The position numbers and the translations under genes were made by a program. The notes beneath the pieces were generated by a model, which was not told the origin of the DNA, made no database searches, and was given only the letters and a program-made list of their open reading frames with translations. Shown in pieces: positions 1 through 46,425 of a DNA stretch of 46,425 nt. Source of the DNA: a virus; IMG/VR virus record IMGVR_UViG_3300020020_000061, positions 1 to 46,425 of that record. The stretch is one strand, 5' to 3'. Position 1 is the first letter of the stretch, and the number at the start of each line of letters is the position of its first letter.

Positions 1-66
1 CTAACTGTGTTAGAGGTTTATCTCCTGTCATTGCTCTTATTCGGTTAATTTGTTCTAAAGTTGGCA
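1..66 (-). CDS. N-terminus of polyvalent virion protein (partial, contig edge)
   Basis: Only the first 22 codons are inside the window, starting at the ATG at 66. They encode the same residues (MPTLEQINRIRAMTGDKPLT) that begin the 1109-aa protein at 42372-45701. The DNA of this stretch is nearly identical to 45635-45700. The fragment is best read as the other end of the same gene on a circular genome and not as a separate gene. Confidence 0.8.
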
Positions 67-72
67 TAAAAT

Positions 73-2028
73 TTATTGTTTGTATTCAGGATAATATGAT
101 AAAAATTCAGAAACAGATATATCAGGTAAACCAAGTTGTTGCATCAGAGTTGCTTTTTTCGCACCAATAGCTTCCCTTTCATTAGGGTGAAGCGTAATAT
201 ATGAACTCAAAGTAGCTTCTGAACTCGCTTCATTAGCCACAGTTTCACCAACAGGATTATATCCTTTTGAATAGTCAGTGAGAAATTCTTTGCCATCACT
301 ACCACCCGAAATCTTATCTATTCTCCGTCCATATTCATCATAAATGTTACGATAGGTTCTTTCTTGAGTTTTCAATCTAGCAGTTAAGGTATTATTCATA
401 AAACTTCTAGCTTGATTCGTTAGAAATCCCGTGTTAGCGAAAACTCTAACACCTTTCAATCCAGCTGCTTGCCACACTGCTTGTGCATAATCTTGCACTG
501 TCTTATATTCTCCTTCTCGTACGACTGAATTCGGGTCCATAACTTTAGCAAAAGCATAAACTCTAGCGATGTCATCTGTTGGTGTTCCTCCTAAATCTTT
601 AATGAAGTTAACTTGCGTTGAAGTAACGTTATAATCTTTGACAACCTGTTCATTATCAAATTGACCTGCTATTTGCTGAATTTTAGTTACAGTAGTATTT
701 GAATATCCTGCGCCATAGGCGGCGGCAGCAATACTCTTTTTCCTATTAGCATCTTTGTCCTGATAATTGTCAAAACTCATTGGCGTTTGCCCCGAAGCTA
801 TTGCTTGTGCTTTATAGAAGTTATATTCTCCGATTATCCCTGTGCCTCCGACGGCATAATCTCCCGCTTCTCTGTAACCTTGCGCCAAACTTCCTGAATT
901 CAAAATTCTTTCTACGACATCAGTTGGCGCACCTGCGTTTCTGGCATTTTCTGCCAACTCTTGCAAAGGTGTGGTTACTCTATCGTAATAATCTTTTATG
1001 TTAGCTTGTGCATCATCAATTAAAGATTGTAAAGCTGTTGCTCTCTCTTTTTCATATTCTTTATAAGCGTCATAGGCATCCTTTACTGCTTTTATATTGT
1101 CATCTTTAAATGCCTGAGTTAACTCCCCGACAGACGATGCCATCTTTGTATTGAGGTCAGCAACTTTGTTTACTCCTGCTGTAAAAATACTCCCAATAAC
1201 TTTAGTTTGAAATGAAGGGTCGTATTCGGCACTCCCTGTCTGATACCCTCGTACATTTGCTATACCGCCCGATGCGACGTTTTGCGTGGTCTGTTGGTCA
1301 ATTAACTGTCTATATTGAGAACTCAATCCATCAACTTGTGCTTGTTGTGCAGTACTTAACGGAACAGAACCTCTGATAATAGCATTTGTATCTTTTACGA
1401 ATTTTTTATAAGCGTCCTCTCGTTCTTTATCTATCTTTGCTAGTTTTGCTTGTGCGTCAGTTATCAATTTCTGGTCAGGAGAAACATAAGGTGTTCCCAA
1501 ATCTTCATCTTCTGTTCCTGCTGTCAAGGCAGATTGAGTAGTTGAACCGCCCCATTTTGCAACAGCCGCAGCCGTCAGCGGACCGTACATTCCATCAACT
1601 TTTAGATTCGCTCCTTTAGCGTTTAATTGTTGCTGTAACGCTTTAATTGAAGCTGAATTTTCTCCATAAGTAGCAACTGGATTATTAGTTACTTTGTAAG
1701 TGTTTGAACTAGCACTAGCAGTAGAACCCGTAGTACGAGCTGTTGTATATGCTGTAGGACTAAATGCTTCTCCTTGCGTAAATCTTTGTCCTGTGGCGTT
1801 ATCCACAAAACTTTCTCCTTTTTTTAGAGCTTGTCCTGTATTGGAATTATAGTTTACAGTGTTTGTTGAATTTGAACTACCACCACTACTTCTATTTGAA
1901 GAAGATGAACCAGTGGGTAAACTACTCGCCGCAGACGCACTAATTCTTCCACTGGAAACAGCCGCATCTCTAGCTGCTGTACTTGTAAATCCTGTTATTT
2001 GTGAAGTTGATTTTTTCTTGGTTGGCAT
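73..2028 (-). CDS. Virion protein with peptidoglycan-binding domain, 651 aa
   Basis: The first 115 residues are Ser/Thr/Ala/Asn-rich and low complexity. Residues about 120-165 read as a PG_binding_1 domain (SIKALQQQLN...VDGMYGPLTAAAVAKW). Residues about 185-370 are rich in Lys, Ala, Asp and Gln and look like long helices or coiled coil. The C-terminal third is compact and conserved, because a diverged copy of it sits at 45710-46425. The gene lies between a small coiled-coil protein and the polyvalent protein gene, at the end of the tail module. A cell-wall-penetrating or ejected tail component is the likeliest role. No lytic catalytic domain was recognised, so wall binding and not cutting is inferred. 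Confidence 0.75.
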   Translation of the reverse strand: MPTKKKSTSQITGFTSTAARDAAVSSGRISASAASSLPTGSSSSNRSSGGSSNSTNTVNYNSNTGQALKKGESFVDNATGQRFTQGEAFSPTAYTTARTTGSTASASSNTYKVTNNPVATYGENSASIKALQQQLNAKGANLKVDGMYGPLTAAAVAKWGGSTTQSALTAGTEDEDLGTPYVSPDQKLITDAQAKLAKIDKEREDAYKKFVKDTNAIIRGSVPLSTAQQAQVDGLSSQYRQLIDQQTTQNVASGGIANVRGYQTGSAEYDPSFQTKVIGSIFTAGVNKVADLNTKMASSVGELTQAFKDDNIKAVKDAYDAYKEYEKERATALQSLIDDAQANIKDYYDRVTTPLQELAENARNAGAPTDVVERILNSGSLAQGYREAGDYAVGGTGIIGEYNFYKAQAIASGQTPMSFDNYQDKDANRKKSIAAAAYGAGYSNTTVTKIQQIAGQFDNEQVVKDYNVTSTQVNFIKDLGGTPTDDIARVYAFAKVMDPNSVVREGEYKTVQDYAQAVWQAAGLKGVRVFANTGFLTNQARSFMNNTLTARLKTQERTYRNIYDEYGRRIDKISGGSDGKEFLTDYSKGYNPVGETVANEASSEATLSSYITLHPNEREAIGAKKATLMQQLGLPDISVSEFLSYYPEYKQ

Positions 2029-2030
2029 AA

Positions 2031-2342
2031 CTATTCTGTGTTTAATGCTTGCTCTTTAATGGCAAGCTCTTTCTGTTTGTTAATTTCAGAAAGTCTCCTT
2101 GTCTCTGCTTCAATCTTTCCTTTCTCGTTATCTGCGGACATCTTTTTATCGTTTGTTTCTCTTTGGAAGTTTTGATTTTCTTCAATCTGTTTGTTAGCTG
2201 TTTCTTCACGATTAAATTGTTCATTCATCATTTGATGATTTTGGATAGAATCTAAAATGGTTGAATGTTCAACTCTAATTTTGTCCAGATGTTTCTGGGC
2301 AGGTTTGCTGGTTAAAATTATCGGTGAAATTGTTTTAATCAT
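2031..2342 (-). CDS. Small coiled-coil tail-module protein, 103 aa
   Basis: The start is placed at the ATG at 2342, which overlaps the stop of the upstream gene as in most junctions here; an in-frame upstream ATG would lie inside that gene. After a short hydrophobic N-terminus (MIKTISPIILT) the protein is almost pure charged helix (long runs of E, K, N, Q), with a predicted coiled coil from about residue 20 to the end. It lies between a fibre-like protein and the peptidoglycan-binding virion protein. No family was recognised. A structural or assembly role is inferred from position only. Confidence 0.65.
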   Translation of the reverse strand: MIKTISPIILTSKPAQKHLDKIRVEHSTILDSIQNHQMMNEQFNREETANKQIEENQNFQRETNDKKMSADNEKGKIEAETRRLSEINKQKELAIKEQALNTE

Positions 2343-3216
2343 TAGTCGTTTTACAAGCAATGTAGTAGCTAACCCCACCGATATCAATAGTTAGCGTTCT
2401 ATTAGGAGATGTCGGACTAACTGCATTGACTGCGGAAGCTACGACAAAGGTTCCTGTTAAATTAGGAATAGTAAGAATTTTGTTTGAAATGGCGATAAGA
2501 GATAAATCTAAAAGAGCAAATACATTCATACTTATATCTTTTGCTAAATTTATTGTTCCACTAACTCCACTGCCATTTGGAGCACCTGGAGCAATAACTA
2601 TATTTCCACCAGTTCCATTTCCTCCTGTTGAACTTCCCCCAGCTAGAGTTAAAGTTCCTCCTAATGCACCTGACGATTGACCTGCTTCAATAACAATACT
2701 TGTACCTGAACCGACTACTGTTGGAGAAGTTACAGCGATTGATGAAAGAGTTAAATCACTGATAGTTAATGCACTATTCTGTATTGTCTTGCCAGATGTG
2801 CCATCAAACCTTGCTATGGCATTATCGACTGCAGAGGCAGGACCGCCAACATCTCCTTGTTGTTCTATTGCGTTATAAAATCCTGAAGTGTTTGAAATAA
2901 TAAAAGTTGAAGAACCTGGATGAGTTTTTAATGTACCTGATGTGGCAGTATAGGGACTAATGAATAAAACGGAAGAAACGCCTGTTAAAGTTGCTGTTCC
3001 ATTGGCGTTCTGCGTAATTCCAGTAAAAGATATTTGTTCTTCTTGCGTGCCATTGCCAGGTTCAAGCGTACCGAAACAAATTGTTCCTATATCTGAATTT
3101 GTAATGAGTGCGCCATCTATCCCAGTAAATGACTTCAATACGATAGAAGTCGCTCCGACTACACTACCTGCACCTGCGAGAGAAAAATTTTGTGATTGGA
3201 TGTATTTTTGTGCCAT
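2335..3216 (-). CDS. Tail fibre/spike-like structural protein, 293 aa
   Basis: The composition is typical of phage beta-structured appendages: rich in Gly, Ser, Thr, Ala and Ile with few charges. The middle carries GGPASAVDNAIARFDGTSGKTIQ, a phrase common in phage fibre proteins whose C-termini describe repeated beta modules. It ends in a short beta-rich tail. An extended -10 box (TGCTATAAT) lies 46 bp upstream at 3262-3270. It follows the nozzle-like gene, so it is probably attached to the tail. No receptor-binding or enzymatic domain was identified. Confidence 0.7.
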   Translation of the reverse strand: MAQKYIQSQNFSLAGAGSVVGATSIVLKSFTGIDGALITNSDIGTICFGTLEPGNGTQEEQISFTGITQNANGTATLTGVSSVLFISPYTATSGTLKTHPGSSTFIISNTSGFYNAIEQQGDVGGPASAVDNAIARFDGTSGKTIQNSALTISDLTLSSIAVTSPTVVGSGTSIVIEAGQSSGALGGTLTLAGGSSTGGNGTGGNIVIAPGAPNGSGVSGTINLAKDISMNVFALLDLSLIAISNKILTIPNLTGTFVVASAVNAVSPTSPNRTLTIDIGGVSYYIACKTTND

Positions 3217-3261
3217 ATTTTTATTTTAAATTTATCTTGTAATAGTGTCAGTCATTTTTTA

Positions 3262-3270
3262 ATTATAGCA
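3262..3270 (-). promoter_or_regulatory. Extended -10 promoter (TGCTATAAT)
   Basis: The minus strand reads TGCTATAAT, a perfect extended -10 element, about 46 bp upstream of the fibre gene start at 3216. No good -35 is seen, as is usual for extended -10 promoters. The same 9-mer recurs upstream of the scaffold gene and of a small-RNA candidate. Confidence 0.5.
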
Positions 3271-3273
3271 TTT

Positions 3274-5199
3274 TTATTGCCTGATATTCACAGGGAGTTG
3301 TGTTGAAAGCGTTGCATTTAAGCCGAAAGCAATTAACTCCATTCTGTTGTCAGTTCCAAAGACTGAAAATGAAATTGAAGATTCAAAAAAATCAGTATTA
3401 TTAAAAGATTTTTCCACTCTGAACTTCGGTGGCAAATTTTGAATAGAAGGCAAACTGCCACCACCGCCTAATTTTTGTTTACCCAAAGGCACTTTCCCAA
3501 AAGAACCCAAATTTCCAGAAACACCAGACAAACATACAATTTGCGAATCATTGCCGTCAATGGTAAAAGTCTTTTCACTAGCACAACCATCCAATTCATA
3601 AGTTATCTTGACAGTCGCTATTGTATTGCTATTTATGTATCCTTCAATATATAGATAATTTGCCGATTTATATTGTGTTCTTGTGCCATAATTCTGATAA
3701 GAAAATACCCAACTAGCTTGAATCGGTGAACCAACGAATCCTGTATAAACTCTGTCGGCATATCCTGTGAATAATTTATAACTCTCCGAACTGTTATATG
3801 AATGTCCGTAAAGTTCTCCATTTACGATATAGAATCTTGAAACAGGAATGGTCTGAGGCGGTTCCCAATTACCTGTCTGAATATTGAAGATTAAAACCAA
3901 TCCTTCTTTTGGAATAGCAACATAAATAAAATATCTGTGATAGAAAATAGAACCATCGGTAAAATCGTAACTGTCCATGTCTAATTTAATCGCATCTGAA
4001 ATGTTCTGTGTTTGAATTTGCGTTAAGAAATTTTCAACCACTCCCATTAAATCAACCGTTGCTTCGTTGGTAACTGTAATCGTATTGTTCTTCATACTGG
4101 AAACGTATGCTTGTGAGATTGCTCCTTGTCGTTTGCCTGTCTTTATCGGTAACGCTCCTAATGTTTGTCCTGATGCACCTGCGGCAGATATAAAATCAGT
4201 AAAAGTAATCTTATACCATAAATCTTTCCCAGCCGAAATATACATAGTTGGTGCGTCAACTGCACCCTGAACAGTGAAAGCAACTAAATTCTGGTCAAGT
4301 ATTAAACTTCCACCTTCTCCTGTTTGTCGTGGCGTACTAGCGGTTACATCTTTGTAATTATTCACTTTAGACAACCACATTACAGACGAAGTGAGAGAAC
4401 CAATAAAGATTTGATTGTTCAACACTGAAATTAAGCCATTGGCAAAAGTGGCAGTGATGCCTGTAATCGCACTGTTCGCTGTAGTTCTAACTGATTGATG
4501 GACAATAGCTCCCACAGGTTCGGCTGAAGGGTCAGGAGTAACACCTGTTAAAGTTGTTGTCGTGTCTCCTCCCGTATAAGTATAAGTAGTGCCGTTAATT
4601 ACTACACTCCTTGTACCAGTTTGATAGAATCCTGTATCTGCCCAAGTATCTCCTGCTTTCGTTAAAGTATTCGCAGTCGAAGACAATAATTCCGTGTATG
4701 CTCCATTCCATTCAAAGACATTAGAAGTTCCATTCACAAACAAACAAACTCTTAAACTTTCGGTGGTGTCCCAAAAAGTAGTGAAATTGTAAGCGACTGT
4801 CGTGAGAGAAGTTAATAAGTCTCGCCAAGTTACTACGCCTAATGGACTAACATACCGATATTGAAGTTTCCCATCATTGGCTGCACTTGTTAAAAATCCT
4901 GCTCTTAAATGTCGTTCACCATTTGCTCTTGTTATCCAATCAAACGAAGCCAAAATAGCAGCATTAACGGCACTCGTAACTCCGTCCAAAGCGTATCCTT
5001 GTCGTATCTGCACCCTTTCCGATACATTGGTAAGAACATTCTGACTGCCCACGATTAAAACTCCAGGCGGTAAATTAGTAACATCTTCACGATTGCGATA
5101 ACCAAATTTGTAACTAGAAACAATAGAAAAATCACCTCCTCCTTGAGATTTTTTAGTTAACTTCTTCGTAAGACTTGGTTGAGTTGTTTCTTCTGGCAT
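3274..5199 (-). CDS. Tail hub/nozzle-like protein, 641 aa
   Basis: The N-terminal phrase REDVTNLPPGVLIVGSQNVLTNVSERVQIRQGY is typical of large podovirus-type tail proteins that begin with a 'results from this pedigree of sequences' style beta-propeller region. The rest is Thr/Ser/Asn/Gly-rich beta sequence without catalytic motifs. It follows the 401-aa neck protein with two small genes between, which is the usual order neck then nozzle. Start overlap with the stop of the 42-aa gene (TAATG) supports the ATG at 5199. The role as tail tube or nozzle is inferred from order, length and style; it could also be a large structural hub of another tail type. Confidence 0.65.
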   Translation of the reverse strand: MPEETTQPSLTKKLTKKSQGGGDFSIVSSYKFGYRNREDVTNLPPGVLIVGSQNVLTNVSERVQIRQGYALDGVTSAVNAAILASFDWITRANGERHLRAGFLTSAANDGKLQYRYVSPLGVVTWRDLLTSLTTVAYNFTTFWDTTESLRVCLFVNGTSNVFEWNGAYTELLSSTANTLTKAGDTWADTGFYQTGTRSVVINGTTYTYTGGDTTTTLTGVTPDPSAEPVGAIVHQSVRTTANSAITGITATFANGLISVLNNQIFIGSLTSSVMWLSKVNNYKDVTASTPRQTGEGGSLILDQNLVAFTVQGAVDAPTMYISAGKDLWYKITFTDFISAAGASGQTLGALPIKTGKRQGAISQAYVSSMKNNTITVTNEATVDLMGVVENFLTQIQTQNISDAIKLDMDSYDFTDGSIFYHRYFIYVAIPKEGLVLIFNIQTGNWEPPQTIPVSRFYIVNGELYGHSYNSSESYKLFTGYADRVYTGFVGSPIQASWVFSYQNYGTRTQYKSANYLYIEGYINSNTIATVKITYELDGCASEKTFTIDGNDSQIVCLSGVSGNLGSFGKVPLGKQKLGGGGSLPSIQNLPPKFRVEKSFNNTDFFESSISFSVFGTDNRMELIAFGLNATLSTQLPVNIRQ

Positions 5200-5327
5200 T
5201 ATTTTTTCTTCTCATTTTTTCCTGATGACTTTTTTGCTTTTTCATTAGCATCCATTAAAGCCGAAGTTAAAGCAGATTCACTGCTTCCTTCTAAAGTTGA
5301 TTGAACTAACTTGTTTGTTCCACTCAT
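5199..5327 (-). CDS. Small basic protein, 42 aa
   Basis: An open frame with an ATG at 5327 ends in TAA overlapping the next ATG (TAATG). The product (MSGTNKLVQSTLEG...) has a Ser/Ala-rich helix and ends in a Lys-rich tail. It fills the gap between two structural genes exactly, which supports coding despite its size. No function was recognised. Confidence 0.55.
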   Translation of the reverse strand: MSGTNKLVQSTLEGSSESALTSALMDANEKAKKSSGKNEKKK

Positions 5328-5331
5328 AAAT

Positions 5332-5523
5332 TTATATCAAACCTTTAACGCCTAATTTCTTAGCCGTCATTGGTGAATTAGTGTTTAATAATCTAGCCGA
5401 CTGCGTCAGCGGTCTAGGAGATTTGTTTTCATTGACCTTTGAAATCAAAGTTCCTGGCGCAAAATCACCTTTAATTTTGAATTTCCTTTTTAACGCACCT
5501 ACTTTGTAATTTAATGATTTCAT
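5332..5523 (-). CDS. Small basic head-tail protein, 63 aa
   Basis: The product is Lys/Arg-rich (MKSLNYKVGALKRKFKIKGD...) and lies between the neck protein and the 42-aa gene with only a few bases on each side. No family was recognised. Position in the morphogenesis block suggests a minor structural or assembly protein. Confidence 0.6.
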   Translation of the reverse strand: MKSLNYKVGALKRKFKIKGDFAPGTLISKVNENKSPRPLTQSARLLNTNSPMTAKKLGVKGLI

Positions 5524-5535
5524 TTGATTAGTTAA

Positions 5536-6741
5536 TTAATAAAATCTTCTTCCTAAAAAACGACCGTAGTTTACTTTTGGCATAGTATAATAAACACTCA
5601 TTGGCTTTTGGGTTTCTGATTTGTACATGTTTTTGTATCTCATCAAACCCAGATTATAAGCATTTAAGAAGAACGAAGCGTCATATTGCAAAGCATCGCT
5701 TCCTTGTTGTTGTTGTCCCGCCAAATATGCAACCTGATTAAATAATAAATTGTAACTTTCAGTATCCAAATTGATTAAATCAGTATCCATCAATACTGTT
5801 TCTTGGAAAGCACCAGTTGTTGCGTTTCTAAAAAGATATTTGGAATAATATTCATACGAAAAGACCGTGCCAAGAATAGAGTTTAGACTATTTATCTTAA
5901 CTGCAGTCGCATTTGCTGTCATTGCAAACGACACACGAACATAGTTAAGAACAGTAGAGTCAGGCGTGCCGACTAATGACATCGCACTCCATTCAAATTG
6001 ACATAAATTCCAACCATTTATGAACGCTGTACCTTGTTGAGTTTGCGTTACTGATAATGTGTAATAGTTCGCGCTAGAAGACCCTATACGCAAATTTACA
6101 GAGGTTAAATCGGTTCCAGTAGGGACATATACCCAAACAAAGAAAGATGACTGATTAATGTAATTTGAAAGGTTTATCGCAGTCATTGTACTGTTTTCTA
6201 TATAACCTGTACCTGTCGTTAAATCAAATTGAAGCGAACTCGTTCCTTGAACGAAGTTTGTATTATTAATTGAAAGATTTGAACCAGTTCCAGCTACGCT
6301 CCAAGTGCCGTTATCTGTAATGTTATCTATGTTATTTATTACAATCGGACTGTTCAGATAAGGAGCGTTTATCTTTATTGTTTTTAACCCTGAATTGAAA
6401 TTCATTGTGAACATATTCTGTGAAGCGAATATGTTTTGTTTAGAAATATCAAAAACTTGATTGTACGCCTGTAACCAAATAGAACTTGGAAGTCTATTGA
6501 CTTGCGGAAAGATATCTATTATTTTGTTTCCTTTGACATCACTCGCAATCGGATAATCAAAAACTGTGTTGAAAATGGGAGCAACAAACTCAACTGTCCT
6601 TTTGGTTTCTTGTGGGTCTAAATCTAAAAGGAGTTGTCGTGCCGCACGATTAATAACACCCTCCAAATTTGTAATCTGGTTGGTTGTTGTTCCATGCAAG
6701 ACCCCATTCAAATCATTTTCAAGGTCAGTGATTGTGTACAT
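5536..6741 (-). CDS. Neck/adaptor-like protein with inserted beta-sandwich domain, 401 aa
   Basis: The N-terminal ~50 residues (MYTITDLENDLNGVLHG...INRAARQLLLDLD) form helices that resemble the start of podovirus head-tail adaptor proteins. The C-terminal ~90 residues return to helices (TESYNLLFNQVAYLAGQQQQG...LMRYKNMYKSE). Between them, roughly residues 130-295, sits a Ser/Thr/Asn-rich beta region that reads like a carbohydrate-binding or galactose-binding-like sandwich (GTSSLQFDLTTGTGY, SSFFVWVYVPTG). It follows the 86-aa gene and precedes the nozzle-like protein. The adaptor role is inferred; the insertion is visible directly as a change in composition. Confidence 0.6.
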   Translation of the reverse strand: MYTITDLENDLNGVLHGTTTNQITNLEGVINRAARQLLLDLDPQETKRTVEFVAPIFNTVFDYPIASDVKGNKIIDIFPQVNRLPSSIWLQAYNQVFDISKQNIFASQNMFTMNFNSGLKTIKINAPYLNSPIVINNIDNITDNGTWSVAGTGSNLSINNTNFVQGTSSLQFDLTTGTGYIENSTMTAINLSNYINQSSFFVWVYVPTGTDLTSVNLRIGSSSANYYTLSVTQTQQGTAFINGWNLCQFEWSAMSLVGTPDSTVLNYVRVSFAMTANATAVKINSLNSILGTVFSYEYYSKYLFRNATTGAFQETVLMDTDLINLDTESYNLLFNQVAYLAGQQQQGSDALQYDASFFLNAYNLGLMRYKNMYKSETQKPMSVYYTMPKVNYGRFLGRRFY

Positions 6742-7002
6742 CTATTTTTGCCAATTAATGATAAGTTTATCGCCAGCACTTGTTACCACCGCAAGTCCTT
6801 TATTTAATGCACAATCAAAAGTTAAAGTGCCTATTGAACCGATTGGCAAGACAAAATAAGCGGTAGCGGCAGTATCTTGAAAAGTTGCTGTTCCTGTCAA
6901 TGCGATAGGGCAAACAACGCTATGAAGCAAAGTTTTTCCTGTTGAGATTGAAGTCGTAGTTTGAGTTGCTATGTAAGTTAATGAATATTCTTGTGTAATC
7001 AT
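6742..7002 (-). CDS. Small beta-rich virion protein, 86 aa
   Basis: The product is rich in Thr, Ala, Gly and hydrophobic residues with few charges (FQDTAATAYFVLPIGSIGTLTF), typical of a small structural beta protein. It abuts the adaptor-like gene without a gap. No family was recognised; a small decoration or head-closure component is possible. Confidence 0.6.
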   Translation of the reverse strand: MITQEYSLTYIATQTTTSISTGKTLLHSVVCPIALTGTATFQDTAATAYFVLPIGSIGTLTFDCALNKGLAVVTSAGDKLIINWQK

Positions 7003-7038
7003 TTTATTTATTTAATTAATAATTTTATTCCCTTATCG

Positions 7039-7058
7039 CACTTCCCGTAAAGGAAGTG
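7039..7058. other. Perfect 7-bp stem-loop near the end of the HNH-AP2 unit
   Basis: CACTTCC and GGAAGTG flank a 6-nt loop. On the minus strand the stem is followed by CGATAAGG and not by a U-run, so it is a poor terminator. It resembles the hairpin plus CGATAA seen at the 3' end of the capsid intron, as discussed in the findings. Confidence 0.5.
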
Positions 7059-7075
7059 AGTAAAGAAATAAATCT

Positions 7076-7585
7076 TTAAGTAGCATTCAAGTAAGCAAAT
7101 TCTCCAAATAATTCTTTAGCTTTTAAATTATAGGCTTCGGCTGCCTCCTTTTCAGTTAGAAACCTTCCCACATTTATTCGCTTCCCATTATATTGAATTA
7201 TTGCTTGCCACTTTGCTTTTCTCTTGATGTCGTTGATACTTCGAACTCCCTTATACTTAGATTTGGTTGGTAATCCTTTATAGGAACGAGGTTTGCGGCG
7301 ATTTTGAGCATTTTGAGTTACGCTACAAATCCTCAAATTTCCTTTTCGGTTGTCCAATCCATTTCCATTTTCATGGTCAATATGTATATTTTTATCTGTT
7401 ACCCGTAGGACTTCTCTATGTAATCGGAATGTTTCCTTTTTTCCATTCACTCGTTCACTCCTTTTTACATAAACTGTCCTCGCTCTAACATCAACACATG
7501 CTTGCCATTTATAAGGAACTAATCTCTCGTAATCTTCGTCATCAATTATCGCATCGTATCCTTGTGTAAGTTTTATTGTTTTCAT
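7076..7585 (-). CDS. HNH homing-type endonuclease with AP2 DNA-binding domain, 169 aa
   Basis: The N-terminal half has the HNH core (LHREVLRV...IHIDHENGNGLDNRKGNLRIC), including the paired His and the Asn-rich ending. The C-terminal half (SKYKGVRS...WQAIIQYNGKRINVGRF...AAEAYN) is an AP2/ERF-type DNA-binding domain. HNH-AP2 proteins are a known class of mobile endonucleases in phages. The gene stands between two complete structural genes, so it is freestanding, although its flanks look like pieces of a group I intron. It probably cuts phage DNA at intronless or HEG-free sites to spread itself. Confidence 0.88.
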   Translation of the reverse strand: MKTIKLTQGYDAIIDDEDYERLVPYKWQACVDVRARTVYVKRSERVNGKKETFRLHREVLRVTDKNIHIDHENGNGLDNRKGNLRICSVTQNAQNRRKPRSYKGLPTKSKYKGVRSINDIKRKAKWQAIIQYNGKRINVGRFLTEKEAAEAYNLKAKELFGEFAYLNAT

Positions 7586-7608
7586 AAGATACCCATTGTA
7601 TCAAGAAA

Positions 7609-7621
7609 ACTATATCTTCAC
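7609..7621 (-). other. Group I intron S-like element (possible remnant)
   Basis: The minus strand reads GTGAAGATATAGT, identical over 13 nt to the S element of the capsid intron (9952-9964), and like that element it lies a short distance upstream of an endonuclease start. No R element or catalytic core was found beside it, so it is at best a fragment. Confidence 0.35.
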
Positions 7622-7637
7622 AAGGTATTATAATGTT

Positions 7638-8762
7638 TTATGTCGCATCATAATACGGAACCCATTTGTCAACTCCTCCAATTCCAATCTTGAAGAATCC
7701 TGCTGGAGCATTCGTCTGCGGAGCAGCCGTTGAACCAGTAGAACTATTCATATTAATGTTTTGAGTAGTAGCCGCGATACCTGTCGTGTCAATAGCTGAA
7801 CCTGTCGTAAGTCCTGCCAATGTAATTCTTAATCCTACTCCTGTTGTTAAGGAAGCTGAAAGAATACTTGCAAGAGTTCCAGCTGTAGTAGCGGATGCTG
7901 TAACATTCAATAATCCTACTGTGCCTGTAAAAGCACCTGAACCTTGAATTGAAACAATGCCGTTCGTAGCTATTGCACCAGTTGTTGCTGTAATTGCACG
8001 GATAAGTGAACCTGATGTCATTCCTGTTGAAGGGTCTGTAATATTAAGAGCAATACCAGTAGTTTGTGCACCACCGAGAATACTCACAATAGTACCAGTT
8101 ACTGTAGACGCACCAGCTACATGGACGAATCCAAGAGTTGAAGCAGTCGTAGTAAATGCACCTGAAGCAACAAATGAGATTGCTCCGTTAGTTGCAATAG
8201 CACCTGCTGTTGAACTTGTAGCTCTAATCAATGAACCAGATGTTAAACCAGTAGTTGAAGTAACTTGAAGTCCCACACCTGTCGTCATCGCTCCTGCTGT
8301 AAGTGTCGCTAAACCTGTGCCTGTATAAGCACCTGTTGTTATAATCGCAAGTCCATTACCAGCGACAGCTGCACCCATATCAGCACGATAAACTTCACCT
8401 CCAGTAGTAAATGTCCCTGTTGCAACTGTTCCGAGAAATACTGCTCCTGAAGTTACACCACTTGTTATTGCGAATTCGTTTCCAGTCGTTGCTGTTCCTG
8501 TCGCCGTTATCGGTAAAGTAAAATTACCTCCAGCATCTTCCAATAATGTGAAAGTTGCCGACGCAGCTGTGCCTGTATTTACATAAAGACCACCAGAAGT
8601 AGTATTCATTAACAGACAACCAACAGCATAACCCGCAACGGCAGATGGAATATCTCCTGTTGCACATTTTACTAATGTGAAATCTCCAGCTTCATTAGCA
8701 AAAGCATGACTGACAGGACTAGCTCCGTCAAAGAAATTCGTACCTATTGAATCGTTAGCCAT
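7638..8762 (-). CDS. Repeat-containing head/tail fibre protein, 374 aa
   Basis: After a ~90-residue N-terminal region (MANDSIGTNFFDGASPVSHAF...) the protein consists of degenerate repeats of about 35-45 residues with the phrase TTGxxLxITxxxGLTSGSLIRA followed by TGAIATNG. Charge is very low, and Gly, Ala and Thr dominate. Such repeats usually fold as a beta-helix or trimeric fibre. It sits directly downstream of the capsid gene, so it could decorate the head as well as the tail. It ends with a short domain (GGVDKWVPYYDA) seen at the ends of many phage fibres. No receptor is predictable. Confidence 0.7.
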   Translation of the reverse strand: MANDSIGTNFFDGASPVSHAFANEAGDFTLVKCATGDIPSAVAGYAVGCLLMNTTSGGLYVNTGTAASATFTLLEDAGGNFTLPITATGTATTGNEFAITSGVTSGAVFLGTVATGTFTTGGEVYRADMGAAVAGNGLAIITTGAYTGTGLATLTAGAMTTGVGLQVTSTTGLTSGSLIRATSSTAGAIATNGAISFVASGAFTTTASTLGFVHVAGASTVTGTIVSILGGAQTTGIALNITDPSTGMTSGSLIRAITATTGAIATNGIVSIQGSGAFTGTVGLLNVTASATTAGTLASILSASLTTGVGLRITLAGLTTGSAIDTTGIAATTQNINMNSSTGSTAAPQTNAPAGFFKIGIGGVDKWVPYYDAT

Positions 8763-8807
8763 AAATCTAATCTATTAGTTGATAAAATTAACCTACCGAC
8801 TTATAGA

Positions 8808-9443
8808 TTAAACTCCCGCAGCACCGTAACTTCCCGCATAATCAGAACAGAAATAATTCTCACGGAAGTTTGCTTGATAGAAATATGTCAAATTGTTTGA
8901 ATATCTCCAATCAACCAATGCTGTTTCAATTCCTTGTCTGATTAAACGTGTGAATCCATGTCTTTTAGCCAGCAAGAACCAAGCTGTATCGCTTCCTCCT
9001 GCGACTGTACCCAACCAATGCGAAGTCCATACCGTAATACCAAGTGCAGAACGATAAACGTTCACATTGTTATTAGCACTATCAGCAATCAACGCTGAAT
9101 CGGTAATCTCACGAGCGTGTTTCCATAAAGCTGGCGGAACTAACAACACCGCTGCCGAACTTCCTGAAATAACTCCCGCTTGATTCTTTTGTTCCATCAG
9201 ATTAACAAGAGCTGTATTGAGTGAAGTTGGCGACAATGCTGAACCTGCACCTGTGGCAACATTTGATTGCGTACCACCTCCAATTAAAGGATGAGATGCA
9301 GAAAAGATTGCTACTCCGTCGGCAGTCAATGCAGTCGTAAATCCATTCCTAAACAAACCGAAAGCTGTGAAGTCTTGCGTGTTCTTTGCTTGTTCTGCGA
9401 AGTCTTTGACATCGGCAGCCCAAACTCCATGCCTTTTTGTTAT
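8808..9443 (-). CDS. Major capsid protein, exon 2 (C-terminal 211 aa)
   Basis: The capsid frame is open from just after an in-frame TAA near 9456 down to the stop at 8808. It reads ITKRHGVWAADVKDFAEQAK, then FGLFRNGFTTALTADGVAIFSASHPLIGG and later VWTSHWLG and TRLIRQGIETAL, the signature of HK97-like major capsid proteins that begin with a bundled helix before the P-domain. The exon boundary is set at the predicted intron 3' guanosine (9444); the exact base is inferred. Joined to exon 1 in frame it gives a 318-aa protein, a normal length for this family. Without splicing, translation from exon 1 would stop inside the intron. Confidence 0.85.
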   Translation of the reverse strand: MTKRHGVWAADVKDFAEQAKNTQDFTAFGLFRNGFTTALTADGVAIFSASHPLIGGGTQSNVATGAGSALSPTSLNTALVNLMEQKNQAGVISGSSAAVLLVPPALWKHAREITDSALIADSANNNVNVYRSALGITVWTSHWLGTVAGGSDTAWFLLAKRHGFTRLIRQGIETALVDWRYSNNLTYFYQANFRENYFCSDYAGSYGAAGV

Positions 9444-10174
9444 CGTAGTAGCTCTTTATCCACTACATCATTGACTCTAAATATAATTCTGCCTTTTTAA
9501 CAAATTCTATGTCCTCTATTACTTGTAGTGAGAGATTGCATTCTCTGCAAAGTAATCCTCGTATCTTTCCTGTTTGATGGTTATGGTCTACGCAAGGTTT
9601 TATTTTGCCAAACTCGCAATCACATATTGGACATTTATTGTTTTGTTTAGTAAGTATTGTATTCCAATCCTCTCGTGTAAGAGAGTATTTTCTATTAAGA
9701 CGAAGGTCTGAACGATATTGAGCAACTTTGTGCTTTATCTTTTGGTAGTGTTCTTTAGCTTTCGTTTTCCTACCATCCAAATCTTGAGAATACCAGAGAT
9801 TATTTTTTACTCTGCATTCTCTACAAGTCTTGTTTCTCTTACCCCTAAAGGTATTGAAATCATTAGCTTGTTTGTCTTTCTTACAATATATACATTTTAT
9901 GATAATCATATTGTTATCATAGCATACTTATATTTATTTATCAATGTTCAGACTATATCTTCACTATTGGTTTTTGACTGTTTGATTTTTGTCCAGTGTC
10001 GGGATTTCGTGGAGTGATTATATTCTATTTCTAGTTTCACACTCTAGTCGTTCGCCCTTGTAAATCTTTTAACTTTTACCTTGGGTCGGGATTGTCCATT
10101 GTTGGAGTTCCCCCGAATTAACCCGATTTATACAACACACATGGCTACGCTAACTGAAGCGTAGAACCCCAATA
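9444..10174 (-). ncRNA. Group I self-splicing intron in the major capsid gene
   Basis: The minus strand holds the group I core in the right order. P/Q region: TCGGGGGAACTCC then GGACAATCCCGACCCAAG (10079-10119), close in style to phage T4 td. R: GAACGACTAGAGTG (10040-10053). S: GAAGATATAGTCTGAAC (9946-9962). P7 pairs GACTA with TAGTC. P6a pairs GTAAA with TTTAC, and P8 pairs GAGTG with CACTC. Hairpin CTACGC/GCGTAG (10145-10164) could be P2, and GTAGT/ACTAC forms a terminal P9-type stem. The 5' site after CCT at 10175 and the 3' G at 9444 are my best frame-consistent choices and may be off by some bases. The endonuclease frame lies in the P9 region. Confidence 0.88.
9463..9909 (-). CDS. Intron-encoded endonuclease VII-like HNH protein, 148 aa
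   Basis: Two Cys pairs in the N-terminus (CIYCKKDK, CRECR) and two more around the catalytic site (CPICDCEFG and CRECN) bind zinc. The catalytic segment is CVDHNHQTGKIRGLLC, the signature of the recombination endonuclease VII family (His-Me/HNH fold). The frame lies wholly inside the intron, downstream of the core and ending just before the 3' splice site, which is the usual place for a homing endonuclease. It should cut intronless capsid genes and drive copying of the intron. Confidence 0.88.
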   Translation of the reverse strand: MIIIKCIYCKKDKQANDFNTFRGKRNKTCRECRVKNNLWYSQDLDGRKTKAKEHYQKIKHKVAQYRSDLRLNRKYSLTREDWNTILTKQNNKCPICDCEFGKIKPCVDHNHQTGKIRGLLCRECNLSLQVIEDIEFVKKAELYLESMM

Positions 10175-10495
10175 AGGGGAGTTTATGTTGTCGTCAAATA
10201 ATTGCTTGCTAATATTGATGCCTTGCGCAAACGTTAAGATTGCAGTTGTTTGTTTGTTTCGAACTGAAGGAGTGGAAAGCGGAACAGCAACTGTCTCTCC
10301 GATTGCAGGGAATAAACCTGACCCTTTGTTAATAGACTGAATCCAAGCAGCATGGGTCGTATCTTGCGGCTTGAAGATATCCGAGGTCGTAGCATGCGCT
10401 ACTCCAGGGAATGTCTCATCATAGTCAAACTGTTGGAAAAACACTTTGTCCAATTCAGTTTGGACTATGGAAAAATTCTGGGCTTCAGTAAACAT
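10175..10495 (-). CDS. Major capsid protein, exon 1 (N-terminal 107 aa)
   Basis: The ATG at 10495 opens MFTEAQNFSIVQTELDKVFFQQFDY and continues through a region ending LFDDNINSP, after which the frame runs nine codons into intron sequence and stops at 10145. The N-terminal half of an HK97-fold capsid protein is present and the C-terminal half is missing, which is what revealed the split. The start is preceded by TTGACT and TAGAAT with the latter only 7 nt from the ATG and no SD. It follows the decoration-like gene, as is common. Confidence 0.85.
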
Positions 10496-10523
10496 TTTGT
10501 AATTCTAAATTAAGTTAATAATA

Positions 10524-11018
10524 TTAAGTCAAATCTGAAACTCCCGCTCGGAATGCAACTGCGACTTTTCCTGGATATTTAGCAACATCAAGTGGCATAA
10601 TGACCAACCCGTTTGTTGCTCCATCAGTTGCTAAAACTGTATAAACACCTGTCGTTAAGTCAATCAAAACCCTATCACCAACCAATGCGTCATACTCAGC
10701 TTGAGTATCAAACGCTACTGCTGAATTTGGTTTAGCTAACCAAGTTATTCCTGAATCAATCGGAATAACGTCAACTGTTCCTGCGGCTGAAGCTGTTTGT
10801 GTGGAAGTTGTTTGCGCAATTCCCACAAAAAAATCAGTAGCAACAACAGGAGTATTAGTAGCAGGTTGAGTAACAACCGCCGCACCGAGTGCACGAGCAA
10901 CTGGTTCACCAGGATTGATGATTGTAGTAGAAGCACCAGCCGCTACCAAACATTTCCTACTGCCACGACCTCCATTTGAGCTATTCTGCTCTAGAATCGT
11001 AAAGTCTCCTATTGCCAT
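10524..11018 (-). CDS. Capsid decoration-like protein, 164 aa
   Basis: The product (MAIGDFTILEQNSS...) has the composition and length of small head-decoration proteins: beta-rich, with phrases such as NPGEPVARALGAAVV, GIAQTTSTQTASAAGTVDVI and DTQAEYDALVGDRVLID. These match the fold in which a short beta barrel sits on the capsid surface. It lies between scaffold and capsid genes. The assignment rests on order and style, not on a catalytic motif. Confidence 0.7.
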   Translation of the reverse strand: MAIGDFTILEQNSSNGGRGSRKCLVAAGASTTIINPGEPVARALGAAVVTQPATNTPVVATDFFVGIAQTTSTQTASAAGTVDVIPIDSGITWLAKPNSAVAFDTQAEYDALVGDRVLIDLTTGVYTVLATDGATNGLVIMPLDVAKYPGKVAVAFRAGVSDLT

Positions 11019-11053
11019 AAATAATTCTGTATTAGATTGATAATTCTAACTAT

Positions 11054-11557
11054 CTATGTGCCAGCGTATCTTCTCAAGTTCTTTTTGTATCGTTCAATAT
11101 CTTTGTCTGACCAACCTTTAGCTTTGAAAGCTGTTAATTGTTCAGGAGTTATTTGAGTTCCCACTACGGGTACACTCTCTGTATGAGAACCAGTTGAAGC
11201 TGAAACGCCAGTCTTATTTGAGATAGCTAGTTTGAGTTCGGAGTTCTCTCTTAAAGCTTTTTTTATTATTGCTTCTTGTTCTCTAGTTATTTCCGCTAAA
11301 CGGGAATTAGCCACAGTTTCAGTTGCAATTCTTCTCATCCTATCGTCATCGCTTTCATTTTCATCGGAAAAATCAACTTGCTTTGATTTTGCTTTCATCG
11401 CAGCCATTTTCCAATTTGCAGATTCTTCAATAAGACGATTTTTTTCAGCTTCTAAAGTAGCAATCCGAGACTCATAGTCGCCACTATCAACAGTAGTGGT
11501 GTCTGCCTGGACTGCGGCGGGTTCAGTTGTATTAACCGCTAGGGTTTCTTTATCCAT
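11054..11557 (-). CDS. Capsid scaffolding-like protein, 167 aa
   Basis: The acidic N-terminus (MDKETLAVNTTEPAAVQADTT) leads into a coiled coil at residues about 28-100 (YESRIATLEAEKNRLIEE...). A short basic C-terminal segment (FKAKGWSDKDIERYKKNLRRYAG) would contact the capsid. This layout and the place just before decoration and capsid genes are typical of scaffolding proteins. No protease domain is seen in it. An extended -10 promoter lies upstream at 11632-11640. Confidence 0.7.
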   Translation of the reverse strand: MDKETLAVNTTEPAAVQADTTTVDSGDYESRIATLEAEKNRLIEESANWKMAAMKAKSKQVDFSDENESDDDRMRRIATETVANSRLAEITREQEAIIKKALRENSELKLAISNKTGVSASTGSHTESVPVVGTQITPEQLTAFKAKGWSDKDIERYKKNLRRYAGT

Positions 11558-11622
11558 AATTTATCAAGCCATTTTTTTAAGGTATAGCCAACCTTTTTAT
11601 ATGATAAAAATAACTAATTTAA

Positions 11623-12141
11623 TTATAGCACATTCTTATTTTTTAACACAAGTTTGGTTTTGATATTAAATGCTTTCATATTTCCATAATCATAAAGGCG
11701 ATGGCACGAGACACATAAACTCATCCAATCATTTAACTCCATTTTATATTTTCCACTCTTATTTGCCCAGTGATACATTCTATCCTCATCATCCAAACCA
11801 CAATTTTCACAATGATTAGCACTCCCAAGTTGAGCAATAATACGATGATGCTTTCCCGTATAACCTATTTTATCACCTTTCCACCACGGACTATTTATTC
11901 CTTCACCCCATTGAGTAGCTAACGCTTTTCTTTGATTCTCGTTTATAGTTTTTCCTTTTTGAATCTCGCTAATTTTCTTTTTAGTTTCTTCTGTATGTTT
12001 ATGTCCTCGCAATGATTCCGCACGCCTCCTATATATTTCCTGTGCCTTTTCTTTATCTTTATGCCATGCTGTCTCTTTTGCTATTCTTTCTTTAGAATGT
12101 TTTTTTCCTAAATTATATGTATGTCCTTTTGTAAATGGCAT
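11623..12141 (-). CDS. NUMOD3/HNH homing-type endonuclease, 172 aa
   Basis: The N-terminus holds NUMOD3-type DNA-binding motifs (GKKHSKERIAKETAW, HTEETKKKISEIQKGK), each common in GIY-YIG and HNH homing enzymes. The C-terminal half has CENCGLDDEDRMYHWANKSG...LCVSCHRLYDYG, a zinc-bound HNH nuclease. It is inserted between the 115-aa gene and the scaffold gene and begins two bases after the former ends. Function: site-specific cutting that mobilises its own gene; no flanking intron core was seen. Confidence 0.87.
   Translation of the reverse strand: MPFTKGHTYNLGKKHSKERIAKETAWHKDKEKAQEIYRRRAESLRGHKHTEETKKKISEIQKGKTINENQRKALATQWGEGINSPWWKGDKIGYTGKHHRIIAQLGSANHCENCGLDDEDRMYHWANKSGKYKMELNDWMSLCVSCHRLYDYGNMKAFNIKTKLVLKNKNVL
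11632..11640 (-). promoter_or_regulatory. Extended -10 promoter for the capsid genes
   Basis: The minus strand reads TGTGCTATAAT, containing TGCTATAAT, at the very end of the NUMOD3-HNH gene and about 75 bp upstream of the scaffold start. It would let scaffold, decoration and capsid be transcribed independently of the inserted endonuclease gene. Confidence 0.5.
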
Positions 12142-12142
12142 A

Positions 12143-12490
12143 TTATTTTATTTTTGATAAAGTTTCTAATATATTTTTCTGTGTATCTAATAAATATAAC
12201 ATAGCTCTCCCTTTTATTAGTTGGTTTTCCAATATACCTTCATCTTTAAACATTGCTTTTTGAGCTAGAGCATTCGGTGTTGAAAAAAGAATCTTCCACA
12301 AATCTGAAGCTAATAACATTTCAGCTTCTTGTTTCAAATTCTGAAGCATTACTTTATCTTGTTGAACGCCTCCAATGTAAACTATTCCCGCTTTATCAAC
12401 CGAGATAATCTTTTTAGGGTCAACCACACTTAAGAGTTTAACTAATCGTTCTTCAACCAATTCTTCTATATTGGTGTCTGTTTTTGGCAT
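12143..12490 (-). CDS. Conserved-looking phage protein near portal, 115 aa
   Basis: The protein is mainly helical (IEELVEERLVKLLSVVD...LKQEAEMLLASDLWKILFSTPNALAQKAMF...GRAMLYLLDTQKNILETLSKI), with a central IVYIGGVQQDK turn. I recognise the style as one found next to portal genes in other phages, without a known function. It overlaps the preceding 88-aa gene by one base. A head-assembly role is inferred from position. Confidence 0.65.
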   Translation of the reverse strand: MPKTDTNIEELVEERLVKLLSVVDPKKIISVDKAGIVYIGGVQQDKVMLQNLKQEAEMLLASDLWKILFSTPNALAQKAMFKDEGILENQLIKGRAMLYLLDTQKNILETLSKIK

Positions 12491-12756
12491 TATTCCATCG
12501 TTACGCTTTTATTGATAATGTTCTCAACACTTTTAAGTTTAGCTTTGGCTTCGTTTTCTAACATTGTGGCTTCGTCTACTGAAGTAGTTATAGGAGGATT
12601 ATATATGATTGGAGGATTATAAGTGAAAGTAGAACTAGAAGTTGCAGAAACTTCCAACGATTCAATTAGAGTTTCTAAAATACCTCTAATGTAATCTATT
12701 CTGGGATTCTCTTTCTGAAGTTCATCTAAACATTTTTTAAGTATGTTTTTATTCAT
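12490..12756 (-). CDS. Hypothetical protein, 88 aa
   Basis: The protein starts with a helix (MNKNILKKCLDELQKENPRIDYIRGILETLIESLEV), has a short Pro/Tyr repeat (YNPPIIYNPPI) and ends with another helix. Start and stop overlap both neighbours (ATGA-type), so it is translated with them. No family was recognised. Confidence 0.6.
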   Translation of the reverse strand: MNKNILKKCLDELQKENPRIDYIRGILETLIESLEVSATSSSTFTYNPPIIYNPPITTSVDEATMLENEAKAKLKSVENIINKSVTME

Positions 12757-13160
12757 ATATCAAACCAATTCGTTTTTAAACTGTCAAGTTTGCGAGCTTT
12801 CAATTCATCTGTAATGTTTGTCTCTATTTCATTCTGCATCCCTTCCACTAATTCACGAGCTGTAAAGATAGACTCATCATTAAACAATTCAACCATTGTT
12901 TTAATATCTTCAAATTGCGGACTTTTAGGGTCAAGTTTTTCCGTAAGTTTTAATTCATTGAATTTCTTTTCTTTCATCTGTGCCAAGAACTCTTGCATTA
13001 TCATATTGCCGAGTGAAGTCAATAGATATTTAGCATCTTCTATTGAAGTTGAAGCTTTAATTAGACTAGGAAAGAACTTGTCTTTCACGAAAGACCTTTG
13101 ACGCCTAACTTCTTGAACATCTCTTATTCCTTTTGCAATTTCTTCTTTAGTTCTATTCAT
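12753..13160 (-). CDS. Hypothetical helical protein in packaging block, 135 aa
   Basis: The product is highly helical and charged from end to end (MNRTKEEIAKGIRDVQEVRRQRSFVKDKFF...LKARKLDSLKTNWFDI). It overlaps both neighbours by 4 bases. No motif was recognised. The place between portal and scaffold suggests a head-assembly or internal protein. Confidence 0.6.
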   Translation of the reverse strand: MNRTKEEIAKGIRDVQEVRRQRSFVKDKFFPSLIKASTSIEDAKYLLTSLGNMIMQEFLAQMKEKKFNELKLTEKLDPKSPQFEDIKTMVELFNDESIFTARELVEGMQNEIETNITDELKARKLDSLKTNWFDI

Positions 13161-13498
13161 TTCTTTAATTTTGGTCTACCTCTTTTTTTAATAACTTCTT
13201 GAATCTGTGGAACAACTTCAGGTGGAATAACTGGATTTGGAATTGGTTTAACAAGTCTATTTTCAATCGTTTCAACTAGAATGAAAAAGAGTTTAGCCAA
13301 ATCTGTTTCGTTACTTTCAAGATATTTCTGTAATGCTTCCACATTGAGAGCAGTTTCAATGTCTTTAATCAAATATCCATCAGAAACTACTCTGTTATTT
13401 TCAACATGTGTGGGTGCTTTCTTTTCAATGCCAAATATCTCGGCTATCTTTGCACGAGTTGATAATGACAGCTCAAGCCATTTTGAATACAGAATCAT
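13157..13498 (-). CDS. Hypothetical protein with basic AT-hook-like tail, 113 aa
   Basis: The body is helical (ALQKYLESNETDLAKLFFILVETIENRLV). A Pro-rich linker leads to KKRGRPKLKK at the C-terminus, which matches the AT-hook core (RGRP), a minor-groove DNA-binding motif. It lies directly downstream of portal. It could bind DNA during packaging; this is inference from the tail motif. Confidence 0.6.
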   Translation of the reverse strand: MILYSKWLELSLSTRAKIAEIFGIEKKAPTHVENNRVVSDGYLIKDIETALNVEALQKYLESNETDLAKLFFILVETIENRLVKPIPNPVIPPEVVPQIQEVIKKRGRPKLKK

Positions 13499-13502
13499 AA
13501 AT

Positions 13503-15572
13503 TTATTTACTTAAAGTTGGCATAATTGTTGAACTCATTTTATTCTTTAAAGGCGATTTTGCCATAGCAGACGCAAGCGGACTATTACCAGCGGCGGGCA
13601 TACCGCCTTCCATTCCTGCCTGCATTTGTTGCGCATTCATCATTGCTTGTTCTTCGGGAGATGGTTGTTTTGCCATATATTTTTCAGGGTCTTTCTTTGT
13701 CATTGGATTTGAAATCATTAGAAGTTTAGCAGTTTCAATCGGGTCAAACATTCCAGGCGGAGCTGACACCATTCTATCGTATTGTTCCAAATTATAGCTT
13801 CTCTCGAGGTCTTCACTGCGTGGATTAAGAACATCAGGATGAACCGCAACTAGATATTGCAACTCACGAAACATCGCTGGATTAGCTTTAGCAATAGTCA
13901 TCTCTTTTTGTTTTTCTTCTTCTAACAAATCAAATGAAGATTCAAGATAATTTTCTTCTGTCATCTTCTCAGGCACACTGTTAGTAAATTCTATCTTTTT
14001 ATTCTTCTCGCCTGTCTTTTCTAAACCTTTTAAGAAGAATGTCTTGTAAGTAAGTTCACTATTACCTGTGATTTTAGCCACATCAGGCAACGTTAAATAT
14101 TGAACAATGTCGCCAACTCGCAATTTACCGAAATCTCTAACATGTTTAGCAATCATTTGTAAGAATAAACCTAGCACAGTGTTAGCGTTCTGTTCCAATC
14201 TTGATATTTCAAATGCAGTCTGCGAACCTTGTTCAGCCACTCCTTGTTGTAATGGTTCTTGCGAACTCTCATTGATTGATTTCTCAACCACAGACAACAT
14301 ATCCAATCCCGCTTTAAGGTCAGAACCTACATTGATAGCTCTTAAATCAGCGTCAGGACTGCTTAAAGTAGTAACAGCCCCAGGCACAATGACATCGGAT
14401 GCGATTATCTCACCGCCCACATTCACCATTGGTTTAAAGATAGCAAGATATGTTCCGTCAATCACCATCTGGTAAAGTGTATTAACAATATCAGAATCAT
14501 GCTGAAGCTTAAAAGCAAGAGACTTATAATAGAAAAATCTGTTATTGATAGGTTCATAACCAAATTTGTCAAATGGATAAAGTTTATCGTTTCTGGGATT
14601 TGGATTGTTGAAATCAGTCAACATCACTCGGTTGACCATTATTATTTTTATGTCTAAATTCTTGTTCCAATAAGTAACTTCTTCCACATCTTCACTTCGC
14701 ATATTCGGGTCATAGACATAATAAAATTGTTTATTAGCATCGTCGTAAATTGTTTGCACACCTGGACGAACATATTTGAAATTATCATACACTCCGTTGT
14801 ATTTCGCTCTCGCATCGCTGAAAGCATAAACCTTTCTCCAGATTAGAAAACCTTGTCTTTGAAGGTCAGGTTCGTAGAAATTCTCAATCAATAATTGTGA
14901 AACAGGCACAACACAATCAGTAAAACAAGGATAAGATTCGTCCAATATCTTTTCTTCTTTCCATTTGCCGTTTATCTTCTCTGTTTTAACTGTGCGATAG
15001 ACTTCGGCATATTCTGTATAACCGATAGAAGCAGGACTAGAAAGGGCTGTTATAACTCGTAAGAGGGCTATATTCGAATAGTTTGAGACATCACCTGACC
15101 ATTCCATCAAATCTTCCATAACTTGAGCCGCTTCTTGTTGTTCATCGCTTGATTCATTGTAGGCGAATATCTTAGGAAAGATTAACCTGGCTGTTGCGTG
15201 AGCTGCGATTGAAATACATTTATTTCTAACAATCGGTCTGATTGCGCGAGAACGCCAAGCACTCTGTGGACTGCCTTCCCACGCTTCACCGTTGTTCGGT
15301 TGATAAGTATTGAAAGACATCTGGTCATATTGGTCACGAGAGATTAAAGATAAATCATTAAATTCCACTCTCGGAGTGTATTGATTTTGAACTCCTTGCG
15401 CAAAATGTTTAAGGATAAGAGAAGAAACTGTAAATTGTTCTTCCGTTTCGTTGTATTCAGAAACTTCGTCGCTAATAGTTCCATCTTTATTGACTGCCGT
15501 TCTCATTAGAACAGCTTCTATCTTTTTTATTCCACTTCCGCTTTCTGTTTCTTTAGTAGTTAAAATTGACAT
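13503..15572 (-). CDS. Portal protein, 689 aa
   Basis: The gene follows terL immediately and is large and mixed alpha/beta, the normal place and size for a podovirus-type portal. Supporting phrases are the N-terminal stretch with SAWRSRAIRPIVRNKCISIAAHATARLIFPKIF, a long helical region with IVNTLYQMVIDGTYLAIFKPMV, and the later helical segment with FEISRLEQNANTVLGLFLQMIAKHVRDFGKL, where a Q-rich loop (QEPLQQGVAEQGSQ) precedes the helix as in portal wing and stem regions. The C-terminus is Met/Pro/Gln-rich and flexible. A TATAAT box ends 7 bases before the ATG, so the mRNA could be leaderless. Confidence 0.82.
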   Translation of the reverse strand: MSILTTKETESGSGIKKIEAVLMRTAVNKDGTISDEVSEYNETEEQFTVSSLILKHFAQGVQNQYTPRVEFNDLSLISRDQYDQMSFNTYQPNNGEAWEGSPQSAWRSRAIRPIVRNKCISIAAHATARLIFPKIFAYNESSDEQQEAAQVMEDLMEWSGDVSNYSNIALLRVITALSSPASIGYTEYAEVYRTVKTEKINGKWKEEKILDESYPCFTDCVVPVSQLLIENFYEPDLQRQGFLIWRKVYAFSDARAKYNGVYDNFKYVRPGVQTIYDDANKQFYYVYDPNMRSEDVEEVTYWNKNLDIKIIMVNRVMLTDFNNPNPRNDKLYPFDKFGYEPINNRFFYYKSLAFKLQHDSDIVNTLYQMVIDGTYLAIFKPMVNVGGEIIASDVIVPGAVTTLSSPDADLRAINVGSDLKAGLDMLSVVEKSINESSQEPLQQGVAEQGSQTAFEISRLEQNANTVLGLFLQMIAKHVRDFGKLRVGDIVQYLTLPDVAKITGNSELTYKTFFLKGLEKTGEKNKKIEFTNSVPEKMTEENYLESSFDLLEEEKQKEMTIAKANPAMFRELQYLVAVHPDVLNPRSEDLERSYNLEQYDRMVSAPPGMFDPIETAKLLMISNPMTKKDPEKYMAKQPSPEEQAMMNAQQMQAGMEGGMPAAGNSPLASAMAKSPLKNKMSSTIMPTLSK

Positions 15573-15579
15573 TAAATAA

Positions 15580-15585
15580 ATTATA
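15580..15585 (-). promoter_or_regulatory. -10 box (TGTTATAAT) placed for leaderless portal mRNA
   Basis: The minus strand reads TGTTATAAT, an extended -10 box. A start site about 7 bp downstream would fall at 15573, next to the A of the portal ATG (15572). It is inside the end of terL. The same spacing is seen upstream of several other late genes. Confidence 0.45.
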
Positions 15586-16873
15586 ACATATTTGGATAAT
15601 GAGTGTGTGCAACTTTAGGTTTATCTTCCAACTCTGGCGGTAATCCTTGCATCGTCTGAAATGGAATTAAATTGTTTCTTGGCATTGTTGACTGTGGATA
15701 GTGTGTATAAGCTTTAACTTGATTTGGATTATGAATGGAAGATAATGCGTAACGTATTGCATCCATCGAATGACTGAAATCATGTTCAGGTTCTTGCAAG
15801 ATTTTACCATCTTTGTCCATCTCCCACAAATATCTTCTATATTCTTTAATAATATTTAAACTTCTTTTTGTTACAGAAATCTGTTGACTTTGAATAAATT
15901 GTATTCCTTGATGAACGCTATCTTTCCCTTTCTTGGAAGGAAGAATAGTAATTCCAAATAGACGAATTTCATCTATGCTTTTAGGTTCGGCACTGTCGGC
16001 AATCGTAATAGCTTTTTTCTCTTGATTCTTGAGAACATCCGCTATCTGTTTATTTAAAAGACCTTTGGCGAAAGCAAGTTCGTCTACGATATATCCTCCA
16101 TTGTAATAATATATCGCCACGACTGCCGTAGGGTCGTTTGTATAGCCGAAATCCACGCCATAACGCTCAAGGCGAGCTTCAAACGGTATTTCGTCAATAA
16201 TCTGCCATCCAGTATAGATACGCTGTTCTGTCGCTCCTAATTGTCCTAATCCATAAACTGTCCACCATGCTATGTTTCCTTTATGACTTTCAATCTCATC
16301 TACCATTACTTTGTCCAATGCTTCGTTGTCTAAATAAGTTAAAGTTATGAAATCAATATCATCTTTACGCATTGGAAGAAGTTCTGTGTAGAACCAAAAT
16401 TCTTCTGAAGGATTCCAGTCTAACCAAATTGTTTCTCTCGTTCGTGTTATCAACTGGTCAACTATTTTGTAATCCAAGTTATTACATTCATTCACGAATA
16501 AGACATCACGGCGCGGACCGTGCGCTTTCCCATAAGTATCTACCGAGAAGAATTCTAATTTGTTTCCTGTTTCAAATGTGTAAGTGTGTTTCGTTCCATG
16601 CCAGAGTACATCTTTCCAATATCCTCTGTCTTTCATAATGTTCTGAAAATCCAACATCGCTCCTTTCTCAAGATGTGGATAACTTTCAGAAACAACAGTC
16701 GCTAACTTCTCTCCTTCTTGTTTTGTCTGACAATAATCTATCAACCAAACAAGGATTGAAATTGTCTTGCTTGCCGAAGTTCCACCTGCGACTGCACGAA
16801 TACGCCTTGACAACTCAAAGATTTGTTTCGTAGCTGAAACATCTTTGTATGAAAATTTGCGTTCTTCTTCCAT
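15581..16873 (-). CDS. terL: Terminase large subunit, 430 aa
   Basis: This is the ATP-driven DNA packaging motor. The ATPase Walker A is a variant GGTSASKT (residues 30-37), the Walker B is VLFVNE with the catalytic Glu at 129, and the C-terminal RNase H-like nuclease has Asp241 (YGVDFGYTND), Asp293 (IADSAEP) and Asp371 (HSMDAIRYAL). Length and motif style match the PBSX/Terminase_3 type. It is preceded by a small-terminase-like gene and followed by portal. A TATTAT box sits 7 bp before the ATG. I am confident of the assignment. Confidence 0.95.
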   Translation of the reverse strand: MEEERKFSYKDVSATKQIFELSRRIRAVAGGTSASKTISILVWLIDYCQTKQEGEKLATVVSESYPHLEKGAMLDFQNIMKDRGYWKDVLWHGTKHTYTFETGNKLEFFSVDTYGKAHGPRRDVLFVNECNNLDYKIVDQLITRTRETIWLDWNPSEEFWFYTELLPMRKDDIDFITLTYLDNEALDKVMVDEIESHKGNIAWWTVYGLGQLGATEQRIYTGWQIIDEIPFEARLERYGVDFGYTNDPTAVVAIYYYNGGYIVDELAFAKGLLNKQIADVLKNQEKKAITIADSAEPKSIDEIRLFGITILPSKKGKDSVHQGIQFIQSQQISVTKRSLNIIKEYRRYLWEMDKDGKILQEPEHDFSHSMDAIRYALSSIHNPNQVKAYTHYPQSTMPRNNLIPFQTMQGLPPELEDKPKVAHTHYPNML

Positions 16874-16903
16874 TTGGTTTATAATATAATTAATTTAATA
16901 CCG

Positions 16904-16967
16904 CACAACTTGTTAAAGGGAGTTGTGAGCAGTAATCGCTCGCTTGCCCTTTAACTGGCGAGCGATT
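16904..16967. other. Two hairpins with complementary loops upstream of terL (kissing-loop candidate)
   Basis: Hairpin A pairs CACAACT (16904-16910) with AGTTGTG (16921-16927). Hairpin B pairs AATCGCTCGC (16934-16943) with GCGAGCGATT (16958-16967), a perfect 10-bp stem. Loop A contains GTTAAAGGG (16912-16920) and loop B contains CCCTTTAAC (16947-16955), exact complements over 9 nt. On the plus strand hairpin B is followed by a T-run, so it could also end plus-strand transcripts. It lies in the ~200-bp gap between the terminase genes. Confidence 0.75.
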
Positions 16968-17070
16968 TTTGTTTCCATACTTTGAACGTCCAGCTAACTC
17001 TGGTAACATCCTGCTATTGATAAGCAGGTGTTATTTTTCTCTTCTTCTCTTTTTCTTTCTTTCTTTTTTC

Positions 17071-17502
17071 TTAGGACTTGTTTTCTCTCGTTTCGTTTTT
17101 CATTTTAACTATCTTTACACTTCTACTAGAATAAATGGGTACAGGAGGAGTAGAAATCTCCAAATTCATCTCCTGTGAAGGTTTGCCGTCAACTCTGTCG
17201 GCTACCGCATTGAAGGCGTTTACATCTCCTCTAATCGCTTTCCTTGCCATAGCGGTAGACATGGCTTTACTCAAAGTCATCTTTATAGGTTTTCCATTGA
17301 AATCTTTTAATTGGATTTCTTCTCTAAGAAGTTCTTTGAAGATAGTAGCGAAATGTCTTTGTCCTTTAGGATGTCCAGGACTAGCTGAATTTCCTTTTAC
17401 AAACTTGCCAGTGATAGGGTCTTTACCAGTTTTATTGACGGTATTAACCCCGATTTCTGACGGTTTGTCAATAGCTACAGTTTCTTTTTCTTCTTCCACC
17501 AT
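17071..17502 (-). CDS. Small terminase-like DNA-binding protein, 143 aa
   Basis: The central segment GKFVKGNSASPGHPKGQRHF is the signature of the DUF5681-type proteins found next to terminase genes, followed by helices (FATIFKELLREEIQ, ALSKAMSTAMARKAIRGDVNAFNAVADRVDGKP). The tail is basic. It lies just upstream of terL, the normal place for the subunit that recognises the packaging site. The assignment as small terminase is inferred from family style and order. Confidence 0.7.
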   Translation of the reverse strand: MVEEEKETVAIDKPSEIGVNTVNKTGKDPITGKFVKGNSASPGHPKGQRHFATIFKELLREEIQLKDFNGKPIKMTLSKAMSTAMARKAIRGDVNAFNAVADRVDGKPSQEMNLEISTPPVPIYSSRSVKIVKMKNETRENKS

Positions 17503-17524
17503 GATACAAACATATTACAATACT

Positions 17525-17540
17525 TTTCAACAATTTGAAA
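17525..17540. promoter_or_regulatory. Palindrome TTTCAA-N4-TTGAAA upstream of small terminase
   Basis: A perfect 6-bp inverted repeat with a 4-bp spacer lies 20-40 bp upstream of the ATG at 17502, where an operator would be. No other copy was noted. It may be chance in A+T-rich DNA. Confidence 0.25.
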
Positions 17541-17549
17541 GAGCATCAT

Positions 17550-17900
17550 TTAATCAGATATTATCCAATCTACTAAATCTTTAGGCGAAATTACAACGTC
17601 TCCTAATTCTTCTAACTTCAAAGGAGTGAAATCTATTTCTACAATTTCATCTTGTAATTTGTTAAATTCTTCTAAAAACTCTTTCATGTTTTCAGGTTTG
17701 ACTTGCCAATTATCTTTTGTTTGTTCTTCACCTAATCTCTTAACCAATGTTACTCTCTGTTCATTATACACCGCTAATTCAGCTCTTATCTTATTGCTTA
17801 ATTTAGTTAAACGATATGCAATCTTAATAGGCAATTTTGTTTCCAAAATAGCTATCATTCCTTTCTCACTTTCTACGATTTGTTTTAATGATAGTTTCAT
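17550..17900 (-). CDS. Conserved phage helical protein, 116 aa
   Basis: The ATG at 17900 (MKLSLKQIVESEKGM) is preferred over a TTG further upstream that would add a Cys/Arg-rich stretch unlike the rest. The product is helical with a Glu-rich centre (ENMKEFLEEFNKLQDEIVEIDF) followed by LKLEELGDVVISPKDLVDWI. This pattern is shared by a widespread family of small phage proteins near terminases (DUF1617-like), without a known function. Confidence 0.65.
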   Translation of the reverse strand: MKLSLKQIVESEKGMIAILETKLPIKIAYRLTKLSNKIRAELAVYNEQRVTLVKRLGEEQTKDNWQVKPENMKEFLEEFNKLQDEIVEIDFTPLKLEELGDVVISPKDLVDWIISD

Positions 17901-17940
17901 TTTACTTGACTGCTGACGCAGTCGGCATGTTAATTGATAA

Positions 17941-18408
17941 TCACCCAACTCGCTTAAAAATAATAATTACTGATGGACTAAATGTTTGTTGCCAAGTTCC
18001 TTCTTTTGTTTGAAATCTTGGACGACCTCTTAAATATCTTATCTCTCCTTTCATTGCGTAATCGTGCCACCACGCCGTGTCAGTCGCACTTGGAACTAAA
18101 CATACCACAACTGCCCCCTTTAATGAACTTTCATATGCTTTTTTCATCCATTCATTCAGAACTTTCCCATAAGGCGGATTCATCCAACAATTAAAACCTG
18201 ACCAGCTTTGTTTCAATCCATCTATTTCTTCATTGAAATAATTTATGTTTTTAAAATTCCAATCTGAAGCACAAACATCTAAATTGAAATGAAATTCATT
18301 GTCCAATTTATCATATAAATCTTGTGGCGTAGACCAATCCGAACCACGACTATGCCATCTGCCATCATTCCGAACTCTCGCAATCTTTGTTTTTAATTCT
18401 TTTTTCAA
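17941..18408 (-). CDS. dam: Phage DNA N6-adenine methyltransferase (Dam family), 155 aa
   Basis: The sequence matches the phage Dam family: STPQDLYDKLDNEFHFNLDVCAS at the N-terminus, the catalytic NPPYG motif at residues 77-81, then VVVCLVPSATDTAWWHDY and LRGRPRF. It would methylate adenine at N6 using S-adenosylmethionine, probably to evade host restriction. Length is normal. It sits between the tiny-protein cluster and the packaging genes. Confidence 0.9.
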   Translation of the reverse strand: MKKELKTKIARVRNDGRWHSRGSDWSTPQDLYDKLDNEFHFNLDVCASDWNFKNINYFNEEIDGLKQSWSGFNCWMNPPYGKVLNEWMKKAYESSLKGAVVVCLVPSATDTAWWHDYAMKGEIRYLRGRPRFQTKEGTWQQTFSPSVIIIFKRVG

Positions 18409-18445
18409 GGTAACATTTGCTTAAAGAACCAAAACCATTCTAATT

Positions 18446-18601
18446 TTACTCTCCAGTATCTGCATCAGTTGGGAATAGTATTTGAATCTTCTTTTCTAAC
18501 TCATAAATCAATTTATTTTGCTTTTCTTCTTGCGCCAGTATAAACAAAAAAGTAATAGACATAAGAAAAATGATTAACACTATAAACATTTTATCGTTCA
18601 T
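18446..18601 (-). CDS. Small single-pass membrane protein, 51 aa
   Basis: Start ATG at 18601 overlaps the TGA of the upstream gene. The product has one hydrophobic segment (MFIVLIIFLMSITFLFIL) followed by a short charged helix (QEEKQNKLIYELEKKIQ). This is the topology of many phage inner-membrane or spanin-like proteins, but no lipobox is seen. Function unknown. Confidence 0.6.
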   Translation of the reverse strand: MNDKMFIVLIIFLMSITFLFILAQEEKQNKLIYELEKKIQILFPTDADTGE

Positions 18602-18861
18602 GGTCTTATTTCTTTTAATAAATTTCTAAAAAATATCCGCCATCCTACCCTATTTCTCTCGACCTTGATAGGTTTATATGGGGGAATTTTAACACTATTT
18701 TTGTCATTTGACCACAGGAATCCATCTTCGATGTCTGCTTTTTTCTTTGACTGGACAAAATTATAATGTCGTAATGCCTTATCCATTATAGTTTCTTCTG
18801 CTTCTTCGGGAGGCGAATTTTCTAATACTTCTTTTACTATTTCTTGTATTTCTTTATTCAT
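18598..18861 (-). CDS. Hypothetical protein, 87 aa
   Basis: An acidic helical N-terminus (IQEIVKEVLENSPPEEAEETIMDKAL) is followed by a basic C-terminus (IKVERNRVGWRIFFRNLLKEIRP). Overlaps of 4 bases with both neighbours indicate translational coupling. No motif was recognised. Confidence 0.6.
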   Translation of the reverse strand: MNKEIQEIVKEVLENSPPEEAEETIMDKALRHYNFVQSKKKADIEDGFLWSNDKNSVKIPPYKPIKVERNRVGWRIFFRNLLKEIRP

Positions 18862-19214
18862 TTTAATTTCTTAATCTTATTGAATAACGAAGTTGGGAAA
18901 CCATCAGAGCGAGCAAGGTTTGCTTCATCTGCATCATTCATCAGTTTTTCTCTTTCTGATTTTAGCAATTCCTTGACAAGTTTAGCTTCAACATATTTTG
19001 TATTGTTTATTGTTTCAGTTATTTCGTCAAGTTCTTTCCAATTTTCCTCTCCCGCCGTGCAAGGATTTCCTACAAAAGATTCTTGACAATTATTACAAAT
19101 AAATTGTGAAGTGTATTCTCCCGTACTTTTAATAGACCGTCCAACCTGACATTCACTGCAGATTCTTTCGGGGCAATTTAATCCTGTGCAAGTTTTTATT
19201 GGTTTTTCTTTCAT
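18858..19214 (-). CDS. Cys-rich probable zinc-binding protein, 118 aa
   Basis: The start at 19214 is chosen because it directly follows the TAA of the upstream gene (TAAAATG); an earlier in-frame ATG would overlap that gene. Cys residues lie in two groups (CTGLNCPERICSECQ and FICNNCQESFVGNPC), suggesting one or two zinc ribbons, followed by a charged helical C-terminus. Function unknown. Confidence 0.6.
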   Translation of the reverse strand: MKEKPIKTCTGLNCPERICSECQVGRSIKSTGEYTSQFICNNCQESFVGNPCTAGEENWKELDEITETINNTKYVEAKLVKELLKSEREKLMNDADEANLARSDGFPTSLFNKIKKLK

Positions 19215-19215
19215 T

Positions 19216-19380
19216 TTATCTCTCTTTTTTAATGGCTTCATAAATAATTCCAAACATCTCTATTGCTATTCCTTGCAAAGTTAATGCCAATGCCACTGAC
19301 CAGTGTGAATGTTGCCATACTATTACCAATAAAATTCCTTCTAAAATCCATCTTATAATTTTTGCTGTTTCATTTTTCAT
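19216..19380 (-). CDS. Small membrane protein, 54 aa
   Basis: The product MKNETAKIIRWILEGILLVI continues into a second hydrophobic stretch (SVALALTLQGIAIEMFGIIY), giving one or two membrane segments. Its stop adjoins the next start. No holin-family signature was recognised. Confidence 0.55.
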   Translation of the reverse strand: MKNETAKIIRWILEGILLVIVWQHSHWSVALALTLQGIAIEMFGIIYEAIKKER

Positions 19381-19407
19381 ATATTTATCTCTCTATGAGA
19401 GCGGAGG

Positions 19408-19764
19408 TTAATCAAATAATTGAAAATACTTTCCTTTTAATTCTATCCCATAACATCCATCGTGTTCTTTTATTTTGGCATCGCCGTTTTTCAACAAGTT
19501 GAGTAATTTTTTTCTTTGAGATGTGCCGAGCTGTTTTTTAATTGCTTCCCTTATTATTTTTTCGGGGCTAACTTTATCTTTAATTTTTCTAGCAATTTCG
19601 TCTAAAATATCGGCTTCTTTTTTAGGATTCACCTCCTCTAATAGAATTTTATCAACATGTTTTATTTTACCGATTTTCTTGTAGATGGTTCTACCGAGAA
19701 CATAATTTTTTCCGCCTATTACGAAATTATTTGTAAAACCATCAACGTAAGGATTTTCTTTCAT
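19408..19764 (-). CDS. Hypothetical protein, 118 aa
   Basis: The product is basic and mixed: a beta-like N-terminus (NFVIGGKNYVLGRTIYKKIG), a helix-rich centre (KKEADILDEIARKIKDKVSPEKIIREAIKKQL) and an ending GCYGIELKGKYFQLFD. No family was recognised. It is part of a run of small, probably early, genes. Confidence 0.6.
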   Translation of the reverse strand: MKENPYVDGFTNNFVIGGKNYVLGRTIYKKIGKIKHVDKILLEEVNPKKEADILDEIARKIKDKVSPEKIIREAIKKQLGTSQRKKLLNLLKNGDAKIKEHDGCYGIELKGKYFQLFD

Positions 19765-19783
19765 TTTCTTTTAATCTACGCAA

Positions 19784-19885
19784 TTAACTTTTAATCTTAA
19801 TTTCTTTACCACATTTCAAACACACAGCACCTTTCATATTATTCCAATATCCTTTTCCGCTATTATGTTTGCATTTCTTTTTCAT
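19784..19885 (-). CDS. Tiny zinc-knuckle-like protein, 33 aa
   Basis: The frame MKKKCKHNSGKGYWNNMKGA ends with VCLKCGKEIKIKS. Cys and His (CxH and CxxC) could bind one zinc ion. The ATG overlaps the stop of the upstream gene (ATGA), the usual arrangement in this genome. Confidence 0.5.
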   Translation of the reverse strand: MKKKCKHNSGKGYWNNMKGAVCLKCGKEIKIKS

Positions 19886-20109
19886 TTTATTATATTTTCT
19901 TTAGGAATAATTATTACTCGCCGAATTTCGCCATCATCTAAAACATCGCCTGCTAACACAATACTATCTTTTGTCTCTTTCACTAAATAGCCAACCGAGC
20001 AAATTTCCGCTATCTTGAAATCTTCTTCTCTGCTAATTTGCGTAATGTACATCCTGCTATCTCGCCAAAATACTTGCCGTAATCGCCCTTTTTTATTTAT
20101 TGACATCAA
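19882..20109 (-). CDS. Small beta-rich protein, 75 aa
   Basis: The sequence alternates hydrophobic and polar residues (QVFWRDSRMYITQISREED...DSIVLAGDVLDDGEIRRVIIIPKENI), which suggests a small beta barrel such as an Sm/OB-like fold. No specific family was recognised. Two adjacent ATG codons are possible starts. It overlaps the upstream gene. Confidence 0.55.
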   Translation of the reverse strand: MMSINKKGRLRQVFWRDSRMYITQISREEDFKIAEICSVGYLVKETKDSIVLAGDVLDDGEIRRVIIIPKENIIK

Positions 20110-20299
20110 AATAATTTATCAGTCCTTCGCTCGCTTCTAATAATTCTTTATTCAGTTTTAGTAATTCTTCATTCATATTTTGAGCAAGATTCTTGCCGAA
20201 AATAATAATCAGTTTAGCTGAATATATCGCAAGAATTTTCGCTAATTCCTTGTTTCCTTTGGAAAATTCGCCTATTGCTTTTTTTATTTCTTCTTTCAT
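20093..20299 (-). CDS. Hypothetical helical protein, 68 aa
   Basis: The product is two or three amphipathic helices (MKEEIKKAIGEFSKGNKELAKIL, NMNEELLKLNKELLEASEGLINYF). The stop overlaps the next start region. Function unknown. Confidence 0.5.
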   Translation of the reverse strand: MKEEIKKAIGEFSKGNKELAKILAIYSAKLIIIFGKNLAQNMNEELLKLNKELLEASEGLINYFDVNK

Positions 20300-20305
20300 C
20301 TTATT

Positions 20306-20386
20306 CTAAAATAAAATAATCCCCAAACACAATCCAATCCAGATTCCAGCGAACAACCCAATAATCATAAGTCTTTCATAAATCAT
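20306..20386 (-). CDS. Possible membrane micropeptide, 26 aa
   Basis: The frame MIYERLMIIGLFAGIWIGLC ends LGIILF and is a single hydrophobic helix. It exactly fills the space between two genes. Its size makes the call weak; similar micropeptides recur at 24164 and 37563. Confidence 0.35.
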   Translation of the reverse strand: MIYERLMIIGLFAGIWIGLCLGIILF

Positions 20387-20410
20387 TTCTTTATGCTCTT
20401 GATAAATCTT

Positions 20411-20608
20411 TTAATCTATTGTTGGTCTTTTAACATAACAATCTATGCGACCTTTCTCTTTAGCGGAATTTCCAGCTTCGTAAATCTCGTCAAGATATTT
20501 AGAAATTGCTAATGGGTGGTATGGCATTGAAGAAAGACTATCAATATCTTTGCCTTTAGATTTACACAATTCTATCCATATTTGATAAATCCTTTCGCTT
20601 GGTTTCAT
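20411..20608 (-). CDS. Hypothetical protein, 65 aa
   Basis: The product (MKPSERIYQIWIELCKSKGKDIDSL...YLDEIYEAGNSAKEKG) is helical. Its ATG overlaps the stop of the upstream 37-aa frame (ATGA). No family was recognised. Confidence 0.55.
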   Translation of the reverse strand: MKPSERIYQIWIELCKSKGKDIDSLSSMPYHPLAISKYLDEIYEAGNSAKEKGRIDCYVKRPTID

Positions 20609-20718
20609 ATATTTTTAATAATATCAAAACTTTTTATAACCGCATTTTCCTCGGCACATTGAGTATATCCTGCAATTAACCACGAAATATGATTTATCTT
20701 TATTCTATCTTTTGACAC
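20605..20718 (-). CDS. Possible small protein, 37 aa (GTG start)
   Basis: A frame from a GTG at 20718 (MSKDRIKINHISWLIAGYTQ...) ends in a TGA that overlaps the next ATG. A weak GAGAG lies 7 bases before the GTG. The overlap and placement support coding, but start and reality are uncertain. Confidence 0.35.
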   Translation of the reverse strand: MSKDRIKINHISWLIAGYTQCAEENAVIKSFDIIKNI

Positions 20719-20751
20719 GGATGCACTCTCTAAATCTACCACGCAAGCCGA

Positions 20752-21228
20752 TTAAAGCAAACCTTTAGAACGTTGTTTATGTCTGTGCCTTCCAGGTCGG
20801 CATTCTATCGTACAATCTTTGCCAAATTCATCTTCTTCTGGTTCATCAAATTCTTTTATTTCCGTATTTTCCATATCTTTCTTTAATGCCTCTATGGCGT
20901 TTTCAAATGATATTTCTTTTAAAGCATTAGGCGTTCCCGCCATAATAGCCAAAATGTGTTTAAAATTCTCGTAAACAATTATCATCCATGGTATTTTAAA
21001 TGCCATCATTCTTGCTTCTAATTCTTCTTTGTCCATTTTCTCCAAGATTGTGTAATGCAAAGCTAGAATTCCTGTAAAACCATAGAATAACACCATTCTT
21101 ATATCTGGTGTGTTACTAACATTACCTAAATTCATAGTTGTCGCTGAATAAGGAACCCATAATGGAGTTAAACCTGGAGCATTAAACCACGCACCTTGAC
21201 TATTGGGATTGGAAGTATTGGAAGGCAT
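20752..21228 (-). CDS. Hypothetical protein downstream of MoxR-VWA pair, 158 aa
   Basis: The start overlaps the VWA gene stop by one base. The N-terminus is Asn/Pro/Ser-rich, the centre has two helices with hydrophobic stretches (IRMVLFYGFTGILALHYTIL; MAFKIPWMIIVYENFKHILAIMAG), then an acidic segment (EIKEFDEPEEDEFGKDC) and a basic His/Arg-rich end (CRPGRHRHKQRSKG). It is probably co-translated with the VWA protein and may be part of the same system. No family was recognised. Confidence 0.55.
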   Translation of the reverse strand: MPSNTSNPNSQGAWFNAPGLTPLWVPYSATTMNLGNVSNTPDIRMVLFYGFTGILALHYTILEKMDKEELEARMMAFKIPWMIIVYENFKHILAIMAGTPNALKEISFENAIEALKKDMENTEIKEFDEPEEDEFGKDCTIECRPGRHRHKQRSKGLL

Positions 21229-23240
21229 TATCTTTTAATTAATTCTTTTAATAATTTGGCGAATTCCGCAGGTAATTCACTAGCGGATTTCAATACACGA
21301 CTATTGCCAATACATAAATAAACCATTTCACGTTCACATTCTATTCCGAATCCCACAGATTTGATATTTTTCTTCTTCCATGGCAGAAAATAATCTCTGT
21401 CAAAAATACTAACATTTCCGACTCCTCCGTCAGTCAGAACAATCACGAATCTATTCTTCTCTGTCTGTATTTCTATTTTCAATCTATCCAGACCTACATC
21501 AAGATTAGTTCCTCCACCTCTGTGGTTGACCAGACCGCCAATCTTTTTTTCTATCGTTTTATCCATTTCTTTTTCAAACTCTTTGACAGTCTTAGCCCCG
21601 TTAGAGAAAACAACAATCTCAAACGGTATCTGCATCTGTTTGAACACTTCCGTCAGAATTATCAACGCTCTGGTTGTATGAAGTATCCTTACACCATCCA
21701 TAGACCCTGAAACATCCAAAAGAATAGAGAAAGCGAATGAACGTATAGTATCATTAACTTCTAATTTGGATTTGAACACTCGACTGCTTCCCACTGAACT
21801 CTTATATAATTTCTTGGTATTCAATCTGCCTCGTTTCTGGTCGCCTACATAACGCACAGAAAGCTCCTCCCTACGCATAAAAGTTAATCTACGGACTAAT
21901 TGTCGTATTTCCATTCCCACGCTGTCCTTGAGCGTTTTATACTCTCCTGTTAACCATTCAGGCGGTATTTTGTTGTTACTCGGACCGCTCTGGCGAGATA
22001 GAGAATTTTCATTCTGTGGGTCAATTCCCGCTTTGTGCATAAATTCTTCATTTATTCTATCCATTATCTGTTCCATTACCTCAGCGGGCATCATTGGAAA
22101 AGCATCTTCAATTATTTTGTTTCTTTCTTGAGCGTCTTTTAATAAATCTTCCAATATCGGATAAACGGCAGTTTCTAAATATTGCGACAATTCTCTTGAA
22201 TTCTTTTTTATCTTTGAAGGTTCAATCGTATGATGGAGCAATTTCATCTTCTCTTTAATGTTGGTAAATTCTTTATGCCCTAGCGGGTCAATAGTGTACA
22301 TTTCGCTCAACATCTCTCCGCACCATTCATAGATAGTGCCAACATTCTCGCTTTTGGACTCAATCAAAGCCAAACCTAATTGAACTGCGTCTAAATCGGT
22401 AGTGCCGAATTTATTATGCAAATCCAATTTTAATTTAGGGTCTTTGGGATTAAGAACACCTTTACTGTTTGTATGTCCGTTTAAGATTTCAGCAAAGATT
22501 TGTACAGGTATGAGATAGATTAATTTCCTGAAAGCCTCTCCGACTTTCATGTATTTATTTACTTGTTCTTCAATGGTGGGAATTATGTTTTCATATATTT
22601 CTGACGCGCTCTCGTATGCTTTCAACATCAGAAAATCAACTCTCAAATCTTCATACGCCGCCAAAACTTCTCTGGCAGGCATATCATATTTCTGAATGTA
22701 TGTATTTTTTAATAGAGAATGATGCGTAACGTAACGCAATTTTCCGATAACGTGCATAAGTGTAGCCAATAATTCAGATTTAGTGCCATAAACTAATGAA
22801 GCAGGATTGTAAGTGAGAGTTTTGGATATCAAATCAACTTTCCAATCGCTCCCAATCTCAAGTTTGATGTTATGTTTAGCTGAAAGAGCGTTCGCCATCT
22901 GCTGAATATATTTGTAAGTTAATTGCGGTTGTCTATAATATCCGTTCCAAACGCCAGTCTTCTCGTAATTCGTATAAGCGTTGCTGTATTCTTCTTTGTT
23001 TATCTCATAACGTTTCTTTTTATCACCTGAAGATTCTTTGGAAAGTTTATTATCCAATTCCCAATTACGAGAAGAATAACCATATTCATCCTCAGGCAGA
23101 ATTTCAAAACCGTCATCGTCAATCAATTTTTTCTTTTTCAATTCTTCAGAATGTTTCTTGATAGTGTTGCTGAAAAGGTCTTGATGATATGGACTGTGAA
23201 TATTAGATTTTTCAAACCATCTTTTTCTTTTGTTTTTCAT
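21228..23240 (-). CDS. VWA-domain protein, CobT-like partner of MoxR ATPase, 670 aa
   Basis: The C-terminal ~165 residues are a von Willebrand factor A domain with an intact MIDAS: DVSGSM at residues 509-514, Thr578 in GGGTNLD and Asp604 in VLTDGG. The N-terminal ~330 residues include a metallopeptidase-like look (LIHVIGKLRYVTHH region reads as LLATLMHVIGKLRYVTHHSL, not a clean HExxH). The middle carries the CobT-like RR-rich region. It is coupled by a 4-base overlap to the MoxR ATPase. Such pairs act as chaperone machines that remodel or insert metal into a target protein; the target here is unknown. Confidence 0.85.
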   Translation of the reverse strand: MKNKRKRWFEKSNIHSPYHQDLFSNTIKKHSEELKKKKLIDDDGFEILPEDEYGYSSRNWELDNKLSKESSGDKKKRYEINKEEYSNAYTNYEKTGVWNGYYRQPQLTYKYIQQMANALSAKHNIKLEIGSDWKVDLISKTLTYNPASLVYGTKSELLATLMHVIGKLRYVTHHSLLKNTYIQKYDMPAREVLAAYEDLRVDFLMLKAYESASEIYENIIPTIEEQVNKYMKVGEAFRKLIYLIPVQIFAEILNGHTNSKGVLNPKDPKLKLDLHNKFGTTDLDAVQLGLALIESKSENVGTIYEWCGEMLSEMYTIDPLGHKEFTNIKEKMKLLHHTIEPSKIKKNSRELSQYLETAVYPILEDLLKDAQERNKIIEDAFPMMPAEVMEQIMDRINEEFMHKAGIDPQNENSLSRQSGPSNNKIPPEWLTGEYKTLKDSVGMEIRQLVRRLTFMRREELSVRYVGDQKRGRLNTKKLYKSSVGSSRVFKSKLEVNDTIRSFAFSILLDVSGSMDGVRILHTTRALIILTEVFKQMQIPFEIVVFSNGAKTVKEFEKEMDKTIEKKIGGLVNHRGGGTNLDVGLDRLKIEIQTEKNRFVIVLTDGGVGNVSIFDRDYFLPWKKKNIKSVGFGIECEREMVYLCIGNSRVLKSASELPAEFAKLLKELIKR

Positions 23241-24157
23241 TTGGGTTCTAATTCTTCTTCTTCTTCCTTCTTAATGCCACCAACGCCATCGTCCGCAGTC
23301 TTAAAATGAAGCGCCATCAAGGTTTTAACCGCATCATAATCATCATCCGCTATCTTATTCAGAACAGTCATTTCCGCCGAATTAAGAAATTTGTTATAGA
23401 CTTTGTACATCAAAGCCCACATTAACAAATCTCTAGTTGAAAGTACGAATCGTATTTCTTGTTTAGCGTGCATCATTCGCACTTCTCCTGCCAATTTTAT
23501 CATCTTCTCGGCTGTCGCATCAGTAATTCCTGTGCGAGTAACTAATATATTGCGTTCTATCTTCGGAGGTGAAAAATCAACTTTCACAACCATAAATCTT
23601 GACATTAGAGCTTTGTTAAGTTCTTTCGTACCTGCATATTCTGTTGAGGGATTCATCGCTCCGAAGAAACGAAAATCGGGATGCGGTATTACAACTTCAT
23701 TTCCTTTCTCCGCAAGAATAACTCGTCCGTCATCATCCAATAAAGAATGATAGACGAAATTAATCTCCGCTCCAGCCGCATTTATTTCATCAGCCAAAAA
23801 CCAATATCCTTTCTTCATCGCTTCAATCAGAATTCCATCTTGCCAAACTGTCTCTCCTTTCATAAGCAACCATCTGCCGATAATATCTTCTACTGTCGTT
23901 CCGCCATTATGATTAACTCGCACGAAAGCATTGTTCGTAGATAAAGCAAGATGTCTAACCAAGGCGGTTTTACCGCATCCAGTTTCTCCTATTAAGAGCA
24001 CAGGCATCCGATAACTGACCGCTACGGCAACCTGTTCCATTATCTTTCTATTGTCTTCAAATTTTATCTCTTTAGGCAGGAAATTAGGATTGACTGTTTC
24101 TTTATTCACAGGCAGAGATACTCTGCGTGAAACCTTAAACCATTTAACTGTTTCCAT
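23237..24157 (-). CDS. MoxR/CobS-type AAA+ ATPase, 306 aa
   Basis: The Walker A is GETGCGKT (residues 57-64). The Walker B is WFLADE (119-124), followed by the INAA segment typical of MoxR proteins. Sensor 1 lies in FRFFGAMNPST, and the arginine-finger region in LNKALMSRFMVVKVDF. These are hallmarks of the MoxR/CobS clade, which works with a VWA partner; the next gene is that partner. Some large phages carry CobS/CobT-like pairs of uncertain role. It follows the ParB operon and probably shares promoter P1. Confidence 0.9.
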   Translation of the reverse strand: METVKWFKVSRRVSLPVNKETVNPNFLPKEIKFEDNRKIMEQVAVAVSYRMPVLLIGETGCGKTALVRHLALSTNNAFVRVNHNGGTTVEDIIGRWLLMKGETVWQDGILIEAMKKGYWFLADEINAAGAEINFVYHSLLDDDGRVILAEKGNEVVIPHPDFRFFGAMNPSTEYAGTKELNKALMSRFMVVKVDFSPPKIERNILVTRTGITDATAEKMIKLAGEVRMMHAKQEIRFVLSTRDLLMWALMYKVYNKFLNSAEMTVLNKIADDDYDAVKTLMALHFKTADDGVGGIKKEEEEELEPK

Positions 24158-24163
24158 ATTTTT

Positions 24164-24238
24164 TTAACTTAAAATTGCTAATATTGCTATCACAAACAAA
24201 CCAAACAGGAAGATTGTCGCAAATAATTCATCTCTCAT
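24164..24238 (-). CDS. Possible membrane micropeptide, 24 aa
   Basis: The frame MRDELFATIFLFGLFVIAIL ends AILS and is one hydrophobic helix. Its ATG overlaps the TGA of the upstream gene and it fills the gap before moxR. The arrangement supports translation; the size limits confidence. Confidence 0.4.
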   Translation of the reverse strand: MRDELFATIFLFGLFVIAILAILS

Positions 24239-24561
24239 TTTATTATTTTCACTTTACCTTCCGAATAAAACTTTTTTAACACTTGTCCAATGTAGGAAAA
24301 ATAATGCGAACCAGGCTCACCTCCAGGATATACAACTCTCATTATTTCTTTTCCAGTTATCTCTCCTTTCAACCAACCTTCCACAATTTCAAAATCTTGT
24401 TCATTGAATTCTCTTCTAAGAGAATATATTCTAGGTTTTTCTTTTGCTCTTAATTCTTCAATCTTTTCTAAAAGAGTTTTATTTTTTTCCTCCCCCTCTA
24501 TTTTTTCTCTCATTTCTTCATCCAATTCTCTGGCTTTTTTTATCAATTCTATTTTTTCCAT
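24235..24561 (-). CDS. Hypothetical helical protein, 108 aa
   Basis: A charged coiled-coil-like N-terminus (LIKKARELDEEMREKIEGEEKNKTLLEKIEELRAKEK) is followed by a smaller domain (EFNEQDFEIVEGWLKGEITGKEIMRVVYPGGEPGSHYFSYIGQVLKKFY) that looks like a winged-helix DNA-binding tail. It overlaps the upstream gene. Function unknown; a regulator is possible. Confidence 0.55.
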   Translation of the reverse strand: MEKIELIKKARELDEEMREKIEGEEKNKTLLEKIEELRAKEKPRIYSLRREFNEQDFEIVEGWLKGEITGKEIMRVVYPGGEPGSHYFSYIGQVLKKFYSEGKVKIIK

Positions 24562-24734
24562 AAAGTTCTGTATTCAACTAAATTATCCAATTCGCTTACA
24601 AGAATTGGCACGCTGTTAATGCCATAGAACTCAACCTCGTTCTGACCTTCTTTCAAATTCTGATTCAAGATTATTTTCTTATCAGGAAAATTCTTTATCA
24701 GATATTTTTCTATTTTCACATACATTTTTTCCAT
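24549..24734 (-). CDS. Hypothetical protein, 61 aa
   Basis: The product (MEKMYVKIEKYLIKNFPDKKIILNQNL...VEFYGINSVPILVSELDNLVEYRTLW) is a small alpha/beta protein. It overlaps the next gene by 13 bases. No family was recognised. Confidence 0.5.
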   Translation of the reverse strand: MEKMYVKIEKYLIKNFPDKKIILNQNLKEGQNEVEFYGINSVPILVSELDNLVEYRTLWKK

Positions 24735-24810
24735 ATTATTTTAGTTATTGTTCCTTTCGCCACGACTGCCACATTGTAAGTAACAGCCATGGCGGAAAGA
24801 TACAATGTTG

Positions 24811-25686
24811 TTACCCTAATTTAAGCACTTTCTCAACTACTTCTTTTGTTCTTTCCAAGATAGCCAAATCATTATCAGTTAATTTAACGGAAGGATTCCG
24901 CAGAAATCCATTTCCATTAGAAATAACATAATTACAACTTACAATCATGTTCCTAACATAAGCAGAACCCTTAGCATTACTTTCGACATATTTCGTATCA
25001 ATGTCGAACTTGCCTTCCATAAATTCATCCACTAATTTTGGATTGGAACGAAACGAATCTTTAATGCGAGTGTAACCTCGATGAGTGTTTATTTCTCCGT
25101 CCCTCACCTTTTCAATCAACAACTTTTCCATCCTATTCTCATCAGCTTTCGTGAAAGATTCTTCCAAAACCTTCTCTTTGATGTTTCGGGCAAAAGATTT
25201 AATCTCTCGTATGCCTTCGGCGTTTGAAAGATTCAGTTGATGTTGCACAAACTTTTCTTTGTTCTGCAAACTTGCAAACGCAGTATAAGTTCGGACAGTT
25301 CTTTCGGTAACTGACAACATCTCGCAGACTTCTTGCAAAGATTTGCCTGAAACTTTAACTATTTCTAAGACTGCTAAGGCTTTTTCCACAGGCGTCCAAC
25401 TTTCATGTTGTTCTTGAACATGGAATTGTTCTATCAACCTGTCAAAATCTCCTTTTTCTTCCACGATGTGCACAGGCACTTCTTTCAAACCTAATTCTTG
25501 AGCAACTCTAAATCGGCGTTCCCCGTCAACCAATAAATAATTCTTTCCTAATTTCTGAACTATCAGAGGTTGAACTATTCCTTGACGTTTGATGGAAGCT
25601 TTCAAAGATGCCATTTTTTCAACCTGAAAATATTTTCTGGGTTGATTTTTGTCAGGTATAATCTGACTCAATTTTAATGTTTCCAT
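24811..25686 (-). CDS. parB: ParB/Spo0J-type protein, 291 aa
   Basis: The N-terminal ParB/Sulfiredoxin-like domain has IIPDKNQPRKYF, IVQPLIVQ and GERRFR (residues 55-60), the CTP-binding motif region. A helix-turn-helix follows at about 116-137 (SLQEVCEMLSVTERTVRTY). The C-terminus is helical. ParB proteins load onto parS sites and partition plasmids or regulate genes. No ParA ATPase was found in the window, so partition is not assured; regulation or a plasmid-like prophage state are alternatives. Its leader RNA is strongly structured. Confidence 0.88.
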   Translation of the reverse strand: METLKLSQIIPDKNQPRKYFQVEKMASLKASIKRQGIVQPLIVQKLGKNYLLVDGERRFRVAQELGLKEVPVHIVEEKGDFDRLIEQFHVQEQHESWTPVEKALAVLEIVKVSGKSLQEVCEMLSVTERTVRTYTAFASLQNKEKFVQHQLNLSNAEGIREIKSFARNIKEKVLEESFTKADENRMEKLLIEKVRDGEINTHRGYTRIKDSFRSNPKLVDEFMEGKFDIDTKYVESNAKGSAYVRNMIVSCNYVISNGNGFLRNPSVKLTDNDLAILERTKEVVEKVLKLG

Positions 25687-25710
25687 TTAAGTTTTTATTT
25701 AATTTAATAA

Positions 25711-25846
25711 TGACCGACCTAAGGCGACAACACTCTGATAACCAAATCGGGGGTTAGTAATTTACTTTCGCCAGACACTTCAGGTTAAGTCCTATCCCTT
25801 GCGAGTTAGGTGGAAAAATCAAAGTATCTGGAGGAAACACGCAAGG
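25711..25846 (-). ncRNA. Structured parB leader with H-type pseudoknot
   Basis: On the minus strand, CCTTGCG (25846-25840) pairs with CGCAAGG (25803-25797), and CCAGATACTT (25831-25822) pairs with AAGTGTCTGG (25780-25771). The two helices interlock as 1-2-1'-2', a pseudoknot. The second helix has a G-U pair that would be a C-A mismatch if the plus strand were transcribed, so the minus RNA is the folded one. A further hairpin pairs TAACC with GGTTA (25739-25756). The element fills the gap between the 88-aa gene and parB. No known riboswitch class was recognised. Confidence 0.65.
25732..25753 (+). repeat. 22-bp imperfect inverted repeat, left copy
   Basis: The plus strand reads ACTCTGATAACC then AAATCGGGGG. 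The minus strand at 26149-26170 carries the same sequence with 3 differences. The two copies flank the 88-aa gene in opposite orientation. A protein-binding site (ParB or a repressor) or RNA-RNA pairing across the gene are both possible. Confidence 0.6.
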
Positions 25847-26113
25847 TTATTGTTTTATTCTCCAAACTGTTGGCTCGTGGTTTGTAAATACTATTTCAAC
25901 TTCTTTACCGACCACTTTTGATATTTCTTTTTCTAACGCTCTGTAAGTTGTCCACTCATCTTTCTTTTCAGGAATACAAGCTATGTAGTGTGGCATAAAA
26001 ATACTTTTTTCATATTCTCCTTGTCCAAACAAACATATTGCATTACCTTTCCAAAAGACAGCATCGTCATCTTCAAAGCGTTTGTAAGCCACTGCATATC
26101 TTTTTTCTTTCAT
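25847..26113 (-). CDS. Hypothetical protein upstream of parB, 88 aa
   Basis: A small alpha/beta protein (MKEKRYAVAYKRFEDDDAVFWKG...ALEKEISKVVGKEVEIVFTNHEPTVW). It is the first gene after promoter P1. No family was recognised. Its mRNA leader (26114-26188) contains the right copy of the inverted repeat. Confidence 0.6.
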   Translation of the reverse strand: MKEKRYAVAYKRFEDDDAVFWKGNAICLFGQGEYEKSIFMPHYIACIPEKKDEWTTYRALEKEISKVVGKEVEIVFTNHEPTVWRIKQ

Positions 26114-26148
26114 TTCTTTTTCCGCAGTAAGTTGCGAGCTTTTTTAAT

Positions 26149-26170
26149 CCCCCGATTCAGTTATCAAAGT
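26149..26170 (-). repeat. 22-bp imperfect inverted repeat, right copy
   Basis: The minus strand reads ACTTTGATAACT then GAATCGGGGG, matching 25732-25753 (plus) at 19 of 22 positions. It lies in the leader between promoter P1 and the 88-aa gene. Confidence 0.6.
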
Positions 26171-26194
26171 GCTATCCTTTAACCTCCTATGGCT

Positions 26195-26223
26195 ATTATA
26201 TACTATCTAGCCAATAAAAGCAA
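26195..26223 (-). promoter_or_regulatory. Promoter P1 (TTGCTT-N17-TATAAT)
   Basis: The minus strand has TTGCTT (26223-26218), 17 bp, then a perfect TATAAT (26200-26195). Transcription would begin near 26188, leading into the 88-aa gene, parB and probably the MoxR-VWA genes. The core and spacer (TTATTGGCTAGATAGTA) are nearly identical to P2. The remaining noncoding bases 26230-26329 hold an A/U-rich hairpin (26291-26307) that may end the kinase operon. Confidence 0.75.
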
Positions 26224-26329
26224 ATTATTAGGCATGGGCAAGTTTTTAGACATTCCCAATAGACCCACGTTTATATGGTTCGCTTAGCGAGAAAAATAGT
26301 ATTTTTCAGCATTCGGGATTTTCCCCAAC

Positions 26330-26833
26330 CTAAAGCGATATAATAGTTTCCCAAACCTCTCTAGCAACCACACCAAATTCTCGGTTATTATCAAAACGAA
26401 ACGTCTTATATTTCTTCCTTTGACAGAAAGCTACCAATCTTGAGACGCCTTTTTCAAAAGTTACATATTTTTTCAAGTTAATTTTAGATTTTGCATTTCT
26501 AATGAGAACTCTTTTTTTTAATTCTTCATAGACTGTATCTAAAATCATTACAATGACTTCATGATTGCGAGAATAGTAAAAAAAATCTTTTCGGTTGCTG
26601 AACAAAGCTCCGTGAATCAAATAATCACGGTTAGATAAAAAAAGTTTCTCAAAGAATTCTTTTTTAGTAACTTTATATCGTTTGAAATCATCCGCCCCTC
26701 TTTTACCGCCAATGCTTAAAAAACCTCTGACCTCCGTGGTAATTCCATCAGAACATAATAAATGAGGATAAAAATTAACAATAGAGGTCTTGCCAGAACC
26801 ATAATATCCGACTAAAACTATAACTTTTTTCAT
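26330..26833 (-). CDS. P-loop kinase, candidate 5-hydroxymethyl-pyrimidine DNA kinase, 167 aa
   Basis: The Walker A is GYYGSGKTS (residues 9-17). An Asp in VIVMILDTVYEEL and an Arg-rich LID-like helix (EELKKRVLIRNAKSK) complete a small nucleotide/polynucleotide kinase fold. Isolated small P-loop kinases occur beside amino-acid:DNA transferase genes in hypermodifying phages, where they phosphorylate 5-hydroxymethyl-uracil in DNA. The substrate here is inferred from neighbours; a free nucleotide kinase is the alternative. It overlaps the upstream gene by 4 bases. Confidence 0.75.
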   Translation of the reverse strand: MKKVIVLVGYYGSGKTSIVNFYPHLLCSDGITTEVRGFLSIGGKRGADDFKRYKVTKKEFFEKLFLSNRDYLIHGALFSNRKDFFYYSRNHEVIVMILDTVYEELKKRVLIRNAKSKINLKKYVTFEKGVSRLVAFCQRKKYKTFRFDNNREFGVVAREVWETIISL

Positions 26834-27579
26834 ATTAGAGAAGAAGAAAAATCTATATCCTCCTTTCTATTTACGTTGACTGTCATAATGGCAATTTCCT
26901 TCTTTTCAAATAAAAGAAAAGATGTATCTTTAAATGCTTCAATTTTTATCAACGACCATTCAGGATATTTCTTCTTAAAGAATCTGCCCACTTTCTCGTA
27001 AAAATCATTTAAATTACCCAATAATTCTTCCCCTATAATTTTTTCATAAGTTTTATAAGAAGATAAACCATATTTTAAATAGAAAACAGAACAGTCATTT
27101 ATCAAAACATATTTCTGAGCATTGAAGAAAACCATATCTAAAATAGGTTTATATTCATTCATAAATCTTTTAAGAGTGAAATTATTGAAATCAGCGAATA
27201 TAAAATCAGCTTTCGGCATTATATAACCGAACATATCTTTATTATTTACTTTCTGGTTAGGGAAATTAACTTTCAGAATTTCAAAACAATATGGACAAAA
27301 ATCATTCAATTCGGATTCTCCTTCATGAAATATTCTGCCACTAATACCAATTCCAGCTAATAAATCAAAATATGTTTTATATTTTCCTTTTATCTCCTCT
27401 TTAATGTTTAAAAGACATTTTATTTTAAGTGGCAGAAGAACCTCTCTGTAATTTTTGGACGAAGAATATCTTTTTAAGAATTTCTCCAAATATGAAGTAT
27501 CGTTCTTCATAACGAAACTTCCTTTGAAATTCTTATCACTTCCTAAATAAACAGAATAGTTTTTGAAATTAAAAATCAT
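26830..27579 (-). CDS. Methyltransferase-fold protein of modification cassette, 249 aa
   Basis: Residues about 65-85 (TYFDLLAGIGISGRIF) match motif I of Rossmann methyltransferases, close to the DLFAGIG of cytosine-C5 enzymes. A CPYCFEILKVNFPN segment follows. Where a C5 enzyme would have its catalytic Pro-Cys, or an amino-methylase its (D/N/S)PPY, this protein has FADFNNFTLKRF. It may therefore bind DNA or SAM without standard methylation, or do another SAM-dependent step. It is coupled by overlaps to kinase and transferase genes. The exact activity is not predictable from sequence. Confidence 0.6.
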   Translation of the reverse strand: MIFNFKNYSVYLGSDKNFKGSFVMKNDTSYLEKFLKRYSSSKNYREVLLPLKIKCLLNIKEEIKGKYKTYFDLLAGIGISGRIFHEGESELNDFCPYCFEILKVNFPNQKVNNKDMFGYIMPKADFIFADFNNFTLKRFMNEYKPILDMVFFNAQKYVLINDCSVFYLKYGLSSYKTYEKIIGEELLGNLNDFYEKVGRFFKKKYPEWSLIKIEAFKDTSFLLFEKKEIAIMTVNVNRKEDIDFSSSLI

Positions 27580-28660
27580 TGACGTAGTCGTTAAAATTAT
27601 TCTTAAAACACGACCATTCTTTGTACATCATAATAACTTGTCCAGTTTTCAGATAATGATTTTGTTTCACAGGTTTTAATCCAGGGTCTTTCGGATTGCT
27701 CTCTAAAAGTAAATGACGTGGGAGGCATTCTTGCCGTAACTGCCAAAAAAAATCCATCTTCTTTTTCCAAAGTCGCTCATGTCGTTTTATTCTTTCATAA
27801 AACATATCATTGTAGACATTCGGATATCTGCGATTTAAACGATGCCAACTCTTGTAACAGCACAAAGTGCTCTCCAAGGTAAAATAATTCGTCTCAGGGC
27901 AATTTTGACGCTCTAGAGCCTCTTTAAGGAGCTGTTCTCCCTCTCTAACAAGCCAATTTATGCATTCAAGCGAATAATCACCTTTAAAGTTAGGATTGAG
28001 TTTGTCGTGCCAATCCAAATCATCTCTGCCTAGAACTTTGCATAAACCGTTCCGATGAGATTTTGAACCTTCAATATCCTCCAAAAAAAGAGTTGAACAA
28101 TCAATATTTAAACCAGCTATCTTTAAATACTCCAAATAAGAGAAAGTAGAAAGTCTGCCAAAATAAGCGAATTCATTTATAACATAATCCCAAACTCTAT
28201 TGAAATTCTCTTTGGGAGTGCTGAAACAAAATTTATTAAAAAAATCTTCCTGCGTTTTGCCTCCCAAATGTTTTTTATAATCTTCAATACAACTTTCAAA
28301 TTTATTCTTTACCCATTTTCTATCGCTGTCCCAACCGAATTTTAAATAATTCAACCTAAAATATGAAGATAATTTTTTCAAATCCAGATTTTCCAAAGAA
28401 GGAAAATTCTGGAATATCTCAAAAGTAGTAACTACGTTCTGCGTAACTCCGTTTATGAAACAGAACCAATATTTCTGTTCTTGATTCATTTTTAATTTCT
28501 CAAAAATATAAGGAAAAGCGTAATAAACTCCGCCTGGATGAGATTTATATTTCAAATGAAATTCATAGAATCTCAAAAAAACTTCTCGGCGATATTTAGG
28601 TTCTCTAAAATCCATTCCATATTTAAGTTCTTTAATCTCATTTTCACAAAATCTTTTCAT
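27569..28660 (-). CDS. Amino-acid:DNA transferase-like protein (aGPT-Pplase family), 363 aa
   Basis: The ATG at 28660 overlaps the TGA of the dioxygenase gene and is preferred over one 54 bases upstream. The segment YWFCFINGVTQNVVTTFEIFQNFPSL, then YFRLNYLKFGWDSDRKWVK, matches the style of the alpha-glutamyl/putrescinyl-thymine pyrophosphorylase families, which replace a phosphorylated hydroxymethyl group on thymine with an amine or amino acid. A later GSKSHRNGLCKVLGRDDL is also typical. Position between a TET/JBP oxygenase and a kinase strengthens the call. Recognition is by pattern memory and needs a profile search. Confidence 0.7.
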   Translation of the reverse strand: MKRFCENEIKELKYGMDFREPKYRREVFLRFYEFHLKYKSHPGGVYYAFPYIFEKLKMNQEQKYWFCFINGVTQNVVTTFEIFQNFPSLENLDLKKLSSYFRLNYLKFGWDSDRKWVKNKFESCIEDYKKHLGGKTQEDFFNKFCFSTPKENFNRVWDYVINEFAYFGRLSTFSYLEYLKIAGLNIDCSTLFLEDIEGSKSHRNGLCKVLGRDDLDWHDKLNPNFKGDYSLECINWLVREGEQLLKEALERQNCPETNYFTLESTLCCYKSWHRLNRRYPNVYNDMFYERIKRHERLWKKKMDFFWQLRQECLPRHLLLESNPKDPGLKPVKQNHYLKTGQVIMMYKEWSCFKNNFNDYVNDF

Positions 28661-29526
28661 TGTTTGCCACGACTTCCTACTAATTTGGCACGATGTTCTT
28701 CTGGCATTTTCCAACGTGTTCTCTCACGTTCTGTCTTCCTGTTTCGTATGCGTGCCAATTCTTCCGTCATGTTCAAACATTTCCACATTTGTTTAAGAGA
28801 ATAATAAACTATGGAAAATCTGTGAGAATCTGGTGTAGTGTAAATTATTGGAGTTACACCATGCATAATGCTCTGACCATCAAACATAATTATGGAATTA
28901 TTGCGGAGTTCAAAACCAATTCCATATTCAGGCAATGAAAGATAACCGCCTTGGATGCCTTCTTTGAAAACAATCATTAGAGAATACACATCATTGAAAT
29001 TCCCTGAATCAAAATGATATTTAAGCGGATTATTCTTGTTGATAATCCCACTGGTGAAAATACTTTTCTGATTGAGTTTCCAAATATCTTTTATTTTTTC
29101 ATCAGTTTGAGCTTGATGAGCTTTGTAACCTTCTGGATTATATTTCTCATAATATTTTTCTATCTGCAAAGCCAGATTACAAACTCTGGCGTGAATGTCA
29201 GGCATCTCTTTGGCTAAAGAAGTGCTGGAACAATAATCACCTCGTATGGGTTGCCGTGGACGGAAACCGAAGATGCGAGATTTGGAAGAAAGTCCACGAG
29301 TGCGTTTGCCTTCGTGGTATTGGATTAATTTCAAATCTTTCAGAACTTGCGAAGTATCAATATCAACAATGTCGTAAATTATTTTTATCTTACTGTCTCC
29401 ATCGACGTCAGCCTCAGTGAAAATACTGGGTTCTTTAATTAAAGTTTCAAAATCTTTTTCTAAAGCCGTTCTGCGAACCCAATCTTTGTAATCAACATCT
29501 TTCTTTTTAAGGATGATTTCTCTCAT
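28657..29526 (-). CDS. TET/JBP-family 2-oxoglutarate/Fe(II) dioxygenase, 289 aa
   Basis: The catalytic set is complete: His171 and Asp173 (KYHFDSGNF), His222 (IMHGV) and the 2-oxoglutarate-binding Arg236 (DSHRFSIVYY). The upstream FGFRPRQPIRGDYCSSTSLA and the LPEYGIGFELRNNSIIMFDG loop are characteristic of the TET/JBP clade. These enzymes oxidise the methyl group of 5-methylcytosine or thymine in DNA. The C-terminal tail is basic (IRNRKTERERTRWKM), fit for DNA contact. It shares overlaps with the ParB-like gene before it and the transferase after it. Confidence 0.85.
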   Translation of the reverse strand: MREIILKKKDVDYKDWVRRTALEKDFETLIKEPSIFTEADVDGDSKIKIIYDIVDIDTSQVLKDLKLIQYHEGKRTRGLSSKSRIFGFRPRQPIRGDYCSSTSLAKEMPDIHARVCNLALQIEKYYEKYNPEGYKAHQAQTDEKIKDIWKLNQKSIFTSGIINKNNPLKYHFDSGNFNDVYSLMIVFKEGIQGGYLSLPEYGIGFELRNNSIIMFDGQSIMHGVTPIIYTTPDSHRFSIVYYSLKQMWKCLNMTEELARIRNRKTERERTRWKMPEEHRAKLVGSRGKQ

Positions 29527-30148
29527 ATTCTTCCAAAATCTTCATAAACGCTTCGGTATGATTCTGAACTCCCAACTGCGTCATAAGTTTTTCCATCCTT
29601 GGCATTACATTCTCAAATTCTTCTGCGGTGAAGAATAAAACTATCTGTTTAATGTTTCCTTCAAGATAACTGTCCATCGTTTGCGTCAAATCCGATTTAT
29701 CAATTTGAATCTCCTCATTGAACATTCCTAATTCAAAATCTTCAAAGCCTGCCAATTTTAATTCTTCCATTTCAAATGCTCCCGCCAGAAGTTCGTTGTC
29801 CCAGAATCCACCCATTTTATTCGCATTTAGATTTGCCTGTCCCGCCTTCTTTTCATCCCAATCAACTTCTCGATAATTATATTTCTCTCCATTGTAAACG
29901 ACATATCCGACTGCCACAGTGCCGACTTTAGAATTCTCCACAGGAATAGTAGTAATCTGCACATCTTTGTCATTACGTTTAAAGAATTGAGTGCGTTGAT
30001 TGCCTCCGATTAATTCTTGAGTACGAACGTTATAAACAATTCCTGAAAGGTCGCCAAATTCTTTTATGGAATCTCCCAAAAGATTAAACATCTTCTCAGT
30101 TATTTTTCTGGGATTGCGATGATACTGTTTTAATTGGTTTATCTCCAT
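29507..30148 (-). CDS. ParB-like nuclease-domain protein, 213 aa
   Basis: The N-terminus matches the ParB/IbrB-type domain that often precedes phage DNA methylases: NPRKITEKMFNLLGDSIKEFGDLSGIVYN, then IGGNQRTQFFKR. A central ANLNANKMGGFWDNE is typical of the same family. No helix-turn-helix is present, unlike the ParB at 24811. It may recognise DNA for modification enzymes or have nuclease activity. Overlap with the dioxygenase gene places it in the same operon. Confidence 0.8.
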   Translation of the reverse strand: MEINQLKQYHRNPRKITEKMFNLLGDSIKEFGDLSGIVYNVRTQELIGGNQRTQFFKRNDKDVQITTIPVENSKVGTVAVGYVVYNGEKYNYREVDWDEKKAGQANLNANKMGGFWDNELLAGAFEMEELKLAGFEDFELGMFNEEIQIDKSDLTQTMDSYLEGNIKQIVLFFTAEEFENVMPRMEKLMTQLGVQNHTEAFMKILEEYERNHP

Positions 30149-30387
30149 TGTTGTATTCTTTCTTTTAATTGAAATGTCGGCGTGAATGTCATCTTCGTGT
30201 AAGCTGGGAAACTATCATGCTGCCCCGTGAAAGGATTAAATGCTTTCTTTATTGCTTTCATTCTCTTTAATTTGAAAATGCCTAATCCGATAATCTTAAC
30301 AGACCCATTCTTTAAAAGATAGGCAGAAAGTGTTGTAATAAATTTCGGGTCAACCTTAATAGTTGCCTTCTGGGGTTTATTAGCCAT
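30139..30387 (-). CDS. HU/IHF-type DNA-binding protein, 82 aa
   Basis: Residues 30-60 (VKIIGLGIFKLKRMKAIKKAFNPFTGQ) match the HU/IHF beta-arm region, including the G-x-G-x-F turn and the NPxTG element that inserts into the minor groove. The usual N-terminal helices are shorter than in standard 90-residue HU. It could compact or bend phage DNA during replication, recombination or modification. Confidence 0.85.
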   Translation of the reverse strand: MANKPQKATIKVDPKFITTLSAYLLKNGSVKIIGLGIFKLKRMKAIKKAFNPFTGQHDSFPAYTKMTFTPTFQLKERIQQWR

Positions 30388-30420
30388 TTTGCCTATTCTA
30401 ATTCCATTAGACGATATCTG

Positions 30421-30954
30421 TCAAGGACGGTTCACAAAATTCTTTTTTGTATTTCTATTTTGCTCCGAAAAAGTCGCCCATCTACAATTTTCTGGTTCAT
30501 AATTTCCGAATGGATTTATCCTATCTAAAGTTGTTTGACGTTCTCCATATTTTTCCTTGTGTGCTTCATAAAGAGCAAACATATCTTTTAAGAAATTTTC
30601 AAACTTATACCAGCTAGGGCAAATTTTTATTCCTACATAATCTTTAGCACAAATATATTTAGGGCTTAGTCGGTCAAACATTGAACGCCATCTTTTATAG
30701 AACTTCGTGCCAGTCATGGCATGTTTAGTGTTTTTATTACTCACAAGTTCACTCCTTTTACACCCACATGAACTTGTAAATCTTGCATTAGGTTTTGGAA
30801 CTATATTAGAAAAAAAGAATATCTTTTCTTTTCCGCAGTCGCACCGACATAATACTTTTTTATAAACTCCTTTACCTAGAACTTTTAGTATAGTCAAATA
30901 ACTCATCTTTACTCCAACTCTGCATTTTGATAAACCTCTCTTTTTCATTTTCAT
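30421..30954 (-). CDS. Homing-type endonuclease with TLDRI-NCRWA signature, 177 aa
   Basis: The protein has an N-terminal zinc-binding segment (CRCDCGKEK...SSCGC), a helical centre with YKRWRSMFDRL and ICPSWYKFENFLKDM, and the C-terminal TTLDRINPFGNYEPENCRWAT. This arrangement is widespread in phage selfish endonucleases, related to the EDxHD (I-Bth0305I-like) class. Its 5' end overlaps the 3' end of ninG by 83 bases; an internal ATG at 30909 would shorten the overlap. The insertion may have changed the end of NinG. Confidence 0.8.
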   Translation of the reverse strand: MKMKKRGLSKCRVGVKMSYLTILKVLGKGVYKKVLCRCDCGKEKIFFFSNIVPKPNARFTSSCGCKRSELVSNKNTKHAMTGTKFYKRWRSMFDRLSPKYICAKDYVGIKICPSWYKFENFLKDMFALYEAHKEKYGERQTTLDRINPFGNYEPENCRWATFSEQNRNTKKNFVNRP

Positions 30955-31336
30955 AAAAAATAATATCCGCCTTCGTTGTTCTCTGTTTATCTTGTAATAT
31001 TTTATTCACAAATTCCCTGCCATACCTGCCTTCCAATGCGACAAGAAACATCGCACCATTACCTCCTAAATTTATGTTGCAATTATAGCACGAAGAATGT
31101 AAATTACGCAAATTATAACGCAAAAATGCTCCGCAAGTTGAACGTGGGATAAAATGTCCAGTATGCCAGCCACTGCCCTCCAACCCCGTCTTTCCACAGA
31201 CGATACAGACATTGCCGTCACGTCTGCGGACTAATTCTTTACAAATTTCCCAAATCTTTATTTGGATGGTGGAGATTTTCTGTTTGCTTTTCTTTTTAAG
31301 ACGTGTCCGCTGTCGCAGACGATGGGTTTTCTTCAC
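30872..31336 (-). CDS. ninG: NinG/Rap-type recombination nuclease, 154 aa
   Basis: The basic N-terminus is followed by RRRDGNVCIVCGKTGLEGSGWHTGHFIPRS, then NLRNLHSSCYNCNINLGGNGAMFLVALEGRYG. These are the zinc-binding HNH-like motifs of lambda NinG (Rap), which helps resolve branched recombination intermediates. The C-terminal residues overlap the inserted endonuclease gene and may not be original. It lies in the replication/modification operon. Confidence 0.85.
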   Translation of the reverse strand: MKKTHRLRQRTRLKKKSKQKISTIQIKIWEICKELVRRRDGNVCIVCGKTGLEGSGWHTGHFIPRSTCGAFLRYNLRNLHSSCYNCNINLGGNGAMFLVALEGRYGREFVNKILQDKQRTTKADIIFYENEKERFIKMQSWSKDELFDYTKSSR

Positions 31337-31364
31337 TTATGGAAGTATATCTCATTATTAATTA

Positions 31365-32330
31365 TTAAGAAAAGAGGTTATTACCTTGTGCTTTTAATCT
31401 ATCTTCAGCTATTTTGCAGTAATCCTTTGATAAGTCTATTCCAATATATTTTCTGCCGAGCTTATTGGCGACTATTCCAGTTGTGCCGCTACCAAAGAAC
31501 GGGTCAAGCACAATATCCCCCTCTTTGCTTCCAGCTCTGATAAGCGGAGCGATTAAAGTCTGCGGATAGGTGGCGTAATGTTCTATCGCTCCGTCCTCCC
31601 CGCTATTGGTGAAAATATCTAGGAAGTCAGGCGGCACTGCGCCTTTCTCGTTTAGCTTTACTATTCTGGCGGGCATACCATATTCTTTTGACTTGTCGCC
31701 CAAACTGCTGGGATTTTGTCCTAAAGCATTTCTGCCCTGTTCGTATTCGGCTCTTTGGAGTGAAACTAATTGATGTGGAGTGCGGATGCTATCAAGGTCA
31801 AAATAATATCTTTGACTTTTTACAAAGAAGAAAAAATACTCGTGGGCTTTCTTCCACCTGTCTTGCACACTTTCAGGCATAGCGTTTCTTTTTATCCAAA
31901 CTAATTTATTTCTTAAAATCCAGCCACGCTCAATCATTTCCAAGGCAAAGCGTTCGGGTATCATAATTAAAGATTTTGGTTGTATATTTCCTTGTTTCAT
32001 TCCTGTTGGTTCTGGCACATCTAATCCTCTAGCACTTGATTTAGGGTCTTTCCAACCAAGATGTCTAGTCGCTCCTAATGATTTATAACTATCTCCTAAA
32101 TTAACGAAACAAGTGCCGTCTTTTTTCAAGACTCGTTTCACTTCGTCAAAAATATCACAGAGGTTTTTAATAAATTTTTGATAAGTGGGTTCTAGTCCTA
32201 TTTGTCCATCTACTCCGTAATCACGAAGCCCATAGTAAGGCGGCGAAGTAACTATGCAACTTACACTCTCATCAGGAAATTTCCGCAGTTCTTCTAAAGC
32301 GTCTCCACAGATTATAGAATTAGGTTTCAT
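31365..32330 (-). CDS. Site-specific DNA methyltransferase (SPPY, beta class), 321 aa
   Basis: Motif IV TSPPYYGLRDYG is near residue 30 and motif I DPFFGSGTTG near the C-terminus, the beta-class order. SPPY favours cytosine-N4 methylation, though some such enzymes act on adenine N6. The protein includes MKQGNIQPKSLIMIPERFALEMI and WIKRNAMPE, standard in phage methylases. No partner restriction enzyme is seen, so it is probably protective. It begins the cluster of modification genes. Confidence 0.92.
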   Translation of the reverse strand: MKPNSIICGDALEELRKFPDESVSCIVTSPPYYGLRDYGVDGQIGLEPTYQKFIKNLCDIFDEVKRVLKKDGTCFVNLGDSYKSLGATRHLGWKDPKSSARGLDVPEPTGMKQGNIQPKSLIMIPERFALEMIERGWILRNKLVWIKRNAMPESVQDRWKKAHEYFFFFVKSQRYYFDLDSIRTPHQLVSLQRAEYEQGRNALGQNPSSLGDKSKEYGMPARIVKLNEKGAVPPDFLDIFTNSGEDGAIEHYATYPQTLIAPLIRAGSKEGDIVLDPFFGSGTTGIVANKLGRKYIGIDLSKDYCKIAEDRLKAQGNNLFS

Positions 32331-32422
32331 TTCTTTCTTCTTATGAAATAACGAGGACGGCTGACTCTAAAACCAAAGGTCATATCCCAGATAAATTTAA
32401 GTATTTTGGTTAAGGTTTTCAT
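32327..32422 (-). CDS. Small basic peptide, 31 aa
   Basis: The frame MKTLTKILKFIWDMTFGFRV continues SRPRYFIRRKK. Both ends overlap neighbouring start and stop codons (ATGA-type), which supports translation. Function unknown. Confidence 0.5.
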   Translation of the reverse strand: MKTLTKILKFIWDMTFGFRVSRPRYFIRRKK

Positions 32423-32607
32423 TGCATCCATTCAGGCTTATATTTCTTGAATAATAGTTTAATTCTTTCTCTTTCGGTTTCTTCTTGCTCTGCGGATTTT
32501 TCTTCTATGGCGGGCGAAAGTATTTTATCCCTATCTGAAGTTACCACAAAGACATTTTTTTCTTTGTCTATGTAACCTTCAATTTTCTTTTGAGGGTTGT
32601 TATTCAT
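32419..32607 (-). CDS. Hypothetical protein, 62 aa
   Basis: The product (MNNNPQKKIEGYIDKEKNVFVVTSDRDKIL...) has a short beta part and an acidic helical end (EEKSAEQEETERERIKLLFKKYKPEW). It overlaps both neighbours. No family was recognised. Confidence 0.55.
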   Translation of the reverse strand: MNNNPQKKIEGYIDKEKNVFVVTSDRDKILSPAIEEKSAEQEETERERIKLLFKKYKPEWMQ

Positions 32608-32854
32608 TTGATTTCTTTAAACTATTAAAAAAACTCATCTGCCTTTCATTTTCTTGCCATTCACCACTTTTATATTTTTCTTCAAAATAAACCGCATTAC
32701 ATCCTTCACAAAACTCCCACTGTGTGTAATAAAAAGTCTTAATCTTCGGTGCCTGTGTTCTTTTTCTTATTACAGTTGGCACACCACATTTTCTGCAGAC
32801 TCTACCTATCCCGATATTAACTTTACCACGATTCTTTCTATTTTTTTTAGACAT
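32600..32854 (-). CDS. Zinc-ribbon protein, 84 aa
   Basis: Two Cys pairs (CRKCGVP and CEGCNAVYF) about 30 residues apart form a typical zinc ribbon, preceded by a basic N-terminus (MSKKNRKNRGKVN). It is the first gene after the gene-free block and starts the modification operon. Nucleic-acid binding is likely but unproven. Confidence 0.7.
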   Translation of the reverse strand: MSKKNRKNRGKVNIGIGRVCRKCGVPTVIRKRTQAPKIKTFYYTQWEFCEGCNAVYFEEKYKSGEWQENERQMSFFNSLKKSNE

Positions 32855-32939
32855 GGTTAAACCAATAAATTACCTGATAATTCTTTTTCAGGAGAAAGAA
32901 ATGCCCTTTAGCCCTTGGTTTTGGACTTCTATTTTTAGG

Positions 32940-33180
32940 AAAGCAAATTCGGTTTTCTCCCCGTCTTTCCAAAGTTCTTACTCTACTTGCATCCATACTG
33001 GTCTGTTTCTAGCTCTATTCTCCCAGCCCATGCAAGCGTAATCTCATAACAAATCTAAGAACGTAGAGTTATGAGTAGTAGCATTCTCCCCCTGCCGTGA
33101 AGTTTCTGCTCTCGGTTACCATTCAAGTTATTTGTGAGAGGCTGATAACCTTCGCCCACCCATACTCACAAGATGTAACG
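32940..33180 (-). ncRNA. Pseudoknotted structured RNA candidate in gene-free block
   Basis: Strong long-range pairings occur in a region without minus-strand genes. CTCACAA (33165-33171) pairs with TTGTGAG (33132-33138) and interlocks with TAACC/GGTTA (33146-33150, 33114-33118). CTCATAAC/GTTATGAG (33043-33050, 33068-33075) forms a hairpin whose loop can pair with either GTTCTTA or CTCTAC at 32974-32986. CTTGCAT/ATGCAAG (32986-32992, 33030-33036) forms another stem. The region follows the P3 terminator and leads to the modification operon, so it may be its leader or a separate RNA. No known family was recognised. Confidence 0.5.
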
Positions 33181-33212
33181 AAAAAACCGCCCCCTAATTA
33201 AAGGTTGCGGTT
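33181..33212 (-). terminator. Rho-independent terminator of P3 small RNA
   Basis: On the minus strand AACCGC pairs with GCGGTT around a 16-nt loop and is followed by six T residues. It lies about 85 bp downstream of promoter P3, so it would end a short RNA and limit read-through into the modification operon. Confidence 0.75.
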
Positions 33213-33295
33213 AATTCGTCTCTTTGCATAGAAGAAACAGCTAGATACTTTGCAATATTACAAACTATGCAGTTGTTTCTTTTTCTTCCATGCAT
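33181..33295 (-). ncRNA. Small RNA with own promoter and terminator (about 115 nt)
   Basis: From the predicted start near 33295 the RNA forms a long imperfect hairpin (33293-33226): GCATGGAA pairs with TTCTATGC, and after a 6-nt bulge GAAACAaCT pairs with AGcTGTTTC. An inner stem pairs ATAGTTTG with CAAAGTAT with a G-G mismatch. The terminator follows directly. No open frame of use lies inside. Promoter, fold and terminator all point to the minus strand. Confidence 0.7.
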
Positions 33296-33301
33296 ATTTA
33301 C

Positions 33302-33329
33302 ATTATGCCTTAACCAAATAAAAAAGCAA
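33302..33329 (-). promoter_or_regulatory. Promoter P3 (TTGCTT-N16-CATAAT)
   Basis: The minus strand reads TTGCTT (33329-33324), 16 bp, CATAAT (33307-33302). Six bases upstream of the -35 lies TTTTCCCCAA (33345-33336), at exactly the same spacing as in P2. It drives the small RNA and, by read-through, perhaps the modification operon. Bases 33346-33507 hold no recognised element beyond A+T-rich and purine-rich sequence. Confidence 0.65.
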
Positions 33330-33507
33330 ATGTAATTGGGGAAAAGTCAGGGGAAAACGAGGGTAAAGCCTAAAAGAGCTTTGTTTGTTGGGTATTTTCC
33401 TCCTTTCGTTTGCCGTAATTCCGCTGAATTGAACCCCTAAAAGGACGGTTATCCACAGTTACTCTATTTTTGTTTTTGCGGTCTTTCTGCCTTTTAGTTT
33501 CTCCCAT

Positions 33508-33933
33508 TTAATTATCAAATGGTGAATCTTCTAAATTATTCTCAGGATATTCAACCCCTATATTGTTGGGAACATTGACTGCTCCGCTTTTAAACGTACC
33601 GTCATCATTCATTGTCCAATCAGGAGCAGTAAGATAAACCACGTTCTTTAATTTTCCAGCGACCATCATTTTAAGAATCCAGACTTTAACTTTCTCTCCC
33701 ACCCATTTCGTTGAATCTTCGCCAAAAGCATCCACGCAGTTGTTCAGACTGGTTTGGTTCCAAGATAATAATTTTTCAACACCTCCAACGTCAACTCTAA
33801 AAACAGTCCTTGTTCCAAACTCTCCCTCTAATGGTTGTCCAGCGTCATTTATCTTAATAATGTCTCCGTCATGAATATCAACCCCTGATTTAATCCACTC
33901 CCCATTCAAATTTACCTTTTTCTTGATTTGCAT
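33508..33933 (-). CDS. Possible ssDNA-binding/OB-fold protein, 141 aa
   Basis: The ATG at 33933 (MQIKKKVNLNGEWIKSGVDI) is preferred, as an earlier one lies inside the upstream gene. The sequence DGDIIKINDAG...GTRTVFRV...LSWNQTSLNNCVDAFGEDSTKWVGEKVKVWILKM resembles a conserved phage family with an OB-like beta barrel. The acidic C-terminus ending in SPFDN resembles SSB tails (acidic then hydrophobic). It is next to an exonuclease gene, the expected partner. The role remains inference. Confidence 0.55.
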   Translation of the reverse strand: MQIKKKVNLNGEWIKSGVDIHDGDIIKINDAGQPLEGEFGTRTVFRVDVGGVEKLLSWNQTSLNNCVDAFGEDSTKWVGEKVKVWILKMMVAGKLKNVVYLTAPDWTMNDDGTFKSGAVNVPNNIGVEYPENNLEDSPFDN

Positions 33934-33944
33934 TTTATTTATTG

Positions 33945-34259
33945 TTAATCTTGATAATCTTTTTTGCCACACACACTGCATCTTAAATAAATAGCAGGTT
34001 TGTAAATCCAACTATTTACGATGATGCCTTTTTCTTCCAACATTTTATTCTCCGCCATCACGAAATCGTATCTGCGTTTTTCACTTCGGTAATATTCTTC
34101 GATTGTTTCTTGTGAAACCGCCTTGACGGTCTTAACGTGATTTGGCAGGATTATCTGCATCCGATGCGGACGTCTGCCTTTACAGAGTTTCGGTTTCTTT
34201 AATGAACCCGATTTCTCTTTTTCAACCCATTTTTTCTTTTCGTAATTATATTCTTTCAC
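33945..34259 (-). CDS. Hypothetical basic protein with CxxC, 104 aa
   Basis: A Lys-rich N-terminus (KKKWVEKEKSGSLKKPKLCKGRRPHRMQIILP) is followed by a helix with several Glu and Arg and a terminal RCSVCGKKDYQD. A half zinc finger is possible. It lies between the exonuclease and the OB-like protein. No family was recognised. Confidence 0.55.
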   Translation of the reverse strand: MKEYNYEKKKWVEKEKSGSLKKPKLCKGRRPHRMQIILPNHVKTVKAVSQETIEEYYRSEKRRYDFVMAENKMLEEKGIIVNSWIYKPAIYLRCSVCGKKDYQD

Positions 34260-34286
34260 TTCTAATGATAATTGTCAGGTCTATTA

Positions 34287-35156
34287 TTATTTTTCATATT
34301 GGTTAAGGAATTTATACAATCCTAATGCAAACCTAAATCCCTCTTTACACCCTTTTACATCGTAATTGAACACAGGTTCAACTATCTCTGCTCCGAATGG
34401 AACAATCGCCAAAGCTGTAATTTCTTTCTCTATTTTTCCAAGCAGGTTGCCATCCTTGTCAAAGAATCCATTTTCTTCAATTTGGATTGTGTAACCACCT
34501 GTTTGTAGGAATTGTGCTGGATATGCCTCTTTGGAACTTTTGAAATCCATTACAACAATTTCGCCGCTTTTCAATTCCGCAATACAATCAACAATCCCAC
34601 CAGTATGCAATTTCTCACTGTAGATATGTGCCTCCGAAGCAAGAAATCTTTTAACATTCTTTTTTGTCCATTCGACGAATGGTTTTATTTTACTAGCATA
34701 ATCAGTAAGTTTCCCATTCATGTAGTCTTTTACGAATTTTTCAAGTTCGGAATGCAAATCAGTTCCAGTTTTTGCAGTTTCCTTAAGATTGACGGCATGG
34801 GCTTTATACGCTAAATCTAGCCTTTTCAGCCAATCCTCCGCTTCTAGGGCTTTAATGCCCTCTAAAGCGATTTTAGCCACTTCTAGACGCATTGTAGGGT
34901 CGGACTTGGTAGCTGTCCAACCTAACGTGCTGACAGCCTTGCCTGAAGCCCAATAAGTTAAAGGTTTAGCTATAACTCCGATTATGGTTGATGTTCCAAG
35001 TAAAGGTTGTCCACGCAATGTGTGCATATGTTCTCCCTTTTCGTCAAGGAATTTATAATCATTTGGTTCACCTTTAATCGGTTCACTCTCCGCAAATCTT
35101 CTTTCATCTTCAATCTTGTCTTTTATTTTCGCCATCGTAGAATTCTTTATTTTCAC
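34287..35156 (-). CDS. PD-(D/E)XK exonuclease (RecB/Cas4-like), 289 aa
   Basis: The core nuclease motifs are GGIVDCIAEL (catalytic Asp) and GEIVVMDFKSSK (D-x-K), followed by QFLQTGGYTIQIEENG, the QxxxY element of RecB-type nucleases. The N-terminal LLGTSTIIGVIAKPLTYWASGKAV is the typical lead-in of phage recombination exonucleases. It would process DNA ends for recombination or replication. A second ATG at 35135 is also possible; the upstream 54-aa frame overlaps this start. Confidence 0.85.
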   Translation of the reverse strand: MKIKNSTMAKIKDKIEDERRFAESEPIKGEPNDYKFLDEKGEHMHTLRGQPLLGTSTIIGVIAKPLTYWASGKAVSTLGWTATKSDPTMRLEVAKIALEGIKALEAEDWLKRLDLAYKAHAVNLKETAKTGTDLHSELEKFVKDYMNGKLTDYASKIKPFVEWTKKNVKRFLASEAHIYSEKLHTGGIVDCIAELKSGEIVVMDFKSSKEAYPAQFLQTGGYTIQIEENGFFDKDGNLLGKIEKEITALAIVPFGAEIVEPVFNYDVKGCKEGFRFALGLYKFLNQYEK

Positions 35157-35274
35157 CCCAAATAATCCAATTCATAATTTTCTGTGCCCAATTTTTAGGT
35201 AATGGATTATTCAGAGATTCTTTTTCTTCTGTTGTTAATTCTAATTCTCCAGTTTTTTCGTTGAATGTTGACAT
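35110..35274 (-). CDS. Small protein at start of P2 operon, 54 aa
   Basis: The frame MSTFNEKTGELELTTEEKES continues LNNPLPKNWAQKIMNWIIWG and ends in a charged tail. It begins about 50 bases after the predicted P2 start and overlaps the exonuclease gene by 47 bases. No family was recognised. Confidence 0.5.
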   Translation of the reverse strand: MSTFNEKTGELELTTEEKESLNNPLPKNWAQKIMNWIIWGENKEFYDGENKRQD

Positions 35275-35331
35275 ATAATTTCCACCATACTATACATATA
35301 TAGTTACGACCATACTATATACCTAATACAT

Positions 35332-35360
35332 ATAATATACTATATAGCTAATAAAAGCAA
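35332..35360 (-). promoter_or_regulatory. Promoter P2 (TTGCTT-N17-TATTAT)
   Basis: The minus strand reads TTGCTT (35360-35355), 17 bp (TTATTAGCTATATAGTA), TATTAT (35337-35332). The spacer is nearly identical to P1. TTTTCCCCAA (35376-35367) lies six bases upstream of the -35, as in P3. It would drive the 54-aa gene, the exonuclease and the OB-like protein. Confidence 0.75.
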
Positions 35361-35424
35361 ATTATGTTGGGGAAAACTATTTATCGGTTGTGATACGAAC
35401 TTGGCGAGTCGTCCGAATAAACAC

Positions 35425-35545
35425 AAAATCGCAGAGGAAGTCAGGTCTCTGCGATTCGTGTCGTGTCTGCCAGAATCTGTGGAAAAGATAAACCACGATT
35501 CTGAAAAATGCACTCATTGATTAATACAAATAAAAGATGAGTGCA
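35425..35545. other. Three consecutive strong hairpins upstream of P2
   Basis: AATCGCAGAG/CTCTGCGATT is a perfect 10-bp stem. CAGAATC-GTGG/CCAC-GATTCTG is an 11-bp stem with one bulged base. TGCACTCAT/ATGAGTGCA is a 9-bp stem followed on the minus strand by TTTTT. The last could end transcripts coming from the right. Together they isolate P2 from upstream transcription. No genes are seen here. Confidence 0.6.
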
Positions 35546-35574
35546 GATTTTATTTTAACATATTTAACATCAAA

Positions 35575-35601
35575 CAAAAAAGGAGTTGTTCAAGCTCCTT
35601 T
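35575..35601 (-). terminator. Rho-independent terminator
   Basis: On the minus strand AAAGGAG (35601-35595) pairs with CTCCTTT (35585-35579) around a 9-nt loop, followed by a T-run. It is the 3' end of the small-RNA candidate that begins near 35740. Confidence 0.75.
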
Positions 35602-35740
35602 GATTTGCCGTCCATAGAATCTCGTAAATTAAAATCTTTTAGTCGTTAAATTTTTAGATGTCATCTGCCTTGTCGGCAAGACAGATAGGAGGCACACAAG
35701 GTACATCACAGCCGTAGAGCTGGACGTGGCTCGTTAGCTT
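35575..35740 (-). ncRNA. Structured small-RNA candidate (about 165 nt)
   Basis: An extended -10 box lies just upstream and a clear terminator ends the region. Inside, CGTCCA near the 5' end pairs with TGGACG about 100 nt later. ATCTG-CTTG/CAAG-CAGAT forms a hairpin (35656-35686), enclosed by GATGT/ACATC. No open reading frame is convincing. The fold is my hand-made proposal. Confidence 0.5.
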
Positions 35741-35746
35741 CTTAAT

Positions 35747-35755
35747 AGTATAGCA
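35747..35755 (-). promoter_or_regulatory. Extended -10 promoter (TGCTATACT)
   Basis: The minus strand reads TGCTATACT immediately downstream of the terminator at 35757-35786. It would start the structured small RNA near 35740. Confidence 0.45.
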
Positions 35756-35756
35756 T

Positions 35757-35786
35757 TAAAAATAGGGAGGCAATTCCGCCTCCCCG
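35757..35786 (-). terminator. Rho-independent terminator of the 67-aa gene
   Basis: On the minus strand GGGAGGC pairs with GCCTCCC around a GGAATT-type loop, followed by TATTTTT. It follows the stop codon at 35791 directly. Confidence 0.75.
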
Positions 35787-35790
35787 TTCT

Positions 35791-35994
35791 TTATCTCGCA
35801 TGATTAAACTCTGGCACTTTGAAAAGGTAGATTCGCTCAAACGGCTCTTGCCCGCCTTCATGCTCCAACAATCTGGTAGCGCAGGCAAATGAGCAAACCT
35901 TCTTCTTCAATCTGTCTATCCACAGCGCCTCATTTCTGATGAGGGCTTCGCCGCAACAGTCGCACCTTACTTCGGACTCTCCTTCTTTTGCCAT
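35791..35994 (-). CDS. Treble-clef/zinc-ribbon small protein, 67 aa
   Basis: The ATG at 35994 is chosen because it is preceded by AAGGAGGAAAC, the best Shine-Dalgarno sequence in the window; an earlier ATG would overlap the upstream gene. The product has CDCCGEALIRNEALWIDRL and CSFACATRLLEH, a zinc-binding pair of Cys motifs. Function unknown. Confidence 0.7.
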   Translation of the reverse strand: MAKEGESEVRCDCCGEALIRNEALWIDRLKKKVCSFACATRLLEHEGGQEPFERIYLFKVPEFNHAR

Positions 35995-36005
35995 GTTTCC
36001 TCCTT

Positions 36006-36179
36006 TCAGTCTGTGTTTTTCCATTCTTCCCCTTCGTCATCTTCGTAGGAATTTTCAGCTTCCCATTTCTCCCAATGAGCGAAGGAAAGGAACAGCATTT
36101 GTAGACGCGGAACATAAATCCCTTCGCCTGGCGGGATTGGCTGACCGCAACAATCGCATATTTTATTTTCAATGCTCAT
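36006..36179 (-). CDS. Small Cys-pair protein, 57 aa
   Basis: The frame from ATG 36179 (MSIENKICDCCGQPIPPGEG...) has a CDCCGQPI motif very like the CDCCGEAL of the next gene, followed by a Trp/Glu-rich acidic C-terminus. The two adjacent genes are probably related. The longer frame in another phase over the same bases is Arg/Lys-biased and looks spurious. Confidence 0.65.
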   Translation of the reverse strand: MSIENKICDCCGQPIPPGEGIYVPRLQMLFLSFAHWEKWEAENSYEDDEGEEWKNTD

Positions 36180-36203
36180 AAAAATTCAAGGATATTTTAG
36201 CAT

Positions 36204-36231
36204 ACAAAAGAAAAACTGCCCTAAGCAGTTT
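36204..36231 (-). terminator. Rho-independent terminator
   Basis: On the minus strand AAACTGC (36231-36225) pairs with GCAGTTT (36219-36213) around TTAGG, followed by TTCTTTT. It would end the short RNA that begins near 36284. Confidence 0.75.
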
Positions 36232-36284
36232 CTCCTAAGTCCTAAATTATCCACAGAATCCCCAGCCGAAGCCAGGAGGAACGC
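36204..36284 (-). ncRNA. Small-RNA candidate (about 80 nt)
   Basis: An extended -10 promoter lies just upstream and a terminator at the end. The RNA contains CCTGGC-TTCG-GCTGGG, a hairpin with a UUCG tetraloop. No reading frame of note is present. It may instead be only a 5' leader with an attenuator for the zinc-protein genes. Confidence 0.45.
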
Positions 36285-36290
36285 TTGAAA

Positions 36291-36299
36291 ATTATAGCA
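36291..36299 (-). promoter_or_regulatory. Extended -10 promoter (TGCTATAAT)
   Basis: The minus strand reads TGCTATAAT just after the stop of the holin candidate. The same element occurs at 3262 and 11632. Confidence 0.55.
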
Positions 36300-36302
36300 T
36301 GA

Positions 36303-36506
36303 CTATTTCACACGCATACCGAGGAAAGTCCCCTGCTCCGTCGTGCCAAATTCTTTGACCAAAGCGGACAAACCAGCCACCAGAGCGATATATCCTATTT
36401 GATTCCAGTCTAGCTCCGTAATGCTCGTAAAACCTCCTATAAAGCTCAAAACTGAAGCTATTACCGCGTACACCACTACATTCAAAATCTTTGTCCAATT
36501 ATTCAT
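36303..36506 (-). CDS. Holin candidate, 67 aa
   Basis: The ATG at 36506 (MNNWTKILNVVVYAVIASVL) is preferred; earlier codons add a hydrophilic stretch. The product has two hydrophobic segments (NVVVYAVIASVLSFIGGF and IGYIALVAGLSALVKEF) and a short charged tail, the topology of class II holins. It lies directly downstream of the peptidase with a peptidoglycan-binding domain. The function is inferred from topology and place. Confidence 0.65.
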   Translation of the reverse strand: MNNWTKILNVVVYAVIASVLSFIGGFTSITELDWNQIGYIALVAGLSALVKEFGTTEQGTFLGMRVK

Positions 36507-36598
36507 TTTGTTACTATTAAAGTTGTTAATTTCTTCTCCGCCGACATCAGAGAAGTCAAAGTCTCTTTTCGTGATTAAAAATCTACTTCGGTAATGTT

Positions 36599-37570
36599 TC
36601 ATTGGTTAAGTTCAGCGCGAGTTTTAGCTCCCACGATTCCGTCAACGAACAGATTATGTTTCTTTTGATATTCTTTGACCGCTAAATGCGTTTTTAAACC
36701 GAAAATTCCGTCTGGTTTGAGATTCAATCTTCTTTGCAATTCTCTAACTTCATCACCGCGACTACCAAGTTTCAAAGTTAAATTAAAAATGTATTTTTGA
36801 GGTTTAGGAAAATTATACACCATCGTCCATGCGCTCCAAACATAGGGGTACTGGAAGTAATCCTCTGAAATGTATTGATGTCCTTCTTCGCCGATATCCC
36901 CCCAAGAATTGATTATTTTAATGAATTTCTTGCCATCAATGAGTTTCGCTCCTGTACAAAACACCCAATGATTCCAAGTTGTATTGTCTAAAACATCTGG
37001 TCTCAAAGGAAAAGCGGTGCGCCAGGTGTTGTTGTTTTTTCCAGTAATGCCGATAACGCATCCTTTATTTTCCCTAATAGCTTGGGCGATGCTATTGATA
37101 TTGATAGAAACTGTGGCATAAGATAATGCTCGGTCTAAATAAGCGTCCGTAAAGGCTTCTGGCGTAATATCTTGCGGACGGGTGTAAAAAGCCTCCTCTG
37201 CGGGCTTCCAACCATCATAGGAGGGCGTTAATCGTTCATCTCCCCAGCCTTTGTTTACTACCAAGTCGCAGATTCTTCTTCCATAAGTCCCTCCGCCTGG
37301 TTCAAAAGTCTGGGCGTAAATAAACTTGGCGGATTTCTCCTCATAATCAGAATCTAAAACTTCTCCGTAATAGCCCCACGCCTGCCCTCCACAGCTTGAA
37401 CTCCCGTCTTGGTCTTTGACTTTCAATTTTTTGCCGATTATTTTTTCAACATCATATTCCGTGCTCCAATCAAACGGAGGCAAAGAACCAGCAATAGCCG
37501 AGAAATGATAATCTCTTGTGTCGGGTAAATCTTTTATCGCTCCTGTTGCAAAATTTTCCATTTTAGTCAT
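36599..37570 (-). CDS. Papain-like (C1) peptidase with peptidoglycan-binding domain, probable endolysin, 323 aa
   Basis: The catalytic residues of the C1 family are all present: Gln54 (VKDQDG, oxyanion hole), Cys60 (SSSCGGQAW), His201 (WNHWVFCTGA) and Asn221 (IINSWGD). Residues 265-323 are a PG_binding_1 domain (GSRGDEVRELQRRLNLKPDGIFG...). No signal peptide is seen. The combination suggests a wall peptidase that cuts peptide cross-links; papain-type lysins are rare compared with CHAP and NlpC/P60. Neighbouring small membrane proteins and the holin candidate support a lysis role. Confidence 0.85.
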   Translation of the reverse strand: MTKMENFATGAIKDLPDTRDYHFSAIAGSLPPFDWSTEYDVEKIIGKKLKVKDQDGSSSCGGQAWGYYGEVLDSDYEEKSAKFIYAQTFEPGGGTYGRRICDLVVNKGWGDERLTPSYDGWKPAEEAFYTRPQDITPEAFTDAYLDRALSYATVSININSIAQAIRENKGCVIGITGKNNNTWRTAFPLRPDVLDNTTWNHWVFCTGAKLIDGKKFIKIINSWGDIGEEGHQYISEDYFQYPYVWSAWTMVYNFPKPQKYIFNLTLKLGSRGDEVRELQRRLNLKPDGIFGLKTHLAVKEYQKKHNLFVDGIVGAKTRAELNQ

Positions 37571-37640
37571 CGGTGATAGTTAAAACCAAAGTTAATAATA
37601 CACAGACCGCGATGAACATTAAAATCAATTCGTTATTCAT
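37563..37640 (-). CDS. Membrane micropeptide in lysis region, 25 aa
   Basis: The frame MNNELILMFIAVCVLLTLVL ends TITDD. Its ATG overlaps the stop of the upstream zinc peptide and its stop overlaps the peptidase start, so the chain is translationally linked. The location suggests a lysis accessory peptide. Confidence 0.45.
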   Translation of the reverse strand: MNNELILMFIAVCVLLTLVLTITDD

Positions 37641-37743
37641 CGTCAAAATGATAATTCTTTTCCATTTCTTCTTGGAAACATAATTCACAAAGGTGGAGTT
37701 CCGCTTTACGACCGCATTTGTCGCACAAAATTGATTCTGTCAT
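37633..37743 (-). CDS. Tiny zinc-binding protein, 36 aa
   Basis: The product MTESILCDKCGRKAELHLCE continues LCFQEEMEKNYHFDDE. Two Cys pairs could bind zinc. A TATAAT box ends about 10 bp upstream, giving an almost leaderless transcript. Function unknown. Confidence 0.5.
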   Translation of the reverse strand: MTESILCDKCGRKAELHLCELCFQEEMEKNYHFDDE

Positions 37744-37760
37744 GTTGTTTTAATTATATA

Positions 37761-38213
37761 TTAATACGCGCCAACTTGGAACGATTCGCTGGTATATTCA
37801 AACTTCTCCGTTCTGACTGAATTTATCTTGATGTTCACAGTCATGCGGAGCTTGTAAGTTCCCACATCTATGCGAGTAGGTAAAGGTACATCCCGCATTT
37901 CTTTACTGCACCCTTTAGATAAGTGTATCACTTGGTCAGGCACATCCCATAGGTCGCCTGTGTTGATATTTTCTAACTGCCTGTTGAAGATTTGAAAAGA
38001 ATCTTTATCCGAGCAGTATTCCATTTCAAAATGTATTGACCCCCCTTGACCCGTTGAATAAGTGATAACTTTGAATGGCTGGACGACAGTGAGCGGATTG
38101 CTGGTGTACAAGAGCAGGAAAGAAACATAAATAACCATCAACGCTCCCAATATCGTAATGACCAGAGCGGTCTGTTGAAACCATCTTTCTTCGGTTATGT
38201 CTCGTATTTTCAT
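37761..38213 (-). CDS. Membrane-anchored beta-rich protein, 150 aa
   Basis: An N-terminal hydrophobic segment (TALVITILGALMVIYVSFLLLY) anchors the protein; the remaining ~105 residues are a beta domain (GSIHFEMEYCSDKDSFQIF...VGTYKLRMTVNIKIN) outside or in the periplasm, with two Cys. It lies in the lysis block. It may be a spanin-like or adhesion-exclusion protein; no family was recognised. Confidence 0.6.
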   Translation of the reverse strand: MKIRDITEERWFQQTALVITILGALMVIYVSFLLLYTSNPLTVVQPFKVITYSTGQGGSIHFEMEYCSDKDSFQIFNRQLENINTGDLWDVPDQVIHLSKGCSKEMRDVPLPTRIDVGTYKLRMTVNIKINSVRTEKFEYTSESFQVGAY

Positions 38214-38497
38214 CTTCCTGTGTTAATAAAGAAATTGGTAATCGCCGCCATGAACGCCACTCCGATTGCCGCCGCGATAGAATAAATTATCCTATTTGGA
38301 ATCTTTTGTTTCTCCTCAAAGAGAACGAATCTAGCGTCAATTATTTCTTTGGTGGAATAATTCTTTTCCATAAAAGCACTAAACTTGGAATCAATGATTT
38401 CTTTGGTAGCGTAGTTCTTCTGCATTACTTCTATCTTCTCTGTGAGATATTTAATCTCTTGCCGCAGAAGTTCGTATTTCATTTCTTCATTTTCCAT
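38210..38497 (-). CDS. Coiled-coil protein with C-terminal membrane anchor, 95 aa
   Basis: The ATG at 38497 (MENEEMKYELLRQEIKYLTE) is chosen because a TATAAT box ends 7 bases upstream. A repeat of 20 residues (KNYATKEIIDSKFSAFMEKN / KNYSTKEIIDARFVLFEEK) precedes a hydrophobic end (IIYSIAAAIGVAFMAAITNFFI). This is the layout of DUF1640-like coiled coils. Function unknown; part of the lysis block. Confidence 0.6.
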   Translation of the reverse strand: MENEEMKYELLRQEIKYLTEKIEVMQKNYATKEIIDSKFSAFMEKNYSTKEIIDARFVLFEEKQKIPNRIIYSIAAAIGVAFMAAITNFFINTGR

Positions 38498-38503
38498 AAA
38501 TAT

Positions 38504-38509
38504 ATTATA
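38504..38509 (-). promoter_or_regulatory. -10 box (TATAAT) placed for leaderless lysis mRNA
   Basis: The minus strand reads GCTATAAT, with the box ending 7 bases before the ATG at 38497. Transcription would start at or next to the start codon. Confidence 0.4.
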
Positions 38510-38529
38510 GCTTAAAAGAATCAGATAGC

Positions 38530-39222
38530 TTATTGATTGCAATACTCAGTGATGACAATTATGCCAGCTCCGCCTGTGCCTCCCACGAACGCTCCAGCCG
38601 CTCCACCGCTCCCGATTGATATAGCTCCCGCTCCACCAGAACCATAGTTTAATCCATTGTTTCCAGCCCCGAAACCAGTTCCAAAAACATTTGTGCCTGA
38701 AAAGTAACTATTTCCTCCGTTTCCATAACTTAATGCTTGTGCCGCTATCCAAGTGCCTTGATTCCCGCCCCCGCCATTCGTATTAAAATCACCACTAGAA
38801 CCTACCCCGCCAGCGCCGCCAAGATTGTTTCCACTAGCCGCAGTTGTTGCGCCAGCCCCACCCACCCCTCCTGTAGCCGTTATCAAAGACCCCAGACTGG
38901 TTGTCCCGCCTGTACCGCCTGTGCCTCCCGTATTAGCTCCTGCTGTTCCTACCGCTCCGATAGTAACTGTCTGGCTTGCTCCGATGGTTGCCGCCGTGAT
39001 TACTTTCCTTGAATATCCTCCACCTCCGCCCCCAGCCGCCACAGACGCTTGTGTTGCGATGCTGATAGCTACACCACCCCCGCCTCCTCCTGGAGCTTGA
39101 ACTTCAACTACGCAATAAAGCATACCTGCTGAAGGCGTATAAGTTCCGCTACTTGTAAAGACTTGTGTCTTGACTGTAGCTACAGTAGTTGCAGTTACAG
39201 CGATTTTATATCTTGTTGCCAA
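38530..39222 (-). CDS. Glycine-rich receptor-binding-like protein, 230 aa
   Basis: A TTG start at 39222 is read (MATRYKIAVTATTVAT...). The middle contains QAPGGGGGGV, GGGGGGYS and many GG-rich loops with beta-strand spacing, ending IIVITEYCNQ. This is the glycine-rich domain found at the tips of some phage tail fibres, where Gly-rich loops contact the host surface. It directly follows the long fibre gene. The receptor is unknown. Confidence 0.75.
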   Translation of the reverse strand: MATRYKIAVTATTVATVKTQVFTSSGTYTPSAGMLYCVVEVQAPGGGGGGVAISIATQASVAAGGGGGGYSRKVITAATIGASQTVTIGAVGTAGANTGGTGGTGGTTSLGSLITATGGVGGAGATTAASGNNLGGAGGVGSSGDFNTNGGGGNQGTWIAAQALSYGNGGNSYFSGTNVFGTGFGAGNNGLNYGSGGAGAISIGSGGAAGAFVGGTGGAGIIVITEYCNQ

Positions 39223-39264
39223 TTTATTAAAATTATGTTGTTAAACTTTTAATGAATAATTATA

Positions 39265-42200
39265 CTATATATTAAGATAGAAATTACTCCCATCAAACTC
39301 AATAGCTCCACTTTCACTAACAGTATTTAATACCCCTGAAGTAAATTTAAGCGGAGCTGTGCCTGCTGTCGCTGTCCCTGCCTTCAAATGCAAGACTGCA
39401 GTCGGGCTCGTCGTCCCGATGCCGACATTGCCGTTTGCTAGAATCGTCATCTTGTTTGAAATCGTTGTTCCTGAATTCGCAGTATTTGTGTAGAAATTAA
39501 GACTTGACCCGTCAAGAGAAAGAACAGCCCCGTGTCTGATGGTTTGATTGCCAAAGTCAAGCTCACCTCCTCCTGTCGCTCCGCCCGCCAGAGCCAAGAA
39601 TGAGTATCTTCCTGAAGCAGCAGTGGATATTGCCGTATAAAAATGGCTGTTTCCTTGACCATAGATGTCAGGATTTGTCGTCCCAATCCCGACAAATCCA
39701 CTATTCAAAATCGTCATCGCTTCCGTCGCTCCGTTGTTGCCTACAAGGAAGTGCATGTCTGCGCCTGTCGCTCCCACTCCAGTTGTAGTTTGCAAGAACA
39801 AGTCCGAAGTAGTCGTTGAACCTCCGATGATTTTGTTGGAGGTCATCAAGATGTTCCCTGTCATTATTCCGCCAGCGAGAGGTAACTTAGCGCTTAATTG
39901 CGTCTGAATCGCCGAAGTAACACCTGAAAGATAACCTAGTTCTGTCGGCGTAACGGCGCTTGATACCAAATTGCTTGAAGCGTCTAAATAGGGAACGGTA
40001 TCAGGGGTGAGCGTTACGAAGGTATAGTCAGGAGCGTTGAAAGCGACATAGTTATCGTGCTGAAGCTGGATACCTGAGCTGTCCATCACGAATCCGCCAT
40101 TGCCTGCCGTTCCTGCCACAGAGAAACTGCCTGTGTCTGCTGTGAGATAAGTTGTTGAGAGTCCTCCATTGTCGGTGGTGATACGCCAGTAAGTGTCGTC
40201 CAAGATGATGGAAGTGCCCGTCGCCGAAGGACTTTTAATGACCGATGTCGCGTCGTAGAGGATAACAGGCACTCCAAAGACCACTCGGTCGTTACCTGTT
40301 ACCGTCAATCCATTCCCGACTATCAAGCTGTAATCGCTCGTTACGGTGTTTCCGAGACCCATTATGATGCTGTAAGAGCCATCTAAAGTGTTACCGAGAC
40401 CAACAACCAAGCTCCCTGAACCTGTTTGCATCGTGTTACCGAGACCGACGACGATGCTTGATTCACCTGTCATAGAGTTGCCGAACCCAACAGCTACATT
40501 ATTTCCAGTATTTAGGGTGTTACTGCCTATAGATAGTGAATCGGTATCGATTGTTGGATATATCATATCGTCTAATTTAGACCAGAGTGACGCTCCTCCC
40601 TGTTGGTCAAGCTGAAAACGAGTGCCTGCGCTGTCTGTCCAGTAGAGGTGAGTGTTGGTAGCTTCCACTGCTCCAGCTTCGGGAGTGGTCATTACCGTTC
40701 CGCCTAGAGTAAATTTAAGAGGTGCTGTGCCTGCGGAGGTAGAAACTACTTGCGTAAAATTAACAGGACTGGAGAGTTCTATAAGAACACCACCAATAAA
40801 GATGCGATTAACGTCCATATCAATCGTCTGATATAGAGCTCCGCCAGAGTTAACATTTAGAACAATCCCAGCCGCGCCGCCAGATTTAGTTATTCTTATG
40901 AAAGAAGTATCATCTACGCCATTATTGGAAGAAAGTTGCGCAGTAGTATCAGTTAAAATGAGCGAACCTCCTATACCAGAAGGACTTTTGATTACATCCC
41001 CAGAGGACATCGTGATATCTGTTCCTCCTGTAACGCTTCCTAAAACAAGGGTTTGAGCCAAAGTTTCACCACCACTCCCATCTAATTGAATGCGAGTCCC
41101 TGCGGAATTTGTCCAATACAAATGAGTATTGATAGCTTCCATCGCGCCTGCTTCTGGGGTAGTCATTAGAGTACCTCCTAGAGTGAATTTAAGAGGTGCA
41201 GAACCAGCCGAAGTGGAGACTACTTGCGAAAATAGAGTGGGAGCAGACAGCTGGAGGGAAGGAGTCCCGATAAAGATTCTGCTCGCATCTATATCAATCG
41301 TGGCATTCAAAGCGCCTCCCGAATTGTGATTTATTCTTATCTGTCCTCCTGTAGCCGATGATACTTCAATGAAAGGACCGTCATCTATGCCAACATCAGT
41401 AGAAAGTTTGGCGTAAGCATTAGTGAGAATCAAAGCTGATTGAGTACCAGAAGGACTGGTTATCATGTCCCCAGAAGAAAGAATGATGTTTTCTCCGCCT
41501 GTGATGTTGCCCAAGACTAAAGTTTGAGCGAGAGTTTCACCACCTGCTGATATATTTCCGCTCCCTAAAATAGAAGTTGAATTGATTGTTTTGATATTTG
41601 TGCCAGAGACTAGAGTGGCTTGCTTGCCATCTAATGCTGTCTGCAAATCAGTCTGGTCAGATAGTGTGCCTGTGATAGAACCCCAAGTGCCACCACCGCC
41701 TCCGCCGCTAGAATTTATAACGTACGGACTAGATGTCGTTCCCAATCCAGTGATAGTTACATTAGTTCCTGCTTGAATTAAATCTGTAATGTTTGAAATA
41801 CCACCTCCATGCCATCTCATATCGGACATATTGAGAGGCATATTTTTGATGTCTTTTAATTCTAGTTTTTGAGCTTTTATTTTAGCGATTATTTTGTTGC
41901 TGTCTTCATATCCGATGATGACTTTACTATCAAGGACATTGTCCAATAGATTTAGTTTAGCAACAATTTGTTCAGGAGTGTCAGGACTGCCATCTTTACC
42001 ATCTTTGCCTACTCCATCAATTCCGTCTCTGCCGTCCCGTCCATCAACCCCGTCCCGCCCATCCTTTCCAGGTATTGGTTCGGGTATTAAAGGTTTAATC
42101 AGATTAGTTAATTCTTCTTCTGTTGGAGTAATTCCGTCTGCTCCTTTTAAACTTGCTCTCTGTTCGTCTGTCAAATCTTCCCAAGTCAAAGGTTCTCCCG

Positions 42201-42357
42201 TATCACCTTTAAAGACAGTTTTCAACGATTGCAAGAAATTATCTTGACTGCCTGCTTTCATTTCTTTCAAGAGTTCAGTTTGTTCTTCAGCGTTTAGTTG
42301 TTGAAGTGTAGTAGGGTCGTCTGCAAATATTTTCTTTAGTTTCTTAAAATCTTTCAT
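39265..42357 (-). CDS. Long tail fibre with collagen-like stem, 1030 aa
   Basis: The N-terminal ~95 residues are helical (virion attachment). Residues about 95-130 are collagen-like (GKDGRDGVDGRDGRDGIDG). Then two tandem copies of a ~155-residue module follow, each starting GGETLAQTLVLG and ending TNSAGTRIQLD or TDSAGTRFQLD. A section of GLGNTMQTGSGSLVVGLGNT-type short repeats reads as a head domain of trimeric adhesins, and the C-terminus repeats NGNVGIGTTSP. Overall a trimeric fibre is expected. A TATAAT box ends 7 bases before the ATG. Confidence 0.82.
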   Translation of the reverse strand: MKDFKKLKKIFADDPTTLQQLNAEEQTELLKEMKAGSQDNFLQSLKTVFKGDTGEPLTWEDLTDEQRASLKGADGITPTEEELTNLIKPLIPEPIPGKDGRDGVDGRDGRDGIDGVGKDGKDGSPDTPEQIVAKLNLLDNVLDSKVIIGYEDSNKIIAKIKAQKLELKDIKNMPLNMSDMRWHGGGISNITDLIQAGTNVTITGLGTTSSPYVINSSGGGGGGTWGSITGTLSDQTDLQTALDGKQATLVSGTNIKTINSTSILGSGNISAGGETLAQTLVLGNITGGENIILSSGDMITSPSGTQSALILTNAYAKLSTDVGIDDGPFIEVSSATGGQIRINHNSGGALNATIDIDASRIFIGTPSLQLSAPTLFSQVVSTSAGSAPLKFTLGGTLMTTPEAGAMEAINTHLYWTNSAGTRIQLDGSGGETLAQTLVLGSVTGGTDITMSSGDVIKSPSGIGGSLILTDTTAQLSSNNGVDDTSFIRITKSGGAAGIVLNVNSGGALYQTIDMDVNRIFIGGVLIELSSPVNFTQVVSTSAGTAPLKFTLGGTVMTTPEAGAVEATNTHLYWTDSAGTRFQLDQQGGASLWSKLDDMIYPTIDTDSLSIGSNTLNTGNNVAVGFGNSMTGESSIVVGLGNTMQTGSGSLVVGLGNTLDGSYSIIMGLGNTVTSDYSLIVGNGLTVTGNDRVVFGVPVILYDATSVIKSPSATGTSIILDDTYWRITTDNGGLSTTYLTADTGSFSVAGTAGNGGFVMDSSGIQLQHDNYVAFNAPDYTFVTLTPDTVPYLDASSNLVSSAVTPTELGYLSGVTSAIQTQLSAKLPLAGGIMTGNILMTSNKIIGGSTTTSDLFLQTTTGVGATGADMHFLVGNNGATEAMTILNSGFVGIGTTNPDIYGQGNSHFYTAISTAASGRYSFLALAGGATGGGELDFGNQTIRHGAVLSLDGSSLNFYTNTANSGTTISNKMTILANGNVGIGTTSPTAVLHLKAGTATAGTAPLKFTSGVLNTVSESGAIEFDGSNFYLNI

Positions 42358-42363
42358 TGTTTA

Positions 42364-42369
42364 ATTATA
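42364..42369 (-). promoter_or_regulatory. -10 box (TATAAT) placed for leaderless fibre mRNA
   Basis: The minus strand reads ATATAATTAAACAATG, so the box ends 7 bases before the fibre ATG (42357). It is one of five cases with the same spacing. Confidence 0.4.
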
Positions 42370-42371
42370 TA

Positions 42372-45300
42372 TCATTTCTTCTTTAATAATTGTGCACCCG
42401 CCACAGCTGCCGCACTAATGCCTGCTCCAAGAAACAATGGATTGAGCATTATTTTCCCGAAAGCATCAACTGGTTCTTTTCCCCATTCTTTCTTGATAGG
42501 AACTTCAGTCCATTCCACACCTTGTTTGTCGGTTATTCTTTTACCTCCGAACTTCTTTAGATAATTGCTTACATCTTTTTCGTAGAATTTGTAGATTGGA
42601 TTGTTTTTATCTACTTTGCCAGAGATGTCAAATTGTTCTTTCATATATTCCATGCCCATTGGCACATTTCCATCATTGTCTTTTATATACTTTATGAAAT
42701 CATCGGGGCTAGGAAAATCCTCGGTCATTCCCTCTGGGGCGTTTCGGGGTATCGCCTTAAACTTCCCATCTCCGAGGACATCGGTGATTATCCAGTCTTG
42801 TCCCATTCCTTGCTTAACTTCTTTGCCAACCTTTAATTCGTCGATTTTGAGAGGATTCCCCATTACTCCTTCTCCTTCTGTCCAAAATCCCGTGCCACCT
42901 TGTCCTAACCCCTCTATCTTCATAGCAGTCTCTCCAGTAGGGAATTGAAGTTTAGTTTTACCATCTTTAGCCGCTTGTTTTATTTCTTCTCGAAACATTC
43001 TGAATATAGATGTGCGGTTGTCGTATTGTTGGAGTTTGGAGAGTTCTTGCTGATTTTTTTGTCTAGCGATTTCATTTCCTTTTATTTCATTTCCATTACC
43101 TAATCGTCTTCCAATGGCACCGAAACTTTCATCATCATTTTTTGATTGTCTAAAAATATCTCCCATTTCTTTTTCCAAATTCCCCTTTTGATATAGGTCT
43201 GTTTGCCCTTCTATCACTCTCACAGTTTTACCATCTGCCATTTCTTCTACACGGGTATGACCGAAGTAGTTTGGAGCTTTCCCTGGAAAATGTGTATTTC
43301 CTGCCGAAGTTTTAATTGGCGATTGATAAATATGTTCTCTATAATTTGCAACATCTCCACGAATACTTTTATCTAATGTAGTATTTTCGTGCATCTGACT
43401 TTCTCGTTTTATTTCTCCTGTTCTTTTTAACGGCAACAATTCCGCCTTTACTTTATCTGCAAACTCTTTGACATTGATGGTGTCGCCTTTCATTGTAGAT
43501 AAGACTTCACGAGTTAAATCTCGTTCAACTTGTTTCAATTCGCCACGATTGGTAGCATCTAAAATATATTGTCTGCTGACAGTGGTTCTGCCTTCTAAAT
43601 CTTTTAAGATTTTAGTGGTTAATTCACCTGTATTCTTGTAACCACTAATAGAAACAAAGCCACCTTCTTTATTAGGGGTGTTTTTGATAGTTTCAAGGAT
43701 TCCGCCTTCGCCTTTTGGGGGAGATGTTACAGATTTGACATTATCGGCTTTATGGTCTATAATAGGGTTTATGGGTATATTATTGTCATTACTAATAGGG
43801 GTCGCAGTTGCGTCATTGATAGAGCGATTAGAAGCTTGACCTGTTTCAACCACAGGGCTTGTAGAGAATCCTTGCTTATTCGGCGTGTACGGCATACCTC
43901 CCTGTGTAGGTTCTGCATAGATAGTATCGCTTGGTGGAAGTGCTAATCTTGTTTCTCTTAAAGCGTCTTGTTCAGCTAACCACTTAACAGTCGCCTTGTA
44001 TGTTTCAGGGTCTTCTATTGCTAAACGAGATAATATCAATCTGCGAATTGGACTTGAAACAGAACTTTTAATTAGTAAATCAGCTACGGCATTTCCACCG
44101 ATAGCTCCCAATATTTTACCTGGAATTGTCTGTCCCAAACTTGAACCGATAATAGTTCCGACATATTTTCCGAGCCTTCCACCCTTAAGAATTTTACTAT
44201 CTAGCGATTCCAAGAATTTAGATGCTTCTAACCTACTTCCAATTTCTCTATTGAGTTGAGCCACTTCAGTGTGTCCTGCTGATTCCGCAACATCTTCAAT
44301 AGTTCTTTGAGATGCTTTAGCGATTAAATAATCAGCATCCTTTCTCAATTTATCAGCTCCGATGAATCCTTTATTTCCAAAAGCATTATTCCAGCGTGCT
44401 TCTTTTATAGCGTTCACTTGAGTTAGATTCATTTCATCTCCTACCGTTATTCTATAATTATCAAATTCATTTTGTATATCTTGTATCAATCTAGGTGAGT
44501 CTCCACTTGCAATATTTTTATCTGATTTCGCTAAAGCAATAGCTTGATTTTCCAAATCATCAATTCTTACTTTAGGAGTTGAATTTTCAACTTCTCTTAT
44601 TGCTTGAATATTTATTTCTCTTAATTTTGAAATACCTTGTCTAAATTCTTCAGCTTGGTCAAAAGTATTGAATTTGGTTCCAGAAGTTTTAGGTACGATG
44701 CCAGCTTCGGCTAGAACTCTCATTGGAGTCTTTCCTTCTGTACCTGCTTTGTTCAGCAAATCAGTTTTGACGTTTGCTTGATTGACAAGTTTTTTGCCAG
44801 GTTTTGTACCTGAAGACCATTCAATATATTTTTCTTCCAAACTATCAACAGCTTTTGGAACTTTCCCTTTTACAGCTGATGTAACTGCATTTGTAACTCC
44901 CGTTTTAGTTTTACTTGCCAATCCTGCGATAGAAGTATCGGCTCCTCGTGTAACTAGACCTGCTGTATCTGAAATAATATCTTTTCCAGTCGCTCCTTTA
45001 CCTCCATACAAAGCAAGAGGAGCATCCAATGGTCTTTCAATCGGATATTTGGCAATGTCTGTATATGTCTGTATTTCTTTGTTAGTTCTATCTTCTTTAG
45101 TACCAATCTGTGAATTTATAGAATCCAAACCTTCTTTGTTGGTTATTAGAGCTTTCTTTAAATTTGTAGTATCTTTTCCTGCTTTTCTTGAATCAATAAT
45201 CATCTGTAATATCTGCTCTCTTTGTTTTACCAATGTTTCTTGCACAGGTTTGAGAGCATCCAGTAAATCAGTTTTATCTTTTTGTCCAACTAAAAACTTG

Positions 45301-45701
45301 CCTGGGGCTTCACCTATCTTGGTTAAAGTATCACCAAATCCTCCAGCAATGTCTTTAGAACCTTCTACGAATCCTCTATTTCTATATATATCTCCTGTAA
45401 CTTCTAGAGATTTGCCAAAGTTTCCAGCCGTACTCTCTAAAGCAAAATTGCCAAGGTTTGCAGCATTACTTGGAATGTTACCAAATGTTTTTGCAATGTT
45501 AGATGGAATAGTTCCAGCTCCGCCAATGCTTGCTTTGAACTGTGGTTCTTGTCCATACTGTTTAGGCGGTGGAGTTACAATTCCATTTCTATCCCAGAAT
45601 GATTGAGTATTTGAAGTTGAAGTAGGTGATACACCTAACTGTGTTAGAGGTTTATCTCCTGTCATTGCTCTTATTCGGTTAATTTGTTCTAAAGTTGGCA
45701 T
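42372..45701 (-). CDS. Large polyvalent, probably ejected virion protein, 1109 aa
   Basis: The N-terminal ~600 residues are helical with few recognisable motifs. Around residues 810-930 the phrases THFPGKAPNYFGHTRVEEMADGKTVRVIEGQTD and IFRMFREEIKQAAKDGKTKLQFPTGE match the conserved block of large polyvalent phage proteins (their usual form: NYxAHxRxxxR..GxxVLxIxExQSDWxQ). These multidomain proteins are packed in virions and injected with the DNA. A GTIIGSSLGQTIPGKILGAIGGNAVADLLI stretch may cross a membrane. The C-terminus ends in a hydrophobic stretch and LLKKK. The N-terminus is repeated at 1-66. Confidence 0.7.
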   Translation of the reverse strand: MPTLEQINRIRAMTGDKPLTQLGVSPTSTSNTQSFWDRNGIVTPPPKQYGQEPQFKASIGGAGTIPSNIAKTFGNIPSNAANLGNFALESTAGNFGKSLEVTGDIYRNRGFVEGSKDIAGGFGDTLTKIGEAPGKFLVGQKDKTDLLDALKPVQETLVKQREQILQMIIDSRKAGKDTTNLKKALITNKEGLDSINSQIGTKEDRTNKEIQTYTDIAKYPIERPLDAPLALYGGKGATGKDIISDTAGLVTRGADTSIAGLASKTKTGVTNAVTSAVKGKVPKAVDSLEEKYIEWSSGTKPGKKLVNQANVKTDLLNKAGTEGKTPMRVLAEAGIVPKTSGTKFNTFDQAEEFRQGISKLREINIQAIREVENSTPKVRIDDLENQAIALAKSDKNIASGDSPRLIQDIQNEFDNYRITVGDEMNLTQVNAIKEARWNNAFGNKGFIGADKLRKDADYLIAKASQRTIEDVAESAGHTEVAQLNREIGSRLEASKFLESLDSKILKGGRLGKYVGTIIGSSLGQTIPGKILGAIGGNAVADLLIKSSVSSPIRRLILSRLAIEDPETYKATVKWLAEQDALRETRLALPPSDTIYAEPTQGGMPYTPNKQGFSTSPVVETGQASNRSINDATATPISNDNNIPINPIIDHKADNVKSVTSPPKGEGGILETIKNTPNKEGGFVSISGYKNTGELTTKILKDLEGRTTVSRQYILDATNRGELKQVERDLTREVLSTMKGDTINVKEFADKVKAELLPLKRTGEIKRESQMHENTTLDKSIRGDVANYREHIYQSPIKTSAGNTHFPGKAPNYFGHTRVEEMADGKTVRVIEGQTDLYQKGNLEKEMGDIFRQSKNDDESFGAIGRRLGNGNEIKGNEIARQKNQQELSKLQQYDNRTSIFRMFREEIKQAAKDGKTKLQFPTGETAMKIEGLGQGGTGFWTEGEGVMGNPLKIDELKVGKEVKQGMGQDWIITDVLGDGKFKAIPRNAPEGMTEDFPSPDDFIKYIKDNDGNVPMGMEYMKEQFDISGKVDKNNPIYKFYEKDVSNYLKKFGGKRITDKQGVEWTEVPIKKEWGKEPVDAFGKIMLNPLFLGAGISAAAVAGAQLLKKK

Positions 45702-46425
45702 AAAATTTATTATTTATATTCAGGATAATATGTTAAAAATTCCACGACAGATACATCATTTTGTCCGAGTTGTTGTTTTAATACTTCTCGTTTTTTGGTT
45801 ATCTCTGGCAAGGAAAGAGGATTAAGAGCAATGTATGAAGTCAGAGTAGCTTCTGCATCCTTTTCATTATCAATCGTATCGCCTACTGGATTATATCCTT
45901 TTGAATAATCAGTTAGAAATTCTGTACCGTCACTCCCGCCTGAAATCTTGTCTATTCTTCTTCCATATTCATTGTAAATATTACGATAAGTCCTTTCTTG
46001 CGTTTTCAATCTGGCATCCAAAGTGCTATTCATAAAACTCCTGGCTTGGTCTGTTAAAAATCCTGTATTTGCAAATACTCTTGCCGTTTTCAATCCAACA
46101 GATTGCCATAGAGCTTGTGCGTAATCTTGTACTGTTTTATATTCTGTTTCACGAACAACAGAATTCGGGTCCATCACTTTAGCAAAAGCATAGACTCTAG
46201 CAATGTCATCAGTTGGCTTTCCACCTAAATCTTTTATGAAATTAACTTGAGTAGAAGTGACATTATAATCTTTTATTACTTGTTCATTATCAAATTGTCC
46301 AGCTATCTGTTGGATTTTAGTTACAGTAGTATTTGAATATCCTGCGCCATAGGCGGCGGCAGCAATACTCTTTTTCCTATTAGCATCTTTGTCCTGATAA
46401 TTGTCAAAACTCATTGGCGTTTTCC
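45635..46425. repeat. Terminal direct repeat with positions 1-791 (diverged)
   Basis: Position n here equals position n-45634 at the left edge along its whole length without net gaps. The first ~75 bases are almost identical and the rest differs by many substitutions, mostly synonymous or conservative. This is what an assembler leaves when it closes a circular or permuted phage genome using reads from a second strain. Confidence 0.8.
45710..46425 (-). CDS. Diverged copy of the peptidoglycan-binding virion protein, C-terminal part (partial)
   Basis: The frame runs off the right edge. Over about 234 residues it aligns without gaps to the C-terminus of the protein at 73-2028, with differences concentrated near the C-terminus (about 80-85% identity by eye). 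It ends one residue earlier because a Gln codon has become TAA. The gene order (this gene, then the polyvalent gene) matches that at the left edge (1-2028). It is therefore the same locus from a related strain, or less likely a tandem paralogue. Confidence 0.8.
   Translation of the reverse strand, partial: KTPMSFDNYQDKDANRKKSIAAAAYGAGYSNTTVTKIQQIAGQFDNEQVIKDYNVTSTQVNFIKDLGGKPTDDIARVYAFAKVMDPNSVVRETEYKTVQDYAQALWQSVGLKTARVFANTGFLTDQARSFMNSTLDARLKTQERTYRNIYNEYGRRIDKISGGSDGTEFLTDYSKGYNPVGDTIDNEKDAEATLTSYIALNPLSLPEITKKREVLKQQLGQNDVSVVEFLTYYPEYK

Follow-up and report, generated by a model that had tools for sequence, protein, structure and literature searches.

Intron or broken gene: the split capsid gene

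Does a phage whose major capsid gene is split by a ribozyme and a nuclease gene still encode an intact capsid protein, and how did the gene come to be split? The question arises from a 46,425-nt stretch of viral DNA (positions 1 to 46,425 of IMG/VR record IMGVR_UViG_3300020020_000061; hereafter, the window). A preliminary description had placed at 9444–10174 a group I intron with an endonuclease VII-type open reading frame, separating two pieces of the capsid gene. This arrangement is borne out by matches to the group I model (RF00028) and to the Endonuclease VII domain (PF02945). The place was correct, but the ends were not, as the intron spans 9433–10184 (752 nt) and extends some 10 nt further on either side. 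The capsid gene and the intron both lie on the minus strand, which corrects the earlier account. We consider it very likely that the locus is explained as a whole by a mobile group I intron of the IA kind in capsid codon 104, with a predicted spliced 311-aa capsid and a putative homing nuclease.

Exon 1 (10185–10495, minus strand) comprises 311 nt, namely 103 codons and 2 nt, with its ATG at 10495, and is homologous to residues 1–103 of the intronless L001–L006. Exon 2 (8808–9432, minus strand) comprises 625 nt, stop codon included. The intron follows exon nucleotide U10185 and its last base is omega-G9433. Joined, the exons make a single reading frame of 311 aa; the in-frame product predicted earlier is upheld, though not its length of 318 aa. 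Exon 2 alone matches PF10124 (4.6e-11), and the spliced protein matches both PF10124 (Mu-like gpT, 4.8e-14) and PF25209 (phage capsid, 5.3e-12). Annotated major capsid proteins of isolate and metagenomic phages align to most of the spliced protein, and by these profile matches and this homology it belongs with the Mu gpT-like major capsid proteins. The AlphaFold model of an intronless homologue was of low confidence (pLDDT 46) and no use was made of it. Because the unspliced exon 1 (open reading frame 10495–10145) reaches a stop codon after 13 intron codons, it is a sound inference that capsid production would depend entirely on splicing.

The predicted spliced junction reads ...GACAACAT|GCATGG... 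on the minus strand. Six intronless homologues from other viral contigs, with 69–89% nucleotide identity to the joined exons, carry no insertion and lack the intervening residues. Their empty site, GA(C/T)AA(C/T)AT|GCA(C/T)GG, is the predicted spliced sequence of the window, with zero residues gained or missing at the junction in any of the six.

The intervening RNA has a conserved group I core

In a search of a 1-kb stretch (9300–10300), RF00028 matched positions 9930–10189 with 50.1 bits (E 1.5e-11), barely above the gathering score of 50. A second RF00028 search was likewise above the cut-off, and a fast Rfam scan of the whole window at gathering thresholds returned no group I match. Since this score alone was borderline, further support was sought. 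The P, Q, R and S elements of the preliminary description are indeed present. The internal guide sequence CCAUGU|GUGUUGU (10132–10144, minus strand) accounts for both splice-site pairings: GUGUUGU forms P1 with ACAACAU at the end of exon 1 (10191–10185), closing with the terminal U·G, and CCAUGU forms P10 with GCAUGG at the start of exon 2 (9432–9427), gapless next to P1. The 13 contiguous pairs put this junction first of the 108 in-frame U...G choices (the runner-up has 12), and 61 of 20,000 shuffled introns did as well. The group I hallmarks, a U·G pair at the 5′ splice site within P1, a terminal omega-G and a P10, are thus all found.

The ribozyme core (9949–10126, minus strand) contains helices P3 (10126–10122/10003–9999), P4 (10116–10112/10090–10086), P5 (10106–10103/10098–10095), P6 (10085–10084/10056–10055), P7 (10049–10045/9955–9951), P7.1 (10044–10040/10016–10012) and P8 (9998–9995/9965–9962). 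Related ribozymes were collected by conserved-element and capsid searches, and seven cores were aligned (the window, L030, L013, L052, L053, L055 and L032). Across P3–P7 and P7.1 in these seven, 98.9% of the helix cells pair, and 10 of 26 core pairs exhibit two-sided change. None of 500 shuffles reached these values of pairing and covariation, and sliding the helix partners abolished them. An independent minimum-free-energy fold of the window recovered P1, P3, P4, P5, P6 and P7.1; its energy alone is modestly better than that of shuffles (z −1.79). P7.1 covaries in the seven cores and a P7.2 hairpin appears in the fold. The P7.1/P7.2 insertion between P7 and P3 marks the intron as IA-type. When isolate phages were searched with the ribozyme by blastn, just short matches to conserved elements came up. 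On these sequence grounds, the intervening piece is confirmed as a group I intron.

The intron encodes an endonuclease VII-type protein

The nuclease gene (9463–9909, minus strand) encodes 148 aa and lies 3′ of the core. Its assignment to the endonuclease VII type, as first described, is sustained by the Endonuclease VII domain (PF02945, 6.4e-17; phrog_2914, 1.6e-25). Endonuclease VII-type proteins may alternatively be resolvases or restriction enzymes. When its active site is aligned with that of T4 endonuclease VII, the protein retains the DHxH...R...CxxCN residues as well as the zinc cysteines. The equivalents of D40, H41, H43, R54 and N62 are present, so that the motif is intact and the protein is of the DHHRN/endonuclease VII type, the DHHRN homing-endonuclease motif being that defined by Fang et al. 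(PMC6083498). Over the part shared with the nuclease of L030, dN is 0.13 and synonymous sites are saturated, which argues that the nuclease protein is under constraint and kept functional.

Two hairpins frame this gene. The first, AUGAUAA/UUAUCAU (9899–9920, minus strand; read directly from the sequence), has the start codon of the endonuclease within its loop and is kept with altered arms in L030 and L013. Masked nuclease start codons are known from T4 introns. The second (9444–9467, minus strand), with the loop AUAAAGAG, lies just 5′ of the 3′ splice site and overlaps the endonuclease stop codon. This loop is identical in the five complete introns at the main site (the window, L013, L052, L053 and L055), the stems of which differ yet are fully paired.

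Might the ribozyme have decayed so that it no longer splices, leaving a broken capsid gene or a defective genome? The Rfam score just at the cut-off would fit such a degenerate intron, but P1, P3–P8 and P10 have each been preserved, with compensatory changes, the two exons remain open and strongly conserved (97% to L001), and the nuclease gene is intact and constrained. Moreover, failure of a capsid gene intron to splice would be fatal to the phage. We deem degeneration very improbable, and a functional intron the far better account.

Elsewhere in the window, two apparently free-standing nuclease genes of the HNH/NUMOD3 type flank the capsid module (7076–7585 and 11623–12141). At the contig ends, 73–2028 and 45710–46425 are ~84% identical to each other and both represent the 3′ portion of a single large gene. 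The one on the right is cut off by the contig end, and the assembly may therefore have broken at the duplicated gene.

Introns recur in the capsid gene of related phages

An exon 1 search yielded 24 other contigs with this capsid. The capsid frame is uninterrupted in 18 of these and intron-bearing in 6, a patchy distribution that is to be read as a census of metagenomic contigs drawn from a single collection and a single pattern-based search, with near-duplicates among them (L041–L043, L048–L049). The rarity of capsid introns asserted at the outset agrees with the literature (PMC11878797, PMC12350094), but not with this clade, in which they are common.

The introns of five of the six contigs lie at most 8 nt from the window's site: L030 and L053 at the exact site, L013/L050 and L052 5 nt upstream, and L055 8 nt upstream. 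Counted from the Phe100 codon, the related ribozymes are inserted at three adjacent points, after nucleotides 6, 9 and 14. In L013, L052 and intron 2 of L055, contiguous P1 and P10 helices match the local exon sequences completely. L053 has a full P1 and one mismatch in P10; L030 has the P1 pairing, its contig ending before the 3′ exon.

Further arrangements were observed. L055 (3001–4961) has two group I-like introns in its capsid gene, each with its own endonuclease VII-type nuclease. The extra intron is about nine codons upstream (after codon 93), with an apparent 25-nt mini-exon between the two (4164–4188); the L055 capsid gene thus probably has a 25-nt exon flanked by introns. No clear P1 was seen at the 5′ splice site of the first intron, a site placed solely from the protein alignment, and neither L055 intron was matched by cmscan (E 0.01). 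In L051 (2103–3001) a distinct group I intron follows capsid codon 7 (MFTEAQN), upstream of the matched part; at 78 bits it has the highest Rfam score of all, and an HNH-like nuclease lies 5′ of its core. L032 (13200–13841), located by its Q-element pattern, carries a closely related ribozyme and an endonuclease VII-like frame behind a scaffold-like gene, in a phage of another type. Its exon 1 reads LIQTTTNQYLAPEWVDQVLR; the nuclease there is a fragment and L032 was used purely as a ribozyme sequence. When one genome per bacterial species was searched with the capsid profile, neither host nor prophage was found.

The intronless relatives also bear on an insertion of another kind, in which a free-standing nuclease gene would divide the capsid into two proteins, each translated on its own. 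Free-standing HNH-type genes do occur elsewhere in the module (the two at 7076–7585 and 11623–12141). Nevertheless, exon 2 is without a start codon near its beginning (the first listed is a TTG at 9356), both the guide pairing and a ribozyme core are found, and the homologues have one uninterrupted frame, making this explanation exceedingly unlikely. An assembly chimera of two phages, conceivable for a metagenomic contig, is every bit as implausible, considering that the independent contigs L030 and L053, from other metagenomes, share the identical site and the same P1 pairing, and that the intronless L001 matches the exon halves on both sides.

Ribozyme and nuclease appear to differ in history

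Within the group I intron, the parts differ in their nearest relatives. The nearest capsid to that of the window is the intronless L001, at 97% identity. The ribozyme core is closest to that of L053 (84%), a phage with only 49% amino acid identity in capsid exon 1. The nuclease is closest to that of L030 (79% over 84 aa) and only 37% identical to that of L053. Ribozyme and nuclease therefore seem to have separate origins, and transfer between phages is probable for both. By these comparisons, the introns appear to be modular, horizontally mobile elements. We further propose, tentatively and at slightly less than an even chance, that the capsid gene of this clade is a recurrent target of modular group I introns, whose guides were refitted as the site shifted by 3–8 nt. 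Such a shift under one nuclease family is suggested because related ribozymes occupy neighboring positions with refitted guides. If true, the clade would offer a natural series of group I intron site change in an essential, highly expressed gene.

Discussion

The following sequence of events is compatible with the structures described. The intron RNA would adopt the group I ribozyme fold, with the guide sequence forming P1 with the last bases of exon 1 and P10 with the first bases of exon 2. Two transesterifications would then ligate the exons in vivo, for a normal 311-aa capsid protein. During co-infection, the endonuclease VII-type nuclease would cut the conserved FDDNMHGVW-coding stretch of intronless capsid genes, and repair templated by the intron-bearing copy would spread the element by homing. 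The carrier would be protected, as the inserted intron removes the target. The start-codon hairpin, by masking the start, probably limits translation of the nuclease from the capsid message, which is late and abundant.

Precedents exist for several of these features. The portions of the LittleE paper drawn on here (PMC3706429) report a major capsid intron in this mycobacteriophage, the in vivo splicing of which was proven experimentally by RT-PCR and N-terminal protein sequencing, and cite a capsid-gene intron in the lactococcal phage Tuc2009. As in the window, the major capsid gene harbors a likely group I intron (~820 bp) with a nuclease gene, the last base of exon 1 being U and that of the intron G. 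In contrast, LittleE has a LAGLIDADG-like nuclease encoded on the opposite strand, the phage group is different, and recurrent multi-site insertion is not described for LittleE in those portions. The DHHRN homing endonucleases, among them F-CphI (S-PM2) and those encoded by introns of the phages Berlin, YpP-G and LUZ24, have the same catalytic motif as the window nuclease, and several members are likewise embedded in phage group I introns (PMC6083498). The known intron-encoded members, however, are in DNA polymerase or other genes, and F-CphI is free-standing and adjoins psbA (PMC6083498). The IA-type introns of T4, Twort and the Bastillevirinae share the group I core, with the nuclease frame placed in a peripheral loop; the Bastillevirinae also show decoupling of ribozyme and nuclease types, and phiNIT1 has a small exon between neighboring introns (PMC11878797), as L055 apparently does. 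They differ in that their introns are mostly in genes of nucleotide and DNA metabolism (PMC11878797).

Group I introns in capsid genes and intron-encoded endonuclease VII-type nucleases are therefore both already known. What is less ordinary, as read from these contigs, is a clade in which a single structural gene has been invaded repeatedly and in several positions. Recent surveys raise the question of why the group I introns of phages are nearly confined to genes of nucleotide and DNA metabolism (PMC11878797, PMC12350094). About one quarter of the sampled contigs here carry introns in the structural gene that is normally expressed most strongly, which makes this clade a direct counter-example to the metabolism-gene bias. 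Its intron sites are several and its nucleases exchangeable, and its intron-plus and intron-minus pairs allow tests of cost, splicing efficiency and homing.

Follow-up and report, generated by a model that had tools for sequence, protein, structure and literature searches.

Among the closest described systems are those of the phages M6 and ViI (Lee et al. 2018, as cited in PMC9599517 and PMC11946847; PMC6449724). The pathway proposed for them consists of formation of a hydroxymethyl group, phosphorylation on DNA, and transfer of an amine or amino acid; 5-hydroxymethyluracil (5hmU) is synthesized there by a thymidylate-synthase-like hydroxymethylase that uses the free nucleotide (PMC6449724). 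Kinetoplastid base J begins with hydroxylation of thymine in DNA by TET/JBP enzymes (JBP1/2), and a second enzyme, a glucosyltransferase, acts next (PMC10276184). In the Rhodococcus phage Tonitrus (PMC11955845, 2025), genes for ParB, a tet-like protein, aGPT-Pplase2 and a 5hmU kinase were predicted to form a likely thymidine hypermodification system. Cassettes of this kind also occur in mycobacteriophage Prince, whose record annotates TET as a thymidine hydroxylase, and in the Gordonia phage LittleMunchkin. TET/transferase/kinase combinations of this type are said to have been predicted by Iyer et al. in 2013. The initial annotation of the locus described here had called the combination predicted but little tested; as an idea it is not new, being annotated in Tonitrus (PMC11955845) and in mycobacteriophage records.

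In this study, we analyzed a 46,425-base IMG/VR virus record (hereafter, the window), in which nearly all genes are on the minus strand. Five of them overlap end to end (26330-30148, minus strand) and code for a ParB-like protein, a TET/JBP dioxygenase, an amino acid:DNA transferase (ADDT), a protein designated MTL, and a P-loop kinase (Table 1). Adjacent genes in this order overlap by 20, 4, 11 and 4 bp. The four overlapping minus-strand frames of the initial annotation, from TET to kinase, were confirmed, and its unit is extended here by the ParB-like gene upstream, which belongs to the unit as a fifth member. An alternative start of ADDT, TTG at 28714, would give a protein of 381 aa.

Table 1. 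Genes of the five-gene unit and the HU/IHF-like gene upstream of it
Feature	Coordinates	Strand	Basis or remark
HU/IHF-like DNA-binding protein	30139..30387	-	Pfam Bac_DNA_binding, 39 bits; upstream of ParB
ParB-like protein	29507..30148	-	PHROG ParB-like families, to 2e-18; first gene of the unit
TET/JBP Fe(II)/2-oxoglutarate dioxygenase	28657..29526	-	Pfam Tet_JBP
ADDT (amino acid:DNA transferase), 363 aa	27569..28660	-	Pfam PF18724; ATG start at 28660
MTL, 249 aa, predicted class I SAM-methyltransferase fold	26830..27579	-	AlphaFold2 and Foldseek; conserved order
P-loop kinase, predicted NMP-kinase-like fold	26330..26833	-	AlphaFold2 and Foldseek; position

The cassettes of Tonitrus, Prince and LittleMunchkin resemble the window in having ParB, TET/JBP, aGPT-PPlase2/ADDT and P-loop kinase genes in the same order and on the same strand. 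In contrast to the window, no MTL gene was recognized in them, and the kinase of Prince is of the Ploopntkinase3 family, to which the kinase of the window has no match. The ADDT family is common to M6, ViI and the window, as PHROG and Pfam matches indicate; unlike M6 and ViI, the window has no PF00303 hydroxymethylase and carries TET instead. Where base J formation continues with glucosylation (PMC10276184), the window cassette has a kinase plus ADDT.

The TET/JBP protein exceeds the curated Pfam cut-off for Tet_JBP (49.1 bits versus 34.9; 4.9e-13), which bears out its initial assignment. Its HxD...H iron triad (H171, D173 and H222) and the 2-oxoglutarate residue R236 are invariant across 22 phage TETs, and a profile built from the TET alignment also picks up CMD1 and human TET2. 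We propose this protein as the enzyme that hydroxylates the 5-methyl group of thymine on DNA. In a tree of TETs, those linked to ADDT were not separated from the others and were spread over several distant clades. The best PHROG for the protein, phrog_6059, is labelled 'queuine tRNA-ribosyltransferase', and the same label is found on TET genes of RefSeq phage records (e.g., NC_022061 gene 2); on phage TETs it looks like a propagated mis-annotation. ParB adjoins TET in 75 of the 82 analyzed loci of the window's TET clade and also lies beside TET in Prince, Matzah and Tonitrus, and an HU-ParB-TET block is common to the window and otherwise unrelated phages. ParB may guide the modification enzymes to DNA.

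The 363-aa product falls within the ADDT family by the curated Pfam cut-off (PF18724, 58.5 bits versus 26.2; 1.1e-15), in agreement with its earlier designation as an amino-acid:DNA transferase. It is the proposed transferase that would exchange the phosphate on 5-phosphomethyl-dU for an amino acid or amine. A PDB sequence search returned no solved-structure relative of either ADDT or MTL. We examined 65 ADDT loci (62 IMG/VR loci from an ADDT scan, together with the window's own and those of two phage records). A same-strand TET was present in 44 of these, with a median gap of 585 bp and in every case within 1.2 kb, which far exceeds chance; in 16 of the 21 TET-less loci, the sequence upstream of ADDT breaks off before 1 kb. 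Most ADDT loci with enough flank have a P-loop kinase with the motif GxDxLSM...EGDR directly after ADDT, and the kinases of Prince (Pfam Ploopntkinase3) and Matzah belong to the same family. In three cases (L033:4887-6419, L036:9021-10550 and L049:6413-7921), a single reading frame encodes a fusion of ADDT with the cassette kinase, which ties the two steps directly to each other. Of the several accessory genes found between or beside ADDT and kinase, the most frequent codes for a PLP-type enzyme (c3, with a weak PALP match); another codes for an MTL homologue (c9), and no locus in the ADDT table has both. Cassettes that combine TET with ADDT and kinase are widespread.

In ADDT loci without TET, where the flank is long enough, a gene of the thymidylate-synthase fold (PF00303) is found instead. 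In L004, L050, L051, L054 and L091-L093, TET is absent from the whole record and the thymidylate-synthase-fold protein is present, and the homologue in TET-less L057, which lies at the contig end, is truncated. The PF00303 gene usually lies beside Pfam HMUDK_hel (Montesquieu, L050, L051, L054 and L091-L093), and we read its product in TET-less loci as a dUMP hydroxymethylase. Among the TET+ADDT virus records searched, the window included, none had PF00303 with the exception of Caulobacter phage Cr30 (KF301602), which has TET, ADDT and a thymidylate synthase and thus departs from the exclusion pattern. This protein scores 373 bits versus 60-86 bits for the cassette proteins, and is probably an ordinary, canonical-looking thymidylate synthase, not a hydroxymethylase. 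Identity of the window ADDT is 49-54% to its counterparts in hydroxymethylase-type phages (L050, L054 and L057) and 39% to that of Prince. These data suggest two exchangeable routes to 5hmU, one using dUMP ahead of replication and the other using TET on thymine already in DNA. Since many of the records are fragmentary and those related to each other do not count as independent, no probability is put on this exchange.

MTL had no family match in a Pfam search, and a single-sequence scan gave no relatives; these were recovered by an alignment scan. Its AlphaFold2 model has a pTM of 0.80 and a pLDDT of 75, and the best 11 Foldseek matches were SAM methyltransferases with probabilities of 0.97-1.00, at TM-scores of only about 0.4. 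The methyltransferase-fold call made from the sequence therefore holds at the level of predicted fold. Motif IV, DFN[ND]xT, is unusual. The order ADDT-MTL-kinase is conserved in the window, L054 and L091-L093, accompanied by TET in the window and by HMUDK_hel and the thymidylate-synthase-fold gene in the other loci. The possibility that MTL is a C5-cytosine methyltransferase feeding TET was considered and rejected: it has neither PF00145 nor a PCQ motif, and it occurs in hydroxymethylase-type phages. Since MTL is common to both settings, it is not needed to supply the methyl group for TET, and its most plausible role is that of a tailoring enzyme that would act on the added group. The window also codes for two amino-methyltransferases (N6_N4_Mtase, Dam family) at 31365-32330 and 17941-18408, apart from the cassette.

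That the cassette genes are a decaying or moonlighting remnant in a phage with unmodified virion DNA is very improbable: all five are open and overlapping, the catalytic residues of TET are intact and invariant, and distant phages keep the gene order.

The 167-aa P-loop protein gave an AlphaFold2 model of moderate quality (pTM 0.71; pLDDT 74), which matched UMP/CMP and adenylate kinases in Foldseek (E ~1e-6) and also shikimate kinases. The initial kinase call is thus upheld as to an NMP-kinase-like fold, and the protein did not fall clearly into an unrelated family; its sequence does not place it in a 5hmU DNA kinase family. Pfam searches gave only sub-threshold AAA/kinase matches, and none to HMUD1, HMUD2 or Ploopntkinase3 at E <= 1, and a single-sequence scan for relatives found nothing. 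Placement in the cassette-kinase family by sequence was rejected, as two cassette-kinase profiles (E 0.13 and 5) and hhalign aligned the P-loop only, and scores as good or better were obtained on these profiles with another window protein, an AAA ATPase that served as control. In addition, the window protein has H at the conserved E of the 'EG' motif of the relatives. Such observations would suit a degenerate or unrelated NTPase, in which case the phosphate step would be absent or belong to another protein. We regard this as rather unlikely in view of the predicted NMP-kinase-like fold, the intact P-loop, a lid-like motif (LDT..EELKKR) and the ADDT-MTL-kinase slot, which is the same as in L054 and L091-L093. 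The kinases in this slot in L091 and L093 weakly match the Pfam 5-hmdU DNA kinase family, at 1.6e-5 (just short of the cut-off) and 0.001 (likewise below it), and HMUD2 is matched by the kinase of L057 (8.8e-10). Because the control AAA protein does at least as well on the profiles, the role of the window protein as a putative 5hmU DNA kinase is assigned from its predicted fold, its position and the intact P-loop.

An alignment scan for the window's TET clade recovered at least 577 relatives, of which 80 (42-57% identity) were kept, and 82 loci were analyzed. A glycosyltransferase, the usual partner, was present in 64 loci and ADDT with kinase in four; none had both glycosyltransferase and ADDT. 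Tested examples of the d3 and d14 glycosyltransferases matched the Pfam TET-associated glycosyltransferase family, and the d10 family has a GT-B-like look and no Pfam match. The window's kinase-ADDT-MTL genes therefore occupy the place usually taken by a glycosyltransferase, and, since ADDT replaces that gene and never accompanies it, the cassette is modular. Phages with TET and a TET-associated glycosyltransferase share the ParB-TET block with the window, whereas they have the glycosyltransferase where the window has ADDT-MTL-kinase. The closest relatives of the window TET (L097-L101, 54-57% identical) also have a glycosyltransferase downstream. These are not close relatives of the window phage: the two share HU-ParB-TET and a MoxR-type ATPase, and all other matches are short or weak. 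In the window, a MoxR/CbbQ-type AAA ATPase gene adjoins that of a VWA-domain protein (21228-24157); homologues of the ATPase (43-46% identity) were found in three of four TET-glycosyltransferase phage contigs examined.

Contigs with TET and a TET-associated glycosyltransferase (L097-L176, records G060-G099) mostly lack a C5-cytosine methyltransferase: it was absent, at the cut-off used, from 38 of the 40 large TET-clade records, and PF00303 was absent from all 40. Judged by their gene content, these phages may produce a modification resembling base J, namely glycosylated hydroxymethyluracil.

The initial annotation had left the modified base open, and gene content points to thymine over 5-methylcytosine (5mC). 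A C5-cytosine methyltransferase (PF00145) was absent from the window and from 51 of 53 ADDT/TET records, although such absences are only suggestive because most relatives are contig fragments. It was also absent from the complete TET+ADDT genomes of Prince, Tonitrus, LittleMunchkin and Kozie, and from 13 of 14 further TET-bearing phage genomes, the exception being Melnitz-3, in which TET adjoins an HhaI-type enzyme. Since the ADDT-MTL-kinase trio is found with either hydroxyl source and C5-methyltransferases are missing from the window and almost all relatives, the most likely substrate is thymine, which would be hydroxylated in DNA as by JBP. If the base were instead cytosine, a host or divergent methyltransferase would make 5mC, TET would convert it to 5-hydroxymethylcytosine (5hmC), and phosphate and amino acid would follow. 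The Melnitz-3 arrangement is in line with this route, as are the C5-methyltransferases of two TET+ADDT records (L027 and L029) and the frequent pairing of the window's TET clade with TET-associated glycosyltransferases. The latter enzymes are known from work on 5hmC, a link that would favor a 5mC-acting ancestor and counts against thymine. We nevertheless find the cytosine route distinctly unlikely, given the lack of a C5-methyltransferase in the window and in nearly all of the large TET-clade records, the approximately 50% identity of the window ADDT to ADDTs of TET-less phages with the thymidylate-synthase-fold hydroxymethylase, and the occurrence of MTL in hydroxymethylase phages, which makes MTL an unlikely candidate for a hidden 5mC maker.

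With thymine as the substrate, the five-gene unit is probably a cassette for post-replicative hypermodification. TET/JBP would hydroxylate the 5-methyl group of thymine in phage DNA to 5hmU, like trypanosome JBP; the kinase would phosphorylate the hydroxymethyl group; ADDT would put an amino acid or amine in place of the phosphate; and MTL would tailor the product, perhaps by methylating it, with ParB perhaps directing the enzymes to DNA. The overall interpretation offered at the outset, a hypermodification pathway of oxygenase, transferase, kinase and methyltransferase-fold protein, is supported at the family and fold level. More tentatively, the entire route could take place on finished DNA, starting from thymine and ending in SAM-dependent methylation by a new enzyme to give a methylated aminoacyl-thymine, with modules (TET or hydroxymethylase; glycosyltransferase or kinase-ADDT, plus MTL or PLP enzyme) that are freely exchangeable.

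The cassette probably represents an idea predicted earlier and hardly tested, the disguise of DNA by thymine hypermodification. New relative to the predicted cassette are MTL and the two-way module swap; the papers searched describe neither MTL as a component, nor an ADDT-MTL-kinase set common to both hydroxyl routes, nor the mutual exclusion of glycosyltransferase and ADDT modules. If the proposed pathway is correct, phages can hypermodify thymine without changing the nucleotide pool, and JBP-type thymine hydroxylation, established in kinetoplastids, occurs in phages as well. Owing to the gene swaps, the base is directly testable in cultured collection phages (Prince, Tonitrus and LittleMunchkin), and MTL, as a new tailoring enzyme, together with hundreds of relatives would be a source of DNA-modifying enzymes and new anti-restriction chemistry.

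The two ends of the contig (window 1-788 and 45635-46422) match at 82.7% over 791 bases; the genome is either circular, with the copy of a divergent strain at the closure, or has paralogous genes in tandem.
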